A DNA stretch of 64,000 nt from Aquisphaera giovannonii. GTDB taxonomy: Bacteria > Planctomycetota > Planctomycetia > Isosphaerales > Isosphaeraceae. The notes beneath the pieces are model-generated. The model had not been told where the DNA came from. It searched no databases and saw only the letters and a program-made list of their open reading frames with translations. Below, piece by piece: positions 1 to 64,000 of the stretch (position 1 is the stretch's first letter; every line of letters begins with the position of its first letter). The position numbers were made by a program, and so were the translations under genes. The stretch spans positions 3,596,001-3,660,000 of the forward strand of contig NZ_CP042997.1 in assembly GCF_008087625.1 (NCBI RefSeq), read 5' to 3'.

Positions 1-3000
1 CCGCCCGGCACGCCGTTGCCGGCGCCGGAGAGGAGCGTCCCCGCCGTGTCGGTGATGCCTCGCTTCAGCAGCGCGTCGGTCATGCCGTCCACGACGATCC
101 GCACGAACACCCCGAGCGGTAGCGGCGCGGTGGGGACGAGCGTCACCGAGCACGACGCGGCATCGTAGCTGGCGGATGCGAGGCGGATGGCGCCGTCGTC
201 CGACGTCCCGAAGGTGCCGTCCGCGCCGGCCGTGATCGCGTAATATCCGTAATTGCCGAGGTCCGACGCGCGGGCCGGGTCGAGCGCCTTGCTGAAGGAG
301 TAGACCAGGGCGGAGACGCCCCCGGGGCCGACGACGAGCTGCTGCCCCGTGATCTGCGGCGGAGGCCCGACAGGCCCCCCACCTCCGCCGCCGCCACCTC
401 CGCCGCCGCCCGCGAGGATCGTCAGGGTGGCGGTCGCCTGCGAGCCGACCTGCGCCCCGGCCGAGGCGTCGCCGAGGGCCAGGCCCACCGTCACGGCGGT
501 CGCGGTCGAGGCCGGGTGGAGCAGGGGGACGGTGATGGTGGCCGTCGTCTGATTGCCGAGGAACGTCAGGGTGCCGGAGACCGGCGTGTAATCGACGCCC
601 GCGACGCCGGTGCCCCCGGCCGTCGCGTAGCTCACCTGGACCGTCCCGCCCCGATTCCCGCCACCCCTCACGACGGTGATCGTCGCCGACGTCGCCGACG
701 CGGAGCCCGTGTAATTGCCGCTGCTGAACTGGAGGACCGCGGGCATGTTGTTGTCGATGGTGACCGTCGAGGTGGCGATCGTCCCCAGCGTCGCCCCGCC
801 AGTCGGCGAGCCGAGGGCGACCTGGAAGGCCACCGAACTCGCCGCCTGCGAGGGGTTGGCGAGGATCGTGACCACGAAGGTCTTGTCCATCTCGCCGGGC
901 TGGAACGTCAGTGTCCCGGACGCGGCCGCGTAATCCTTGCCCGCGATCGCCGTCCCGTTGGCCGTCGCGTAATTCACGGAGACCAGGGCGTTGGCGTTGC
1001 CGGACCGCACGACGTGGACGATCAGCGAGCCGGAGGTCGCCTCGACCGTCATGGTCGCCGTCGCGAACTGGACGCTCACCGGGACGGCCGAGGTGGAGTT
1101 GGAGAACTCCGACGTGTCCCCCGTGCTCAGGTTCGTGGCCGTCGCCGTGACCCAGTCCGTCGGGGCCAGGCTGTTCAGCGGGGTGTACCCGAACGCGGCA
1201 TGGCCCGACGCGTCGGTCGTGACCGTCGTCGATCCGATGTACGTCTGGCCCTGGCCGTAGCCCGAAGGGTCGGGCACGAGGCTGGTGAAGAACTGGATCA
1301 GGAACGTGGTCCCCGGGACGCTGGAGAGCGTGCCCTGGACGTTGCTGGTCGTGCCCCCGCCGACCGCCGTCGTCAGCACCGGGGCATTCTGGAGGTTGTT
1401 CGGCCCCGGCGTCCCCGCCGGCCGGGCGGGCGTCACGCCGCTCGCCGGATCGCCCGGCGCCACCAGGTCGATCCCGATCCGATTGTTCGCCCAGATGGCG
1501 TTGGAGAGGATGCTGTCGCCGGTCCCCGAATCGACCTCGACCCCCGCCTGCCGGTGGAAGGCGATCCTGTTCCCGAGGCCCGTCGCCGTGCCGCCGACGG
1601 TGTTCCCGCCGGCATTCCCGGTGAACAGCACGCCCGTCACCTCGTTGCCCAGCCGCGAATTACCCGTGACGTCCGTGCCGATGAAGTTGCCCGCGATCAG
1701 GTTGCCCGTCGAGAACGGGCCGTCGAGGTGAATGCCGACGTGGTTGGCCGAGATCAGGTTGAGCGCCGCCGACGAGCCGCCGCCGATGCTGTTCCGCGGG
1801 GCGCCGCTCAGGAACACCCCTTCGGCCTTGTTCCCGAGATCCAGCTTGCCGGACTTGTCCGTGCCGATGAAGTTGCCGGCGAGCAGGTTCTGCGTGGAGG
1901 CGAGGCCGGAGATCGAGACGCCGATATTGTTCCCGGAGATGACCTGGGAGCCCTGGCTCGTGCCGCTGATCGTGTTGTTCGACGAGTCGACGATCAGGAT
2001 CCCCTGCTTCGCGTTGCCGAAGCCGAACTTCGTCCCGGTGGAGTCGGTGCCGATCAGGTTGTCCTGGACGAGGGTCTCCGACGCGCCGGGGCCGTAGATG
2101 CCGATCCCCAGCAGGTTCTGGGAGATGACGTTGCCGGGCCCGATCGTGTTGCTACCCGAGTAGAGCGCCACCCCCTCGCGGGAATTGCCCAGGACCTGGC
2201 CGCCGTCGGACGTGACGCCGATCATGTTGCCCTCGACCACGTTGCCCGTGGCCGACGAGCCCACGATGTAGACGCCGGCGCCGCCGTTGGAGGCGATCGC
2301 GTTGGAGTCGGCGGGGTCCGGGCCGCCGATCTGGTTCGCGCCGGCGTCCTCCAGCCGGATGCCGTCGCCCTTGTTCCCGGGGTTCCCCGTCCCGAAGGCG
2401 TACCCGCCGCCCGGCGCGACGCCGACGTAGTTGCCCTCGATGAGGTTCCTCACGGCCCCCGCGCCGACGAGGCGGATCCCCGCGCCGGCGTTCGCGGAGA
2501 TCACGTTGCCGGCGATCTTGATGCTCGACGTGTAGACGATGTTCGCCGGATCCGCCGCACTCCCGGAGGAGAGGACCTCCACGCCATCGCCGCCGTTGCC
2601 GTCCTGGACGTACAGGCCGCTGCCGCCCGGGCCCGCGATGCCGACCTGGTTCCCGAGCACCTGATTGCCCGTCGCCCCCGCCGTGATCAGGATCCCCTGC
2701 GCCCCATTGCCGCAGATGATGTTGCACTCCTGGGGATTGGAGCCGCCGATCGTCGTATTCCTCGCATCGACGATCACCCCCGCCCCCGTGTTCCCGTTCG
2801 TCCGGGCGAAGACCGGCGACTGTCCGGCCGGGAGGTCGGCGCCGGTCGAGGCATTGACCAGATACTGGTAGTGGTCGCCGATCGCATTCCCCTGCACGAG
2901 CACGCCGAGCACCGGATCGCCGGAGAGGTCCGTCGCGTCCACGCGCACGCCCACGTCGAAGTTCTGGATGACCAGGCCGCGCAGGTTGGAGTGCGACGCG

Positions 3001-6000
3001 TCGACCTCGAACCCCGTGGCGCCCGTCAGCTCGCTGCCGTCGATCACGACCGTATAGACGGCGTCGTTCCCGCTCAGGGCGGCCAGGTCATTCGGCCTGG
3101 ACGTGATGAAGATGAGGTCGGTCGCCGTGGGATACTTGTAGGGCACGCCCCCGCCGGTCCCCTGCGTGAAGCCGTCGATCCAGACGGAGTTGGTGATCAC
3201 GGGCAGGGGCGTGGCGAGCGTGATGGTCCACTCCTGCGTGACCGGGTCGAAGCCGTCGACCGGGGCATCCAGCCCGGGGGCCGTCGACGCCGGGATGGCG
3301 AACCAGATGTCCGCTTGCGTGCTCGCCGCGTTGGCGTCCAGGATCGCCTGCCGCAGCGAGCCGGCGCCGGAGTCCGCGGTGGTCGTCACGTAGAAGACGT
3401 TCGGCAGCGAGTGCGTCAGGCTGTTGGTGATCGTCACCGTCTCCGTGCCGATCGCGCCGATCGTCGCCCCGTAGGTGGGCGAGCTGAGCACAATCTGGAA
3501 CGCCACCGAGCTCGCCGTCTGGTTGACGTTGTTGAGGATCGGCACGGTGAACGTCTTGTCCACCTCGCCGGGCTGGAACGTCATCGTCCCCGCCACCCCC
3601 GTGTAATCCTTGCCCTTCACGGCCGTCAAATTGGCCGTGGCGTAATGCACCGTCACCAGGGCGGCCGTGTTCCCGGTCCGAAGCACATGGACCGTCAGCA
3701 GGCCGGACGTCGACGCGACGGTCGTCGCGGCCGTCGCCAGCTGGATGCCCACCGGCAGCGCCTGCACGTCGTTCGAGAATTCGGAGCTGTCCCCCGTATC
3801 CAGCCTCGTCGCCGTCGCCGTGATCCAGTTCGACGTCGTCAGGCCCGTCGACGTCGAATAGATGAACGAGGCATCCCCGCTCGCATCCGTCGTCACCGTG
3901 GTCGAGCCGACGTAAGTCTGGCCCTGGCCATATCCGCTCGGATCCTTCGACGTGTTGGCGAAGAACTGGATGAGGAACGATGCGGACGGCACGCTATTCA
4001 ACGAGCCCTGGATGCTGCCCGTCGGCGCACCGCCGACGGCCGCCGTGAGGACGGGCGCGTTCTGAAGGTTGTTGGGCCCCGATCGCACGCCGGGCACATT
4101 GGGCGTGATCCCGCTGGCCGGATCGCCCGGCGCCACCAGGTCGATTCCGATATGGCGGTTCGACCAGGTCGCGTTCGTCAGGATGCTGTTGCCCGTCCCC
4201 GAATCGACCTCGACGCCCACATAGTTGAATGCGATTTTGTTCCCCAGCTCCGTCGCGGTCCCGCCGACCGTGTTGTTGCTGGCATTGGTCGTGAACAGGA
4301 CGCCGACCACCTCGTTTCCGGTCAGTCCCTGGGTGCCGGTCACGTCGGTGCCGATGTTGTTCCCCGCGATCAGGTTGCCCGTCGCGGTCGGCCCGTCGAC
4401 CTGCACCCCGACGTGATTCGCCGAGATCACGTTCAGCGCCGCCGCGGTGCTGCCCCCGATCGTGTTGCCCGGGGCGTTCGAGAGCAAAACGCCGACGGTC
4501 GCATTCGGGAGCGGCGCCTTGCCGGCCTTGTCCGTGCCGATGAAGCTGCCCGTCAGCAGGTTCCCGGTGGACGCGACGCCGGAGATCGACACGCCCACCT
4601 TGTTTCCGGAGATAACCTGGGCTCCCTGGGTCGTCCCCGTGATGGTGTTGTTCGAGGAGTCGACGATCAGGATGCCCTGGTTCGCATTGCCGAAGCCGGC
4701 CTTCGTCCCGGTGGAATCGGTGCCGATGAGGTTGTCCTGGACGAGGATCTCCGACGCGCCGGGGCCGTAGATGCCGATCCCCAGCAGGTTCTGGGAGATG
4801 ACGTTGCCCGGCCCGACCGTGTTGCTCCCCGAGTAGAGCGCCACCCCTTCCTTCGCGTTGCCCAGCACCTGGCCGCCGTCGGAGGTGACGCCGATCATGT
4901 TGTTCTCGATCACGTTGCCCGTGGCCGACGAACCGGTGATGTAGACCCCCGCGCCGCCGTTCGCGGCGATCACGTTGGCGGCGCCCGAGTCCGTCCCGCC
5001 GATCTGGTTCGAGCCCGCGTCTTCCAGACGGATCCCGTCGCCGACGTTGCCCGGGTTCCCCGTCCCGAACGCGTAGCCGCCGCCCGCCGCCACGCCCACA
5101 TAGTTCCCCGAGATCACGTTCCGCACCGTCGAGGCGCCAATCAGCCGGATGCCGGCCCCGCCGTTCGCGGAGACCACGTTGCCGACGATCAGGTTGCTCG
5201 GCGACTGGATCAGGATGCCTTCCGAGGCGTTGCCGTCGTCGACGTAATAGCCGCTCTCATCCGGGCCGTAGAGGCCAATCTGATTGTTGAGGATCTGGTT
5301 GCCGATCGCGCCCGAGGTCACCCAGATCCCCTGGGCCCCGTTGCCGCAGATCACGTTGCTTTCCTGGGGATTCATGCCTCCCACGGTCGAGTTCAAAGCA
5401 TCCAGGATGACGCCCTGCTCGAGGTTCCCCCCGGACGCGGCGTAGGCCCTGGAACTCGCCAGGGCTTCCCCGCTCTCGGAATCGTACAGGTAATACCGGT
5501 GGTCGCCGATGGCATTACCCTGGACCAGGTCGCCGGTGATCGGCTCGCCCGAGGCGTCCGCGGCGAGGACATGGACCCCGACGTCGAATCCCTCGATGAC
5601 AAGCCCGCGGAGGTTGCAATGCGAGGCCTGGAGCGTGAACCCCGTCGCGCCGGTAAGCCCCGAGCCGTCAACCACGACGGTGTAGATGGCGTTGTTCCCC
5701 GCCGTCGCCACGGTCGTGCTCGGGCTCGAGGTGATGTAGGTGGGGTCCGACGTCGCGTCACCGCCCGCGGTCGTCGTCTCGACGAAGACGCCCGGGCTGG
5801 TGCCCCCCGCCAAGCCCGTCCCGTCGGCGACGACATCCGGGATGCTCTCGTGGGCATAGGCGCCCTGGAACGTGATCGTGAACGAGCTATCCGGGCCCGG
5901 CCCGCCCGTGACCGCGACGTTCCCGGTGCCGACCAGCCCCCCCAGCTTCGCCTGGACCGTCGCGGCGGTGGCGTTGTAGGGCAGCGTGATCGTCCCGACG

Positions 6001-6497
6001 GGGAGCGGGGCGGAGGTCGTCAGCGTGAAGGTGCCGCCCGTCGGGCTCCCCGTCACCGAGAGGGACTGGACGCTCGAGGAGACGCCGGCCGGGTATCGAT
6101 AAGGGACGCCCGCGCCATTCCCCTCGGTGAACCCGTCGATCCGGACGGTGTTCGTGATGGTCGGCAGCGCGCTGCTCAGGGCGATGGTCCACTCCCTCGT
6201 CGCCGGGTCGAACCCGCTCACCGGCACGTCGAGCAGGGCCGCGTTGGAAGCGGGGATCTGGAACCAGATGTCCGCCGGAGAGGATTCGGCGTTGGCGTCG
6301 AGGATCGCCTGCCGGAGCGTCCCGGGGCCGGAGTCGCCGGTATTCGTGACCAGGTGAGTGGCCAGGAGGCGGCGCAGCTCCAGGGCCTCGAGCCGCGGCC
6401 GGCTGCGGTTCCTGCCCGGCGACTTGTCGCCCGCGACGGCCCCCAGGCCCCTTCGTGCGAGGCCTCCTCGTCGACCCCGGCCGATCCCCTCCGCCAT
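1..6497 (-). CDS. Giant secreted beta-helix / Calx-beta repeat protein (3' end outside window)
   Basis: The frame is open from ATG at 6497 (AGAGGTG about 6 nt upstream) to the window edge, giving at least 2165 residues. Residues about 25-40 contain RPRLEALELRRLLA, which resembles the planctomycete LEPR-XLL N-terminal motif; no ordinary signal peptide is obvious. Two long modules follow. Each opens with an SLRQAILDAN-type segment (CSLREA-like), continues with many short G-N-x-I/V-G-type turns expected of a right-handed parallel beta-helix, and ends with a Calx-beta domain (FQPGE(V/M)DKTF). A third Calx-beta domain, a 12-glycine linker and an Ig-like domain follow. The composition is that of an exported, probably cell-surface or extracellular, adhesin-like protein; the ligand cannot be deduced. 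The C terminus, where an anchor or sorting signal would be, is not visible. Confidence 0.88.
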   Translation of the reverse strand, partial: MAEGIGRGRRGGLARRGLGAVAGDKSPGRNRSRPRLEALELRRLLATHLVTNTGDSGPGTLRQAILDANAESSPADIWFQIPASNAALLDVPVSGFDPATREWTIALSSALPTITNTVRIDGFTEGNGAGVPYRYPAGVSSSVQSLSVTGSPTGGTFTLTTSAPLPVGTITLPYNATAATVQAKLGGLVGTGNVAVTGGPGPDSSFTITFQGAYAHESIPDVVADGTGLAGGTSPGVFVETTTAGGDATSDPTYITSSPSTTVATAGNNAIYTVVVDGSGLTGATGFTLQASHCNLRGLVIEGFDVGVHVLAADASGEPITGDLVQGNAIGDHRYYLYDSESGEALASSRAYAASGGNLEQGVILDALNSTVGGMNPQESNVICGNGAQGIWVTSGAIGNQILNNQIGLYGPDESGYYVDDGNASEGILIQSPSNLIVGNVVSANGGAGIRLIGASTVRNVISGNYVGVAAGGGYAFGTGNPGNVGDGIRLEDAGSNQIGGTDSGAANVIAANGGAGVYITGSSATGNVIENNMIGVTSDGGQVLGNAKEGVALYSGSNTVGPGNVISQNLLGIGIYGPGASEILVQDNLIGTDSTGTKAGFGNANQGILIVDSSNNTITGTTQGAQVISGNKVGVSISGVASTGNLLTGSFIGTDKAGKAPLPNATVGVLLSNAPGNTIGGSTAAALNVISANHVGVQVDGPTATGNLIAGNNIGTDVTGTQGLTGNEVVGVLFTTNASNNTVGGTATELGNKIAFNYVGVEVDSGTGNSILTNATWSNRHIGIDLVAPGDPASGITPNVPGVRSGPNNLQNAPVLTAAVGGAPTGSIQGSLNSVPSASFLIQFFANTSKDPSGYGQGQTYVGSTTVTTDASGDASFIYSTSTGLTTSNWITATATRLDTGDSSEFSNDVQALPVGIQLATAATTVASTSGLLTVHVLRTGNTAALVTVHYATANLTAVKGKDYTGVAGTMTFQPGEVDKTFTVPILNNVNQTASSVAFQIVLSSPTYGATIGAIGTETVTITNSLTHSLPNVFYVTTTADSGAGSLRQAILDANAASTQADIWFAIPASTAPGLDAPVDGFDPVTQEWTITLATPLPVITNSVWIDGFTQGTGGGVPYKYPTATDLIFITSRPNDLAALSGNDAVYTVVIDGSELTGATGFEVDASHSNLRGLVIQNFDVGVRVDATDLSGDPVLGVLVQGNAIGDHYQYLVNASTGADLPAGQSPVFARTNGNTGAGVIVDARNTTIGGSNPQECNIICGNGAQGILITAGATGNQVLGNQVGIAGPGGSGLYVQDGNGGDGVEVLSSGSAADPANIVYTSSIKIAGNVISANAGAGIRLVGAGAVRNLIEGNYVGVAPGGGYAFGTGNPGNKGDGIRLEDAGANQIGGPDPADSNAIASNGGAGVYIVGSSATGNVVEGNMIGVTSDGGQVLGNSREGVALYSGSNTIGPGNVISQNLLGIGIYGPGASETLVQDNLIGTDSTGTKFGFGNAKQGILIVDSSNNTISGTSQGSQVISGNNIGVSISGLASTQNLLAGNFIGTDKSGKLDLGNKAEGVFLSGAPRNSIGGGSSAALNLISANHVGIHLDGPFSTGNLIAGNFIGTDVTGNSRLGNEVTGVLFTGNAGGNTVGGTATGLGNRIAFHRQAGVEVDSGTGDSILSNAIWANNRIGIDLVAPGDPASGVTPARPAGTPGPNNLQNAPVLTTAVGGGTTSNVQGTLSSVPGTTFLIQFFTSLVPDPSGYGQGQTYIGSTTVTTDASGHAAFGYTPLNSLAPTDWVTATATNLSTGDTSEFSNSTSAVPVSVQFATATMTVEATSGSLIVHVVRSGNANALVSVNYATANGTAIAGKDYAAASGTLTFQPGEMDKTFVVTILANPSQAASSVAFQVALGSPTGGATLGTIATSTVTIDNNMPAVLQFSSGNYTGSASATSATITVVRGGGNRGGTVQVSYATAGGTGVAGVDYTPVSGTLTFLGNQTTATITVPLLHPASTATAVTVGLALGDASAGAQVGSQATATLTILAGGGGGGGGGGGGPVGPPPQITGQQLVVGPGGVSALVYSFSKALDPARASDLGNYGYYAITAGADGTFGTSDDGAIRLASASYDAASCSVTLVPTAPLPLGVFVRIVVDGMTDALLKRGITDTAGTLLSGAGNGVPG
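375..410 (-). repeat. Twelve-glycine linker encoded by a short tandem repeat
   Basis: Twelve consecutive glycine codons separate the third Calx-beta domain from the Ig-like domain. The DNA contains a 15-base unit (GGCGGCGGCGGAGGT) twice in tandem, so the length could vary by slippage without leaving the frame. Confidence 0.8.
740..6370 (-). repeat. Large internal direct duplication inside the giant surface-protein gene
   Basis: The module from roughly 6370 to 3420 is repeated from roughly 3400 to 740. A 61-base block is identical at 2075-2135 and 4748-4808, an offset of 2673 bases (891 codons), so the copies stay in frame. The first copy contains an extra segment near 5880-6080 that the second lacks. 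Confidence 0.85.
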
Positions 6498-6849
6498 GAT
6501 GTCACCTCTGCGATGAGCCCGGGGCCCGCCAATCCCGGCGACCTCGTGCGCCCGGCCGCGTGGCGGGCGCCGGCACCGAGGTCGTTCCGGGCCGTCCTTC
6601 GCCCTGGTCTTCCCTGTCCTTAGGCAACATAGGACGGCGACGGGTGGATGGAGAATTCTCGCCGCCCCCTTTCTTCTCCCGCCTCGCCCCGGGATGCCGC
6701 CCTCAAGGCCGCGAAATCCCGCCCAGGTCGGATCATCCGGAGTCTGCGGCCCGGTCGCCCCGTTGACTCCTGCTCGGTCCCGCGAACACTTAGGGTTGGC
6801 CGGGCCGATGGCCGGCACACCCTTGGATTGACACCCGGGCGAGGCATCC
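6498..6849. other. Divergent intergenic region (352 bp)
   Basis: This stretch lies between the divergent starts of the giant surface protein and the hydrolase and must carry both promoters. A TTGACT at 6763-6768 is the best -35-like hexamer for the rightward gene, but no convincing -10 follows at 17 nt. No gene is seen in it. Confidence 0.5.
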
Positions 6850-7824
6850 ATGAGACGGCGATCGATGGCGCGACGCCTGGCCAGGCTGGGCGTGCTTGGA
6901 TTCTTCGTCCTCATCTCGATCGCGGGGGCGGAGCAGGTCCGCAAGCAGATCGGGCCCAACAAGCCGAGCCCGGACCGCGCGGACATGCGATACGGACCTC
7001 ATCCGAGGAACGTCCTGGACTTCTGGAAGGCGACGGCCACGGACGGGCATCCCGGGCCGCGGCCGGTGGTCGTCTTCTTCCACGGCGGCGGATTCATCGG
7101 CGGCAGCAAGTCGAGCGTCCCGGCGTGGCTGGTGGACCGTTGCCTGGCCGCGGGCATCTCCGTGGCCTCCGCCAACTACCGCCTCTCCTCCCATGCTCCC
7201 TATCCCGCGCCGATGCTGGACGGGGCGCTCGCGATTCAGTTCCTCCGCTCCCGGGCCGCGGAGCTCGGGATCGACCCGAACCGGATCGCCGGCTGCGGCA
7301 ACTCCGCCGGGGGCGGGATCGCCCTCTGGACGGGGATGCACGAGGACCTCGCCGACCCCGGTAGCCCCGATCCCGTCCGCCGGCAATCCTCGAGGCTGGC
7401 ATGCCTCGGGCTCGTCGGGGCCCAGACCTCCTATGACCCGCGATTCATCAAGACCCTGGTCGGCGGCCGTGCCCACGAGCACGTGGCGCTCCGCCCCCTC
7501 TTCGGCGTGACCTCGGACGCCCAGGCGGATTCGCCCGAGGTGCACCGCCTCTACGAGGAAGCCTCGCCAATCAACTATGCCTCCGCCGACGACCCGCCGA
7601 TGATCCTCTTCTACTCGGAGCCCAATGCCCCGGTCGCCGCGGACGCCCGCGTCGGGCTGGGCATCCACCACCCTCGATTCGGCGCCGCGCTGAAGGCCCG
7701 GCTGGATCCGCTGGGCGTCGAGTGCCGGCTCCGCCATGGCGACGACTACCGGGACCGCGAGCACCCGGAGCAGGCCATGTATGCCGACCTCGTCGAGTTC
7801 TTCCGCGAGCACCTCCGCCCCTGA
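6850..7824 (+). CDS. Secreted alpha/beta-hydrolase (BD-FAE / HSL-like esterase)
   Basis: The 324-residue product starts with a basic stretch and a hydrophobic segment (about residues 10-27), a likely signal peptide. The oxyanion-hole motif HGGGF is at 78-82 and the nucleophile motif G-N-S-A-G-G at 150-155, with Ser152 the probable catalytic serine. A histidine in the RHGDDYRDREH segment near the C terminus could complete the triad. This pattern fits carboxylesterases and feruloyl/acetyl-xylan esterase-like enzymes. GGGCGAGG lies 5 nt before the ATG. The substrate is not known; the nearby arabinofuranosidase makes plant polysaccharide side chains one possibility. The gene converges on the kinase gene, with only 21 bp between the two stops. 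Confidence 0.85.
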   Translation: MRRRSMARRLARLGVLGFFVLISIAGAEQVRKQIGPNKPSPDRADMRYGPHPRNVLDFWKATATDGHPGPRPVVVFFHGGGFIGGSKSSVPAWLVDRCLAAGISVASANYRLSSHAPYPAPMLDGALAIQFLRSRAAELGIDPNRIAGCGNSAGGGIALWTGMHEDLADPGSPDPVRRQSSRLACLGLVGAQTSYDPRFIKTLVGGRAHEHVALRPLFGVTSDAQADSPEVHRLYEEASPINYASADDPPMILFYSEPNAPVAADARVGLGIHHPRFGAALKARLDPLGVECRLRHGDDYRDREHPEQAMYADLVEFFREHLRP

Positions 7825-7845
7825 GCCGGGCGGGTCGCGAGGGCT

Positions 7846-10290
<2,445 letters not shown>

Positions 10291-10424
10291 GTCCGCTCGC
10301 CCCGCCCGGACCAGGTTGATCGGGTCGCACGCTTCCAGCCAGGCCGCAGTAAACAGACGAACAGATAACCCGCGGGCCTGGCGAAGTCAAGCACCAATCG
10401 GCGACGGGGCGGGCGCGGGGTCGA

Positions 10425-11978
10425 TCACTCGAGCGTCAGCACGACGACCGACTTCCCCGGCAGCGTGACCTTGAACCCGCCCTCGGCCGGGGCGTAGTCG
10501 CGGAACTCCGCGGGCTTGACGGACTCCGGCGCATCGAAGGTGTTGAACGCATTGATCGCGGGGGCCGTGAGGATCCGGCCGCTCGCCGGCTTCGCGTCGG
10601 AGCCCTCGAGCTTGCACGAGACCTCGGCCGTTGCGGTCGGGTTCAGGTTGCAGAGCGACACGTGGATCTTGCCGGCCCTGTCCTTCGAGGCGGAGACGCT
10701 CAGCCCCGGGACCTTCTCGTCGCCGAAGGTGTAGTCCTTGCAGGCGAGGTCGGTCGGCAGGAGGGTGGCGTCCTGGTGGACGGCGTACATCTCGAAGACG
10801 TGGTACGTGGGCGTCAGCAGCATCCGGGCCTTGTCGGTGAGGATCATGGCCTGGAGGACGTTCACGGTCTGGGCGATGTTCGCCATCCGGATCCGGTCGG
10901 CGTGGTGGTTGAAGATGTTCAGGCTGAGCCCGGCGACCAGGGCGTCGCGGAGGGTGTTCTGCTGGTAGAGGAAGCCGCGGTTGGTGCCCGGCTCCACGTC
11001 GTGCCAGGTGCCCCACTCGTCCACGATCATCGCCACCTTCTTCGACGGGTCGAAACGATCCATGATCGCCTCGTGGCGGCCGATGATCTCCTCGATCCGG
11101 AGGCCCTTCTTCATGAGGGCGAACCAGTCATCCTCCGCGAACTGCGTGGCGGAACGGCTCTTGATGCCGGTGCCGCAGTAGTAGTGCAGGGACAGGCCGG
11201 CCATGTTGCGGGCGGCCTTCTGCATGAGGACCTCGGTCCAGCGGTAGTTCGGGCCGTCGGCGCCGCAGGCGATCTTGAAGATGTGGCTCTCGCCGAAGTC
11301 CCGGACGTACGTGGCGTAGCGGCGATACTGGTCGGCGTAGAACTCCGGGGTCATGGAGCCGCCGCAGCCCCAGTTCTCGTTGCCCACGCCGAAGTACGTG
11401 AGCTTCCAGGGCTTCTCGCGGCCGTTCGCCTTGCGGAGGTCGGTCATCGGGCTGATGTTGTCGGACGTGATGTACTCGACCCACTGCTGCATCTCGCGGA
11501 CGGTGCCGCTGCCGACGTTGCCGCAGATGTAGGGCTCGCACCGGAGCTGCTCGCAGAGGTCCAGGAACTCGTGCGTGCCGAAGTGGTTGTTCTCGGTGAC
11601 GCCGCCCCAGTGGGTGTTGATCATCGTCGGCCGCTTCTCCTTCGGGCCGATGCCGTCCATCCAGTGGTACTCGTCGGCGAAGCAGCCCCCCGGCCAGCGG
11701 AGGACCGGGATCTTCGACTTCTTCAGGGCCTCGACCACGTCGTTGCGGACGCCCCGGGTGTTGGGGATCGCGCCATCCTCGCCGACGTAGAAGCCCTCGT
11801 AGATGCAGCGGCCCAGGTGCTCGGAGAAGTGGCCGTAGATGTTCCGGTTGATCGTCGTCCGGCCCTGGTCGGCGTGGATGACCAGCGTGTTGGCCGGCTC
11901 CTCGGCGAGGGCCGGGCCGGCCCCGAGGATCATCAGGAACGCGGAGGCGACGAACGGGCGGGAGGGCATCGGGTTCAT
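10425..11978 (-). CDS. Secreted alpha-L-arabinofuranosidase, GH51 family
   Basis: The protein (517 residues from the ATG at 11978) has a signal peptide ending near AGPALA at about residue 25. The GH51 acid/base glutamate lies in GVGNENWG (Glu201) and the nucleophile in [10 protein letters not shown] (Glu321), both present. GH51 enzymes release terminal arabinofuranose from arabinan and arabinoxylan. The frame also offers GTG at 12002, ATG at 11999 and ATG at 11969. I preferred 11978 because it puts a basic N terminus directly before the hydrophobic core; no start has a good ribosome binding site. The gene follows hisG by a short gap, but function gives no reason to place it in the his operon. 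Confidence 0.9.
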
Positions 11979-12015
11979 GGCTGGGTCCACGGTGAGCATC
12001 ACGGGGTCCGCGCGG

Positions 12016-13104
12016 TCACGGCTCGACGCCGAGCCGCTCCCTCAAGGCATTGAAGGTGGACGGTGCGTCCTTCTCGAAGACGAACTGGGCCGGGAGGCCG
12101 ACGATCCGGCTGGCCCCCAGCGAGAACAGCACCCGCTGGCATGCGTTGAGCTTGCGGGTGGCCAGCAGCGCCGTGAGCCGCCAGCCGGGTCGGCCGCGCT
12201 CGTCCCAGACCTCGCCGCGGACCAGGTGCTTGGCCCCTCGCTCGTCCAGGTAGCTCGCCACGGCGGCGGCCGCGTCCGCGGTGGGCGATCCCGGCTCGAT
12301 GGGCCCGCCGACCACCTCCAGGTGGAGCAGGCCCTCGGACCGCTTCACGCCGTCGATCGCGTCCAGCAGCAGGGCGAGCTCCCCGGCCTCGCCCTCGCGG
12401 GCCAGCGAGGCCAGGCTGGGCGCGTGGCCGACGAGGCAGGCGGCCGAGTCCAGGACGATCCCGCCGCCGATCTCCCGCAGGCGGTTGTCCTTGAGCGTCG
12501 TCCCGGAGCTCGTCAGGTCCACGATGATGTCGGAGATCCCCAGGCTGGGGTGCAGCTCCAGCGCGCCGTCCGAATGGATCAACTGATAGTAATAGATGCC
12601 CCACTTGCGGAAGTACTGGCGGACGAGCGCCGGGTACTTCGTGGAGACGCGGAACGACTTGCCCGCGGCCTTGAACTCGGTCGTCAGGTCGACCAGGTCC
12701 ATGATGTGGCCGACGTCGATCCAGCTCTCCGGCACGGCGACGACCAGCCGGCAGCCGCCGTATCCTAGGTCCGGGATGACGACCGCGGCGTCCTCGGCCT
12801 CGAAGGCGTGCTCGGCGTAGACGTCCATCCCGGTCACGCCCAGGTGGCAGCGCCCCTCCTGGACCTGGATGACGATGTCGGTCGGCCGCATGAAGACGAC
12901 GTGGAACCGGGGCTGGCCGGCGATCGTCGCCTCGTACTGGCGGTCGCTGGCGCGCCGGACCTTGTAGCCGGCGGTCTTCAGCAGCTCCACGACCCCCTCG
13001 TACAGGTGCCCCTTGCTGGGGACGGCCAGGCGGATCGGGTCGATGGGCGCGTTCAAGGTCGGGCTCGCGGTCGCGGGTGTTGGGGTCGGAATCGGCGTGC
13101 TCAC
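12016..13104 (-). CDS. hisG: ATP phosphoribosyltransferase with C-terminal extension
   Basis: The product catalyses the first step of histidine synthesis, joining ATP and PRPP. The PRPP-binding loop [13 protein letters not shown] is at residues 192-204 and the N-terminal substrate region [11 protein letters not shown] at 24-34. At 362 residues it is far longer than the short HisG form (about 210) and longer than the usual long form (about 290-300). It has a Pro/Thr-rich N-terminal tail of about 22 residues and about 120 residues after the catalytic part. The last 60 residues ([16 protein letters not shown]) could be a diverged regulatory domain. The start overlaps the stop of the upstream HisZ/HisS-like gene by 4 bp, so translation is probably coupled. 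Confidence 0.88.
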
Positions 13105-14702
13105 GGACGGTCCCCCCGGAAGACGGCCAGGCGGGCCCGCATCTGCTCGATGAGCTCCCCCTCGCGGACGGAGCGGACGTCGCCCTGCTCGAGGTTCCAG
13201 ACCTCGATGGCCGGCCCGACCGTCACGACCTGGCCCAGCCCGAGCGCCCGGGCCTGGGCGACGGCGGCGGGGAAGCTCAGCTCGGAGAGGACGATCGGCA
13301 CGTTGATCCGCTCCCGGAGGAAGGTCGCCAGGTCGATGGCCGCGGCCAGGTTGGAGGCCGCGCGTCTCGCGTCCGATGCCGGCCCGGACGCCGCGCTGAC
13401 GAGATACCCGCGCGCGTCGCCGTTTCGGTGCGGGCGGCTCTCGCCGCGGGCCTCGCGGACCTCCAGCAGCCGTTCCAGGCCGAAGGCGAACCCCGCGCCC
13501 CGGGCGTCGCGGGGGGAGCCCAGGACGGTGGCCAGCCCGTCATAACGGCCGCCGCCGCAGACCTCCCGGGGGCCGCCCGGCGTGGGCACGACCAGCTCGA
13601 AGATCATCTGGGTGTAGAAGCCGATCCCGCGGCCGAAGCCCATGTCGAGCTCGACGCGGCCCGGGTCGACGCCGTGGTGCCCGAGGGCCTCCATCAGGTC
13701 CCGCAGCGCGGCGACCGAATCCGGGGCATGCCGGGCGTGGTCGCGCTCCAGCCGCTCCAGGACCTCGCCCGCGGGCCCCTTCAGGGCGGCCAGGGCGTGG
13801 ACCTGCTCGCGGACGCGCCCCAGGACGTCGGCCAGCGTGTGGCCCAGGGTCCACTTCCGCGTCAGGCGGTGGATGATCTCCTCGCCCGAGCGCCGGCCGG
13901 TGACGTTGGGCACGAGCTGCCGGAAGAGCCGCTCCACGCCGGCGGCCGGGCCGGCGGCCCCCCCGGCCTGGCCCGGGGCGCCGCCGTCGCCCGTCGCGCC
14001 CAGCCAGCCCGAGAGCCGCTCCAGCGCCGCCTCGATGGCCCGGACGTTCTGCCCCTCGGCGGCCGCCGCGCTGAGCGACTCGACCAGGGCCGAGACCGCC
14101 GCCGGGGGCAGGCCGGAGCGGCCGAGCAGCTCGAGGATCAGGCCGACGTGGCCGACCCGGATCGTCGCGTCGCCGAAGCCGATCGACCGCAGCGACCAGT
14201 CGGCCAGCCAGATGACCTCGGCGTCGGCCGCCGCGCCCCCCGCGCCGATCAGCTCGACGCCCACCTGGGTGAACTCGCGGTCGCGGCCCGGCCCGGTGGG
14301 CTGGAAGCGGAAGGCCGGCCCGGACATGCTCACGCGGAAGGGAAGGGGGGGCGGCTCCTCCGCCTCGGCGTACGCCCGGACGAGGCTCGCCGTCAGCTCC
14401 GGGCGGAGGCAGACCTCCGTGGTCTCCCCGCCACCGACCTCGAACAGCTTCGCCACGATCCCCGCGCCGCTCTTCCGCTCGTGCAGCTCGGCGAACTCCA
14501 GGATCGGCGTCCGGACCGGCCGGTAGCCGGCGCGGCCGAACTGGTCCAGGAGCTGCCGCTCGATCTCCGCGAGCCGCGCGAAGTCGTCGGGCAGCCAGTC
14601 CCGCGTCCCCCGGACGCGCCCGACCGGACGCTCGGCGACCGCGGCCGCGCCGGGATCGGGGCCGGCTTCCGCCGGCCGGGAGGGTGCCGGGCCCCCGCTC
14701 AT
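13101..14702 (-). CDS. hisZ: HisS paralogue, probable ATP-phosphoribosyltransferase regulatory subunit (HisZ-like)
   Basis: This is a class II histidyl-tRNA-synthetase-like protein of 533 residues with recognisable motif 2 (the FRFQPTGPGRDREFTQVG region) and motif 3 (FAFGLERLLE) and a CGGGRYDGL segment. It lies between hisS and hisG, overlapping each by 4 bp. HisZ proteins are HisS paralogues that form the regulatory subunit with short HisG, and the position next to hisG supports that role. It is unusually long for HisZ: it keeps a C-terminal domain of about 95 residues resembling the HisS anticodon-binding fold, and has an Ala/Gly-rich insertion near 13970. A second, specialised histidyl-tRNA synthetase is the alternative. 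Confidence 0.72.
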   Translation of the reverse strand: MSGGPAPSRPAEAGPDPGAAAVAERPVGRVRGTRDWLPDDFARLAEIERQLLDQFGRAGYRPVRTPILEFAELHERKSGAGIVAKLFEVGGGETTEVCLRPELTASLVRAYAEAEEPPPLPFRVSMSGPAFRFQPTGPGRDREFTQVGVELIGAGGAAADAEVIWLADWSLRSIGFGDATIRVGHVGLILELLGRSGLPPAAVSALVESLSAAAAEGQNVRAIEAALERLSGWLGATGDGGAPGQAGGAAGPAAGVERLFRQLVPNVTGRRSGEEIIHRLTRKWTLGHTLADVLGRVREQVHALAALKGPAGEVLERLERDHARHAPDSVAALRDLMEALGHHGVDPGRVELDMGFGRGIGFYTQMIFELVVPTPGGPREVCGGGRYDGLATVLGSPRDARGAGFAFGLERLLEVREARGESRPHRNGDARGYLVSAASGPASDARRAASNLAAAIDLATFLRERINVPIVLSELSFPAAVAQARALGLGQVVTVGPAIEVWNLEQGDVRSVREGELIEQMRARLAVFRGDRP

Positions 14703-16069
14703 GACTGGGCCCTTTCCTGCTCGAGGGCCTGAAGGACGCTGTGCACGGAGTCCACCAGCACCGACCAGGAGAGCCCCTTGTCCTCCTGCCTCGTGGCCAG
14801 GTTCCTCAGGTTGAACACCTGCCGTCCGGCCTCATCCGGGCCGACGATGATCGCGATCTTGTGCCCGTGGTTCGAGCCGTAGCCCATCTGCTTGCCCACC
14901 TGGATCGGCTCCGGATAGACCTCCGCGCCGATGCCCGCGGCCCGGAGCTCGGCCGCCATGCGGAAGGGGATCGCCGGGTCGGTGCCGGGGAAGTTGGCCA
15001 GCAGCACCGGCGTGCCCTTCGCCATCCCCTTCAGCCAGCCGGCCTCGTCCATCAGGGCGAGCAGCCGGTCCAGGCCGATCGACGCCCCCACGCCCGGCAG
15101 GCGCCGCGAGGTGAACAGGCTGGCCAGGTTGTCGTACCGCCCGCCCGACGCCACGCTCCCGAACCGCTCCCAACCCTTGATCGTGGTCTCGAACACGATC
15201 CCCGTGTAGTAATCCAGCCCTCGGGCCAGCCCGAGGTCGATGGAGACCCGATCCTCCGGCACGCCCGCCGCCGAGAGCAGGTCGAGCACCGTCCGCAGGT
15301 TGGCGATCCCCTGGCCGGCCAGCGGCCGGGTGCCCAGGGCGTTCTCGGCCTCGCGGAGCACCTCGACTCCGCCGCGGCCCCCCTCGGCGAACTCGAGCAC
15401 CCGCGACGCCTGGTCCCCGGTCAGGCCGGGCGTCCCATCTCCGGTCGGCTTCTGGAGCTCGGCGAGGACGGCGTCGCGGCCCGCCTTGGCCAGCTTGTCG
15501 AGCGACCGCAGCACCTGCCCGCTGCGGCCGGCGAGGTCCAGCGACTCGAGCATGCCGTCGAGGATCTTGCGGTTGTTCAGCGTGATCGTGAAGTCCGGCA
15601 CGCCGGCCGCGGACAGGGCGTCGTGGATGACCTGGGCGGTCTCGGCGTCGGAGAGGACGCTCTCGGTGCCGATCGTGTCGAAGTCGCACTGGACGAACTC
15701 GCGGAACCGCCCCTTGGCCGGCCGCTCGCCGCGGAAGACCGAGCCGATCGCGTACCGCTTGAAGGGGATCCCCAGCTCGTCCACGTGCTTCGCCACGAAC
15801 CGGGCCAGGGGGACCGTAAGGTCGAATCGGAGGGCCAATTCGCCGGGCGTGCCGCCCTTGTTCGTGACCTCGAAGATCTGGCGCAGCACCTCGTCCGAGC
15901 CCGCCCCCTTGCCGGCGAGGACCTCCATGCGCTCGATGTGCGGGGTCTCGATCGGCACGAAGCCGAAGGCGCCGAAGGTCCGCCGGAAGGTCGCGAGCAT
16001 CCGCTCGCGCGGGATCATCACCGAGGGGGGCAAGTCCCGCAGCCCGCTGGCCACGCGGGGATCGATCAT
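14699..16069 (-). CDS. hisS: Histidyl-tRNA synthetase
   Basis: The 456-residue class II synthetase charges tRNA-His. The histidine-binding signature LDLGLARGLDYYTGIVFE and the motif 3 region GVGASIGLDRLLAL are present, and a C-terminal anticodon-binding domain starts near the GTPVLLANFPG stretch. The start at 16069 has GAAGGAAG about 9 nt upstream; the frame stays open further upstream but that part is not protein-like. The stop overlaps the next gene's start by 4 bp. It is the first gene of hisS-hisZ-hisG, so tRNA charging and histidine synthesis are transcribed together. Confidence 0.95.
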   Translation of the reverse strand: MIDPRVASGLRDLPPSVMIPRERMLATFRRTFGAFGFVPIETPHIERMEVLAGKGAGSDEVLRQIFEVTNKGGTPGELALRFDLTVPLARFVAKHVDELGIPFKRYAIGSVFRGERPAKGRFREFVQCDFDTIGTESVLSDAETAQVIHDALSAAGVPDFTITLNNRKILDGMLESLDLAGRSGQVLRSLDKLAKAGRDAVLAELQKPTGDGTPGLTGDQASRVLEFAEGGRGGVEVLREAENALGTRPLAGQGIANLRTVLDLLSAAGVPEDRVSIDLGLARGLDYYTGIVFETTIKGWERFGSVASGGRYDNLASLFTSRRLPGVGASIGLDRLLALMDEAGWLKGMAKGTPVLLANFPGTDPAIPFRMAAELRAAGIGAEVYPEPIQVGKQMGYGSNHGHKIAIIVGPDEAGRQVFNLRNLATRQEDKGLSWSVLVDSVHSVLQALEQERAQS

Positions 16070-16645
16070 GGACGCACTTCCTTCACTCGTTCGCGAGGTC
16101 ACGGTACGCACGGCATCGTCGAAGAGCCCGGGATTGTACCATCCCGGCCCGCCCGCGGACGACCGGGCAGGCCGCTCGACGCCGATGAATGGGCGCCCCG
16201 CCGCGGCAACCGGCCCGCGGGGCGGGAGCACCGCGACGAGGCAGAATCGGCTTTGATCGTCGCGCCTCGGATTGCGACTCCCACGGCAATCCCCGTGTAG
16301 TCTCAACGACTTATGGAAAATGGCCCGGCCGGCTATGTTGGTCGTTTTTTCGCGAGCGTGCGGACGCCGGGATCCTCGACGGCCCGGGTCGAGGGCCTTC
16401 CGATGCGCGTCATCGCGGACGATGATGTTCATGAGAAGCGTCCCACGGTCCTATCCTCGGCGCGCGCATTCCGCGCACGATCATCGGATAGGATCACGCC
16501 GGCGGCCCGGCCAATTTCACCGGCAGCGAGGATTTGGTGTCCGCGGTTTGTTGTCACCTCCCGCCCCCGGACCGCCACCTTGAGGTGGAGAGGGACGCAC
16601 GGCCGCGGTGGCCGGCAAGGCTGGTCGAGTTGAGAGTGCCGGACG
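16070..16645. other. Divergent intergenic region (576 bp)
   Basis: This gap separates the divergent hisS operon and the sigma-protease fusion gene and should hold both promoters. I found no hexamer pair with good spacing, no T-box-like leader for hisS, and no convincing small gene. A short T run lies at about 16346-16351 (TTTTTT). Confidence 0.45.
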
Positions 16646-19621
16646 ATGAGGGGGATGAGAATGCAGGCCGACAGCACTCCGGGAGCGGACGCGGAGATCT
16701 GGCGGGAGGTCCGGGAAGGGAGCGTCGCGGCCTTCGAGACCCTGGTGCGACGCCATCAGTCCCTGATCTGCGCCGTCGCGTACAGCGGCTGCGGCGACCT
16801 GGCCCTGAGCGAGGACCTCGCCCAGGAGACCTTCTGGGCGGCCTGGCGCCAACGGGCCTCCCTGAAGAGTCCCGAGCGGGTCACGGCCTGGCTCTGCGGG
16901 ATCGCGCGGAACCTGGCCAGGAACGCCCACCGCAAGGAGGCCCATCGCCGGCAAGCGGCGCCGGACGCCGACCTCCTGGCCCGCGTCCCGGGCGGCGACC
17001 CGGAGCCCGCCGAGGAGGCCGTCTCGCGCGAGGAGGAATCGCTCATCTGGAAGGCGCTCGAGCGGCTCCCCGAAGACTATCGCGAACCGCTCGTGCTCTT
17101 CTACCGGGAGGGTCAGTCGGTCGCGGAGACCGCCGCGGCGATGGGCCTGAGCGAGGACGCCGTCAAGCAACGCCTGGCCCGCGGCCGTCGGATGCTGCGG
17201 GCGAGCATGAGCGGCCTCGTCGAGGACGGCCTGCGCCGCAGCCGCCCGGGGCGGCGGTTCACGGCGACGGTCCTGGCCGGACTGGCCGCGCACGGGGCCG
17301 GCGCCGAGGCCGCCTCGGCCGCGACCGCAACCGGCGCGGGCGTCGCGGCCTGGAAGGCCTCGGCCGGGGCCGCCGGGGCGGGCGGGGCGATCGGGGGGCT
17401 GCTCGGCACGCTGGGCGGCCTGCTCGGCGGCTGGCTCGGCACCTGGCTCCCGGCCCAGGCCGCCGCGAGCCGCCGCGAGCGCGACGCGATCCTGCTCGCC
17501 GGCCGCCGCATGATGGCCGTCTCCATCGCCCTCCTCGTCGTCCTGCTCGGCCCGATCCGCGCGTACGCCGGGACGCCCGCGTACCTCCTCGCCTGGGGCG
17601 GCTGGATGGCCACCTTCGCCGCCCTCGTCGGCGCCGAGTGCCTCCGCCTGGCCCGGGAGGTGCAGCGAATCCGCGCCGAGCCGATGACCGACGACGCGCC
17701 GAACGACACGTCGCTTCGGGCGGGGCTCGCCGCGGCGTCGGGCTGGGTCGGCGGCAGGAGCTATCGGAGCGACGCCACCCTATTCGGCCTCCCGCTGATC
17801 GACGTCCAGCTCACCGCCCCGAAGCCGCCGGGCCCGGGCGAGGACTTCCCGGGGCGCGATCAGGGCCGGCGGATCGCCCGCGGGTGGGTCGCGATAGGCG
17901 ACGACGCCCGGGGGCTGCTGCTGGCGGTCGGCGCCACGGCACGCGGCCTCGTCGCGCTGGGCGGCCGGGCGTTCGGCGCCTTGAGCATCGGGGGGCTGGC
18001 GGTGGGCCTGGTGAGCCTCGGCGGGGTCGGGATCGGCGTCGCCGGGATCGGCGGCCTCGGCGCGGGGGTCTATGCGATCGGCGGCGGGGCCGTCGGGTGG
18101 AGGGCGGCCGGCGGGATCGCGCTCGGCTGGGACCTCGCCTGCGGGGGAGGCGCGGTCGCGCGGCACGCGGCCCTCGGCGGGGCGGCCTTCGCCCGCGATT
18201 ACGCCGTCGGCGGCCAGGCCCGCGCGGCACACGCGAACGACGACGCCGCGCGGGCCGCCCTCCTGGATGACCCGTTCACGAGGATCGCCCTCACCGCGAT
18301 GGGCCAGCAGGGCGTGCTCGACAGGATCCGCTCGCCGCGGGGCGGGGGAGCCCAGCTCCCTGGCCAGGCGCCGCCGCCGGAAACGAGGGGCGATTTCGGT
18401 CTCGATAACGGCCTCGCCGTGAGGATCCGGCCCATCGAGGGGGCAGATCGCGCGGCGCTGGTGGTCCTGTACAAGATCGGGGGCGACCACGACCCGCCGG
18501 GCCGTTCCGGCCTGGCCCACCTGCTGGAGCACCTCGCGGTCACGTCGGCGGCCGGCGACTCTCCGTCCCGCACCGCGGAGGGCTTCTACCGCTCGCATCC
18601 GGCCGGCTGCAACGCGCAGACGGGCGACCGCTACACCGCGCTCGCCACCGTCTTCCCGCCGCAGGACCTGGATCGGGAACTCCGGGAGGCGGCGGCCCGG
18701 ATGGGCCGACTCCGGATCACTCCCGCCGACCTCGATCGCGAGCGCCCACGCCTCCTCGACGAGGTCGCCAACATGTTCGGCCGGATCCCGTCGCTCGGGG
18801 CCATCAACGTCGCCAGGGAGCTCGTGCGGCCGGCTCCCCACGGCGGCCGCAAGGGCGGCCTCCCGGAGCAAGTCGCGGCGATCCCCCTCGAGGAATTGCG
18901 GGCCCGCTGGGATCGCTACTACAAGCCCCGGAACGCGATCCTCGTCCTGGCCGGTGCGATCGACCAGGACGCGGCCCGGCGGGCCGTGACGGACCACTTC
19001 GCCGGGCTCGCGCCCGGTGAGCTCATCCCGCCGCCATCCGGGCCCGGTCCGTTGCGAGCCGGCGCCGTCCGCGAGCTGTCCGTGCGGCCGATCGGGCCGA
19101 AGGCCGGCCCGGTTGCCTGCGTCGGCTACGCGGCCCCCGACCCGAGGAGCGACCTCTACGCGCCGTTCCTCGTCCTCGCAGCCCGATTCTGGGCGGCCTC
19201 GGCGACGCAGAATGGCGGCGAGCCCGGCCGGCCGTCGGTCTATTTCCCCGTGCTCGACGACCCCGCCATGCTGGCCGTGAGTGCGACGGCCAGGGCGGGC
19301 GAGACGGCCGCGCAGTCGTTCGCGCGGCTGGAGTCGTTCGTCGCCGACACGGTCGCCCCGCCGCTCCGCGACGGGGAGCGGGAGGCCGCCCGGATGAACT
19401 TCGCGATGTTCCTCGGGACGGCCGAGATGCCGGACGCCGCCCTCGCCCGGAACCCTTACGGCGCGGCGTTCGCCCTCGCCCGCCGCGAGCAACTGGGCAT
19501 CGACCCGGCCGCGGTCGGCCGTGCGTTCGACGCCCTAACCGACCGCGACCTCCGTCGCGCGGCCGACGAGGCGTTCGCCCCGGGCCGGAAGGTCGGTGTT
19601 CGGATTGACCCCGGCGAATGA
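16646..19621 (+). CDS. ECF sigma factor - membrane - M16 metalloprotease fusion
   Basis: One uninterrupted frame of 991 codons. Residues about 28-97 form sigma region 2 (SEDLAQETFWAAWRQR) and about 134-188 sigma region 4 (LPEDYREPLVLFYREGQSVAETAAAMGL is the stretch at 141-168, followed by a helix-turn-helix). An Ala/Gly-rich linker leads to two probable membrane segments at about 288-304 and 311-332. Residues 422-500 are a glycine-rich, hydrophobic repeat. From about 580 to the end is an M16B-sized peptidase: the inverted zinc motif HLLEH is at 625-629 and the third ligand candidate Glu706 lies 77 residues after His629, the same distance as in pitrilysin. The catalytic domain therefore looks intact. 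ATG codons at 16655 and 16661 are alternative starts; the GAGGGGG before 16661 favours the latter. The proposed role, a membrane-held transcription factor carrying its own protease, is inference. Confidence 0.85.
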   Translation: MRGMRMQADSTPGADAEIWREVREGSVAAFETLVRRHQSLICAVAYSGCGDLALSEDLAQETFWAAWRQRASLKSPERVTAWLCGIARNLARNAHRKEAHRRQAAPDADLLARVPGGDPEPAEEAVSREEESLIWKALERLPEDYREPLVLFYREGQSVAETAAAMGLSEDAVKQRLARGRRMLRASMSGLVEDGLRRSRPGRRFTATVLAGLAAHGAGAEAASAATATGAGVAAWKASAGAAGAGGAIGGLLGTLGGLLGGWLGTWLPAQAAASRRERDAILLAGRRMMAVSIALLVVLLGPIRAYAGTPAYLLAWGGWMATFAALVGAECLRLAREVQRIRAEPMTDDAPNDTSLRAGLAAASGWVGGRSYRSDATLFGLPLIDVQLTAPKPPGPGEDFPGRDQGRRIARGWVAIGDDARGLLLAVGATARGLVALGGRAFGALSIGGLAVGLVSLGGVGIGVAGIGGLGAGVYAIGGGAVGWRAAGGIALGWDLACGGGAVARHAALGGAAFARDYAVGGQARAAHANDDAARAALLDDPFTRIALTAMGQQGVLDRIRSPRGGGAQLPGQAPPPETRGDFGLDNGLAVRIRPIEGADRAALVVLYKIGGDHDPPGRSGLAHLLEHLAVTSAAGDSPSRTAEGFYRSHPAGCNAQTGDRYTALATVFPPQDLDRELREAAARMGRLRITPADLDRERPRLLDEVANMFGRIPSLGAINVARELVRPAPHGGRKGGLPEQVAAIPLEELRARWDRYYKPRNAILVLAGAIDQDAARRAVTDHFAGLAPGELIPPPSGPGPLRAGAVRELSVRPIGPKAGPVACVGYAAPDPRSDLYAPFLVLAARFWAASATQNGGEPGRPSVYFPVLDDPAMLAVSATARAGETAAQSFARLESFVADTVAPPLRDGEREAARMNFAMFLGTAEMPDAALARNPYGAAFALARREQLGIDPAAVGRAFDALTDRDLRRAADEAFAPGRKVGVRIDPGE

Positions 19622-19634
19622 GGAGCCAGGCCGA

Positions 19635-19648
19635 CGGGCGGTTGCCCG
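19635..19648. terminator. Short hairpin between convergent genes
   Basis: CGGGC-GGTT-GCCCG forms a 5-bp stem between the stops of the sigma-protease fusion and the DUF2961 gene. It has no T tract, so termination activity is uncertain. Confidence 0.25.
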
Positions 19649-19672
19649 ATCCCGGGCGCGACAGCGATCCGC

Positions 19673-20680
19673 CTACCACTCGTAGGTCCAGACGTACGAC
19701 GTCAGGGTCGTGGGCTTGGGATCGCCGTAGCGGTGCCCGTCGAGTTCCTCCCCGTTGCGCCAGACCAGGCGCAGCCCCTCCTGGAACGGCACCGGGTCGT
19801 CCTCGTGGAAGCGGTAGGCCGAGAACCGATACGACGATCCGGGGCGATCCGGATCGCAGTGGGTCAGGCCGGCGACCGGGTTGTGGTAGAGGCCCGCGTT
19901 GAAGTAATAGGTGCCCAGGAAGTAGTCCTCGGTCCCGGACGACATCCAGACCGGTTCCTTGGCACCGTTCGGATAGGCCCGCAGGCACGCCTCGAGGTAG
20001 TTGAAGTTGTCGCTGATCGCCTCGAAGGTCACCGCGTAGAGCAGGCCCCGGGCCGGGGTGTCCGCGATCGTCACGTCCTTCAGCGGCTCGGCGCGGACCT
20101 TGTCGAGCCGGTGCAGCTTCAGGCGGGCCGACGGCGGCAGGGTGATCCCTCCCAGGCGGACCGGGTAGTCGGTCAGTCCGCGGACGATCCACCAGAAGAC
20201 CTGAGGGTCGCGGACCGAGGGGGCCATGGTGGCGGTGACCTTCACCCCCTTGCCGAACGGGATGCGATAGGTGTTGTAGACGCCGCTGGGCCTCCCCGTC
20301 TTGCCGACCCGGTTCGTCCCCCAGGGCGCCGCGTCGTTGCCCCAGCCGATCCCGTGCCCGAGGAAGAGCGCCATGTCGATGCCCGGCCGCTCCTCCCCGT
20401 CGACGTAGATCCGGATTCGCGTGTCGCCCCAGGCCGGCCAGTCCCCGCCGAACCACATGTGAGTCAGGGTCCCCGCGCCGGCCCTCTCGAAGAGGACCTT
20501 CTCCTCGCCGGGCGAAATCTTCACCTCCTTGCCCATGCCGCCGAAGAGCCGCATCGGCGGCGCGGGGGCCCTCGCCTCGTCGGCCGGGGCCGGCGGCTCT
20601 GCGGACGCCGATTGGATGGCACCGGCGAGAATCAGGGGGCCGAGCAGCAATCCGCGCACGAGCCGCTTCCGCGTCATCAT
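19673..20680 (-). CDS. Secreted DUF2961 family protein
   Basis: The 335-residue protein has a signal peptide (MMTRKRLVRGLLLGPLILAG, then a cleavage site near ASA). The body matches what I know of DUF2961 proteins, with conserved patches such as THMWFGGDWPAW, the GHGIGWGND region, WMSSGTEDYFLGTYYFN and YRFSAYRFHEDDPVPF. DUF2961 proteins are linked to polysaccharide utilisation and some members act as glycoside hydrolases, which fits the neighbouring sugar-type oxidoreductases. GGAGAGG lies 5 nt before the ATG at 20680. The frame continues upstream but that part is in the intergenic repeat and is not protein-like. Confidence 0.85.
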   Translation of the reverse strand: MMTRKRLVRGLLLGPLILAGAIQSASAEPPAPADEARAPAPPMRLFGGMGKEVKISPGEEKVLFERAGAGTLTHMWFGGDWPAWGDTRIRIYVDGEERPGIDMALFLGHGIGWGNDAAPWGTNRVGKTGRPSGVYNTYRIPFGKGVKVTATMAPSVRDPQVFWWIVRGLTDYPVRLGGITLPPSARLKLHRLDKVRAEPLKDVTIADTPARGLLYAVTFEAISDNFNYLEACLRAYPNGAKEPVWMSSGTEDYFLGTYYFNAGLYHNPVAGLTHCDPDRPGSSYRFSAYRFHEDDPVPFQEGLRLVWRNGEELDGHRYGDPKPTTLTSYVWTYEW

Positions 20681-20827
20681 CTCATCCTCTCCGGAGGCAC
20701 GATCGGGGGGATCGACCAGGCCAGCTAGCGAAGGCAGGGGGTACCGTCTCGAAAGACCGAAGAACGGTCCCCGAGGGTTGACCTCGGGGATGACGTCGCA
20801 AGCACAGGTGACCGCGATCGTCAGATC

Positions 20828-20972
20828 GTGGTCCGGACGGGCGAAGCCTCCAGCCTCGCGCGTCGGTGCGATCCGGAGCCGGACGGCCCGGCCTGCCGGG
20901 CTGGCGAGACGGCATTGCCGCATGCCTGTCCGGCTGACGCCGGAGGCTAAAGGCTTCGCCCGTCCGAACCAC
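20828..20972. repeat. Long imperfect inverted repeat (30-bp arms) in the intergenic region
   Basis: The arms 20828-20857 and 20943-20972 are inverted copies matching at 27 of 30 positions, separated by 85 bp. The spacer contains a further perfect GCCCGGC-CT-GCCGGGC hairpin. The whole 377-bp gap between the DUF2961 and alcohol dehydrogenase genes (20681-21057) is otherwise without a gene. The element could be a MITE- or REP-like repeat, or an RNA structure. Confidence 0.7.
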
Positions 20973-20989
20973 ACGCTCACGCGTGTGGT
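20968..20989 (-). terminator. Hairpin downstream of the alcohol dehydrogenase gene
   Basis: ACCACACGC-TCAC-GCGTGTGGT is a perfect 9-bp stem with a 4-nt loop, about 70 bp beyond the stop of the dehydrogenase gene on the minus strand. No T run follows, so it may instead be part of the adjoining inverted repeat. Confidence 0.35.
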
Positions 20990-21057
20990 CACGTTTCCGA
21001 TCCGCGGGCTATTGTGTCAACTCGCGGCGTCACGATCCGGGATGATCCCGGGTGGCG

Positions 21058-22119
21058 TCACTCCTCGTGGACGATGCAGACCTTGCCCGTCTGGCCGCCG
21101 GCGGCGAGCTCGTAGGCCTTCGCGGCCTCGGCCAGCGGGAGGCGGACGGTGCAGGTCCGGTCGGGATGGATGCCCCAGCGGTCCAGCCGCTCGACGAGCT
21201 CCTCCATGTGCTTCAGCGACGTGACCCACGAGCCGAACAGGGTGATCTGCTTGTGGATCAGGTACTTGGAGACGTCGAAGCTGACCGTGCCCCCCTCGCC
21301 GACGAACGCGCAGCGGCCCCAGTCCCGCGTCCCCTGGAGCGCCAGCAGCCGGGCCGGCGCGGCGCCGGAGCAGTCGATGCTGGCCTCGCAGCCGTGGCCG
21401 CCGGTCATCTTCATCACCAGGTCGAGCGCCGAGTCGTCGGCCCTGAGGGCGACATCCACCAGGCCGAGCTCCGTCGCCAGGGTGAGGCGGCTGTCGGAGA
21501 GGTCCGTGCCGATGATCGTCGAGGCGCCGAGCGCCCGGCCGAGCATCGCCGCGGCCAGCCCGACGGGGCCCATCCCCGTGATCAGGAGCCGGTCCTGGCC
21601 GCTGACCTGCATCCGGCGGAGGGCCTCATAGGCGGTGCCGAAGCCGCAGGCGCAGAGCGCGCCGTCGATGTAGGAGAGCGAGTCCGGCAGGCGGATGCAG
21701 GTGTTCTCCTCCGCGAGCAGATAGGGCGCGTGGCCGCCGTCGCGCTGCCAGCCGTACGCGGCGCGCGAGCCGTCGCGGCAGCTGATCATGTAGCCGTGCT
21801 GGCACTCGTCGCAGACGCCGCAGCCGGAGATGTGGTAGATCACCACCCGGTCGCCCGGCCGGAACCGCTTGCAGCCGGGCCCGGCCTTCACGACCTGGCC
21901 GCACGGCTCGTGCCCCGCGATCACGTTCTGGTACCCCTCCGGCCCCTTGCCGAGGTGCTCGCGGTAGATGGCGCGGATGTCGCTGCCGCAGATGGAGGAC
22001 GCCTTCATCCGCACCAGCACCTGGCCGTGGCCCGGCTCGGGGACGGCGTATTCCTGGAATTCGACCGTGCTGTTCCCGGGCAGCACGACGCCCGTCATGG
22101 TGGCCGCTGTGTCGCTCAT
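21058..22119 (-). CDS. Zinc-dependent alcohol dehydrogenase (MDR family)
   Basis: The 353-residue medium-chain dehydrogenase has catalytic zinc ligands Cys44 (SSICGSD) and the GHE motif at His70-Glu71, and the four structural-zinc cysteines 100, 103, 106 and 114. The nucleotide-binding [10 protein letters not shown] motif follows in the middle. The family oxidises alcohols or polyols such as sorbitol, threonine or inositol with NAD(P). The substrate cannot be set from sequence alone. GGAAGGA lies about 8 nt before the ATG. The next gene upstream on the same strand, an aldo/keto reductase, is 52 bp away, so the two are probably cotranscribed. Confidence 0.9.
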
Positions 22120-22171
22120 CGCCTCGTCCTTCCCGCCTCATCGCCGAATTGTATGTCGCCACGTGTTCGCG

Positions 22172-23224
22172 TCACGCCGGCGTGATCTCGCCGGTCACGT
22201 CCCAGAGGTCCTCCCAGGACTGCCCCTCCTTCCAGAGGAAGACCTGGCCCTTGATGAGCCGGCAGCCCCGGTCGATGGCCGCGATGTCCGCCATGTCCCG
22301 GTCCGTGAGCGGCTCGCCGCAGACCGCACCGAGCGTGGCGAGGTACTGAGGCCGCTTGACGGAGAACGGGATCGGGACCTGCCCCCGCTGCACCGCCCAC
22401 TTGATGCAGACGACCGCCGGATGGACGCCGATCCTCTCGGCGATCCGGACGATGACCGGGTCCTCGGCGTCCACCGTGTCATCCGGCGTCCGGTCCCGCT
22501 CCGGCCGACTGGGCGAGCCGATCGGGGAGTAGCCGACCGGCAGGATGCCATTCTCGACGACGAAGTCGAACAGCTCCGGCTGCTGGAAATGCGGGTGCAG
22601 CTCCATCTCGTTGCACGCGGGCCTGATCCGGGCGTCGCGGAGGACCAGGCGCAGCTTCGGGATCGTCATGTTCGACGTGCCGATGTGCCGCACCAGCCCG
22701 CGATCCACGAGCGCCTCCATCTGCCGCCAGGTCTTCATGTAATTTTCATGGATATACGGCTTCGCGTCCGCGCTCCGCGAGGAGACGTCGCAGCCGGGCG
22801 GATGGTAGTTCGGGAACGGCCAGTGGACGAGGTAGAGGTCCAGGTAGTCGAGCCCGAGGTCGCGGAGCGACCTCTCGCACGAGGCGGCCACGTCGCCCTC
22901 GCCGTGCTTGTCGTTCCAGAGCTTGGAGGTGATCCAGAGCTCCTCGCGCCGGACGCCGCCGTCCAGGATGGCGCGGAGCGACCGGCCGACCTGGGCCTCG
23001 TTGGCGTAGACCGAGGCGCAGTCGAAGTGCCGGTAGCCGACGGACGCCGCGCCGAGGACGGCGGCAGCGACCTCCTCCGGGCCGTATTTGTCGGAGCCGA
23101 AGGTCCCCAGGCCGACGGCCGGGATCCTCGCCCCGCTCGCCAGCGTCCTGCACGGCACCGACGCGGGGTCCACGCCGTCGGCGGCGACGGCGAACGCCCC
23201 CGGCTCGGCTCGCTGATCAGCCAT
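22172..23224 (-). CDS. Aldo/keto reductase
   Basis: This 350-residue (beta/alpha)8 oxidoreductase carries the full catalytic tetrad Asp68, Tyr73, Lys101 and His134 (contexts HFDCASVYANE, SKLWN, LVHWP). Further family landmarks are IGTSNM, the NEMELHPHF stretch and the cofactor-binding IPFSVK near residue 290. It reduces aldehydes or keto-sugars with NADPH. AAGGAGAG lies 7 nt before the ATG. It is the first gene of a two-gene unit with the zinc alcohol dehydrogenase and is divergent from the AraC regulator gene, which is the obvious candidate to control it. Confidence 0.92.
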   Translation of the reverse strand: MADQRAEPGAFAVAADGVDPASVPCRTLASGARIPAVGLGTFGSDKYGPEEVAAAVLGAASVGYRHFDCASVYANEAQVGRSLRAILDGGVRREELWITSKLWNDKHGEGDVAASCERSLRDLGLDYLDLYLVHWPFPNYHPPGCDVSSRSADAKPYIHENYMKTWRQMEALVDRGLVRHIGTSNMTIPKLRLVLRDARIRPACNEMELHPHFQQPELFDFVVENGILPVGYSPIGSPSRPERDRTPDDTVDAEDPVIVRIAERIGVHPAVVCIKWAVQRGQVPIPFSVKRPQYLATLGAVCGEPLTDRDMADIAAIDRGCRLIKGQVFLWKEGQSWEDLWDVTGEITPA

Positions 23225-23311
23225 GGCGGATCTCTCCTTCGCGGATCGGACGGACCGCCGCCGCGGGCCGGGACGTCCCGGCCGACATCAACCCTCGGTC
23301 TCGCACGACGA

Positions 23312-23328
23312 TGGTCGATTCTAGACCA
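23312..23328. promoter_or_regulatory. Dyad TGGTC-N7-GACCA between aldo/keto reductase and AraC genes
   Basis: A 5-bp inverted repeat with a 7-nt centre lies in the 204-bp divergent gap, about 20 bp upstream of the AraC promoter candidate. It is a possible operator but short enough to be chance. Confidence 0.3.
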
Positions 23329-23348
23329 ATCCGCGGGCGGTCGTGGCC

Positions 23349-23377
23349 TTGAATCGGCCGAAGATTTTCGATATCAC
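23349..23377 (+). promoter_or_regulatory. Sigma-70-type promoter candidate for the AraC gene
   Basis: TTGAAT, a 17-nt spacer and TATCAC stand about 50 nt upstream of the AraC start codon, in the most AT-rich part of the gap. The spacing is ideal. Confidence 0.45.
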
Positions 23378-23428
23378 CCGGATATTCTCGAACGAACTCC
23401 CGGCGCCTCGCGGCGACGAGGCCCCGCC

Positions 23429-24319
23429 ATGACGCCCCGGCCGCAACCCCTGGCCAAGCCCGAGATCGCGACCCGCGTAAGCCAGGGCCGCTACTTCTAC
23501 GTGCACGGACCCGAGGCCGACGACCCGGGCCTCGTGGTCGTCTGCGGCGGCCGCGAGGCGTGCGCGGCCGATTACGAGGTCGATCGGTCCGACTTCCCCT
23601 ACTACGGGCTCGAGTGGGTCGAGAGGGGCCGCGGGGAACTCTGGCTGGCGGGGCGGCGACACCGCCTCGGCCCCGGGGCGGTCTTCTGCTACGGGCCCGG
23701 GGTTCGCTGCCGGATCCGGAGCGATCCGGGCGACCCGCCGGTCAAGTGCTTCCTCGACCTCGCCGGCGAGGGCGCGGCGGCGGCGATCGAGGTCGCCCGG
23801 CTGCGGCCGGGGAGGATCGCCGGGGTCGCCAGCCCGGCGGACCTCTCCGAGGTCTTCGACGCGATGCATCGCGACGCGACGCGGCCCATCGCCGAGGCCC
23901 ATCCCCTGGCCGCGGCGCACCTGCGCGTCCTGCTCCTGAAGATCCGCGCCGGCCGGGTCCCGCTGCGGGCCGAGGGCACCGCGAGGCAGGAGACGTTCCT
24001 CCGCTGCCGCCAGCATCTCCGCGACCGCTTCCGCGATCACCGCGACATCGAATCCGCGGCGGCCGCGATGGGCGTGACCCCGACCTACCTGTGCCGCCTC
24101 TTCCGAGAGCACGGCGAGGCGAGCCCCTACCAGTTCCTGCTGCGCCTCCGGATGAACGAGGCGCTCGACATCCTGCTGTCTTCCGGCGGCCAGGTGAAGC
24201 AGACGAGCTTCGCCTGCGGCTTCCGCGACCCCTCGCACTTCGCCCGCCTCTTCAAGCGGGTCCACGGCCTGACCCCGCGCGAGCTCGTCGCCCGCACGGG
24301 CCGCGGCCGCCGCGAATGA
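23429..24319 (+). CDS. AraC family transcriptional regulator
   Basis: The 296-residue product has an N-terminal cupin-like sensing domain (residues about 15-120, with YGLEWVERGRGELWLAGR and the RLGPGAVFCYGPG stretch) and a C-terminal double helix-turn-helix (about 195-290: YLCRLFREHGEASPYQFLL, then FACGFRDPSHFARLFKRVHG). The domain order is that of sugar-responsive AraC/XylS regulators. The ATG at 23429 is the first start that gives a plausible N terminus, since the upstream frame lies antisense to the aldo/keto reductase. The gene is divergent from the aldo/keto reductase-alcohol dehydrogenase pair and probably regulates it; the effector is unknown. Confidence 0.92.
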   Translation: MTPRPQPLAKPEIATRVSQGRYFYVHGPEADDPGLVVVCGGREACAADYEVDRSDFPYYGLEWVERGRGELWLAGRRHRLGPGAVFCYGPGVRCRIRSDPGDPPVKCFLDLAGEGAAAAIEVARLRPGRIAGVASPADLSEVFDAMHRDATRPIAEAHPLAAAHLRVLLLKIRAGRVPLRAEGTARQETFLRCRQHLRDRFRDHRDIESAAAAMGVTPTYLCRLFREHGEASPYQFLLRLRMNEALDILLSSGGQVKQTSFACGFRDPSHFARLFKRVHGLTPRELVARTGRGRRE

Positions 24320-24335
24320 CCGGGCCTCGCAATCG

Positions 24336-24370
24336 GCTCCGGTCGCATGCCGCCGCTTCCTCGCCGGAGC
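24336..24370. terminator. Hairpin between convergent AraC and pseudopilin genes
   Basis: GCTCCGG and CCGGAGC form a 7-bp stem with a 21-nt loop in the 52-bp convergent gap. There is no T tract. Confidence 0.3.
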
Positions 24371-24371
24371 G

Positions 24372-25169
24372 TCACGGATACCAGCTCGGGACTCGCAAGA
24401 GGGCGCCCCCGGGATACATGCCCGGGTAGGCGTCCGCCCGGGTCACGGACCGGGCGTGGCCGTCGAGATAGAGGACGTTCGAGGTGCCGTGCCGGTCCCA
24501 GGGGATCCACTTATCCAGGGTGGTGGTGCCCAGCCAGATGTCGTAGTCGTCCTGCCTGGGGTCGGTCGCCGCCACGGGGTCGTTGACGTCCGCGACCATG
24601 ACCGAGCCGTCTCGCTCGTTCATGCAGGCGAAGTTCGACGTGCCGATCTCGTTCTGCAATCTCGGGAACGTCCAGCGCCCGTAGCGGACGGACTTGTGCG
24701 TGAGCAATGAGTTGAGCAGGTAGCTGGTCCGATTCGTGATGCCGTCGATCTGCCCCGTGTCGGGGTCCGTGAACGGCTTGACCGCGGATGTGTCGGACAT
24801 GCAGCGGAAGATCGTCTCGTCCGAGGCGCGGACCCCGCCCCTCGCGATCGCCTCGTCGGCCGCGGACGGGTTCACGTAGGGCATGATCTTGTCCTCCCAG
24901 TAGATCTCCGCGAACGACTCGGCGTTGTCCACCTGGGACAGGCTGTCGGCGTCGAACGGGTGATGGAGGAAGAACTGGCCGTTCCAGTCGTCGAAATACT
25001 GCATGATCCCCAGGCCGATCTGGTGCAGGTGGCTCTGGCAGTCCATGCGGCGGGCCGCCTCGCGGGCGGCCTGGACGGCCGGCAGCAGCAGCCCCACCAG
25101 GACCGCGATCACGGCCATGACGACCAGCAGCTCGATCAGGGTGAATGCCGGGCGGGGGCGGGTGACCAT
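24372..25169 (-). CDS. Type II/IV pseudopilin-like protein (DUF1559 family)
   Basis: From the ATG at 25169 the product has 265 residues and a prepilin N terminus, [20 protein letters not shown], with the conserved Glu5. The residue before the Phe is Ala, not the usual Gly. The C-terminal part ends in [14 protein letters not shown], the planctomycete H-Xn-DG prepilin-processing-associated motif. Members of this hugely expanded planctomycete family are exported and assembled or anchored through the N-terminal helix; specific functions are unknown. The frame extends upstream to 25250 but that part is not needed and precedes the basic MVTRPRPA leader. Confidence 0.9.
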
Positions 25170-25304
25170 GCAGCCGGGCCTCGAGACGACGGAGGACGGC
25201 GGGATATTACCATTTCCTAGAAAGTAATACGTCCGGAGACAAGCCGGCAAGGTCCTTGTTCGCCGAGATCGGGCCGGGGGGCGATCCCGCCGACGTCGGG
25301 CGGG

Positions 25305-26450
25305 TCACCCCCCGGCTCGGGGGAGGTCCCAAGCCGACGGGCGGATCGGGCTGGCCCCGTCCACCGCCATCTCCGCGAGGATGCGCCCGATGAGGCAGGA
25401 GAACTTGAAGCCGTGGCCGCTGCACGGGCTGGCGACGAGGACGTCGCCGCGGCCGGGGAGGAAGTCGACGAGGAACCGCTCGTCCGGCGTGCTCGTGTAC
25501 AGGCACGTCTCCGCCGCGGCGAGCGGGGCGTCGGCCAGCCCGGGGAGGCAGCCTCGGAGGAACTCGCGGACGATCGCCGCGTCGGCGGCGGTGACCGCCC
25601 GGTCGTCCAGGTCCGGGTCGGTCGGGAGCCCGCCGTGACGAGCCACCTTGACCGTCGTGCCGCCGAAGTCGGGCATCCCGTAGAAGGCCTCGAGGGGGCC
25701 CGCGCCCATCGCGATGAAGGCCGGCAGACGGCCGACGCGGTAGGGCGTCGGTTCCTCGGGCCGCAGATAGCACACGCGCTGGCGGGTCACGGCAAGCTCC
25801 ACGCCCAGGCCCGGGACCAGGCGATCGGCCCAGGCCCCGGCGGCGACGATGAGCCGCTCCGCCGTCACCCGGACTCCGTCGGCCAGGACCACCGGCCGCG
25901 GGCCGTCCAGGTCGATCGACCGCACGGGGGTCCGCTCGAGGACGAGCGTCCGGTCGCCGCCGACCGCGCGGGCCAGCTCGAGCTGCAGGCCGACCGCGCG
26001 GGCCGCGGCGAGCATGCCGGCGTCCGGCTCGAAGACGACGTCGTGATCCGCGGGGACGCCGAACGCCGGATTGGCGCGGTTCCAGTCCGCACCGGCCATG
26101 CGGCGGTGCGGCACGTCGAGCTGCCCCAGGCAAGCCGACACGCGGGCCACGTAATCGACGCCGGGCGGGCAGAGCGACACGCCGCCGGTCCGGGTGAAGA
26201 GCGGGACGGCGGCGGCGGCCTCCAGCTCCCGCCAGGCCCGGAAGGCCGCGGGCATCAGGCCCGCGTAGGCGGGGTCGGCGTAGGAATGGCGGATGATCCG
26301 GGCCGCGCCGTGCGAGCTGCCGCGGTCGTGGCCGAGGGCGAATTGCTCGATCAGCAGGACCGGCTCGCCGCGGGCGGCCAGGGCATAAGCCGCGGCGGCC
26401 CCCATCGCCCCCCCGCCGACGATCACATTGCGACTTTGCAGGTCATGCAT
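25305..26450 (-). CDS. FAD-dependent amine oxidase (SolA / monomeric sarcosine oxidase-like)
   Basis: The 381-residue protein starts at ATG 26450 with the FAD-binding motif IVGGGAMGAAAAYALAARG (GGGAMG at 12-17). A cysteine at 343 in SPCSGHGFKF matches the covalent flavin attachment site of monomeric sarcosine oxidase and N-methyltryptophan oxidase. The family oxidatively demethylates N-methyl amino acids, giving formaldehyde and peroxide. Its neighbours give no pathway: the pseudopilin gene lies downstream and a divergent TPR gene upstream. Sarcosine, N-methyltryptophan and related secondary amines are all possible substrates. Confidence 0.9.
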   Translation of the reverse strand: MHDLQSRNVIVGGGAMGAAAAYALAARGEPVLLIEQFALGHDRGSSHGAARIIRHSYADPAYAGLMPAAFRAWRELEAAAAVPLFTRTGGVSLCPPGVDYVARVSACLGQLDVPHRRMAGADWNRANPAFGVPADHDVVFEPDAGMLAAARAVGLQLELARAVGGDRTLVLERTPVRSIDLDGPRPVVLADGVRVTAERLIVAAGAWADRLVPGLGVELAVTRQRVCYLRPEEPTPYRVGRLPAFIAMGAGPLEAFYGMPDFGGTTVKVARHGGLPTDPDLDDRAVTAADAAIVREFLRGCLPGLADAPLAAAETCLYTSTPDERFLVDFLPGRGDVLVASPCSGHGFKFSCLIGRILAEMAVDGASPIRPSAWDLPRAGG

Positions 26451-26499
26451 GGGGTTCGGCTCCCGGGCGAGGCGGCCAGCCCGATGCTCCCCGCGTCGG

Positions 26500-26528
26500 T
26501 TGACAGGCGCGGGGGTCACTCGTAGATT
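26500..26528 (+). promoter_or_regulatory. Strong sigma-70-type promoter upstream of the TPR gene
   Basis: A consensus TTGACA at 26500-26505, a 17-nt spacer and TAGATT at 26523-26528. It points right and would give a leader of about 190 nt before the TPR gene. Confidence 0.6.
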
Positions 26529-26725
26529 GTGGGGAGACTCGCCCGGTGAGATCTCGCCCGATAGGATGATGTAGCCTCGACTTCCCTGAATCTTCAAGAT
26601 CAGATGACGGCAGCCCGACGTGCTCCGCGGTTACCTCCTCGTGAGGTCCCCTCTTCGCGGACGGCGTCCCTCGTCCGGAACCGCCCCCTCGTCCCCGCGA
26701 CTTCCACCAGAGAGATGGCCCGACC

Positions 26726-27652
26726 ATGAGAGGCGCCGAGCTCTACGACCGAGTGATCAACGCCCCGGGTCTCATGCACCTCGTCGCGGCGTTCGGCGTC
26801 GGGGTGGGCTTCATCATGCTCGCGGCGACGTTCCTCGCCTTCGGGCGGGTGCGGGTCCTCGCGCGGTTCATGGGCGTCCTGGGGATCGCGATCAGCATGC
26901 TGGCCCTGTTCGTGGTCCACGAGCAGACGGTGGAGGAGCGGGCGGGCCAGTACGTGACGGTGACGCGCTACCGGTACCCCGAGTCCACCCGGTTCCAGGT
27001 CCGCGTGGCCCTGCTCGGCCTGCCGGCCGCCGCGGCGGTCGTCACGGTCTGGGTCCTGGGCACCGTCAAGAAGCGGCTCCGGTCGTCCGTGCCGGATCAC
27101 ATGAGGGAGGGGCGCAAGCTCCTGCTCCACGGCCGCGTGGACGAGGCCCTCGTCCAATACAACAAGGCCATCGCCATCGCGCCCTACCTCGGGGAGGCCC
27201 ACCTCCAGCGGGGGTACGCGCGGGAGGCGAAGGGGGAGACGGACCTCGCGCTGCAGGACTTCAACGCCGCCCTGGACAATGACCCTCAGCTCGTCCTGGC
27301 CCACCTCCATCGCGGCCGGATCCTCACGGAGAAGGGCGAGCTGGACGCGGCCATGCAGGACTTCGACAAGGTCATGGCCCTGCGGCCGAACGACCCGGAA
27401 TGCTACCTCAACCGGGGCGTCTGCCAGGCCCGCCGGGGCCAGATCGACGAGGCGATCCTCGACTTCCAGCGGGTCCTCAAGCTGACCAACCACACCGACT
27501 ACGCGGAGCCGGCCCGCTTCTACCTCCAGCAGCTCGGCGGCGTCGACCCGACCGTCTCGCCCCTGATGGCCGCGCCCTTGCTGGGGCCCAACGGCGCCGC
27601 GGGCGCCCTGCCCGGGCGCAACCAGGCCGCGGCGACGGACCACGGCGCCTGA
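26726..27652 (+). CDS. Membrane-anchored TPR protein
   Basis: The 308-residue protein has about three hydrophobic segments in the first 112 residues (roughly 15-42, 46-66 and 88-112), then tetratricopeptide repeats from about 128 to 245 with typical A-x-x-x-x-G/A-x-A spacing (for example GEAHLQRGYAREAKGETDLA). The tail is Ala/Gly-rich. TPR domains mediate protein-protein contacts; here the repeats probably face the cytoplasm or periplasm close to the membrane. No partner is indicated by the neighbours. A good promoter lies about 200 bp upstream. Confidence 0.85.
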   Translation: MRGAELYDRVINAPGLMHLVAAFGVGVGFIMLAATFLAFGRVRVLARFMGVLGIAISMLALFVVHEQTVEERAGQYVTVTRYRYPESTRFQVRVALLGLPAAAAVVTVWVLGTVKKRLRSSVPDHMREGRKLLLHGRVDEALVQYNKAIAIAPYLGEAHLQRGYAREAKGETDLALQDFNAALDNDPQLVLAHLHRGRILTEKGELDAAMQDFDKVMALRPNDPECYLNRGVCQARRGQIDEAILDFQRVLKLTNHTDYAEPARFYLQQLGGVDPTVSPLMAAPLLGPNGAAGALPGRNQAAATDHGA

Positions 27653-27716
27653 GGGCGGGCCCGGCGGCCGTCGCTCGGACCCTCCCGCGCGGAGCGTCGA
27701 AGCGTGGGGCCGGGTT

Positions 27717-28170
27717 TCAGGGCCCCGCCGCGACGGGCGGGCGGTAGACGCGGACGGCCTCAACGGGCGACCCGGCCGTCGCCGAGCCAACGTTCCGGGG
27801 CCTCGCCCGGACCTCCAGGGTGTGCCGGCCGGCGGGGATCCCCTGGACGACGGTCACCGCGCGTCCGCCGCCGGGCTCCTTCGCCGCGATCGGGAGCTCG
27901 ACCTCGTCGCGGAACAAGGAGACGTCCCACCGGATCTCGTAGCCGACCGCGACGGGCTCCTTGCCGGATCCCCGGAACCAGCTCTCGGGTGCGATCCGCT
28001 CGCGTCCCGACCGCGACCGGAAGGGCTCGCCGCTGATCGGCGTCGCGGGGCGGCCCGGGCGCGGGGAAGCGACCGGGGCCGGCCAGGGCCTCGCCGCCGC
28101 CTGCGAGGAGCAGCAGGCTCGCGGCGAGGGCCACTCGGAGACTGCTCCGATCGTGCCGAGTACCGGTCAT
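27717..28170 (-). pseudogene. Small secreted protein gene with an apparent frameshift
   Basis: The ATG at 28170 overlaps the fucU stop as ATGA, and the first 35 codons give a convincing signal peptide (LRVALAASLLLLAGGGEALA). After about 28085 this frame turns into an Arg/Gly/Pro-rich shadow, while the neighbouring frame becomes protein-like (WFRGSGKEPVAVGYEIRWDV, then VVQGIPAGRHTLEVRARP) and runs to a stop at 27717. Joining the two requires skipping one base, roughly between 28050 and 28090. The whole would be about 150 residues, an exported beta-rich protein of unknown function. It is either a real frameshift mutation, a sequencing error in a GC-rich run, or less likely a programmed shift. 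Confidence 0.65.
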
Positions 28171-28601
28171 TTGGGGGGGATGACTCCCTTCTTGATGATG
28201 ATGTTCCCGTAAAGGGCCCCCTCGCCCGTGGCGACGACCCCGAAGGTCGTCTTGGCCCGCTCGTAGAAGGCGAACCGCTCGACCTGCTCGATGGCGATGT
28301 GCCGGCCCTCCGCGCTGTCGAGGATCCGCTGATACTCGTCCCAGATCGGGGCCGGCTCGCCCGGCTTGTCCACGCGCCTCATCACGGCGGCGGGGTGGTC
28401 GACGTACGAGTCGAGCGGGAAGAGCTGGAGGACCGCCTCGAGGATCGCCGGGACGCTGTGCCCGTCGGCGCGAACGAGCCTCTTGGCATTCGTCACCGCG
28501 GGGAAATTCGCGTCGGCGATGACGAGCTCGTCGCCGTGGCCCATCTGGGCGATCGTGTAGAGGAGCTCGGGGGACAGGATCGGCGGGATCTTCTTGAGCA
28601 T
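28167..28601 (-). CDS. fucU: RbsD/FucU family sugar mutarotase
   Basis: The 144-residue product starts MLKKIPPILSPELLYTIAQM and continues GHGDELVIADANFP, the signature of L-fucose mutarotase/ribose pyranase. The conserved His-Gly-Asp and the C-terminal FGVVATGEGALYGNIIIKKG are present. These enzymes interconvert sugar anomers or pyranose and furanose forms before kinases or isomerases act. GGGGAA lies 8 nt before the ATG. The frame extends upstream but without similarity. A small secreted protein gene overlaps the stop by 4 bp. FucU rather than RbsD is favoured by the ADANFP segment. Confidence 0.9.
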   Translation of the reverse strand: MLKKIPPILSPELLYTIAQMGHGDELVIADANFPAVTNAKRLVRADGHSVPAILEAVLQLFPLDSYVDHPAAVMRRVDKPGEPAPIWDEYQRILDSAEGRHIAIEQVERFAFYERAKTTFGVVATGEGALYGNIIIKKGVIPPK

Positions 28602-29136
28602 GGTCGGTTCCCCGGACGGGCTGGGACATTCTTGCCTTCGCGGGCGAGGCCGCCTTCGGCGTCGCCGTGGCGCCCCCCGAGGATAACCGGCCGCGAGGCC
28701 CGATGCATCGGCCTCGGACAAAAGGCGACCCGGACCTCCGGTGACGCCCGTCGTCTCGATGTCGGAGGCCCGCTCCGGCGTGATGGTCCCGAAGTCCATC
28801 GCGTGAGCGGGTGCATCCGGCGGCTCGTATGGACCGCGATTCGGGAGACAGACCGGCACACCGTCCTCGACCTGCGCATAGGGTCTCGCGGCGCATTCGC
28901 GGGAAGGAGTCGAGTCTGCCGGGGCAATCTCCGAGGTCGGGCGCGGGATCACGCCATTCGAACTGGGCCGGTTCGCGACGACTCCCTGCGGGGCCCGCCC
29001 GCGCCCGAGGGCAGGGAGGTCCGCGAGCGGGCAGGACGAGGTATGCTTGCTCGTCGTCGCGAGCGACCGGCCCCGGACGCTTCATTCCCCCAAGCCGCGA
29101 GCGGTACGCCCGCCGAGCTCACGGAACCCCGGGCCT
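28602..29136. other. Divergent intergenic region (535 bp)
   Basis: The stretch separates fucU and the WD40-like gene. Frames crossing it are rich in Arg and Pro and look like shadows. I see no RNA gene and no clear promoter pair. Confidence 0.4.
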
Positions 29137-29997
29137 ATGTTCTCTTTCCAGATCCCCACAGACCGGGTCGATTACTTGCAGGTGGCGTTCGCGGCGATCG
29201 GGCCGGGCCTGGTCGTGCGCTGGGGCACCCAGTTCACCCCGTACACCGTCTCCACCTGGGACGCCCCCGGCTCGCCGTCCGGCTGGAAGTTGACGGCCCC
29301 CGCGCTTTGCCTGTCGCCCGACGGAGAATGGGCATCCGCCTACGACAAGGGCTCCGGGGAGGTCAGGGTGACCCGGGTCGGCGAGGGGAAGCCGTCGGCC
29401 GTCGTGGGTCGCGGCGTTGGGGCCGGCAACGTCTGGACGGCCGTCGCCCCGGGCGGGTCGGCGGTGGCCTGGAAGGACGACTCGTACACGGTCGTGCACG
29501 CGCTGCCCGGGGGCGAGCCGGTCGCCCGCGTGAAGTCCGGCTGGGGGGTGGATCTGCGTTTCTCGGCCGGCGGCCGATGGCTCACCGAGCGGGGCGAGCG
29601 GGTGTTCCGCGTGTTCGCCCGGGAGAGCAATCACAAGGTCTTCGCCCGAATCCCGGCGGCCCGCTTCATCCTGGGCGAGGTCACGGAGGGGCTCACGGCC
29701 GTCGTCACCACGGAGAAAGACGAGGTAACCGTCTGGGACCTCGGCCGGAAGGCGGCGACGGCCACCCTCTCGGGAGGAGGATCGGTCTCCGCCCTGGCGC
29801 TTTCCGCCGACGGTCGTCGCGTGCTCACCGGCACCACCGACGGCGAGCTGGCGTTGTGGGACGCGGACGGCGTCCGCCTGCAACGATACGACTGGGAGGT
29901 CGGCGTGCCGATCGCGGCCGCGTTCTCCCGGGACGGGACCCGGGCCGCGATCGGCGGTATGATCGGGCGGATCGTGGTCTGGGACATCGAGGACTGA
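29137..29997 (+). CDS. WD40-like beta-propeller protein
   Basis: The 286-residue protein consists of degenerate WD40-type blades, clearest in the second half: VTVWDLGRKAATATL, LALSADGRRVLTGTTDGELALWD and AAFSRDGTRAAIGGMIGRIVVWD. No signal peptide or membrane segment is seen, so it is probably cytoplasmic. The ATG at 29137 (MFSFQIPTDRVDYLQV) was chosen because the preceding residues in the open frame are Arg/Pro-rich. No function can be assigned beyond a protein-interaction scaffold; its stop is 38 bp from the convergent mnmE stop. Confidence 0.75.
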   Translation: MFSFQIPTDRVDYLQVAFAAIGPGLVVRWGTQFTPYTVSTWDAPGSPSGWKLTAPALCLSPDGEWASAYDKGSGEVRVTRVGEGKPSAVVGRGVGAGNVWTAVAPGGSAVAWKDDSYTVVHALPGGEPVARVKSGWGVDLRFSAGGRWLTERGERVFRVFARESNHKVFARIPAARFILGEVTEGLTAVVTTEKDEVTVWDLGRKAATATLSGGGSVSALALSADGRRVLTGTTDGELALWDADGVRLQRYDWEVGVPIAAAFSRDGTRAAIGGMIGRIVVWDIED

Positions 29998-30035
29998 CCC
30001 CAGCCCGGCGGCGCGTCGGCGACGACATGGACCCG

Positions 30036-31400
30036 TCATTTGCCGATGCAGAATCGCGAGAAGATGCGATCGAGGATGTCGTCGGTGAACGTCGCCCCGA
30101 CGACCTTGCCGAGCTCGTCGATCGCGGAGCGGAGCTCGAACGCCACGAGCTCCTGGCCGAGCGCGGAGCGGAGGGCCTCCGCGGCCGACGCGAGCGAGTC
30201 GCCCGCGCGGGCGAGGCTGTCCCGGCAGCGGGCGGCCGTGCCCGCCGGCTGGTCGCCGTCGCCGGGCCGGGCGCGGAGATGCTCCGCGATCGCCGAGCGC
30301 AGGGCGGCGAGCCCGTCGCCCGTGGCCGCGCTCGTGCGGATCGGGTCGTCACGGGCGGGGGGCTCGTCGGATGTCACCAGGTCGCACTTCGTCCGGACGC
30401 GCAGGAATGGGGCGTCAGCGCAGGTCTCCCCGGGCGACGACCCTTCGTCGGGCGCGGGCTCGCAGAGGAGGAGGAGGTCGGCCCGCCGGGCCTGCTCGCC
30501 GCGGTGATCCTGGGCCTGGGCCTGGATCGGCTCCCCGGGCGCCTCCTCGCCGGCGGTGTCGACGAGCTCGAAAGCAACCCCGTCGCAGTCGCAGCGGGCG
30601 ACCAGGTAATCCCGGGTGGTGCCGGCGACGGGCGAGACGATGGCGTGATCCTCGCCGGCCATCGCGTTGAACAGGCGGCTCTTGCCGGCGTTCGGGGGCC
30701 CGAGGAGCACCACGCGCGGCAGGTGCGAGGGCCGGTCGCGGCCGGAGAGCCTCGCGGCGAGGCCGGCGAGGTCGGCCGAGGCGGCGTCGAGCTCGCCCGC
30801 GAGCCGGGCGTCCGCGACGGGATCCACGTCGTGTTCGTCCACGAAGTCGAGGTTGGCCTCGATGAGCGCCGTGAGGTCCAGCAGCCGGTCGCGGAGGGCC
30901 GCGATCGGCGCGGAGATGCCGCCGGCGAGTTGCTCGAGCGCGGCCTCGAGCTGGGCCGGATTCTGGGCGTCGATCACCCCGAGCACCGCCTCGGCGCGGG
31001 TCAGGTCCAGCCGGCCGTTGAGGAAGGCCCTGAGGGTGAACTCGCCGGCCTGCGCGGGCCTCGCCCCCCGCGCCAGGCATTGCGAGAGGACCAGGTCCAG
31101 GAGCGGCGGCGAGCCGACCAGGTGGACCTCGGCCACGTCCTGGCCGGTGTAGGTCCGGGGTGCCGGCCAGAGAGCCAGGGCCGCCGCCAGCCTCGGCCTC
31201 AGGCCTTCCAGGGCGAGCCATCCGCGACGGAGCGAGGCCCGAGGCGGGCGGTCCGCCGGCGCGTCGAGCTCGGGCTGGAAGAAGGACCCGGCGATGCGGA
31301 AGGCGTCCGCGCCCGTGATGCGGACCAGGCCCCGCGCGCCGGGGCCCGGCGCGCTGGAGATGGCCGCGATCGTGTCATCGGTATCGAGCGGCGATGACAT
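30036..31400 (-). CDS. mnmE: tRNA uridine-5-carboxymethylaminomethyl modification GTPase
   Basis: MnmE, with MnmG, modifies the wobble uridine (position 34) of certain tRNAs. The 454-residue protein has the N-terminal folate-binding domain (DTIAAISSAPGPGARGLVRI, the APRTYTGQD segment), a helical domain, the inserted G domain with P-loop GPPNAGKS and AGTTRD, DTAGEE as G3, and ends in the invariant FCIGK, whose cysteine is required for activity. Length and order are normal. The yidC gene is 27 bp upstream on the same strand, the usual bacterial arrangement. Confidence 0.96.
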   Translation of the reverse strand: MSSPLDTDDTIAAISSAPGPGARGLVRITGADAFRIAGSFFQPELDAPADRPPRASLRRGWLALEGLRPRLAAALALWPAPRTYTGQDVAEVHLVGSPPLLDLVLSQCLARGARPAQAGEFTLRAFLNGRLDLTRAEAVLGVIDAQNPAQLEAALEQLAGGISAPIAALRDRLLDLTALIEANLDFVDEHDVDPVADARLAGELDAASADLAGLAARLSGRDRPSHLPRVVLLGPPNAGKSRLFNAMAGEDHAIVSPVAGTTRDYLVARCDCDGVAFELVDTAGEEAPGEPIQAQAQDHRGEQARRADLLLLCEPAPDEGSSPGETCADAPFLRVRTKCDLVTSDEPPARDDPIRTSAATGDGLAALRSAIAEHLRARPGDGDQPAGTAARCRDSLARAGDSLASAAEALRSALGQELVAFELRSAIDELGKVVGATFTDDILDRIFSRFCIGK

Positions 31401-31427
31401 GGCGGGGGGCCCGGGCGGCTCGCCGGC

Positions 31428-33689
31428 TCACGGGGATTGCTTCCGGCCCGGCTTCGGCCGCGGCCGGGTGCGGTCGCGACGGTCGTCGCGATCCGTCTTG
31501 CGATCCTTGCCCTTGCCCTCGCGATCGTCGGTCAGCTTGCGGTAGGTCGGATCCTTGCGGGCCTCCTCGAGGATCCGCTCCATGAACTGGCCGAAGGCGC
31601 CGGGGGGCTTCTTCGGGGCGGCCGGTCCCCGGCCGTTGCCCCCGCCGCCCTTGCCCGGGCCGCCCTTGCCCGCGTCGCCGCCGAGGGCGTCGGCCTCGGG
31701 CGTGTTCTCCGCGGCGTGCGTGATCTTGGGCAGGAGGAGCCGCTCGCCGATGGACCAGAGGCTGCTCGTGATGAAGTAGATGCCCAGGCCGGCGGGGACC
31801 TTGTAGAACATCACGGCCATGAAGACCATCATGAACTGCATCGTCGTCTGCTGCGTCTTCGCCTCGGGCGTGGTCGCCGGGGGCGAGAAGAGCTTCGTCT
31901 GCACGAGCATCAGGCCGACGACCAGGATGGGCAGCAGGTTGAACCAGCGCCCCAGGAAGGACCCCAGCAGGGGGATCTCGACGGGGAACCGGAAGAGCAT
32001 GTCCGGCGCGGCGAGGTCGCTGATCCAGAGGAAGGGCGAGTGCCGCAGGGAGACGCTGCTGTTCAAGGCCTGCCAGAGGCCGACGAAGATCGGCAACTGG
32101 ATGAGCGCCGGGAGGCAGCCGGAGACCGGGTTGACGCCGTGCTTCTTGTAGAGGGCCAGCGTCTCCCGCGTCTGCTGCTCCTTGTCGTCCTTGTACTTCT
32201 CCTGGATCGCCTTCAAATACGGCTGGAGTTGCTGCGTCCGCTGGGCCATGAGCGCCTGACGGCGGCCGAGGGGGAACATCAGCAGCTTCACGAAGAGCGT
32301 CATCAGGATGATGGCCACCCCCCAGTTGCCGACCGATCCCCCCAAGGCGCGGGAGATCGCGGTCGTCAGGTCGTAGGTGACCGAGAGGGTCGGGGTGATG
32401 AAGTACCGCGCGACGTAGGAGGCGCCCGGGATGAAGCTGCTCTTGCGGTAGGCGGCGAGGATCGAGGCGTTGTAGGGGGCCAGGGCCGAGTCGATCTTCG
32501 GGCCGGTGTAGACGCGAAACGTGTGCACGACCGGGGCGTTCGGCCCGGGGCGGATGGTCTTCGAGGTCATCCGGATGCCGACGTCGGACTTCTGGACCGC
32601 CTGGGCGTCCCGGTGCAGGACGACCGCCTTGGTCTCCTTGTCGATGCGCCCCTCGTCGCTGGTCGGGGCGGGGTAGGGGGCCAGGAAGGCCGCGAAGTAC
32701 TGGTTCTCCACGCCCGCGAATCGGAGCGGGAGGGTCGTGCTCTTCGGCGGCTTGTCCCCGGCCTTCACGATGTCGTTGGCCGTGTGCGTCTCGACCTTGA
32801 TGCTCCCCTCGCCGTTGCCCGAGGGGCGGATGGTGCCGAAGAAGACCTCGCGGAAGGTGCCGGTGTACCACTCGCCCTCGATCGGGATGCCGTGGGGCCC
32901 GAACAGGTTGTAGGAGAACGCCCGCTCCCGGTCGGGGCTCTCGAACGCGAGCTCCACCTCGAGGCCGTTCATCGTCTGCCAGAGTCGATACGTCTTGGTG
33001 ATGCCCACCCCGTTGGCGGCCGTGGCGCGGAAGACGACCTCCTGACCCTCGATGTCCGCCTTCGTGGCCGGATCCTGCGAGCGGACGACCCGGACGGCAT
33101 GCCCTTCGGGGTCGCGGACGACCTCCCACAGGACGGAGTCCAGCAGGTCCTCCGTGATCCGCGGGGGGGCGAGCTCCGACGCCTCGTCATCCACCTCGGG
33201 CTGGGCCACCTCCGCGGCCTTGCCCTCCTCGTTGATCGTGAGCGAGAGCGAAGGGGGGGCGATCGGATCCCGGCGGAGGATCTGGAGGGGGAGGTGCGGG
33301 TTCTTCCGCCCCTCGAACTCGGCGTCGTAGCGCGAGGAGAGGATGGACTCGACGCCGGCCCCCTTCTGCTCGAGCTGCACCGCCAGCCGGTAGCCGTCCG
33401 GGGCCTTGTCGGTCGCGGAGCCCAGCACGAGCTCGGAGGGGTCGACGTGCGCGACCTCGGGGGCCTTCGGGCCCTTCTTCTCCTCGGCACCCTTGGGCCT
33501 GTCCTCCTCGCGCCCGGGGGCCTCCGCCTTGGCGTCCGGGGCCGCGTCGCCTTGATCCTTCGCCACCTTCGCCGGGTCGGTCTGCGGCTTCTTCGCCTGC
33601 GGCCTGGGCCCCCAGCCGAGCGCCTGGATGAGGAGCATCCAGAGGATCATCACCATCAAGACGACGTAGATCTGCTTTCGATCATTCAT
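31428..33689 (-). CDS. yidC: Membrane protein insertase YidC
   Basis: The 753-residue insertase places membrane proteins in the cytoplasmic membrane alone or with SecYEG. Residues 6-25 form the first membrane helix (QIYVVLMVMILWMLLIQALG), followed by an acidic, Pro/Lys-rich linker and a large periplasmic domain. The conserved core starts near GNWGVAIILMTLFVKLLMFP, includes the groove arginine in LGRRQAL, and has the later helices (LIQLPIFVGLWQAL, LLGSFLGRWFNLLPILVVGL). The C terminus is very long and basic (ending RPRPKPGRKQSP), suited to ribosome contact. The start at 33689 is the one giving an N-terminal helix. Confidence 0.95.
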   Translation of the reverse strand: MNDRKQIYVVLMVMILWMLLIQALGWGPRPQAKKPQTDPAKVAKDQGDAAPDAKAEAPGREEDRPKGAEEKKGPKAPEVAHVDPSELVLGSATDKAPDGYRLAVQLEQKGAGVESILSSRYDAEFEGRKNPHLPLQILRRDPIAPPSLSLTINEEGKAAEVAQPEVDDEASELAPPRITEDLLDSVLWEVVRDPEGHAVRVVRSQDPATKADIEGQEVVFRATAANGVGITKTYRLWQTMNGLEVELAFESPDRERAFSYNLFGPHGIPIEGEWYTGTFREVFFGTIRPSGNGEGSIKVETHTANDIVKAGDKPPKSTTLPLRFAGVENQYFAAFLAPYPAPTSDEGRIDKETKAVVLHRDAQAVQKSDVGIRMTSKTIRPGPNAPVVHTFRVYTGPKIDSALAPYNASILAAYRKSSFIPGASYVARYFITPTLSVTYDLTTAISRALGGSVGNWGVAIILMTLFVKLLMFPLGRRQALMAQRTQQLQPYLKAIQEKYKDDKEQQTRETLALYKKHGVNPVSGCLPALIQLPIFVGLWQALNSSVSLRHSPFLWISDLAAPDMLFRFPVEIPLLGSFLGRWFNLLPILVVGLMLVQTKLFSPPATTPEAKTQQTTMQFMMVFMAVMFYKVPAGLGIYFITSSLWSIGERLLLPKITHAAENTPEADALGGDAGKGGPGKGGGGNGRGPAAPKKPPGAFGQFMERILEEARKDPTYRKLTDDREGKGKDRKTDRDDRRDRTRPRPKPGRKQSP

Positions 33690-33845
33690 GTGGAGCAAGG
33701 TCCTGGGGACGCCGACGGCCGCGCGAGGGGGGATGGCCCGTGCCGGGACGCGTCCGCGAACGTGCGAACGGCCACCCGTGGGCGACGGCCCCGGCACGCG
33801 GGCCGGGCCGCGGTGCCCCGCGACTTCCCATCATTCCATAGGACG

Positions 33846-33874
33846 CCTCGCCGGGGCCAGATTGCTTGGCGAGG
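33846..33874 (-). terminator. Hairpin downstream of the metallophosphoesterase gene
   Basis: CCTCGCC and GGCGAGG form a 7-bp stem with a 15-nt loop, about 45 bp beyond the stop codon. No T tract follows. The rest of the 229-bp gap up to yidC is without a gene; rnpA and rpmH, which often precede yidC, are not here. Confidence 0.35.
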
Positions 33875-33918
33875 ATTCCGAGGGGCGTCCGGCCGGCCGG
33901 GCGGCTCGACGTCCGCCG

Positions 33919-34713
33919 TCAGCGGCCTTGCCGGAGCCGGTCGCCCAGGAACGGCTCGAGGTCGGGGACGGCATAAATCTTGTGGATCGTCTTTTCGAAG
34001 TCGTAGGGCAGCCGTCGGTAGGTGATCCGCGGGGAGGTCTTGGGCCGGGCCCCCTCGCCGTCCTTGGGGTCGATGCCGTCGTCCAGGATCACGTAGCAGG
34101 TGCGGTTGTCCCCGTCCCGCGGCTGCCCGACCGAGCCCACGTTGACCAGCAGCTTCCCCTCGCCCAGCGTATATTCGTTGTCGATTTCCTCGGGGGCGAA
34201 GAACTGGAAGTTCTCCGTGAAGATGCCCGGCACGTGGGTGTGGCCCTGGAAGCAATAATGCTCCACGAGCTGGAACAGCCGCTCCATCTTCCGGTGGTTG
34301 TAGATGTCCTCCGGGAAGATGTATTCGCTGAGCGGATTCCGGGGCGACCCGTGCACGAACAGGAACGGCCCCATGCGGTGCGTCCGCGGGAGCTCGCCCA
34401 GGAATTCCCATCGGCGTTCGTTGGCGGACCGGTCGGTCGCGCTCTCGAGCTGGCTACGCGTCCAGAAGATGGCCCGCTCGGCGCCGATGTTGAAGCCGTC
34501 GGGGTCGAACATCGCGCCCTGGTCGTGATTTCCGAGCAGGGTGACCTTGCAGGTCTCCATGACCCGGTCGATGCACTCGCGAGGGTTCGGGCCGTAGCCG
34601 ATGATGTCGCCGAGGCAGAAGATCTCCTCGATGCCCTGGGAATGGATGTCCTCGAGGACGACTTCCAGGGCTTCGAAGTTGCCGTGTATATCGCTGATGA
34701 GTGCTCGCCGCAC
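33919..34713 (-). CDS. Calcineurin-like metallophosphoesterase
   Basis: All dimetal-site motifs are present in this 264-residue protein: SDIHGN (7-12), GDIIGYG, LGNHDQG, FVHGSP and QGHTHVPG. It resembles the YfcE/ApaH-like group with phosphodiesterase or phosphatase activity on nucleotides or phosphoproteins. The GTG at 34713 is the only start that leaves the ISDIHGN strand intact, with GGAGG about 13 nt upstream. The protein is cytoplasmic by composition. It is divergent from tsaB. The substrate is not known. Confidence 0.92.
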
Positions 34714-34926
34714 CTCGGAGAAACCTCCGACCGATCGTCGCCGGGGGATGGGGCGGCCGACGGTCCGTTGATCGTGGCGCAGAGACGATCTCTCCTGCCG
34801 AGCCGGGAAGATCCCTCAGGTCACTATCCTAAAGAAAGATCGACGCAAGGGAAGGGGGGAAACTCACGAATCCATGGAGCCAGGTGATGCGGCCGGACTT
34901 GCGACCCTCCGCTTCGGCTCCCTATT

Positions 34927-34935
34927 CTATAAGAT
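34927..34935 (+). promoter_or_regulatory. -10-like CTATAAGAT upstream of tsaB
   Basis: CTATAAGAT stands 38 nt before the tsaB start. The same nine bases occur 78 nt before recN. No good -35 hexamer is seen at the normal spacing. Confidence 0.4.
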
Positions 34936-34972
34936 CGCGAATCGGTTGCCAAAGCGTCGCGGGCGGCTTTCC

Positions 34973-35695
34973 ATGAATCTCCTTGCGGTCGACACGTCCA
35001 GCGACATCGCGGCCCTCGCCCTCTGCACCGGAGCCGGTCGCCGCCTGGTCCCCGAGACGAGGGCAGAGCCGGCTCGCCGGCACGGCCGCGACCTCCTGCC
35101 GTCGATCCGCGCGCTCCTTCAGGACGGGGGCATCGCGCCCAGGGACCTGGACGTGGTGGCCGTGGGCCTGGGGCCCGGGTCGTACACGGGACTTCGGATC
35201 GGCCTGACCGCGGCCAGGATGATCGCGTACGCGGCCGGCGCGGCGATCCTCGGGCTGGACAGCCTGGAGGCCTGGGCGCGCTCCGCACCGGCGCAGGCCG
35301 GGCGGATCCACGTCATCGCCGACGCCCAGCGCGGGGACGTCTACGCCGCGGCATGGGAGCGGGATGTCGCCGACGCGCCGTTGCGCAAGGTCATGGACAG
35401 CAGGCTGGAGCCGCTCGCCGCCTGGTCCGCCCGGCTCGTCGAGGGCGACCACGTCCGCGGGCCGGCCGTCGCCTCGCCGGCCATCCGGCGCGTGATCCCG
35501 CCCGCGGCGATCGTCGCCGACGCCGTCCCGGACGACGGCCGGGGGCGCTCCGAGGCGATCCTGGAGATGGCCCTCAAGGCCTGGGGTGCCGGACGCCGAG
35601 ACGACCTGTGGGCCCTGGAGCCCCGCTACCTCCGCCGCAGCGCCGCGGAGGACCAGCGGGACGCCCGCGGGGCCGCGTCGATGGCGGCCCGCTGA
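34973..35695 (+). CDS. tsaB: tRNA threonylcarbamoyladenosine synthesis protein TsaB
   Basis: TsaB is the non-catalytic partner of TsaD in making t6A at position 37 of ANN-decoding tRNAs. The 240-residue product begins MNLLAVDTSSDIAALAL and has the family landmarks RRHGRDLLPSI, VGLGPGSYTGLRIGL and the IADAQRGDVYAA segment. Its start was set by that N terminus, since the frame continues 33 codons upstream without similarity. It is followed after 22 bp by trmL, so the two tRNA-modification genes are likely cotranscribed. Confidence 0.95.
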   Translation: MNLLAVDTSSDIAALALCTGAGRRLVPETRAEPARRHGRDLLPSIRALLQDGGIAPRDLDVVAVGLGPGSYTGLRIGLTAARMIAYAAGAAILGLDSLEAWARSAPAQAGRIHVIADAQRGDVYAAAWERDVADAPLRKVMDSRLEPLAAWSARLVEGDHVRGPAVASPAIRRVIPPAAIVADAVPDDGRGRSEAILEMALKAWGAGRRDDLWALEPRYLRRSAAEDQRDARGAASMAAR

Positions 35696-35717
35696 TCGGC
35701 CCCGGGAGGGACGGATC

Positions 35718-36182
35718 GTGGCCGATGTCCGCCTGCACGTCGTGCTCCACGAGCCGGAGATCGCGGCCAACACGGGGGCCATCGGCCGGACCTGCGTGGC
35801 CGTGGGGGCGAGGCTCTGGCTCGTCCGCCCCCTCGGCTTCCACCTCGACGAGCGGTCGCTCCGGCGGGCCGGGCTGGACTACTGGGAGCACCTCGACTAC
35901 CGCGTCGTGGATCGCCTCCAGGACGCCGCCCTGGCGATCGGGCCGGACCGCCTCTGGTCGTTCAGCACCAAGGGGCAGGTCGCCCACACCGAGGCCGCCT
36001 TCGCGCCCGGCGACGGCCTGGTCTTCGGCCCCGAGAGCCGGGGCCTCCCCCCGTCCTGGCTCGGCGAGAGGCCCGGGCGCACCCTGCGCATCCCGATGCG
36101 GCCCGAGGCCCGCAGCCTGAACCTGGCCAACGCCGCGTCGATCGCCGTCTACGAGTGCATCCGGCAGATCGGCTTCGAATGA
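35718..36182 (+). CDS. trmL: tRNA (cytidine/uridine-34 2'-O)-methyltransferase
   Basis: TrmL is a SPOUT-class methyltransferase that methylates the ribose at wobble position 34 of tRNA-Leu isoacceptors. The 154-residue product, close to the normal 150-160, shows the family signatures: the HEPEIAANTGAIGRTC stretch near the N terminus, VFGPESRGLP and SLNLANAASIAVYE, the last two building the trefoil knot. The start is GTG at 35718 with GGGAGG 8 nt upstream. It lies directly after tsaB. Confidence 0.95.
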   Translation: MADVRLHVVLHEPEIAANTGAIGRTCVAVGARLWLVRPLGFHLDERSLRRAGLDYWEHLDYRVVDRLQDAALAIGPDRLWSFSTKGQVAHTEAAFAPGDGLVFGPESRGLPPSWLGERPGRTLRIPMRPEARSLNLANAASIAVYECIRQIGFE

Positions 36183-36201
36183 GCCGGCCCGGCCGGGGGG
36201 C

Positions 36202-39200
36202 TCACGCGGCGGCGGGGGCCGCCTCGCCGTCGTCCTCGTGCGGCGGCAGGCCGGGGTCGAACCACGAATACATGGCCGGCAGCACGATGAGCTTCAGCAG
36301 GGTGCTCGTGATGAGGCCGCCGATCACGACCGTCGCCAGGGGCCGCTGGACCTCGGACCCCGCGCCCGAGGAGAGGGCCATCGGCACGAAGCCGAGGCTG
36401 GCGACCAGGCCCGTCATGAGGATGGGCCGGAGCCTCGACATGGAGGCGTCGCGGACGGCCCGGGGCACCGGCTCCCCCTCCTCGACGAGCTGCCGGATCG
36501 CCGTGATCAGCACGAGGCCGTCGAGCACGGCCACGCCCGAGAGCGCGATGAACCCCACACCCGCCGAGATGCTGAAATTCAGCCCCCTCAGCCAGAGCGA
36601 CAGGATGCCGCCGATCGCCCCGAGCGGGACGGAGAGGAAGATCAGCGTCGCGAGCTTGAACGAATGGAAGGTCGAGTAGAGCAGCAGGAAGATGAGCACC
36701 AGGGCCAGGGGGACGACGATCGTGAGCCGGTGGGTGGCGGACTGGAGGTTCTCGAACGTCCCGCCCCATTCCAGGGTGTAGCCGCGGGGCAGCTCCACCT
36801 CACCCAGGACCCGCTTCTGGACTTCGGCGACGAAGCCGGCGAGGTCGCGGCCGCGGACGTTGGACTGGACCATGATCCGGCGCTGACGGTCCTTCCGCCA
36901 GATCTCGTAGGTGTCGTCCTCCATCCGGACGTCGGCCAGGTCCTCGAGCGGGATCATCCGGCCCCGGGGGTCGGCGATCTTGAGCGTGCGGATGACCTCC
37001 ATGTCGTTGCGGTAGCGGGACGCGAAGCGGACCTGGAGGGCGAACCGCCGCTGGCCCTCGACGACCTGGCCGACGACCTTGCCCCCGAGCGCCGCCACGG
37101 CGTCCAGGACGTCGGCCGCGTCGATCTCGTAGCGCGCGATCCGGTCCCGATCCACCTGGATCCGCAGGAACGGCAGCCCGCCCAGGGCCTGGGCCTTCAC
37201 CCCCGTGGAGCCGGGGACCGAGCGGAGGACGCCCGCGATCTCGTCCGCCTTCTTCTGGAGGACGTCGAGGTCCTCCCCGTAGATCCCGATCCCCAGGTCG
37301 GAGCGGACGCCGGAGAGGAGCTCGTTGAAGCGGAGCTCGATGGGCTGGCTGAAGCTGTAGAAGGTGCCCGGGATCACCGTCTTGCAGATCGCGTCGACCT
37401 GGTCGATCAGCTCGGGCTTGGTCGCGGCCCGCTTCCAGGCCTCGGGCTCGCGGAGCATGACCCAGGTGTCGGTCAGGTTCACCCCCGCCGCCTCCAGCCC
37501 GATCTCGGGCCGGCCGATGCGGCTGACGACCGTGCGGATCTCATCGGGGAACTCCCGCATGAGCGCCTGCTCCAGCCGGTTGGCGTCGTCGAGGGCCTCG
37601 CGGAGGGACGAGCTGGGCGGGCGCGTCTGCGCGATGATGAGGTCCCCCTCGTCGAGCTGGGGGATGAACTCGCCGCCCAGCCCCATGGCCAGCGGGACGC
37701 TGGCGGCGAAGGCGAGCACGGCGCCGAGGGTGACCGCCCACGGATGGCGGAGCGCGGCGGACAGGACCGGGGCGTAGGCCCGCTTGGCCCAGCGGACCGG
37801 CAGGGTGTCGCGCTCCGACGCGCCCGTGCGGAGGAAGAACGAGGCCAGCACGGGGGTGGCCGTCAGCGAGAGGAGCAGCGAGCCGGTCAGCGCGAAGATG
37901 ACCGTCAGGGCCATCGGCCGGAACATCTTCCCCTCGACCCCCTGGAGGGCGAGGATCGGCAGGTGGACCATCGTGATGATCGCCACGCCGAAGACGACCG
38001 GCCGCCGGACGTCCAGCGTCGCGTGCCGGACGACGTCCAGGACCTTCGCCTTCGGGTCGGCGTGGGCCAGCTTGCTGACGCAGTTCTCGATGACGATCAC
38101 GGCGCTGTCGACGATGAGGCCGAAGTCCAGCGCTCCCAGGCTCATCAGGCTGCCGGCGATGCCGAAGCCGAGCATCAGGTTGCCCGCGAAGAGCATCGAG
38201 AGCGGGATGGCCGAGGCGACGATCAGGCCGGCCCGGAGGTTCCCGAGCATGACCAGGAGGACGACCACGACGAGGATGCCGCCCTCGGCCAGGTTGTGGG
38301 CGACGGTGTGGATCGTCTTCTCGATGAGCGTGCTCCGGTCGTAGTACGCCTCGATGACCACGCCCTCGGGGAGGACCTTCTCGATCTCCTCGATCTTCTC
38401 CTTGATGCGGTCCACGACGACGCGCCCGTTCTCGCCCGCGAGCAGGTAGGCGATGGCCGTCACCGCCTCGCCGCGGCCGTCGCGGGTGGCGGCGCCCTGG
38501 CGGATCATGGGCGCGAACCGGACCGTGGCCACGTCGCGGACGTAGATCGGGGTCCCACCAGGCGTGGTGTCCAGGACCACCTCCTCCAGCTCCTTCAGGC
38601 GGTCGATCAGGCCCACGCCTCGGATCACGCGGAGCTCGCCGTTGTGCTGGATGTAGCCGCCGCCGGCGTTCACGTTGTTGCGGCGGATCGCGTCGTACAC
38701 CTGGTTGAGCGAGATCCCGCGGGCGAGCAGGCGGTTCGGGTCCAGCTCCACCTCGTAGGTCTTCAGCTCCCCGCCCAGGGCGTTGACCTCGACCACCCCC
38801 GGCACGCTCTTGAGCCGCCGGGCCACCTCCCAGTCCAGGAGGGTCCGCAGGTCCATGATCGGGAGCGGGTTGGGGCTGTCGTCCGCGTTGCGGATCTCGA
38901 ACTGGTAGATCTCCCCCAGGCCCGTGGCGATGGGGCCCATCTCCGGCTGGCCGAATTCCGGCGGGATCTGCGAGCGGACCTGGACGAGGCGCTCGCCGAC
39001 CTGCTGGCGGGCCCAGTAGATGTCGGTGCCGTCCTCGAAGATGATCGTCACCCCGGAGATGCCGAACTGCGAGAACGACCGGACCTCCTTGATCTGGGGG
39101 ATGCCGTTCATCGCGTTCTCGACGGGGATCGTGATGAACTGCTCCACCTCCTCCGGACCGAGCGCCGGGGCGCTCGTCAGGGCCATGACCTGGACGTTGG

Positions 39201-39327
39201 TGATGTCCGGGACGGCGTCGATGGGCAGGCTCAGGAGGGAGTAGACCCCGGAGCAGGCGAGGGCCGCGAGCGCGAGGATCACGAGCCCGCGGTTCTTCAG
39301 CGAGTAGTCGATCAGGGCGTCGAACAT
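36202..39327 (-). CDS. CusA/CzcA-type heavy-metal efflux RND transporter
   Basis: The 1041-residue inner-membrane pump has 12 expected membrane helices and two large periplasmic loops. Helix 4 carries FGLIVDSAVIVIEN, the heavy-metal RND signature; the canonical DG pair is DS here. The N terminus (LPIDAVPDITNVQV) matches the CzcA/CusA family. It would use the proton gradient to export metal cations such as Co/Zn/Cd or Cu/Ag; the metal cannot be determined from what I can see. The adaptor gene is 22 bp upstream on the same strand. GGGGGGATC precedes the ATG. No outer-membrane channel gene is adjacent. Confidence 0.95.
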   Translation of the reverse strand: MFDALIDYSLKNRGLVILALAALACSGVYSLLSLPIDAVPDITNVQVMALTSAPALGPEEVEQFITIPVENAMNGIPQIKEVRSFSQFGISGVTIIFEDGTDIYWARQQVGERLVQVRSQIPPEFGQPEMGPIATGLGEIYQFEIRNADDSPNPLPIMDLRTLLDWEVARRLKSVPGVVEVNALGGELKTYEVELDPNRLLARGISLNQVYDAIRRNNVNAGGGYIQHNGELRVIRGVGLIDRLKELEEVVLDTTPGGTPIYVRDVATVRFAPMIRQGAATRDGRGEAVTAIAYLLAGENGRVVVDRIKEKIEEIEKVLPEGVVIEAYYDRSTLIEKTIHTVAHNLAEGGILVVVVLLVMLGNLRAGLIVASAIPLSMLFAGNLMLGFGIAGSLMSLGALDFGLIVDSAVIVIENCVSKLAHADPKAKVLDVVRHATLDVRRPVVFGVAIITMVHLPILALQGVEGKMFRPMALTVIFALTGSLLLSLTATPVLASFFLRTGASERDTLPVRWAKRAYAPVLSAALRHPWAVTLGAVLAFAASVPLAMGLGGEFIPQLDEGDLIIAQTRPPSSSLREALDDANRLEQALMREFPDEIRTVVSRIGRPEIGLEAAGVNLTDTWVMLREPEAWKRAATKPELIDQVDAICKTVIPGTFYSFSQPIELRFNELLSGVRSDLGIGIYGEDLDVLQKKADEIAGVLRSVPGSTGVKAQALGGLPFLRIQVDRDRIARYEIDAADVLDAVAALGGKVVGQVVEGQRRFALQVRFASRYRNDMEVIRTLKIADPRGRMIPLEDLADVRMEDDTYEIWRKDRQRRIMVQSNVRGRDLAGFVAEVQKRVLGEVELPRGYTLEWGGTFENLQSATHRLTIVVPLALVLIFLLLYSTFHSFKLATLIFLSVPLGAIGGILSLWLRGLNFSISAGVGFIALSGVAVLDGLVLITAIRQLVEEGEPVPRAVRDASMSRLRPILMTGLVASLGFVPMALSSGAGSEVQRPLATVVIGGLITSTLLKLIVLPAMYSWFDPGLPPHEDDGEAAPAAA

Positions 39328-39349
39328 GCCGGCGATCCCCCCCTGCGGG

Positions 39350-41071
39350 TTACTTGGCGGACGCGTCCGCGAGCTGGACGGACATGGCCTTGAGCTTGGA
39401 GCCGCCGGCCGTCACGACCTCGTCGCCGGCCTCCAGCCCGCTGCGGACCGGCGACAGCTCGCCCTCGGGCGTCTCCACGACGACCTCGCGGGGGGCGAAC
39501 TCCTCCGGCCCGGTCCGGACGAAGACGAAGGTGCGGCTCCCCTGGGTCAGGAGGGCCGAGGTCGGCACCCGGGCCGCCGGCTTGTCGCGCGGGCTGCGGA
39601 TCTCGACCTCCACGAACATACCCGGCTTGAGAAGCCGGTCGGGGTTCATCGCCTCGGCCAGGAGCTTGACCGTGCGGCTCTTCTCCTCCACGAGGTCTCC
39701 CGAGTAGATAACCTTGCCTTCGAAGACGCGGCCCGGGTAGGCCGGGCTGCGGAAGCGGACGGCCCCGCCGCGGCTGCGGGCGAGCATGTTGAAGTCGCTC
39801 TCGTGGACGCTCGCCTCGACCCAGACGGAGGACAGGTCCGCCAGCGTGAAGATCCGGTGGATCGTCTCCACGGCCACGCCCGGGACGATCATCTCGCGGT
39901 CGAGGACCGTGCCGTCGAACGGGGCCCAGATCGAGTACGTGCTCACCGGCGCCTCGCCGTGGCGGTCCGCGTGCCTCGGGCCGCGCATGCCGGCCGGCGG
40001 GACGACCGCGGGCGTCTCCGTCGGCAGGATCTTCTCGGGCTCGGGCTTCGACTCCGGCAGCTTGTCCACGGAGGCGGCCGGCGAGGTGGTCGGCGCCACG
40101 CCGACGACCCGGCCGCGGTCCACGTCGGGCTCGGTCCCGTCCGACTTCACGCCGAGGATCCGCAGCCTCTCCTGCGCCGCGCGTACGGCGGCCTCGGCCT
40201 GGCGGAGGGCCTGCTGAGCCCGGGTGTTGGCGAGCTGGCTCTGGAAGCCGGTCTGGTCCATGAGGCTCTGGTAGGAGGACTGCGCGACCTCGTACTCCGC
40301 CGTCACGGTCTCGAACTGCTTCGTCGTGATCAGCTTCTGGGCGTAGAGCTCGCGGTTGCGCGACATCGTGGCCAGGGCCAGCCGATACTGCGCGTAGGCC
40401 GACATGAGCTGCTGGCGCGTGTCGCCGACGGCGCGGTCGGCCATCGCCTGGGAGATCGTCTCCGGCGACTCGTGCTTCCGGATTCGGTCGAGCAGCTCCA
40501 TCGTGCTCTCGTGGATCCGCTCCTGCCAGTCGGCCTGCGTCCGCGCGATCTCGAGCGACTGGAGCAGGGTGTAGAGCTGGAGCCTCGCCTCGCCGACCAC
40601 CTGGCTGTCGATCGTCGCGAGCAGGTCGCCGGCCTTCACGTCCTGCCCGATGTGCGCCGTGACCGTCCGCACGACGCCCGCGGCGCGGGGTGTGATGAAC
40701 GCGTACTTGGTCTCGTCCGGGGCCACCCGCCCCGGGGCCGTCAGCATGTCGTAGGCGTCGCCGGCCTCGATCCTGGCCACCTTCAGGCCGATGGCACGCT
40801 GCTGGTCGGCACCGAGGCGGACCGCCCCGCCCGGCGTCGAGGCCGGCCCCGCATCCGCGGAGGCCGCCGCGGCCGGCCGCGCTGCCCTCGGCTCCGGAGT
40901 CTGAACCGAACCGCCGAATGCCCCCGAGTACCAGAGCCCGGCCGCCCCGAGGCCAGCCGCGGCGACGCCCGCCGCGGCGTACAGGGCGGCCCGCCCTCGG
41001 ATTCGAGTCCGGAACGCGGAATTCCAGGACGTCCGCCCGGCAGGGCTCCCGGTGGAGACCGGCGTGCTCAT
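39350..41071 (-). CDS. RND efflux periplasmic adaptor (CusB/CzcB type)
   Basis: The 573-residue membrane-fusion protein has an N-terminal membrane anchor (about residues 28-52, ALYAAAGVAAAGLGAAGLWY), a lipoyl-like half motif (VVRTVTAHIGQDVKAGDLLATI), a long helical hairpin (around QLYTLLQSLEIARTQADW through RAQQALRQAEAAVRAAQERL), a Pro-rich insertion, the second half (IWAPFDGTVLDREMIVPG) and a beta-barrel domain. It links the RND pump to an outer-membrane channel. The ATG at 41071 has GGGAGC about 9 nt upstream. The insertion of about 60 residues (PEPEKILPTETPAVVPP and flanks) is not typical. Confidence 0.92.
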   Translation of the reverse strand: MSTPVSTGSPAGRTSWNSAFRTRIRGRAALYAAAGVAAAGLGAAGLWYSGAFGGSVQTPEPRAARPAAAASADAGPASTPGGAVRLGADQQRAIGLKVARIEAGDAYDMLTAPGRVAPDETKYAFITPRAAGVVRTVTAHIGQDVKAGDLLATIDSQVVGEARLQLYTLLQSLEIARTQADWQERIHESTMELLDRIRKHESPETISQAMADRAVGDTRQQLMSAYAQYRLALATMSRNRELYAQKLITTKQFETVTAEYEVAQSSYQSLMDQTGFQSQLANTRAQQALRQAEAAVRAAQERLRILGVKSDGTEPDVDRGRVVGVAPTTSPAASVDKLPESKPEPEKILPTETPAVVPPAGMRGPRHADRHGEAPVSTYSIWAPFDGTVLDREMIVPGVAVETIHRIFTLADLSSVWVEASVHESDFNMLARSRGGAVRFRSPAYPGRVFEGKVIYSGDLVEEKSRTVKLLAEAMNPDRLLKPGMFVEVEIRSPRDKPAARVPTSALLTQGSRTFVFVRTGPEEFAPREVVVETPEGELSPVRSGLEAGDEVVTAGGSKLKAMSVQLADASAK

Positions 41072-41401
41072 GATGCTGCTCCCAAGATTGTGCGCGACGG
41101 GCCGCGGCGGGCCTTCCGGCGGGCCGGCCGCGACGAATGCCAGGCGTCGTGAGCGGGACGCGAAGGTTCGCGGGCGTCCCGATGGGTCGAGGGCTCGGTT
41201 CATGCATCCGCGGGAGAGTCGCGGTGCGACGCCTTATGATCCTTTTATGATAGGGCCGGCGGCACGCGGGGGCAACCCGACATGGCCCCGCCGGGATCAT
41301 CCCCGGGCCGGCCCCGGCGCGGGGCGAGGGCATCGGCATCGCTATCCTTCCGCCGGCTGGTACAATGGCGTCGGTTGCACGCGAACGACAAGGAGACACG
41401 C
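41072..41401. other. Divergent intergenic region (330 bp) with opcA promoter element
   Basis: The gap lies between the RND adaptor and opcA. TACAAT at 41361-41366 is a good -10 about 36 nt before the opcA ATG. I see no matching -35 and no metal-sensor operator that I can recognise for the efflux genes. Confidence 0.45.
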
Positions 41402-42571
41402 ATGGCGAGTCCCGAGAGCTCGACGGAGGCCTTCCTCCAGGGGCAGGGAATTCCGGTGGACCTGCGGGACATCGAGTCGCAGCTCCAGCAGCTCTGGGGG
41501 CCGGCGGCGGAGCGGGTCGGCGGGCCGGAGACGGAGCACCCGCACGTCACCCGGGTCTCGCTGGCGAACGTCCTGATCGAGCGGCTGGCGGCCGACGCCG
41601 AGGGCCTGCGGCCCGTGGTGGAGCAGGTCATCTCCAAGTATCCCTGCCGCGCCATCGTGATCCGCGGGTCGGACGACCCGGAGAAGCGGATCACGGCCGA
41701 GGTGTCCGCCCTCTGCCACCTGCCCGACCCGGGCATGCCCCAGGTCTGCTCGGAGTGCATCGTCCTGAACGCGGGGCCGCAGGCCGAGGACCTCATCGCC
41801 GGCGCCGTCCGGCCGCTGCTCGAGGCGGACCTGCCGCTGGTCCTCTGGTGGACCACCGACCCCCGCGATCACGAGGCCCTCTTCCGCGACCTGGGCGACG
41901 AGTGCTCGCGGATCCTGCTCGACCTGCCCGACCCCGGGACGCCCCTCGAATCCCTCGAGCTGGGGCTGGACCCGACGATCTGCGCGTGCACCCGGGACAT
42001 CGAGTGGTTCGGCCTGACCCGCTGGCGCGAGCTCGTCGCCCAGTTCTTCGACCCGCCCTGCCACCACGGCACGCTCAACCGGATCGACTCGCTGCAGATC
42101 GAAGTCGAGACGCCGGAGCCGTCCCGGCCGCCCCGGCTGGCGATCTGGATGGCGGCCTGGTTCGCCGGCCAGCTCGGCTGGAAGCCGCAGGGCAAGCCGT
42201 CCCGGGATTGCTCGCCCGACGGCTGCACGTTCCGAGCGGACTTCCTCGGCCCGATGGGCACGCTGGCGGCGGAGATCGTCACCCACCCGGTGACCGAGGG
42301 GCGCCCCGCCCGCCCGGCGATCCGGGGCGTCACGATCACCGCCTCCGGCCCCGAAGGCGCGGAGCGGTTCCGGGCCCGCCGTTGCAGCCCCGGGTCGGAC
42401 GACGTCTGCATCGACGCCCGCGCCCCGGACTACTGCAAGCTGCCCAGCACCGTGCGCTCCCCCGAGATCGACGAGGCGATCCGCCTGGTCGCCGCGCTGG
42501 ACGCCTCGCGGAACGACCCCCCGTTCGACAACGCGCGGCCGATCGCGCTGTGGCTCCTGAAGCATGCCTGA
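41402..42571 (+). CDS. opcA: Glucose-6-phosphate dehydrogenase assembly protein OpcA
   Basis: OpcA binds and activates glucose-6-phosphate dehydrogenase in cyanobacteria and actinobacteria, and related proteins occur in planctomycetes. The 389-residue product has the expected segments: THVTR-type N-terminal region (PHVTRVSLANVLI), CRAIVIRGS, the SECIVLNAGPQAEDLIAG stretch, LPLVLWWTTDP, and GLTRWRELVAQFFD. AAGGAG lies 7 nt before the ATG at 41402. The usual partner zwf is not in the window. The stop overlaps the methyltransferase start by 8 bp. Confidence 0.88.
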   Translation: MASPESSTEAFLQGQGIPVDLRDIESQLQQLWGPAAERVGGPETEHPHVTRVSLANVLIERLAADAEGLRPVVEQVISKYPCRAIVIRGSDDPEKRITAEVSALCHLPDPGMPQVCSECIVLNAGPQAEDLIAGAVRPLLEADLPLVLWWTTDPRDHEALFRDLGDECSRILLDLPDPGTPLESLELGLDPTICACTRDIEWFGLTRWRELVAQFFDPPCHHGTLNRIDSLQIEVETPEPSRPPRLAIWMAAWFAGQLGWKPQGKPSRDCSPDGCTFRADFLGPMGTLAAEIVTHPVTEGRPARPAIRGVTITASGPEGAERFRARRCSPGSDDVCIDARAPDYCKLPSTVRSPEIDEAIRLVAALDASRNDPPFDNARPIALWLLKHA

Positions 42572-44183
42572 CGAATCCGCCGGGGCGGCGGCCTCGCGTT
42601 CCGGGCGTCGCCGGGACCTCGGCGATTTCCAGACGCCCCCCGCGCTGGCGGCGGCCGTCCTCCGGCGACTCTCGGCACAGGGCGAGACGTTCGACCGGAT
42701 CCTGGAGCCGACCTGCGGCCGGGGCGCCTTCCTCCGCGAGGCCATGGCCCTGGCGCGGCCGCCCCGGGAGATGATCGGCGTCGAGGTCCACCCGCCGCAT
42801 GCGGACGAGGCGGCCCGTCTCGCCTCCGAAGGCCCCGGCCCCCGCGTGGAGATCCTCCCGGCCAGCCTCTTCCACCTGGACCTCGCGTCCGACCTGCGCT
42901 GGCGAGATGGCGGCCCCTTGCTGGTCGTCGGCAATCCGCCCTGGGTGACGGCGGCGGAGCTGGGCCGGCTCGGCAGCGGCAATTCGCCGGCCCGGCGGAA
43001 CCTCAAGGGGGCCTCCGGCCTGGAGGCGAGGACCGGCGCCTCGAACTTCGACCTGGCGGAGGCCGTCTGGATCAAGCTCCTGGAGGAGCTCGCCGCCGAG
43101 AGGCCCACGATCGCGATGCTCTGCAAGACGGCGGTCGCCCGCTCGGTCCTCGATCACGCCCGGCGTCGGGCCATCCCGATCGCCGAGGCCGCCCTGTTCG
43201 AGATCGACGCCCCGCGGTGGTTCGGCGCGGCGGTCGGGGCCTGCCTGCTCCGGGTGGCCGTGGGGCCGCCCGGGTCCGGCGTCGTCGATTCGATCCCGGT
43301 GTTCGCCGACCTGGACGCCGACGCCCCGCGGGCGGTCCTCGGCTTCCGGGGCGGCCGGATCGTGGCCGACTCCGGGGCCATGGACCGGATGGCGTTCGGC
43401 CTGGGCGAGTGCCCGTGGACGTGGCGGCAGGGCCTGAAGCACGACGCCGCCGACGTCATGGAGCTCGTGTGGTCGCCGGATGCCGGCTGGCGGAATGGCC
43501 TGGGCGAAGTCGTCGAGGTCGAGCCCGACTGCCTCTATCCGCTCGCGAAGGGGGCGGACCTGAAGCGCGACACGCCGGCGGGCCGCCCGCGGCGGGCCGT
43601 GATCGTGACCCAGCGGGCCCTCGGCGAGGACACCGGGGCGATCCGCGGCCGCTGGCCGCTCGCCTGGGATTACCTGGAGCGGCACGCCGGGCGGTTCGAC
43701 CGGCGCAGGTCGTCGATCTATAGGGGCCGGCCGCGGTTCGCGATCTTCGGGATCGGGCCGTACAGCTTCGCCCCGTGGAAGGTGGCCGTGGGCGGGCTGC
43801 TCCGTCCCCCGGCCTTCCGGGTCGTCGGGCCGGCGGGCGGGCGGCCGACGATGCTCGACGACACCTGCTACCTTCTGCCCTGCCAGTCCGCGGCCGAGGC
43901 CGCCGTGCTGGCGACCCTCGGCAACGGGCCCGTCGCGCAGGCCCTGATCGCCGCCCTGAGCTTCGCGGACGCGAAGCGGCCCGTCACCAAGCGCCTGTTG
44001 CAACGGCTCGACCTGTCGGCCATCCTGTTGCGGGCCGACGACGTCGAGCTCGCCTCGGCCGCCCGGGGGCTCCTGGACGGCCTCGGGCCGGCCGACGGGG
44101 ACGGCGGGGAGAGCGTGCCCGAAGTCATCGGGCGCTGGAAGCAACAGTTCCGCGAACGGCCGCCGTCCCCGGGCGGAGTTTGA
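42564..44183 (+). CDS. Orphan N6-adenine-type DNA methyltransferase
   Basis: The 539-residue protein has the SAM-binding region DFQTPPALAAAV plus LEPTCGRGAFL (motif I, 48-57) and the amino-methyltransferase motif IV as NPPW at 124-127 (VVGNPPWVT). The C-terminal half is probably the target-recognition part (for example RFAIFGIGPYSFAPWKVAV). This is the layout of N6-adenine methyltransferases in type I/IIG-like and solitary systems. No restriction, specificity or BREX/DISARM gene is adjacent. It overlaps opcA by 8 bp, so the two are translationally coupled. The possibility that it methylates RNA or is inactive cannot be excluded. Confidence 0.8.
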   Translation: MPDESAGAAASRSGRRRDLGDFQTPPALAAAVLRRLSAQGETFDRILEPTCGRGAFLREAMALARPPREMIGVEVHPPHADEAARLASEGPGPRVEILPASLFHLDLASDLRWRDGGPLLVVGNPPWVTAAELGRLGSGNSPARRNLKGASGLEARTGASNFDLAEAVWIKLLEELAAERPTIAMLCKTAVARSVLDHARRRAIPIAEAALFEIDAPRWFGAAVGACLLRVAVGPPGSGVVDSIPVFADLDADAPRAVLGFRGGRIVADSGAMDRMAFGLGECPWTWRQGLKHDAADVMELVWSPDAGWRNGLGEVVEVEPDCLYPLAKGADLKRDTPAGRPRRAVIVTQRALGEDTGAIRGRWPLAWDYLERHAGRFDRRRSSIYRGRPRFAIFGIGPYSFAPWKVAVGGLLRPPAFRVVGPAGGRPTMLDDTCYLLPCQSAAEAAVLATLGNGPVAQALIAALSFADAKRPVTKRLLQRLDLSAILLRADDVELASAARGLLDGLGPADGDGGESVPEVIGRWKQQFRERPPSPGGV

Positions 44184-44195
44184 AGGGGAGTCGCC

Positions 44196-44960
44196 ATGGC
44201 CTTCGCCCGCATCAATTACTTCAGCCGGTCGCTCGGGAAGGCCTCGTCCGTCACCGTGGTCTTCCCCGACGACCCGGCCGTCCCGAGGCCCTGGTCGGCC
44301 TTCTACCTCCTGCACGGGCTCTCCGACGACGACACGATCTGGGCGCGGAGGACGAGCGTCGACCGCTACGTCGAGGGCCTCCCGCTCATCGTCGTCATGC
44401 CCGACGGCGGCCGCGGGTGGTACTCGAACGCGGCCGTCGGCTTCGCCTACGAGGACGACCTCGTCAAGGACGTCGTCGGCCTCATCGACCGGACGTTCCC
44501 CGTCAAGGCGGAGCGAGCCGGCCGGGCCATCGGCGGCCTCTCGATGGGCGGCTACGGCGCGGTGAAGGTGGGCCTGAAGCATCACGAGATGTTCGGCAGC
44601 ATCAACTCCCATTCCGGCGCCGTCGGGATCTGCCAGGCGGATTACCATAAGGATGAGAGGCTCAAGGGCATCGGGGGCGAGCTGGACCGGATCTTCGGGC
44701 CGGACCCGAAGGGAGGGAAGGACGACCCGTTCGCGATCGTCGAGAAGCTCGATCACGGCCGGATCCCGCCGATGCGCCTCGACTGCGGCAAGGATGACTT
44801 CCTCCTGGGCCAGAATCGCGCCTTCCACGCCCACCTGGAGTCGATGCGCGTCCCGCACGAGTACGAGGAGTTCCCCGGCGACCACAACTGGCCCTACTGG
44901 GACCTCCACGTGCAGGAGGCCCTGGCCTTCCACGCGCGGAACCTGCACATCCGGAAGTAG
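44196..44960 (+). CDS. Esterase family alpha/beta-hydrolase
   Basis: The 254-residue protein is of the esterase D / S-formylglutathione hydrolase-like type. The nucleophile elbow is GLSMGGYG with Ser116; the LLHGLSDDD stretch forms the oxyanion region; Asp in CGKDDFLL and His in PGDHNWPYWD complete the triad. No signal peptide is present, so it is likely cytoplasmic. GAAGGGGAG lies 5 nt before the ATG, and the gene starts 12 bp after the methyltransferase stop, suggesting cotranscription. The physiological ester is unknown. Confidence 0.9.
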   Translation: MAFARINYFSRSLGKASSVTVVFPDDPAVPRPWSAFYLLHGLSDDDTIWARRTSVDRYVEGLPLIVVMPDGGRGWYSNAAVGFAYEDDLVKDVVGLIDRTFPVKAERAGRAIGGLSMGGYGAVKVGLKHHEMFGSINSHSGAVGICQADYHKDERLKGIGGELDRIFGPDPKGGKDDPFAIVEKLDHGRIPPMRLDCGKDDFLLGQNRAFHAHLESMRVPHEYEEFPGDHNWPYWDLHVQEALAFHARNLHIRK

Positions 44961-45008
44961 CGGCCCGGCCGGACTTCGAACGTGCTCTTCTGTCCAGGCC
45001 CGGATGTG

Positions 45009-45017
45009 CTATAAGAT
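45009..45017 (+). promoter_or_regulatory. -10-like CTATAAGAT upstream of recN
   Basis: The same nine bases as upstream of tsaB, 78 nt before the recN start. CGAACGTGCTCTTC at 44977-44990 is a poor match to a Gram-positive-type LexA box and is only noted. Confidence 0.4.
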
Positions 45018-45094
45018 AGGCGACGGAGGCGGAGCGCCGGCCGGCGAGGGGCCCGGCGCAGCGATCCAGGCGCGGTCAGGGAGACCCGATCGTC

Positions 45095-46876
45095 GTGCTT
45101 CGAGAGCTATCGGTGCAGAACCTGGCGCTGATCGAGGACGTGCAGGTGGAGCTGGACCGGGGCTTCTGCGCCTGGACGGGCGAGACCGGCGCGGGCAAGA
45201 GCCTCCTGCTGAATGCCCTGGGGCTGGTGCTGGGCGGCAAGGCGTCGGCCGAGCTGGTCCGCGCGGGGAAGTCCGAGGCCAGGGCCGCCGCCGTCTTCGA
45301 GGTGGAGCAGCCGGCCCTGCGGGCGGAGATCGAGGCCATCCTCGGGGGCCCGCTGGACGACGAGGGGCTGATCATCACGCGTCGGATCTCGTCCCAGGGG
45401 CGGAGCTCGTCGCAGGTCAACGGCATGCCCGTGACGATCGGCACGCTCCAGCGCCTGGGCGAGCAGCTCGTGGACATCCACGGGCAGAATGAGGGCCGGG
45501 CGCTCCTCGACCCGGATCGGCAGCGGTCGCTGCTGGACGGCTACGGCTGCCTGGGCGAGCCGCTTTCCGTCTACCGGAAGGCGAGGGCGGAGCACGACGA
45601 GCTGCGGAGGCGGCGGCAGGAGCTGCTGGACGCCAGCCAGGCGAGGGAGCGGGAGAAGGCCCTGCTCGAGTTCGAGCGCGACGAGCTCGCGTCGGCGGAC
45701 CCTCGCGAGGGGGAGTACGACGAGCTCGTCCAGGAGTCGCACCGGCTGGCCAACGCCGAGGCCCTCCGCACGGCCGCGGCGGACGGCTACGACGCCCTCT
45801 ACGAGGCCGACCGCTCCGCCCAGGTGATCCTCAAGCGCGTGGCGCGCGGGCTCGAGCCGCTGGCGAGGTCGGTGCCGGAGCTCGCCGAGGCGGCGGGGAC
45901 GCTCGAACGCCTGGCCGACGAGGTCCGGGAGGTGGCGTACTGCCTCCGCGACCTGGGCCAGGGCTGGGATGACGACCCCGCGCGGCTCGAGGACGTGGAG
46001 ACGCGGCTGGCGACCTATCGCCGGCTCTCGACCCGGTTCCACTGCAAGCCCGACGAGCTGGCCGCCCGCCGCGAGGAGACCGAGGCGAAGCTCGCGGCGA
46101 TCGAGCGCGACGACCACGACCTGGAAGGCCTGGACGGGCCGCTCGCCGCCGCGTTCCGGCGGATGAAGGACGCCGCGGAGGCGCTCACGGCGGCGCGCCA
46201 GAGGACCGCCCGCGACTTCGGCAAGGCGATCCAGGCGCGGCTCAAGCCGCTGGGCCTGGAGCGTGCCAGGCTGAGCGTGGAGGTGGAGCCGCGCGAGCTG
46301 GGCGACGACCCGACGGCGCCGAGTCCCCCCGAGCACGGCGCGGATCGGGTCGAGATCATGTTCCTGGCCAACCCGGGCGAGGTCCCCCGGCCGCTCCGCA
46401 AGGTGGCCTCCGGAGGCGAGCTCTCCCGGCTCACGCTCGCCGCCAAGAGCGTGCTCGCCTGCTCCGATCGGGTGTCCACGCTCGTGCTGGATGAGGTGGA
46501 CACCGGCGTCGGCGGCCGCCTCGGCGCGGCGCTCGGCCGGACGCTCGCGGAACTCGCGACGCATCACCAGGTCGTCTGCGTCACCCACCTGCCGCAGGTC
46601 GCCAGCTACGCCCGGCGGCAATGGGTCATCCGCAAGCAGGTCGAGCGGGGGCGGACCCGGACGACGATCACGCCGCTCGACGAGGCCCTCCGCGTCGAGG
46701 AGCTGGCCGCCATGATGCGCGGGGCCTCCGCCGACGACGGCACGCGACAGGAAGCCATGGCCATGCTCCAGGAGGCGAGGGAGCGGCTCGGGGAGGACGA
46801 AGCGCCTCCCGCGTCCCCCGTCGCGGCCGCCGCGTTGGCCGGCTCGAACGGACGCGCGGGGGCGAGGCGACGATGA
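45095..46876 (+). CDS. recN: DNA repair protein RecN
   Basis: RecN is an SMC-like ATPase acting in double-strand break repair. The 593-residue product has the N-terminal ATPase half with Walker A GETGAGKS (29-36) and DIHGQNE, a coiled-coil middle (about 160-390), and the C-terminal half with the ABC signature ASGGELSRL, Walker B VLDEVDTGVGG and the VTHLPQVAS histidine switch. The start is GTG at 45095, with GGGAGA upstream. A Pro/Ala-rich tail of about 30 residues is extra. Its stop overlaps the next start as ATGA. Confidence 0.96.
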   Translation: MLRELSVQNLALIEDVQVELDRGFCAWTGETGAGKSLLLNALGLVLGGKASAELVRAGKSEARAAAVFEVEQPALRAEIEAILGGPLDDEGLIITRRISSQGRSSSQVNGMPVTIGTLQRLGEQLVDIHGQNEGRALLDPDRQRSLLDGYGCLGEPLSVYRKARAEHDELRRRRQELLDASQAREREKALLEFERDELASADPREGEYDELVQESHRLANAEALRTAAADGYDALYEADRSAQVILKRVARGLEPLARSVPELAEAAGTLERLADEVREVAYCLRDLGQGWDDDPARLEDVETRLATYRRLSTRFHCKPDELAARREETEAKLAAIERDDHDLEGLDGPLAAAFRRMKDAAEALTAARQRTARDFGKAIQARLKPLGLERARLSVEVEPRELGDDPTAPSPPEHGADRVEIMFLANPGEVPRPLRKVASGGELSRLTLAAKSVLACSDRVSTLVLDEVDTGVGGRLGAALGRTLAELATHHQVVCVTHLPQVASYARRQWVIRKQVERGRTRTTITPLDEALRVEELAAMMRGASADDGTRQEAMAMLQEARERLGEDEAPPASPVAAAALAGSNGRAGARRR

Positions 46877-46998
46877 CGCGGCGAGGGGCGCCACCGGCGA
46901 CCGGGGCCGCGGCCCCGCCGCCCCCCGCCCGGGCGACTGCGACGGCCGCCGCCCCGGCACAGCCCGCGTTCGAGGCCGGCGCCCCGCTGTTCGTCTAG
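46873..46998 (+). pseudogene. 41-codon segment ending in an in-frame amber codon before the membrane-protein gene
   Basis: The ATG at 46873 overlaps the recN stop by 4 bp. The frame reads 41 codons (Ala/Pro-rich, ending FEAGAPLFV) to TAG at 46996-46998, then GGG and ATG (47002) of the next gene in the same frame. The segment therefore looks like the cytoplasmic N terminus of that membrane protein cut off by one stop codon. The alternative is a short leader peptide that couples translation. Confidence 0.55.
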
Positions 46999-47001
46999 GG
47001 G

Positions 47002-48699
47002 ATGTGGCTGTGCCACCTCGTCGCGGCGTTCGCCTTCGTCGCCCGGTTCGGGCCCGACGTGCCGCTCTGGGATGACTACGCGGTCATCCCCCAGCTCTGC
47101 GGCGAGCGGCCGGTCACGCTGGAATGGCTCTGGTCCCAGCACTCGGAGCACCGGATCCCGCTGGGGAGGCTCATCCTGCTGGCGAGCTTCCGCGCCGCGG
47201 GGGGGAGCCCGCGGCCCGTGATGTTCCTCATGGCCGGCCTGCTCGGCCTCCTCGCGGCCCTGCTCATCGTGGCCGCGAGGCGGGCCCGCGGCGGGTCCAG
47301 CTATCACGACGCGATGCTGCCGATCGTCCTGCTGATCCTGGGCCATCACGCCAACCTGCTGTGGGCGATCCAGATCGTCTACGTCCTGCCGGTGTTCCTC
47401 CTCGGGGCCATGCTCGCCCTCGTGGCCGGCTCGCGGACGGCCCCCCACCTGGCGTCCATGGTCGTCGCCGCCGTCTACCTGACGATGCTCCCGCTGTGCA
47501 ACGCCGGGGGGCTCGCCTTCGTCCCCGCGATGGCCGCGTGGTTCTGGGCCACGGCCGCCGGCCTGATCGTGGTCGACGGCAGGGCCGCGAGGCCGCGTGC
47601 CGCGATCCTGGCGCTCTTGCCGATACCCGCCCTCGTGCTGACGGCCCTGTACTTCCGGGGGTACGCGGCGCCGCCGCACCACGCGGCGCCCGGGGGGCCC
47701 GCCGCGGCGGCCCGGACCACGGCGCAGTTCCTCGGCATGGGCCTGGGCGATCCGGGCGCGAGCCTCTGGCCCTGGTCCGGGATCCTCGTCGTCGCGATGC
47801 TCGCCGGCTCGGTCGCGACGCTGGCCCTCGCCTGGCTCAAGCAGCTGGGGGAGCGGGCCCGCGTGGAGGGCCTGCTCTGCGTGCTCGGGGCGGTGGCGTC
47901 GCTGGCGATCGGCTCGGGCTGGGGCCGCTCCGGCGAGGACGTCTCCGCCGGGCTCCAGTCGCGGTACACGACCCTGGCCGTCCCGGCGATCCTGGCCTCC
48001 TACGTCGCCTTCTCGGTCTACGGCTCGCGCGTGACCCGCCGGCTGATCCCCGCCATCATGGGGACGATCGCGGCCATCCTCATCTGGCCCAACGTCCAGG
48101 AAGGCCTGAAGGCCGGCCGCCGCGCCGGGGAGCAGTCGGCGGCCTTCGACCGGGACCTCGCCGCGGGCACGCCGACGTTCCGGCTGGTCCGTCGCTACTC
48201 GCCCTTCCTCCATCCGTCGCAGGAGGACTTGCGCACCTCGCTCGAGAGCCTCAAGAGGGCCGGGATCGGCAAGTTCCGCATGCTCCGCCCGGACCCTCCT
48301 CTCAGCGAGCAGCCGGTGGCGCTCACCCCGGCGGACGTCCGCCTGGCGCGATGGGACGGGCGGACGATCGAGGCGACCGGGCCGGATCCCTGGGTCCGAT
48401 TCGACCTCCCGGCGCCGGTGCCTGCCTGCGGGGTCCGGATACGCTATGATCATCAGAACGCCGCCGGGGCGCCCGCCCGATTCCGGCTCGCCTGGCGCCG
48501 GCCCGGGCAGGATGACTTCCCGGACGACCAGCAGTACGGCAACTGGAACCTCCCCTCCGGCCGCGACCTGGAGGTCACGGTCTGGATCGACGACGTGGTC
48601 TCGCAGCTCCGCCTCCAGCCGGACAACCGGCCGTGCCGGTTCACGATCCGCGAGATGACGCTGCTGACCCCACCCTCGAACCGCGGCGAGGCCCCCTGA
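47002..48699 (+). CDS. Polytopic membrane protein, possible GT-C-type glycosyltransferase
   Basis: From ATG 47002 the product has 565 residues with about ten hydrophobic segments, then a soluble C-terminal region of about 150 residues (from near PLSEQPVALTPADVRLARWD) that looks like a beta-sandwich. The first loop contains PLWDDYAVIP and SQHSEHRIPLGR, an acidic pair and His motif of the kind found in the first external loop of GT-C enzymes. The start has no spaced ribosome binding site and follows an in-frame stop by 3 nt, so the true N terminus may lie at 46873. The next gene is a relative with the same motif order. Catalysis is inferred, not shown. Confidence 0.6.
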   Translation: MWLCHLVAAFAFVARFGPDVPLWDDYAVIPQLCGERPVTLEWLWSQHSEHRIPLGRLILLASFRAAGGSPRPVMFLMAGLLGLLAALLIVAARRARGGSSYHDAMLPIVLLILGHHANLLWAIQIVYVLPVFLLGAMLALVAGSRTAPHLASMVVAAVYLTMLPLCNAGGLAFVPAMAAWFWATAAGLIVVDGRAARPRAAILALLPIPALVLTALYFRGYAAPPHHAAPGGPAAAARTTAQFLGMGLGDPGASLWPWSGILVVAMLAGSVATLALAWLKQLGERARVEGLLCVLGAVASLAIGSGWGRSGEDVSAGLQSRYTTLAVPAILASYVAFSVYGSRVTRRLIPAIMGTIAAILIWPNVQEGLKAGRRAGEQSAAFDRDLAAGTPTFRLVRRYSPFLHPSQEDLRTSLESLKRAGIGKFRMLRPDPPLSEQPVALTPADVRLARWDGRTIEATGPDPWVRFDLPAPVPACGVRIRYDHQNAAGAPARFRLAWRRPGQDDFPDDQQYGNWNLPSGRDLEVTVWIDDVVSQLRLQPDNRPCRFTIREMTLLTPPSNRGEAP

Positions 48700-48700
48700 C

Positions 48701-50422
48701 GTGAGCGAACCCCGGCCGAAACGCGTCGCCCCGGCGGGGGCGGGCTGGCTGGCCCGGCCGGTCGGCCGGGCCGGGAGGATCGGCCTGGCCCTCGTCATCC
48801 TGGCCGCCCCCGCGGTCCTCTTCTTCGCGCCCTTCAAGATCCCCGGCACCGCGCACGTCGCCCGCGATCCGCTCTCGATCTACCGCCTCTACAGCGACGA
48901 CTTCGCCTACGTCGGCGCGTCGCGGACCCTCGCCCGAACGGCGTCGAATCTGTTCGTGCCGCACAACACCCACGTCGTCCCCGCCTGGCGGGTCGTGACG
49001 TGGGCCCTGGTCGCCTGGTCCGGACGCCTGGCGAATCTGCCCGAGACGCTGGCGGAGGCGGCGTTCGGCATCCTCCTCGCGGTCATGATCTTGATGGGCC
49101 GGCTCGTCGCCCGCGAGACCGGCCGCCCGGCGATCGGGCTGGCGGCGATGGTGGCCGTCGGCGTCACGTCGGTGATGGCCTCGCCGGCCTGCTGGTACTC
49201 CGCCGGTCAGACGCTCTGGGCCGCCTTCGGCGTCCTGGCGACGCTCTGGTACGCCCAGTGCTGGCGCCGGTCCGCGGCGGCCGCGACGCTGCCGGCGATG
49301 GCACTCTCCGCGATGTTCGCCGGCTGGTGCTGGACGATCGGCCACATGGCCGGGCCGGTCGCGGCGGTCTACCTGTGGCTCGACGGCCGGAGGCGATGTC
49401 GATGGGCCGCGGCCGTCCCGTTCGGGGCGTCGGTCCTCGCGGCCCTGATCAGCGTGGCGCTCGGGGCGAGCAAGGTGGACAGCTCCGTCAGCTTCCACGG
49501 CCGGACGACCAAGGAGGCCGTGAAGCCCCTGGAGGGGCTGCTGCATACCGGCCAGGCGATCCCGGAGAACCTCGTGCTCGGCAACCTCGGCATGAAGGCC
49601 CAGACGACGGCCGCCCAGGGCCTCACGCTCACGGCGCTGCTCGTCGGGACCTGGGGCATCGGCCGGAGGAGGAGGGGGGGGCTCGCGGCGTTCGCCCCGC
49701 TCGAGGTCGCGGGGCTGGCCCTGGTGTTCGGGAGCTATCTCGTCGAGTGGACGGTCCGCGGCTACATGCCGTTCCGCTACCTGAGGACGGTCAACCTGGG
49801 GATGATCGTCCCCTGGTACGACGCCGTGCCGCAGGTTGGCGCGGTGCTTTTCGCCGCCGGCTGGCTCGCGGGGCCGAGGGGGCAAGGAGATGCCGGCCTG
49901 CGCGTGCCCCGGAGGCCGCCCCGCCTGTCCCGGCTCGAGGCCCTGTCGGTCCTCGGCCTCCTCGGGATCCTCCTGACGCTGAACCAGCCGCGGGTCGATC
50001 GACTCTGGCGCAACTGGGTGCCGCCGCCGCTGCCCGTCGAGAAGAGGATGTTCCCGATCCAGTCCATGCAGTCGATGCGGGCCCACATCCTCCTCCTGGA
50101 CCGTGCCGCCTGGCAGCGTCGGTTCCTGGGCCGGCTGGACCTGGCGCAGGAGGCCGCGTCCCGCATGGGGATCGGCCTGGCGTCGATCCGGCAGGCCTTC
50201 GGCCGGATCGACGCCCCGGAGCTGCCCGACGTCTACGACGCCGCGCTCCTGCTGGACTTGCCTCAGGAGGGGAAGGAGCTCGACCCGGATCAGGTCCGGC
50301 GAGCTCTCGCCCCCTACGTCCAGGCGGAGCCCCCCCCGCGCCCGTCCTGGCTGCCCCCGGGCGAGGCATGGCCGCCGCCGGACATGCCCCACTGGTCCGA
50401 GACGGACGTGGACGCGCCCTGA
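48701..50422 (+). CDS. Polytopic membrane protein related to the preceding gene
   Basis: The 573-residue protein starts with GTG at 48701, one base after the previous stop, so the genes are coupled. It has about ten membrane segments and a soluble C terminus of about 150 residues. The first loop has YSDDFAYVGASR followed by FVPHNTHVVPAWR, parallel to the DDY...HSEHR-IP pattern of its neighbour. The motif suggests a GT-C-fold, lipid-linked-sugar-dependent transferase or a related polymerase. Overall sequence is otherwise divergent from the neighbour. No specific function can be given. Confidence 0.65.
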   Translation: MSEPRPKRVAPAGAGWLARPVGRAGRIGLALVILAAPAVLFFAPFKIPGTAHVARDPLSIYRLYSDDFAYVGASRTLARTASNLFVPHNTHVVPAWRVVTWALVAWSGRLANLPETLAEAAFGILLAVMILMGRLVARETGRPAIGLAAMVAVGVTSVMASPACWYSAGQTLWAAFGVLATLWYAQCWRRSAAAATLPAMALSAMFAGWCWTIGHMAGPVAAVYLWLDGRRRCRWAAAVPFGASVLAALISVALGASKVDSSVSFHGRTTKEAVKPLEGLLHTGQAIPENLVLGNLGMKAQTTAAQGLTLTALLVGTWGIGRRRRGGLAAFAPLEVAGLALVFGSYLVEWTVRGYMPFRYLRTVNLGMIVPWYDAVPQVGAVLFAAGWLAGPRGQGDAGLRVPRRPPRLSRLEALSVLGLLGILLTLNQPRVDRLWRNWVPPPLPVEKRMFPIQSMQSMRAHILLLDRAAWQRRFLGRLDLAQEAASRMGIGLASIRQAFGRIDAPELPDVYDAALLLDLPQEGKELDPDQVRRALAPYVQAEPPPRPSWLPPGEAWPPPDMPHWSETDVDAP

Positions 50423-50465
50423 GCGGCCCGGCCGCCCGGCGTCGAGGAGCGACGATTCGCCCCGA

Positions 50466-51908
50466 TCAGAACGGGCTCCCCTCGTCGGGCGGCGGCTCGG
50501 CGATGGTCGAGAGGTTCTCGAAGCGGGTGAGCTTGTTGAGGAAGGTCAGCTTGGCCGTGCCGGTCGGGCCGTTTCGATTCTTGGCGACGATGACCTCGGC
50601 GATGCCCGGCTGGTCGTTGGGGTCGTAATACTCCGGCCGGTGCAGCAGGAGGATCATGTCGGCATCCTGCTCGATGGCGCCCGACTCGCGGAGGTCGGCC
50701 ATCCGGGGCCGCCGGTCCTCGCGGTTCTCGACCCCTCGGTTGAGCTGGGAGAGGGCGATGACCGGGACGTGCAGCTCGCGGGCGAGCTGCTTGAGCCGGC
50801 GGCTGATCTTGGCGATCTGCTCCTGGCGGCTGTCGCGGCCGTCCTCGGCGTCGACGAGCTGGATGTAGTCCAGGACGATCAAGCCGAGGCCCTGGCGGAG
50901 CTTCAGCCGGCGGGCCATGGCCGCGATCTGGAGCATGTTCCGCGCGGGGGTGTCGTCGATGAAGATCGCGGCCCCTTCCATCTCGTGGTAGGCCTTCGCC
51001 AGCTTGTTCAGCTCGCGGTAATCCAGCCCCTGGCCGGTCCGCAGCTTGTGGCCGTCCACGCGCGACCGGGCGCAGAGGAGCCGCTCGCCGATCTCCTGGC
51101 TGCCCATCTCGAGGCTGACGACCAGGGTCGGGATCCCGCAGTTGATCGCCGCGTGGTCGCAGACGTTCAGCATCATCGCCGTCTTGCCCATGCTGGGCCG
51201 GGCCGCCATGATGATGAGCTGGTCGGCGTGGAATCCGTTCGTCAGGTCGTCCAGGTTGAAGAACCCCGAGGCCACGCCGGTGACCGGGTGCTTCTCCTCG
51301 GCCCGCTTCGAGATCAGCTCCATCGCCTTCTCGAGGACGGTCTTGATCTCGTGGGTCTCCCCCTTGATCTGGTCCTCGGCGATCGTGAAGATCCGCTTCT
51401 CGGCCGACTCCAGGAGCTGCTGCGCGGTGTAGAGGTTGGAATAGCCGTCGCGGATGATCTCCGTCGCGCCCTGGATGAGCTGGCGGCTGATCGACTTCTG
51501 GCGGACGATCTCGGCGTGGTACTTGGTGTTCGCCGCGTGCGGGACGCTGTTGGCGACCTCCAGCAGGAGCTCGTCCCCGCCGATCTGCTTGTACTGGTCC
51601 CGACGCTCCAGCTCGTCGGCCAGGGTCAGGGCGTCGATCCCCTTGCCGAGGTCGTACAGGTCCCGGATCGCCTTGTAGACGACCTGGTGGGAATCCCTGT
51701 AGAAGTCCTCGACATTGAGGAAGGAGACGATGTCGTGCAGGACTTCGTTGTCCAGCAGGATGCCGCCCAGGACCGACCGCTCGGCCTCCAGGTTCTGCGG
51801 GGGCAGGTGATCGCTGAGCGAGTCGCTCGACGTCTTCGGGAAGGGGATGTTCCCGTTGCCCGATCCCATCTTCTTGCCACCATATCCGGATGCAGGTAGC
51901 GAGGCCAT
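50466..51908 (-). CDS. dnaB: Replicative DNA helicase
   Basis: DnaB unwinds DNA at the replication fork. The N-terminal DnaG-interacting domain begins LPPQNLEAERSVLGGILLD; the RecA-like domain has Walker A ARPSMGKTAMM, VSLEMGSQEI, Walker B LGLIVLDYIQL and the GLSQLNRG-type motif ALSQLNRGVE, ending in the conserved arginine-finger region KNRNGPTG. ATG 51908 has GGGAGGAG about 11 nt upstream and gives 480 residues; ATG 51947 would add 13. The gene follows rplI on the same strand, but a strong terminator hairpin stands between. Confidence 0.96.
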   Translation of the reverse strand: MASLPASGYGGKKMGSGNGNIPFPKTSSDSLSDHLPPQNLEAERSVLGGILLDNEVLHDIVSFLNVEDFYRDSHQVVYKAIRDLYDLGKGIDALTLADELERRDQYKQIGGDELLLEVANSVPHAANTKYHAEIVRQKSISRQLIQGATEIIRDGYSNLYTAQQLLESAEKRIFTIAEDQIKGETHEIKTVLEKAMELISKRAEEKHPVTGVASGFFNLDDLTNGFHADQLIIMAARPSMGKTAMMLNVCDHAAINCGIPTLVVSLEMGSQEIGERLLCARSRVDGHKLRTGQGLDYRELNKLAKAYHEMEGAAIFIDDTPARNMLQIAAMARRLKLRQGLGLIVLDYIQLVDAEDGRDSRQEQIAKISRRLKQLARELHVPVIALSQLNRGVENREDRRPRMADLRESGAIEQDADMILLLHRPEYYDPNDQPGIAEVIVAKNRNGPTGTAKLTFLNKLTRFENLSTIAEPPPDEGSPF

Positions 51909-52246
51909 GCTGCGCCTGACTCCTCCCTGACTCCAACCGTCGTTCATGGAGCGACGTCCCCGGTAGGACGCCCTCCTGTGAACAATCGTATCGGTTTCCC
52001 CCGGGCGGCTCCATCGCGAAAAGTCGCGGATGGGCTGAAGACGTCGATGAGAACCGCCGATTGTGCCCGTTCGGGGGGAAATTGCAGCCGCGCCAGGGAT
52101 GCGGGGTGAGGCGGGGCCGATAAAGGGCTCGGGATCCAGGCTGGTCGATGCCGTCCACGTGATGGGCCGTGCTGCCTTCGAAACGGAAAGAGGCGGGCCG
52201 ATGGCCCGCCTCCTCGTGCATTCGACCTTGTCCGATCGTGCTCGGA
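51909..52246. other. Intergenic region between rplI and dnaB (338 bp)
   Basis: It contains the rplI terminator hairpin at 52190-52212 and probably a promoter for dnaB. A TACGAT on the minus strand near 51990 is a possible -10. No gene is seen. Confidence 0.45.
52190..52212 (-). terminator. Rho-independent terminator after rplI
   Basis: GAGGCGGGCC and GGCCCGCCTC form a perfect 10-bp stem with a 3-nt loop, followed on the minus strand by TTTCCGTTT. It lies 35 bp beyond the rplI stop and is the best terminator in the window. Confidence 0.8.
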
Positions 52247-52891
52247 TCAGGCGTGTTCCTCGGTGTGGGTCGGGACGACCCAGAGCTTGGCCTCGGACTC
52301 GATGTCCTGGCCGAGGACGATCCGGATGGTGTAGAAGCCCAGGTCCTTGAGCGGGCCTTCGATGCGGACGTTCTCGGTCTCCACCGGGAAGCCCTCGGCC
52401 TTGAGGGCCGCGGCGATCTGGTCGGCGTTGACCGAGCCGTAGAGGTGGCCGTCCTCGTTGGCGTTGGCGTCGATGGTGATGGTCCGCTGGGAGATCTGGG
52501 CCCCCAGGTTCTGCAGGTCGGCGCGGCGGGCTTCCTCGAGCTGGCGGAGCCGCTCGCGGTGCTTCTCGACGATCCGCAGGTTATGCGGCGTGGCGAAGGT
52601 GGCGAGGCCCTGGGGCAGCAGGTAGTTCCGGGCGAAGCCGGGACGGACCTTGACGAGCTCGCCGGTCTGGCCGACGTGGGTCACCGACCGGGTCAGCAGG
52701 ACGGAGATGTGGCCGTCCTTCGCGCGGAGCGGATGGTTCTTGCGACGCTCCACGCCGGGCTGGCGCGGGGCCTCGGCGACCGCGGCCTTGGCGTGGGGGG
52801 CGTCGTGATGCTTCCCGGTCCCCTTCTTGGGGGAGGCCTTCTTGCTCTTGGGCTTGGTCTTGCCGCCCGCGGAGCTCGCTGACTTGGCCAT
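52247..52891 (-). CDS. rplI: Ribosomal protein bL9 with basic N-terminal extension
   Basis: bL9 belongs to the large ribosomal subunit. The core starts near HISVLLTRSVTHVGQTGELV and has the signature GFARNYLLPQGLA, a long connecting helix and the C-terminal domain ending LWVVPTHTEEHA. The product is 214 residues from the ATG at 52891 (GAGAGGG about 8 nt upstream), whereas bL9 is normally about 150. The extra 60-70 N-terminal residues are Lys/Ala/Pro-rich (KTKPKSKKASPKKGTGKHH). It is the last gene of rplY-pth-rpsF-ssb-rplI. Confidence 0.94.
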   Translation of the reverse strand: MAKSASSAGGKTKPKSKKASPKKGTGKHHDAPHAKAAVAEAPRQPGVERRKNHPLRAKDGHISVLLTRSVTHVGQTGELVKVRPGFARNYLLPQGLATFATPHNLRIVEKHRERLRQLEEARRADLQNLGAQISQRTITIDANANEDGHLYGSVNADQIAAALKAEGFPVETENVRIEGPLKDLGFYTIRIVLGQDIESEAKLWVVPTHTEEHA

Positions 52892-53084
52892 GTGTGGGCC
52901 CTCTCGAATCGAAGCGTGAAGCGGGCGATGGGCCCCACCCAGGTACGAACCCCTTCGCGGACCGACCCTGACCCGTTCGACGATATCGCTTGGCACGCAG
53001 TGTAAGGAGAGTAACGATTTAAGCGGATCCGGCCTGCGGGGCCAAGCGGTGCGTTTGTGCGCCAGGCCCGGGGCCGGTCATCCT

Positions 53085-53618
53085 TCAGAACGGGATGTCG
53101 TCTTCTTCCTGCTCGGGCTCGACCGGAGGCCGGCTCGGGCGGGAACTCTGGGAGTAGCCGCCCCGCGTCGCGCCGGCGCCGTTGGGCGGGCCGGACGAAC
53201 GCCTGGCGGGCTCGCGCGGGGGAGGGGCGGGGGCCGCCTCGTCGTCGCCGCTGCCGTAGTCGCCGCCGCCGCCCGAATCGGACCGCTTGGAGTCGAGGAA
53301 CTGCACGCGATCGGCGTGGACGCGGATCTTCTCCCGCTTCTGGCCGGTCGTCTTGTCCTCCCAGGTATCCATCTTCAGGGAGCCTTCCACGTGGATCTGG
53401 CTCCCCTTGCGGAGGTACTGGCAGCAGTTCTCGGCGGCGCGATCCCACACGGTGACGTCGATGAACAGAGTCTCCTCGCGCCGGCCGCCTTCGCGATCGG
53501 TCCACCCGCGGCTGGTCGCCATGCGGAGCTCGGCCACGGCCGTGCCGCTGGGGGTGCGTCGCAGCTCGGGGTCGAACGTCAGTCGACCCATGAGAAACAC
53601 CTTGTTCAGATCGGCCAT
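53085..53618 (-). CDS. ssb: Single-stranded DNA-binding protein
   Basis: The 177-residue protein has the OB-fold domain in residues 1-110 (MADLNKVFLMGRLTFDPELR, ETLFIDVTVWDRAAENCCQYL, GSQIHVEGSLKMDTWED), then a disordered Gly/Pro/Ser-rich tail and the acidic tip EEDDIPF that binds replication and repair partners. It lies between rpsF and rplI, the widely conserved order. rpsR, which usually sits between ssb and rplI, is missing. A possible separate promoter lies in the 169-bp gap upstream. Confidence 0.96.
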   Translation of the reverse strand: MADLNKVFLMGRLTFDPELRRTPSGTAVAELRMATSRGWTDREGGRREETLFIDVTVWDRAAENCCQYLRKGSQIHVEGSLKMDTWEDKTTGQKREKIRVHADRVQFLDSKRSDSGGGGDYGSGDDEAAPAPPPREPARRSSGPPNGAGATRGGYSQSSRPSRPPVEPEQEEDDIPF

Positions 53619-53705
53619 CGCAGGGTTCCTTTCTCGACCGCGGATCCGCCGAACCCGTGGGAAAGTACCGAGAACACGGAAATCTGGGGGAACACAACTG
53701 CCTAA

Positions 53706-53734
53706 ACGGTAGACGCTTGTTCCCTAGATTGCAA
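53706..53734 (-). promoter_or_regulatory. Sigma-70-type promoter candidate for ssb
   Basis: On the minus strand TTGCAA (53734-53729), a 17-nt spacer and TACCGT (53711-53706) stand about 88 nt upstream of the ssb ATG. Confidence 0.4.
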
Positions 53735-53763
53735 GGTACAAAGTCCCGGAAAGCACGACGTCC

Positions 53764-53778
53764 GCCGGCCCGGCCGGC
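53764..53778 (-). terminator. Short hairpin after rpsF
   Basis: GCCGGC-N3-GCCGGC is a perfect 6-bp stem 10 bp beyond the rpsF stop. No T tract follows; it may attenuate rather than stop transcription into ssb. Confidence 0.3.
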
Positions 53779-53787
53779 ACGACCCGA

Positions 53788-54195
53788 TCAGTCGTCGCGG
53801 CGGCGGCGGCGGGGGCGGTCGTCGCCGTCCTCCTCGTGCCCGCTCTCGGAGTCGACGTTGGGCGTCGAGGTCATCGCCTGGTTGACCAGGTGCTCCTCGA
53901 GCTTGGCCGGGACCTTGAGGATCAGCTCGCGGAGGATCAGGTCGCTCAGGTGGCAGTCGGCGACGATGTCCTTGAGGTGCGAGCCGTCGGTCTTGAAGTA
54001 GGTGAGGAGGTACGTCCCCTTCTTGTGGCCCTCGATCGAGTAGGCGAGCCGACGCTCATCCCACTGGCGGCTGGCCACGATCTCGGAGCTGTGCTTGGTG
54101 AGGATATCATGCACGTGCTTGACGGTGTCATCCCAGGCCGCGGCGGCCTTGGTGCTGTCGAGCAGGAACATCCCTTCGTACGTTTGAACGGCCAA
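53788..54195 (-). CDS. rpsF: Ribosomal protein bS6
   Basis: The 135-residue small-subunit protein begins (M)AVQTYEGMFLLDSTKAA and has the ferredoxin-like bS6 pattern, with RRLAYSIEGHKKGTYLLTYF and a C-terminal tail that is first acidic, then Arg-rich (ESGHEEDGDDRPRRRRRDD). The start codon is TTG at 54195, supported by GGAGGA 8-9 nt upstream; no ATG fits the conserved N terminus. It precedes ssb as in most bacteria. Confidence 0.94.
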   Translation of the reverse strand: MAVQTYEGMFLLDSTKAAAAWDDTVKHVHDILTKHSSEIVASRQWDERRLAYSIEGHKKGTYLLTYFKTDGSHLKDIVADCHLSDLILRELILKVPAKLEEHLVNQAMTSTPNVDSESGHEEDGDDRPRRRRRDD

Positions 54196-54288
54196 GTGCG
54201 GGTCCTCCGGAGTCGTCTCGTCTCGTGTCCAATTCGCGGTCGTATGTCTCGTTCGTCGCGGGGCCGTCGGCGGCCCTGGCGCGTGTCC

Positions 54289-54882
54289 TCAAGGTTTCCC
54301 GGGCGAGATCCCGTTGAACCGGTTCATCGCGGCCTCGGTCCCCTGGGCGACCCAGACGGCGACGGCCTGGCTGGCGAGGATCAGGGCGTCGTCGATCGCG
54401 GCCCGCTCGGCGGGCCGGAAGCGGCTGAGCACGTAGTCGGCCGCGTCCTGCTCGCCGTTGTCGCCGATGCCGATGCGGATCCTGGCGTACTGTTCGGTCC
54501 CGAGGTGGGCGTTGATGTCGCGGAGGCCCTTCTGGCCGCCGTCGGAGCCGCCGGGGCGGATCCGGATCTTCCCCACGGGGAGGTTCAGGTCGTCGCAGAC
54601 GACCAGCAGGTCGGCCGGCTCGAGCTTGTAGAAGCGGAGGGCCTGGCCGACCGACCGGCCGCTCAGGTTCATGAAGGTCTCGGGCTTCAGGAGCAGGACC
54701 CGCCGGTAGTCGATCTCGGATTCGGCGAGCTGCCCCTCGAACTTGCGGGAGAAGCTGGCCCCCAGGCCGGCGGCCGCCAGGCGATCGATCAGCTCGAAGC
54801 CGATGTTGTGCCGGGTCGCCGCATACTTGTTGCCGGGGTTCCCCAGGCCGACCACGAGTTTCAACGTTGCCAAGGCCACCAC
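54289..54882 (-). CDS. pth: Peptidyl-tRNA hydrolase
   Basis: Pth recycles peptidyl-tRNA that drops off ribosomes. The product contains LKLVVGLGNPGNKYAATRHN (Asn and the catalytic His region), the KPETFMNLSGRSVGQAL stretch, VVCDDLNLPVG with the catalytic Asp, and GGSDGGQKGLRD. The open frame from GTG 54882 gives 197 residues. TTG at 54873 is best spaced from GGGAG, and TTG at 54867 would give the canonical MKLVVGLGNPG, so the true start lies somewhere in these 16 bases. It sits between rplY and rpsF. Confidence 0.94.
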   Translation of the reverse strand: MVALATLKLVVGLGNPGNKYAATRHNIGFELIDRLAAAGLGASFSRKFEGQLAESEIDYRRVLLLKPETFMNLSGRSVGQALRFYKLEPADLLVVCDDLNLPVGKIRIRPGGSDGGQKGLRDINAHLGTEQYARIRIGIGDNGEQDAADYVLSRFRPAERAAIDDALILASQAVAVWVAQGTEAAMNRFNGISPGKP

Positions 54883-54974
54883 TCCCGGCAGGCGAGATCC
54901 GAGGCCGGCGCCGGGCCGTCAAGCCGGAGACGTCCGCCCCCCGGCGAGGGGGGCGGGCCCGAGGCCGAGGTCGC

Positions 54975-55631
54975 TCAGTCTTCCTTGTCCTTTTCCTTGC
55001 GCTCGGGCTTGATGACCTCGGGCTGGGTGGCCGCGTCGGCCCCATCGGCGCCCGTGGACTCCTCCGCGGACCGGGGCGTGACCACGTGGAGGATCAGCAG
55101 GTCCCCGTCCGCGTCCGCGACCACGTTCGGCGGCAGCTTCAGGTCGCGGACGTGGATCCCCTGGTCGAGGCCGACGCCGCTGACATCGACGCGGATCGAG
55201 TCCGGGATGGCGTTGGCCGGGCACTTCACCGCCAGCGTGTGCACGAGGTGCTCGAGCAAGCCCCCCTCGTCGACGCCCGACGCATGGCCGCGGAGCTCGA
55301 TCTTGACCTCGGTCTCGATCTGCTCGTCGGCGCTGACGCGGGCGAAGTCGAGGTGGAGGATCTCGCGGCCCAGGTTATCCCACTGGACGTCGCGGACCAG
55401 CACCGTCTCGGACTTGCCGCCCAGGTCGAGCTCCGCCAGGTGGCTGGCGGCCTTGATCATGTGCCACACGTCATCCTTCGAGAGGGAGATGGGCACGACC
55501 TCCTGCTTGTGGCCGTAGATCACGGCCGGTATGCGCCCCTCCTTGCGGAGCCGCCTCACCACGCGGGTGCCCGTCCCCTTGTTCTTCGCGGGGTCTCGGG
55601 GCTCGACCCGGATCTTCAATGCTTCGGCCAT
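54975..55631 (-). CDS. rplY: Ribosomal protein bL25 (Ctc/TL5 form)
   Basis: This 5S-rRNA-binding protein is of the long two-domain type (218 residues). The N-terminal domain has GTRVVRRLRKEGRIPAVIYG and the second domain contains LDFARVSADEQIETEVKIEL and HVRDLKLPPNVVAD. The C-terminal tail is acidic then Lys/Glu-rich (KPERKEKDKED). The ATG at 55631 gives the conserved start MAEALKIRVEPRD; the frame extends upstream without similarity. It heads the operon rplY-pth-rpsF-ssb-rplI, with a strong promoter about 180 bp upstream. Confidence 0.94.
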   Translation of the reverse strand: MAEALKIRVEPRDPAKNKGTGTRVVRRLRKEGRIPAVIYGHKQEVVPISLSKDDVWHMIKAASHLAELDLGGKSETVLVRDVQWDNLGREILHLDFARVSADEQIETEVKIELRGHASGVDEGGLLEHLVHTLAVKCPANAIPDSIRVDVSGVGLDQGIHVRDLKLPPNVVADADGDLLILHVVTPRSAEESTGADGADAATQPEVIKPERKEKDKED

Positions 55632-55786
55632 CGATGGCTCGCCCTGACCGACCCCGCGGTCAGGCGAGGTCTCCCTGAATATTCTGGAAACGAAAGGCGC
55701 GGGATCGACGATCACCCGCGCCCGCACGGACGTCTCGCGGGGGTCACCGCGGCCCGAAGGCCCGTCGACTCCCGGATGGACGAAAG

Positions 55787-55803
55787 GCGGCCCCGGGGGC
55801 CGC
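55787..55803 (-). promoter_or_regulatory. Stable stem-loop at the expected 5' end of the rplY transcript
   Basis: GCGGCCC-N3-GGGCCGC forms a 7-bp all-GC stem. With the promoter at 55814-55842, transcription would start near 55807, putting the stem in the first 20 nt of the mRNA. It could instead serve as terminator for the glycosyltransferase gene upstream, whose stop is at 55926. Confidence 0.5.
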
Positions 55804-55813
55804 GCATCTAGCC

Positions 55814-55842
55814 ATTATGGAGGATCCCGCCCCTCCGTTCAA
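55814..55842 (-). promoter_or_regulatory. Strong sigma-70-type promoter for the rplY operon
   Basis: On the minus strand TTGAAC (55842-55837), a 17-nt spacer and CATAAT (55819-55814). Both hexamers are one or two changes from consensus, and the leader to the rplY ATG is about 175 nt. Confidence 0.65.
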
Positions 55843-55925
55843 GCCCTCCTCGCGCAATCATGAGGGCCCGCGAGGTCCACCGCGCGAGCCCCGGGGGGCG
55901 TCATCAACACGCCCGCCTTGAGTCC

Positions 55926-56972
55926 TCAGTGGACTTCCAGGGGCACCGGCGTCGCCTTCGCCGAGTCGGGCCGCGGTTGCACGGGGCCGCGGAAATCGAC
56001 CACGGGGCTGCGACGACCGGTCAACCTGCCGAACCAGTAGCGGCACAGGCCGAGCGCCTCGGGGAACTTCGCCAGCACGCAGGAGGCGGCATAGAGCCGC
56101 GCGTCCCGCGACGACCAGCCCCGCTGGTTGACGAAATAGCGGACCATCTTGAGGAAGAGGACCGCATACCCCCCCAGGAGTGCCAGGCTCAGCCCCCGCG
56201 TGGGCCACGCCAGGCCGAGGGCCAGCACCGGGACGAGCATGCCCCAGAAGACGATGCTGCGCGTCTCCCGGACGAAGTGACGCTCGGGGCTCCGGCCGTA
56301 GAGGGCCGCCCCCTCGGCGTAGGCGTGCCCGGCCCTCCTCGCCCGCTTCCACCACTGGGAGAAGCGCGTCATGTCCATGTCGTGGACCGCCATGCCGGCG
56401 GCGTCGCGGTAGACCTTCCAGCCCAGGCGGCGCAGGCGGAGGCAGAACTCGTCGTCCTCGGCGGCGATGATCGACGGGTTGAAGCCGCCGGCCGCCTCGA
56501 ACGCCGCCGCGCGGACCATGCAGATCCCGCCGCAGGCGCGGATCTCGCCGGGGGGCGAATTCCACTCCAGGTCCGCCAGGCGGTTGTAGGCGGATCGCTC
56601 CGGGAACCGCTCGCGGACCCGGCCGCAGACGACGCCCCACTCCGGGTGATCATCGAGGCAGGACTCGCCGGCATCCAGCCAGCCGGCGACGATCTCGCTG
56701 TCCCCATCGAGGAACTGCACGAAGCTGACCCAGGGGGCGAGGGCCCGCAGCCGCTCATAGCCGGTGTTGCGCGCCCTCGCGGCGGAGAAGGGCTGGGAGG
56801 CGTCCAGCTCGACGACCTCCACGCCCATCGACCGCGCCCGCTCCACGCTCCCGTCCACCGACCCCGAGTCGACGTACACGACGGGGAAGCCCTGATCGGC
56901 CACCGACCTCAAGCAGCAGACCAGGCGATCGCCCTCGTTGCGGCCGATGACGACGATTCCGAGTTTTGTCAT
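55926..56972 (-). CDS. Glycosyltransferase family 2
   Basis: The 348-residue protein begins MTKLGIVVIGRNEGDRLVCCL and has the GT-A motifs VDSGSVDGS, QFLDGDSEI (metal-binding DxD) and AEDDEFCLRLRRLGWKVYRD (catalytic ED region). A C-terminal hydrophobic pair at about 245-275 (VFWGMLVPVLALGLAWPTRG and the next helix) anchors it to the membrane. It likely transfers a sugar from an NDP donor in surface glycan synthesis. The ATG at 56972 gives the canonical N terminus. A second GT2 gene lies upstream on the same strand after a 434-bp gap. Confidence 0.9.
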   Translation of the reverse strand: MTKLGIVVIGRNEGDRLVCCLRSVADQGFPVVYVDSGSVDGSVERARSMGVEVVELDASQPFSAARARNTGYERLRALAPWVSFVQFLDGDSEIVAGWLDAGESCLDDHPEWGVVCGRVRERFPERSAYNRLADLEWNSPPGEIRACGGICMVRAAAFEAAGGFNPSIIAAEDDEFCLRLRRLGWKVYRDAAGMAVHDMDMTRFSQWWKRARRAGHAYAEGAALYGRSPERHFVRETRSIVFWGMLVPVLALGLAWPTRGLSLALLGGYAVLFLKMVRYFVNQRGWSSRDARLYAASCVLAKFPEALGLCRYWFGRLTGRRSPVVDFRGPVQPRPDSAKATPVPLEVH

Positions 56973-57406
56973 GGTTTGCGGGAATCGCCGACGAGGGACC
57001 TTCGCCCGCTTCGTGCCGACTCGCGCAGGCGCGACGACACCGCCGGTCGATCGCCTCGACGGTCCTTCCATCCTTCGGGTGTCAGTTCAAATCGAGGCGC
57101 GCACGACCATCGCGGGGGACTCGCGATGGAGAGATCCGAGCGAGGCCGGACATCAGGATGTCAGTGCGGAGGGCGGCAGCCCGATGGGATCCGCCCCCGC
57201 GAGGTCCGCATGGGCCCCCGACATCCGCTCGATCTCGACCGCTGTCCTCGCCGGCACGACACGGCGGGGACTCGCTCGCTAATGCCTTATGACGGCGTAA
57301 ATATACCGTCCCATGAAGAGAAAAATCTACCGATGCGACGCGCAGCCGTCAAGCACGTGGTGAATCCGCAACACCCCGAACGGAACGGGATGACACCGAG
57401 ACTTCC
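56973..57406. other. Intergenic region between two glycosyltransferase genes (434 bp)
   Basis: The region holds an unusually AT-rich patch (57285-57350) for this genome, including GACGG and CCGTC as an inverted repeat at 57291-57310 around a CGTAAATATA centre. It may carry the promoter for the downstream glycosyltransferase. No gene is seen. Confidence 0.4.
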
Positions 57407-58420
57407 TCAGGCAAACGTCTCGGCCGGGAGGGGCTGCTCGACAAGAGCCGGGTTCTGGACCTCCTCGACCTGGAAGCCGGCCCCGAAGACGCTGTGCCGG
57501 AACGAGTCTCGCAGATAATGCGGCGGGTCGGTGTCGGGCCTCCGCGAGGCCCATCGGCGCAGCCGCCACAGGGCGAATCCGGTCAGGAACGCGGCGTCCG
57601 CCGCGGCGGCGTAGAACGGGCCGTGATGCTTCAGGTAATACCGCCTGCGGGCTTGGAACCAGTAGGCCGGCCGCCGCTTCTGGACACGGGCCACGACGCC
57701 GGTCGAGGCCCCTTCCAGGTGGACGATCCGGCTCTCGGGCACGTGCCAGACCTCCCACCCGGCGCGTCGGGCCCTCATGCAGATGTCCGCGTCGTCGAAG
57801 TAGGTGTAGAGGCCCTCGTCGAGCAGCCCGATCTCGTCGAGCATGCTCCGTCGCAGCATCATGCCGGCGCCAGAGACCCAGTCCGCCTGGCAATCCGAGG
57901 ACGGCGGCGGCGGGACGACCGCCGATCGTGCGAGGAGCCTCGACACCGGCCCCAGCCGGAGCCCCCGGTCGAGCTCGCTGGCGATCGAGTGGAACCGGAA
58001 TGGCGAGCACTGCACCTCGCCCTCGGGTGACAGGAACCGCCCGCCCGCGATGCCGGCTCGCGGGTGATGATCCATGAAGTCCACCAGGATCTCGAGCGCC
58101 CGCGGCTGGACGATCGTGTCGGCGTTGAGGAGGTAGACATACTCCGGGGGGTCGGCCCACTCGAGGGCCTCGCGGATCAGGATGTTGTTCCCCCCGCAGA
58201 AGCCGCGGTTGGGGGAGATGGCGGTCAGCTCGCACCAAGGTCCCCAGCCGTTCTCCTCGATCGCACGGCGGATCATCTCCGCCGCCTCCGGCCCCGTCCC
58301 ATTCTCGCAGACGCCGACCTTCATGCCCGGGACGCGACCGATCTCCGGCGCCAGCGAGCGGAGGCAATCGATCGTCAGCTCCGGCACGCGATAGCAGAGG
58401 ATGACGACGTACAGCTTCAT
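57407..58420 (-). CDS. Glycosyltransferase family 2 (rhamnosyltransferase-like)
   Basis: The 337-residue product begins MKLYVVILCYRVPELTIDCL and resembles GT2 enzymes of the rhamnosyl/galactofuranosyl type: SPNRGFCGGNNILIREAL, YLLNADTIVQP (DxD-like), the SGAGMMLRRSMLDEIGLLDE segment and FDDADICMRARRAGWEVWHVP. A short hydrophobic stretch near 275-290 (FYAAAADAAFLTGFALW) may associate with the membrane. It lacks long membrane domains. The start ATG 58420 follows no clear ribosome binding site. It probably acts in cell-surface polysaccharide synthesis with the neighbouring GT2. Confidence 0.92.
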   Translation of the reverse strand: MKLYVVILCYRVPELTIDCLRSLAPEIGRVPGMKVGVCENGTGPEAAEMIRRAIEENGWGPWCELTAISPNRGFCGGNNILIREALEWADPPEYVYLLNADTIVQPRALEILVDFMDHHPRAGIAGGRFLSPEGEVQCSPFRFHSIASELDRGLRLGPVSRLLARSAVVPPPPSSDCQADWVSGAGMMLRRSMLDEIGLLDEGLYTYFDDADICMRARRAGWEVWHVPESRIVHLEGASTGVVARVQKRRPAYWFQARRRYYLKHHGPFYAAAADAAFLTGFALWRLRRWASRRPDTDPPHYLRDSFRHSVFGAGFQVEEVQNPALVEQPLPAETFA

Positions 58421-58941
58421 GGACGGACCTCGGTGGGAGAGGGGCGGTGCGACCCGGGACGCGGCCGCGGGACCCGCGGGGAATTCGGCCGCGAGGCGCG
58501 AGGATCGAACGACGGAGGACCCTTCCCCCGCAATCCCGCGAGCCGAGGCGGGCTCGGTCGACGTCGACGGGCGTGCCGGGACCTTGCCGAGAACGTCCGC
58601 CGCGCGTCGGCGATCCGGGTTCGATTCTGCTCACTCCCGCCGGAGGTTGCAACCGCGGCGTCACGTCGTCCATGCGGCCGGTCGTGCAAAGCGACCGCAA
58701 GACGCCTTCGACGCACCTCGGCCAGGCGGACGGCGGCCGTATACCGACACCGCCGGCGCCGCGGCCGTCGGCGGGTCCGCTCCGCGGGGCGACCAGGGCC
58801 CATCCCGCTTCATCACCGTCACAGGTCGCCAGGGGCGGTATGGCTCCCGAAGCGGCACCCGCGGCCTGGAATCCCACGTCGATCCGCGCGGCGGCACGAC
58901 GCGGCGTGCCCGGGAGATGCGACGAGCACGCCGCGCGAACG
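58421..58941. other. Intergenic region (521 bp)
   Basis: Between the ankyrin gene stop and the glycosyltransferase start, both on the minus strand. All frames here are Arg/Pro/Gly-rich and look non-coding. No promoter or RNA structure stood out. Confidence 0.4.
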
Positions 58942-59511
58942 TCATCGCCTGAGCGACCGAAGGTTTGCCGCGACATCCCGGTGGCCGAGTGCCTCGGCCC
59001 ATTCCAACGCGGTGCGGGCAGGCACCGGTCCGTACTTGACGACTGGGGCGGCCTTCTCTCCCGGCACGCGGGGTGGAGAGCCCGGCAGGGCATCGGAGGT
59101 GGTCTCCGGCACACGGTCCGTCTTCGCCGAGACGTCGGCCCCGTGCTGAACCAGCAGCTTTACGACCTCGAGATGACCGGCTCGCGCCGCCAGGTGCAGC
59201 GGAGTCCATCCGGCCCCGTCGGCGGCATTCACCTTGGCGCCCGCGCCGATCAGGTAGGTCGCGACGTCCGCGTGACCATGATCGGCGGCGCGTGCGAGGG
59301 GCGTGTACCCCTCGTCGCCGTGCGGCTTATGCGGTCCGTCGAATGTCTCCCGCGAGTCCACCAGCCGCGGATGCCGCTCCAGGATGGCCTTGATGTGACC
59401 CAGGTCGCCTTCGCTCGCGAAATGGTGCACGGCCGCGGTGAGCGCATCCTCGTAGCCGTCCGGCTCCATCATGCCCGCCATCAGCAGCGCGAGGATCTTG
59501 GCGAAGAGCAT
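58942..59511 (-). CDS. Ankyrin repeat protein
   Basis: The 189-residue product starts at ATG 59511 with a strong GGAGGTG 10 nt upstream. A short hydrophobic N terminus (MLFAKILALLMAG) may be a weak export or membrane signal. Three to four ankyrin repeats follow, clearest as EGYTPLARAADHGHADVATYL and GWTPLHLAARAGHLEVVKLL, with a last partial repeat RTALEWAEALGHRDVAANL. Ankyrin repeats bind proteins; no partner is evident. It stands alone between intergenic gaps of over 400 bp. Confidence 0.88.
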   Translation of the reverse strand: MLFAKILALLMAGMMEPDGYEDALTAAVHHFASEGDLGHIKAILERHPRLVDSRETFDGPHKPHGDEGYTPLARAADHGHADVATYLIGAGAKVNAADGAGWTPLHLAARAGHLEVVKLLVQHGADVSAKTDRVPETTSDALPGSPPRVPGEKAAPVVKYGPVPARTALEWAEALGHRDVAANLRSLRR

Positions 59512-59932
59512 GGGCGTAACACCTCCGAGTTCCGCTTGACGTGATGCCATGGAATAGGGCCGAGGGCGTGCCTTGCAAAGCCGAAGCCAAGAGCGGGAGC
59601 GAGACGCGAGGCCCTTGGCGATCGGAGGCGGCCGCATGACGATCCCGGCCCCGTGTGCCGGCAAGGTCTTCGGCCCTCATGCCGAGTTCTTGCGAGGGCG
59701 CCCGAGATCGCCCCGCCTCAAGGTCATTCGCCGGTGAACCGCGTCGCACCTCAACATCCGCCTGCGGGACGACGCTCCGTCGCGCAGCGGCCGCGGCCCC
59801 GTGACCTAGACGGCCGCCAAGTGCGAGCGGTCGAACGCCGCCCCCGAGCACGCGAATGGCCTTGGCACGCCGGCCCTCGGACGCGTACGATACAGATGTA
59901 CCCCAAAACTCGACCCGGAGTGCCGCCGCGCC
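59512..59932. other. Divergent intergenic region (421 bp)
   Basis: Between the ankyrin gene and the small zinc-protein gene. It contains a good rightward promoter candidate (59862-59891). Nothing else is recognisable. Confidence 0.45.
59862..59891 (+). promoter_or_regulatory. Sigma-70-type promoter for the small zinc-protein gene
   Basis: TTGGCA, an 18-nt spacer and TACGAT stand about 41 nt upstream of the start codon. Confidence 0.5.
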
Positions 59933-60127
59933 ATGGAATTCGTCGACATCTACGTCCCTTGCCCGCTCTGCGAGGGCCACGGGCGCCTGCCCGAGCGGGC
60001 CAGCGTGCCCCGGACGCGAACCTGCCCCGAATGCGACGGCTCCGGCCTGAGGCCGACCAGCGAGGGCCGGGTGATCCTGGATCTGCTGAAGGTCACCGGG
60101 ATCTGGGACCTGATGCCGGGGCACTAG
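59933..60127 (+). CDS. Small DnaJ-type zinc-ribbon protein
   Basis: This 64-residue protein carries two CxxCxGxG motifs, CPLCEGHG (10-17) and CPECDGSG (32-39), as in the zinc centre of DnaJ, where two such motifs bind one zinc ion. The remainder (EGRVILDLLKVTGIWDLMPG) could form one helix. It has no J domain and no membrane segment. A promoter and a GGAG about 13 nt before the ATG support expression. It may bind zinc and unfolded protein or thiols, but nothing specific can be assigned. Confidence 0.7.
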   Translation: MEFVDIYVPCPLCEGHGRLPERASVPRTRTCPECDGSGLRPTSEGRVILDLLKVTGIWDLMPGH

Positions 60128-60200
60128 GCTGCGAAGACAGGGCGGGGCGGCGCCGCGTGCCCCATCCCGCCGGCCTGGCCGGCATTCTCGTCATCCGACC

Positions 60201-61349
60201 TTATGCCCCGCCTCGCGGCCCGGTCGCGTGGAGGGCCTTGTCCACCGCTTCCAGGAAGAAGAACTCGCCCCACATGACGGACTCGTCCACGCCGAGCTTC
60301 TTGTGGAAGTGGTAGACGCCGTGCTTCAGGATCCCCTCCCACCCCGGGTCGTTCGAGGACAGGTAGCGGTCGGTGCAGAGGGAGTCGAGGATCGCCAGCG
60401 ATGCCGCGCGGTAGGAATCGGCGCCGTCGGGGTCCTCGGGACGGGTCGCCTCGGCGAGGTCCCAGAGGCCGGAGGCGGCGATCGCGGCGGCGGAGCTGTC
60501 GTCGATGCGGTCCGGTCCGTCGGGGACGTCGAAGTCCCAGGGGGGGACGAGACTGCGGGGGGCGCGGGCCAAATAATACTCGGCGTTGCGGCGGGCGACG
60601 GCGAGGTCGGCGGGGTCCTTGGTGTAGGCATACACCTTCGTGAATCCGTAGAGCGACCAGGCCAGGCCGCGGGTCCACGCGGAGTCCGGGCGAAGTCCCT
60701 GGTGCGTGGACTCGCGCAGGAACCGGCCGGTCTCGGGGTCGAAGATCCCCTCGTGGGCGGTCGAGCCGTCGGGCCGGACGAGATACCGCTCCGTGGTCCG
60801 GCAGTGCGCGACGGCCAGGTTATGCAGCGCCCGGTCGTTCGTCTCGGCGGCGGCGAGGAAGATGATCGGCACGTTCATCATGATGTCGATGAACAGGCTC
60901 TCGGGCGCGACGAACGAGCGCAGGTATTTCCCCTCGGGGTTGAATCGCATGGCCAGCGTCCGGCCGGCCGTGATCAGGACCCGGCGGAGCGACTCGTCGC
61001 CGGTGAGGCGATACCAGGGCAGGTAGGTGCTCAGGAAGATGAATCCGAGGTCGTGCACGTCGCGGTCGTGCTGCCGGTGCTCGAGCAGCCGCGAATAATG
61101 CTCGGCCTGCGCCCGCCACCAGGGGTCGCCGGTGTGACCGGCCAGGAGCCACATCGTCCCGGCGTGGAAGCCGCCGCACCAGTCCGTCCAGAGCTCGCCG
61201 CGGTGGTGCCACTTCCCGCCGTCCGTGTAGATCGGGAAGAAATCCGGATGCCGCTCGATGGTCCCGCGCACTTTCCGCGCAGCGAGGTCATAGGCCCGCT
61301 GGAGGCGTGGCGTCAGGTCGTCGACGTCGGCCGGGGACGAGTCGGTCAT
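60201..61349 (-). CDS. Unsaturated glucuronyl hydrolase, GH88 family
   Basis: The 382-residue (alpha/alpha)6-barrel enzyme cleaves unsaturated uronic acids from oligosaccharides made by polysaccharide lyases. Family segments include ELWTDWCGGFHAGTMWLLAG, HDLGFIFLSTYLPWY (a catalytic Asp region), the DSAWTRGLAWSLYGFTKVY stretch, and DDSSAAAIAASGLWDLAE. The start at ATG 61349 (MTDSSPADVDDLTPRLQRAY) was chosen because upstream residues are not conserved and no signal peptide appears with either start. It implies cytoplasmic breakdown of imported oligosaccharides. No lyase or transporter gene is next to it. Confidence 0.9.
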   Translation of the reverse strand: MTDSSPADVDDLTPRLQRAYDLAARKVRGTIERHPDFFPIYTDGGKWHHRGELWTDWCGGFHAGTMWLLAGHTGDPWWRAQAEHYSRLLEHRQHDRDVHDLGFIFLSTYLPWYRLTGDESLRRVLITAGRTLAMRFNPEGKYLRSFVAPESLFIDIMMNVPIIFLAAAETNDRALHNLAVAHCRTTERYLVRPDGSTAHEGIFDPETGRFLRESTHQGLRPDSAWTRGLAWSLYGFTKVYAYTKDPADLAVARRNAEYYLARAPRSLVPPWDFDVPDGPDRIDDSSAAAIAASGLWDLAEATRPEDPDGADSYRAASLAILDSLCTDRYLSSNDPGWEGILKHGVYHFHKKLGVDESVMWGEFFFLEAVDKALHATGPRGGA

Positions 61350-61492
61350 GGTGGGGTTTTCGGGGAGGTTGCGGTTGGTGGTCCGATGGGCACGACCGTT
61401 CCCGATCATACCGGTGGCGGGCGGGCGATTCCCAGGCGAGAATAGCCCGGCCGCGATGTCGCGAACGCCCCCGGATGCGGAGCCCAAGAGAC

Positions 61493-63406
61493 ATGCCCAC
61501 GACAGGACGATCCCGATCGGTCCCCTCCCTGGCGGCGGGCGTGCTGGACGACTTCCGCCGCGCGCTCGTCCCCCTCCTCGCCTTCGAGGTCCTCTTCAAA
61601 TGCGTCGTGGCCCTCTTCAGCCTCGGCGCGGGGGCGATCGTGCTGGCGATCCTCGTCCGGACGACGGGGAGCTCGGCGGTGACGAACGACGACCTCGTCC
61701 GCTTCGGCCTCTCGCCGCAGGGGGTGCTCGTCGGGGCGATCCTCCTGGTCTCCACCCTGCTCGTGCTGGTGGTCGAGCATCTCGGCGTGATGGCCATCGT
61801 CGCCCGCTCCCGGCGGGGGCAGGGGCTCCGGGTCCGGGACGTGGCCGAGGCCCTGGCCGGGATCGTGATCCGGTCCTGGCGCCTCAAGGGAATGGGGCTC
61901 GCGTTCCTGGCGCTGACGGCCGCGCCGATCGCGCTGCTGGCGGGGCTGACGTACGCGGCGCTGCTCTCCCGGCACGATATCAACTACTACCTCCACGACC
62001 GGCCCCCGAGCTTCTTCGCGGCCGTCGGGATCGGCGGGATCCTCGGCGCGGTCTTCCTGGGGATCGTGGCGTTCGCGTACGTGCGGACGGTCTTCCTCTT
62101 CCCGATCATGCTGTACGAGGACCGCGAGCCGAGGTCCGCCGTCCGGGAGAGCCTCGCCCGGACCCGAGGCGTGGTCGGCAGCCTGGGCGCGATCCTGCTC
62201 GGCTGGCAGGGGATCGGCCTCGTGCTGAGCGCCGCGGTCGTCCGGGGATTCGGCCTGATCGCGGCGATGCTGCTGCACGCGGTCGCCTCCCACCTCTGGA
62301 CCCTCGTGCCGGCCGTCGCGCTGCTCATGGCGGTGCAGGGGGTCCTGCTCGCGGTCCTCTCCTTCTTCCTGGTCACGACCCATTGCCTGATCATCGTCTC
62401 GCTCTACCGCCGGCGGAACGAGGAGCTCGGGGTGGGCGGCCCGATCCCGCCCTCGCCGCTCTCGGAGCAAGACGCGAGGGGCCTCCGGTCCTTCCTCCGA
62501 TACTGGAGGCTGGGCCTGGCCGTCTCGCTGGGGTCGTTCCTCCTGCTCTGCTACAGCGTGCTGCACAGCCTCACTGCTCCGGAACGCGTCATCGTCACGG
62601 CGCACAAGGGCTTCTCCGCGATCGCGCCGGAGAACACGCTGAGCTCCTTCCGGAAGGCGATCGAGGTCGGCGCCGACTACGCGGAGCTCGACGTCCAGGC
62701 GACCTCCGACGGGGCGATCGTCGTGAACCACGACCGGGACCTGATGCGGGTGGGCAACGACCCGCGGCGGATCCGCGACATGACGCTCGCGGAGGTGAAG
62801 GCGGTGGACGTCGGCCGGGTGTATGGCCCGCCGTACGTGGGCGAGCGGGTGCCGACGCTGGCGGAGGTGATCGACCTGGCGAAGGGCCGGATCCGGCTCC
62901 AGATCGAGCTGAAATACTACGTGCAGGACGACGCCCTCGCGGCGAAGGTGGCGAGGCTGGTCGAGGAGAAGGGCTTCGAGGACCAGTGCGTGATCATCTC
63001 GCTGAACTACGAAGGGCTGAAGCAGGTCCGCCGCGCCAACCCGCGGCTCCGCACGGCGGCGATCGTGACGGTCTCGGTCGGCGACATCGACCGCCTGGAC
63101 GTGGACGCGCTCAGCGTGAACTCCCGGCACCTCAGCGGCTCCTTGATCCGCGCCGTGAAGTCGCGGCACAAGGACCTCTACGCCTGGACGGTGGACGACC
63201 CGCGGCGGATGCTCGGCCTGATCGAGCGGGGGGTGCCGAACATCGTCACCAACCGGCCCGACCTGCTGATCGGCATCCGCGACGAGCTGGCGGGGATGCC
63301 CGACGTGGAGCGGCGGCTGCTGGCGGCGCGGCACCTGCTGGGCCTCGAGCCGGAGCTGGCGGCGAGGGCGGGGGAGGGCCCGGGCGAGGAGGAGGAGTCG
63401 CCCTGA
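61493..63406 (+). CDS. Glycerophosphodiester phosphodiesterase with N-terminal membrane domain
   Basis: The 637-residue protein joins about seven or eight membrane helices (residues about 20-390, including LLAFEVLFKCVVALFSLGAG, the LVSTLLVLVVEHLGVM helix and FFLVTTHCLIIVSLY) to a GDPD catalytic domain. The domain has AHKGFSAIAPENTLSSF (catalytic His; the usual Arg of HRG is Lys), YAELDVQ with the metal-binding Glu and Asp, and NHDRDLMR with the second His. It hydrolyses glycerophosphodiesters from phospholipids to glycerol-3-phosphate. The domain order matches GPDPase_memb-GDPD proteins. ATG 61493 was chosen over upstream starts whose residues are Arg/Trp-rich and non-conserved. Confidence 0.92.
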   Translation: MPTTGRSRSVPSLAAGVLDDFRRALVPLLAFEVLFKCVVALFSLGAGAIVLAILVRTTGSSAVTNDDLVRFGLSPQGVLVGAILLVSTLLVLVVEHLGVMAIVARSRRGQGLRVRDVAEALAGIVIRSWRLKGMGLAFLALTAAPIALLAGLTYAALLSRHDINYYLHDRPPSFFAAVGIGGILGAVFLGIVAFAYVRTVFLFPIMLYEDREPRSAVRESLARTRGVVGSLGAILLGWQGIGLVLSAAVVRGFGLIAAMLLHAVASHLWTLVPAVALLMAVQGVLLAVLSFFLVTTHCLIIVSLYRRRNEELGVGGPIPPSPLSEQDARGLRSFLRYWRLGLAVSLGSFLLLCYSVLHSLTAPERVIVTAHKGFSAIAPENTLSSFRKAIEVGADYAELDVQATSDGAIVVNHDRDLMRVGNDPRRIRDMTLAEVKAVDVGRVYGPPYVGERVPTLAEVIDLAKGRIRLQIELKYYVQDDALAAKVARLVEEKGFEDQCVIISLNYEGLKQVRRANPRLRTAAIVTVSVGDIDRLDVDALSVNSRHLSGSLIRAVKSRHKDLYAWTVDDPRRMLGLIERGVPNIVTNRPDLLIGIRDELAGMPDVERRLLAARHLLGLEPELAARAGEGPGEEEESP

Positions 63407-63500
63407 TCCTCCTTGTGGAGGGACTCGGGATCGTGGATGCTCCTGGTGTCGTGGCCATGCGATGACCCATCCCTTCCCGCCGGCCGCCCGGAGCATGAGC

Positions 63501-64000
63501 ATGAACTTCGAAGAGCTCATCAAGTTCGCCGTGGAACAGGGTGCCTCGGACATCCACCTCCAGTCGGGCTCGCCGCCGCAGGTCCGGATCGCGGGACTGA
63601 TCCGGAACGTGGCGGGGGCGGACGTCGATGCCGACGCCCTCAGGCAGTTCGCCGCGTCCCTGGCCCCCCCGGCGATGGCCGAGGACCTGGACGCCGCCCT
63701 CGTCCGCGGGGCCCGGTTCTCCAGGAATGTCGAGGGCCTGGGCCGGTTCCGCTGCAGCCTCTACAGGCAGCGGGGGCAGCCGGGGCTCGTCCTCCACCAG
63801 ATCCCCTCCCGGATCCCGACGTTCGCGGAGCTGAACCTGCCGCCGGTGCTCCAGGAGATCGCCCAGGCGCGGCGGGGGATCACGATCGTGACGGGGCCGT
63901 CCAACTCCGGGAAGTCCTCCACGCTCGCCGCGATCGTGGACCAGATCAGCGAGACCTCCTACGCCAAGGTCGTGACCATCGAGGACCCGATCGAGGCCAT
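63501..64000 (+). CDS. PilT-like type IV pilus retraction ATPase (3' end outside window)
   Basis: The 166 visible residues begin MNFEELIKFAVEQGASDIHLQSG, with the typical GASD(I/L)HL start of PilT/PilU/PilB ATPases, then an N-terminal domain and Walker A GPSNSGKSSTL and IEDPIE. The ATG at 63501 has GGAG 8 nt upstream; ATGs at 63495 and 63462 are alternatives. PilT powers pilus retraction and twitching motility. The sequence ends before the Asp box, Walker B and arginine fingers, so activity cannot be judged and a PilB or GspE relative is not fully excluded. Confidence 0.88.
   Translation, partial: MNFEELIKFAVEQGASDIHLQSGSPPQVRIAGLIRNVAGADVDADALRQFAASLAPPAMAEDLDAALVRGARFSRNVEGLGRFRCSLYRQRGQPGLVLHQIPSRIPTFAELNLPPVLQEIAQARRGITIVTGPSNSGKSSTLAAIVDQISETSYAKVVTIEDPIEA

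Follow-up and report, generated by a model that had tools for sequence, protein, structure and literature searches.

What does a cell gain by placing an ECF sigma factor, a membrane region and an M16 peptidase on one polypeptide, and does the protease act on the sigma factor to which it is joined? In ECF signalling, sensor, anchor, protease and sigma factor normally reside on several proteins. An earlier note on the 64,000-nt stretch of Aquisphaera giovannonii DNA analyzed here (the window) had described a single frame with sigma regions 2 and 4, about two membrane segments, a glycine-rich repeat and a full-length, active-looking M16B peptidase, and had proposed that the product might release itself. 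Inspection of the frame and Pfam searches confirmed the composite architecture (Table 1): the 991-aa ORF contains zero internal stops, and all four Pfam matches, including those to Peptidase_M16 (residues 600–708, E 6.6e-6) and Peptidase_M16_C (residues 746–845, E 7.3e-7), exceed the curated cut-offs.

Table 1. Features of the fused gene and its upstream region, in window positions.
Feature	Position	Strand	Evidence or remark
Predicted autoregulatory ECF promoter element TGTCACC-N15-GCCAC	16552..16578	+	Bipartite word common to upstream regions of homologous genes
Fused gene: ECF sigma, membrane region, beta-solenoid, M16B subunit	16646..19621	+	991 aa
Sigma-70 region 2, residues 33–99	16742..16942	+	Pfam PF04542 (Sigma70_r2), E 3.5e-14
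Sigma-70 region 4, residues 134–184	17045..17197	+	Pfam PF08281 (Sigma70_r4_2), E 4.2e-15
Probably flexible tether between sigma part and membrane region, residues 195–247	17228..17386	+	Low confidence, pLDDT <50 (AlphaFold)
Membrane region, helices 243–271 (glycine-rich), 276–307 and 312–344	17372..17677	+	DSSP on model, hydropathy, basic flanks around last two helices
Glycine-rich beta-solenoid, residues ~372–526	17759..18223	+	All-strand in model; stand-alone homologues exist
Fusion linker, residues 546–584, lacking the relatives' terminal membrane segment and signal peptide	18281..18397	+	Comparison with relatives
M16B peptidase subunit, both domains, residues 585–991	18398..19618	+	PF00675 and PF05193; fold matches
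Zinc motif HLLEH, residues 625–629	18518..18532	+	HxxEH in 22/22 clade members read
Third zinc ligand Glu706	18761..18763	+	Glu at +77 from second His in 21/22 clade members read

The N-terminal part is that of an ECF sigma factor, with regions 2 and 4 over cut-off, no region 3 family among the matches and a TIGR02937 score of 89.5 bits (cut-off 42.9). In the AlphaFold model of the whole protein (mean pLDDT 83.8, pTM 0.53), a short low-confidence stretch (residues 104–120) lies between the helices of the two regions. The membrane region itself was borne out but not its number of segments, as the model contains three helices, the first maybe non-spanning. Likewise, the glycine-rich stretch is present, and is now predicted to be all-strand and solenoid-like (block pLDDT 91–95 over residues 411–550). 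This solenoid matched no Pfam family, and the fold of membrane region plus solenoid gave no Foldseek match with E <0.1; a second fold search, which barely probed the solenoid, returned only helical-bundle matches, for residues 2–148 (best Z 8.8, rmsd 2.5, 107 aligned). Kinship of the membrane region with a membrane protein of genome G197 was not supported (hhalign probability 6.8%). No anti-sigma domain, zinc-finger or FecR-like, follows the sigma part in Pfam up to E 1, and no anti-sigma gene was noticed by the fused gene, whose neighbors are a DUF2961 gene on the opposite strand and genes for histidine biosynthesis and a tRNA synthetase (the latter recognized by eye).

Structure prediction, which the earlier note had called for, revealed the two-domain M16B subunit fold: residues 576–989 match the crystal structures 5euf_B (Z 34.1, rmsd 3.3, 398 aligned) and 3ami_A (Z 32.7, rmsd 3.4, 399 aligned). 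HxxEH and the distal Glu are both present, Glu706 sitting 77 residues past His629 as previously claimed. The peptidase is thus full-length in having both domains, yet it amounts to one subunit, half of a two-halves enzyme. Of 22 clade members, 19, among them the window's, have no R-x6-Y in the part of the C-domain that was tested; given this missing R/Y pair, the M16 domain looks like that half of a two-subunit enzyme which carries the catalytic site and requires a partner. Its zinc site is complete, but activity as a lone unit is doubtful. No second M16 gene was noticed beside the fused gene in the gene map; the same genome encodes a separate R/Y half (L130, VREKRGLCY), adjoining another active half, L121. 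The window protein shares the M16B fold and zinc motif with SPH2681/SPH2682 of Sphingomonas, PA0371/PA0372 and the H. pylori protease 5euf, but differs from them in lacking R-x6-Y in its loop and, in the gene map, an adjacent partner subunit, and in sharing its chain with a sigma factor.

A frameshift separating two genes, or an assembly artefact, is ruled out because the fusion architecture recurs in seven genomes from two genera (the window's genus and a second, g14), and because both copies within the window's genus are missing the same segments at an identical junction. Nor is it an isolated fusion with homologues always separate, the other outcome that the earlier note had named as fatal: 10 of the 13 M16 loci in the family are fused to a sigma factor, seven of them with this architecture. 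At three loci, the M16 clade is joined to a second, different ECF sigma factor (33–35% identical in the sigma part), with one hydrophobic segment as connector. Comparison of the same-genus copies pointed to purifying selection across all parts, with a dN/dS of 0.29 overall and the lowest value, 0.18, in the catalytic M16 domain.

The halves also occur apart. Judged by sequence, the module of sigma factor, anchor and solenoid exists without M16 in several planctomycete families. Two genomes hold the halves as adjacent same-strand genes, one pair overlapping at stop and start (TGATG) and the other 88 bp apart, and these separate M16 proteins start with a lipoprotein-like signal peptide. Among the family genomes, and at the thresholds used, three (G014, G035, G064) have retained the sigma part but no M16 of this clade, and one (G010) has the M16 but no sigma part; no credible match to an M16 remnant was found in G064, or to a sigma remnant in G010. 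Outside the family, the protease occurs as a protein of its own; 7 of the 9 read there, and 7 of the 8 from outside the class, start with a signal-like N-terminus. These arrangements would form a series from the module without M16, via M16B as the next gene with its lipoprotein-like signal (two relatives), to loss of the gene boundary (two genera). In the M16 tree, the clade splits (100/100) from an outgroup of own-genome M16s (excluding L128 and L130, which lack HxxEH, and L132, the locus at which the window matches itself), with no settled branching order among g14, the other-sigma fusions and G197. In the sigma-part tree, the fused g14 group encloses G064, which lacks M16, and the split genus g5 is the neighbor of the window's genus (99/97). 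Gene maps of these other loci, made with a home-made gene caller, revealed neighbors in common among g14 members, and downstream clusters c15 and c16 in common between the window, where they do not lie directly beside the gene, and G002; no gene-adjacent neighbor is common to both fused genera.

The conserved element upstream of the sigma gene suggests autoregulation; autoregulated bipartite promoters are common, though not universal, among ECF sigma factors. TGTCACC-N15-GCCAC has its sole match in the window at this place (0 expected). Over 727,134 strand-bases (364 kb, comprising the window and loci selected for these genes), a homologous gene follows 14 of the 15 strict matches and the reversed-pattern control gave 0; the shuffle control for the upstream word kept single-base composition only. 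Two patterns were then searched in 12 whole genomes, again with reversed controls. TGTCACC-N14..17-GCCAC yielded 43 matches vs. 11 in the control: seven upstream of the sigma gene, 11 representing one repeated string and 25 others. Thirty were made into loci, 20 of which the gene caller placed as intergenic; 11 of these had a same-strand start within ≤300 nt, namely the sigma gene in seven cases and other genes in four, each in its own genome (L141, L144, L146, L162). YGTCACC-N14-YGCCACY gave 40 matches vs. 2, with eight preceding the sigma gene and 32 others; among the 30 turned into loci, 21 fall within called genes, seven are intergenic (six at the sigma gene) and two are unclassed. The excess over control consists mostly of coding matches, for which a reversed pattern is no model; a small wider regulon is conceivable.

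The reading we favor, with about even confidence, sees the protein as an ECF sigma switch in one chain, tethered to the membrane, with a welded-on M16B subunit that serves the response as effector or peptide sensor, rather than as scissors freeing the sigma factor. The sigma factor would sit at the membrane and drive its own gene or operon, so that the M16 arm would be made in proportion to sigma activity. Against this speak the dispensability of the partner, either half being kept alone in the genomes named above, and the few other intergenic element matches, sigma dependence being itself a prediction.

A competing view takes the fusion as a polyprotein: the long product of the fused genera would be separated into an anchored sigma factor and a free M16, fusion merely making two proteins. 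In g14, a lipoprotein signal peptidase acting at an internal lipobox, or a separate start, is proposed as the route. Indeed, four of the five g14 fusions retain a lipobox-like end just before M16 (LAGCS, FSGCS, LAGCS, LAGCT), and four of five an in-frame ATG at MYRR ahead of the signal segment, this start being putative. We regard the view as unlikely, since the window's genus has lost both the terminal membrane segment and the signal peptide, with no lipobox and no hydrophobic segment between solenoid and M16; by eye, none of the three forward frames of the window's linker hides a membrane segment or signal peptide.

The same junctions bear on sidedness. The signal segments of split relatives and g14 fusions suggest that the protease ancestrally lay on the side opposite the sigma factor, and in most relatives M16 would act outside the cytoplasmic membrane. 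With terminal segment and signal peptide lost in the window's genus, its M16 may be cytoplasmic; it would lie on whichever side the solenoid does, more likely in the cytoplasm, as judged from charge and homologues.

Alternatively, M16 might be a sensor domain that binds peptides, cutting being secondary, and relays peptide stress to the sigma factor by clam-shell motion. Attachment of one M16 clade to two different ECF lineages fits this idea, and, counting against our favored reading, hints at tighter, perhaps regulatory, coupling. The absence of an anti-sigma factor among 10 scanned neighboring proteins fits a sensor as well, and C-terminal ECF extensions are commonly held to be regulatory (PMC8999054). 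Binding alone would not require invariant zinc ligands, however, and at a pTM of 0.53 the model fixes no domain arrangement, and hence no M16–sigma contact; we deem a sensor role rather improbable.

Comparably improbable is the self-releasing switch, in which M16, acting either in cis or, as part of a dimer, in trans, would cut the tether (195–247) or the linker at residues 565–580 (pLDDT <50) and free the sigma factor. It would account for a complete zinc site in the domain of lowest dN/dS, for the probably flexible segments, of low model confidence, that flank the anchored core, and for an M16 that may lie on the sigma side in the window's genus. For the family, self-release is unsupported because the ancestral M16 faces away, either half persists alone and the R/Y pair is missing; outside the class, the clade occurs without a sigma partner. 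Moreover, M16 enzymes enclose substrates in a closing two-halves shell, with M16A/C members acting on short peptides and prokaryotic M16B suggested to do likewise (PMC12731061). Self-cutting is possible in the window's genus, where loss of segment and signal could have pulled an exported protease into the cytoplasm to cut the tether, as a self-dimer or with a separate R/Y half, a scenario to which we attach still less credence.

Read as a tethered switch with an M16 arm, the protein resembles BlaR1/MecR1, in which sensor, membrane anchor and zinc protease (M56) share one chain ending in a transcription response; this is analogy only, with an M56 protease and repressor output there vs. M16 and a sigma factor here. 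Closer in kind, PMC8999054 describes IutY of Pseudomonas putida (ECF243) and SCO4117 of Streptomyces coelicolor (ECF52) as sigma factors with a fused-on anti-sigma extension in the membrane, so that sigma starts at the membrane as in our case. Unlike these, the window protein has no anti-sigma domain in Pfam and inserts a beta-solenoid between anchor and protease; and whereas IutY is released by the separate proteases Prc and RseP, it carries a zinc-protease subunit in its chain. The same source lists planctomycete ECF57-type factors with C-terminal extensions, many with WD40-like repeats, exemplified by Singulisphaera acidiphila, which is of the same family; they are likened here by description only, as the window protein has no WD40 repeat in Pfam and its extension consists of helices, solenoid and M16. 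In line with the earlier note, which knew of no such system, our literature search found no paper on a chain of sigma factor, anchor and M16, nor any description of a membrane-anchored-extension ECF factor with an M16 arm, and the promoter element is new.

On more than one occasion, then, an ECF sigma factor was joined to the same zinc-protease clade, and the intermediates are alive today as separate proteins, overlapping genes, fusions with or without a signal peptide, and genomes with one half missing. They constitute a natural series for asking which role the protease has, regulator of the sigma factor or output, with the conserved promoter element offering a direct reporter.

The frame at 16646–19621 (+) of the window runs through 991 residues without a stop and carries, above the Pfam cut-offs, sigma regions 2 and 4 together with M16 domains, which bears out the earlier note's claim that both proteins share one frame; the HLLEH motif and the glutamate 77 residues on that it described were likewise seen in the sequence. 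An AlphaFold model (mean pLDDT 83.8, pTM 0.53) places three helices in the membrane region, where about two segments had been proposed; whether the glycine-rich first one spans is a matter of the topology considered below. The M16 part matches two M16B structures, 3ami_A by Foldseek (E 3.2e-22) and 5euf_B by VIA-align (Z 34.1, rmsd 3.3, 398 aligned). Divergent from the fused gene lie three tightly packed genes (12016–16432, −), HisG-, HisZ- and histidyl-tRNA synthetase-like by eye.

Features of the fused protein and of related loci (L numbers denote loci)
Feature	Location	Basis or remark
Sigma70_r2	residues 33-99	Pfam, above curated cut-off
Sigma70_r4_2	residues 134-184	Pfam, above curated cut-off
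Peptidase_M16	residues 600-708	Pfam, above curated cut-off
Peptidase_M16_C	residues 746-845	Pfam, above curated cut-off
Zinc motif HLLEH	residues 625-629	sequence
Glu706	77 residues past second His of HLLEH	sequence
Membrane-region helices	residues 243-271, 276-307, 312-344	AlphaFold model
All-strand stretch (solenoid)	about residues 372-526	AlphaFold model
pLDDT <50	residues 1-10, 104-120, 195-247, 402-405, 565-580	AlphaFold model
Other-sigma fusions to the same M16 clade	L074:1-2373, L075:4854-7082, L076:315-2609	one hydrophobic segment between
Stand-alone solenoid proteins, other planctomycetes	L116:3181-3717, L117:2926-3396, L118:3133-3609, L119:3172-3579, L120:3582-4181	135-199 aa
Other intergenic looser-pattern matches	L141, L144, L146, L162, locus centre	each in a different genome

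With the M16 part as query (E ≤ 1e-30), 12 of 45 Isosphaeraceae genomes gave matches, at 13 loci in all. The window's architecture occurs in one chain in seven genomes of two genera, g1, that of the window (G000, its own genome, and G002), and g14 (G029, G062, G063, G015 and G036), which argues against the isolated fusion that the earlier note had named as a possible objection. Sigma factor and M16 are adjoining genes in two genomes (G006, G027), M16 stands on its own in Singulisphaera sp. GP187 (G010), and at three loci (G018, G059 and a second copy in G027) it is joined to a different ECF sigma factor, these three proteins lacking homology to the window protein's membrane and solenoid parts. 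The membrane-solenoid part itself (E ≤ 1e-20) was found in 12 of the 45 genomes: seven fused, two split and three whose genomes lack this M16 (G014, G035, G064). A genome search of G035 detected no M16 of this clade; its contig stops ~800 bases past the gene and the assembly is 89% complete.

Wider searches, which sampled larger groups, recovered the M16 clade in 13 of 397 class genomes (E ≤ 1e-25), namely 12 of the family and G197, and in nine of 392 phylum genomes, namely the window's own and eight outside the class. The latter eight are all separate genes of 423–455 aa, seven with a signal-like N-terminus by eye, and BLAST of the fetched stretches found no sigma homologue beside them; the one exception is a weak, partial hit at the distant end of L200. 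In G197, M16 is unfused and, as called, signal-less; upstream of it are a DUF2089-family HTH gene and one for a protein with a signal-like N-terminus. That protein ends in C-terminal membrane helices, for whose homology to the window's membrane region we found no support; the genes (L101:5268-7894) are perhaps another regulator-anchor-M16 set. The membrane-solenoid part reached 47 of the 397 class genomes (E ≤ 1e-10), many as small solenoid-only frames. By eye, the four stand-alone frames read from end to end (L116, L118, L119, L120) show no signal peptide or membrane segment, the start of L117 being uncertain; four of these five proteins were scanned and gave no Pfam family above cut-off. The glycine-rich solenoid is an unnamed repeat domain deserving its own family.

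The junction between solenoid and M16 is the most telling part of the fusion. At their C-terminus, most sigma proteins that lack M16 carry a hydrophobic helix with MYRR or a similar motif; a lipoprotein-like signal opens the separate M16 proteins. Both features persist in the g14 fusions, four of five having a lipobox-like end; the fifth (L066) keeps a hydrophobic segment and lacks the Cys. The window protein and that of G002 have neither, an identical loss in the two species, with the frame preserved. The dN/dS of this pair, 0.29 over the whole protein, is 0.18 for the M16 N-domain; the linker, with 32 aligned codons, gives 0.28.

Across 24 sequences, basic residues average 4.6 and 4.4 in the loops on either side of the last helix pair and 1.25 in the loop that joins the two helices. 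Together with the signal-less stand-alone solenoids, these charges favor a hairpin with sigma factor and solenoid both cytoplasmic; M16 in the window's genus would then be cytoplasmic too, a placement we prefer by a modest degree. Somewhat less probable is that solenoid and M16 lie outside, like the ancestral M16, with the first helix also spanning; in its favor, a cytoplasmic solenoid combined with a spanning last helix would leave the signal segment retained in g14 wrongly oriented, unless that helix were re-entrant. In the three other-sigma fusions, a single hydrophobic segment (weak in L075) parts sigma factor from M16, which probably puts the latter outside the membrane in these proteins. 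Self-release of the sigma part, as the earlier note envisaged, is improbable across the family, though the topology would permit it in the window's genus.

In an M16 tree, the 14 sequences of the family and G197 separated from own-genome outgroup M16s at 100/100, and the window's genus fell together with g5 and g9, where the two genes are split, at 92/91, the remaining branching being without resolution. The sigma-part tree joined the window's genus to g5 (99/97) and nested G064, which lacks M16, in the fused g14 group. The simplest reading of these sequences would be a separate exported M16 that became adjacent to the sigma gene and fused at least twice (g1, g14), with later loss in G064; a single fusion followed by fissions is less simple.

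HxxEH is present in all 22 clade members read, with Glu exactly 77 residues on in 21. M16B enzymes are homo- or heterodimers, and an R/Y pair is described for nearly every M16 member, the exceptions being MPP and bc1 core proteins (PMC12731061). Within a 48-residue C-domain stretch, R-x6-Y occurs in three of the 22 (L072, L077, L202) and is absent from the window's protein; one copy, ahead of a helix, is common to L072 and L077, while the second of L077 and that of L202 lie closer to the expected R/Y loop. In the window's own genome, L121, an active half that lacks the pair, has an R/Y half as its neighbour (L130, VREKRGLCY). The window's M16 looks like the L121-type half, and would therefore probably need a partner in trans or work in an MPP-like mode. 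Of the full-length active enzyme claimed earlier, the complete zinc site stands; the missing R/Y pair and the half-enzyme likeness make activity of the chain by itself doubtful.

A word search detected GTCAC...CCAC pairs in up to 15 of 23 upstream regions; 20 single-base shuffles reached 4 to 6 at most. The predicted element, GTCACC-N15-GCCAC, has GACAC as its second half in G002 and looser versions in more distant homologues; none was found within 350 bp upstream of L106, nor upstream of the M16-alone genes of G010 and G197 or the three other-sigma fusions. Its match in the window is the only one there (0 expected). Among 727,134 strand-bases, comprising the loci picked for these genes plus the window, 14 of 15 strict matches lay upstream of such a gene and one elsewhere (reversed-pattern control, 0); the 14, which include the window's and a broken copy in L109, are neither blind nor independent, as the motif was derived from the same, related regions. 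Whole-genome searches of 12 genomes offer a fairer test: with YGTCACC-N14-YGCCACY, 21 of 28 classified matches fell inside genes, and six of the seven intergenic ones precede this sigma gene. The looser TGTCACC-N14..17-GCCAC gave four other intergenic sites no more than 300 nt from the called start of a gene, possible further sigma-factor targets or chance matches. An identical 29-base string with the looser pattern recurs three times in the own genome (G000:C1:5179260, 7786414, 9144175) and eight times in Singulisphaera acidiphila DSM 18658 (G027), probably as a mobile element common to both.

Among the papers listed by full-text searches, we recognised none as describing an ECF–M16 fusion; the group could be named in the main ECF classification. 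Sigma factor, anchor, solenoid, M16 and promoter element can be read in the sequence itself; the membrane location, autoregulation and role of M16 are what we infer: the protein would be an ECF switch tethered at the membrane and self-amplifying, in which M16 may serve as effector or peptide-sensing arm.
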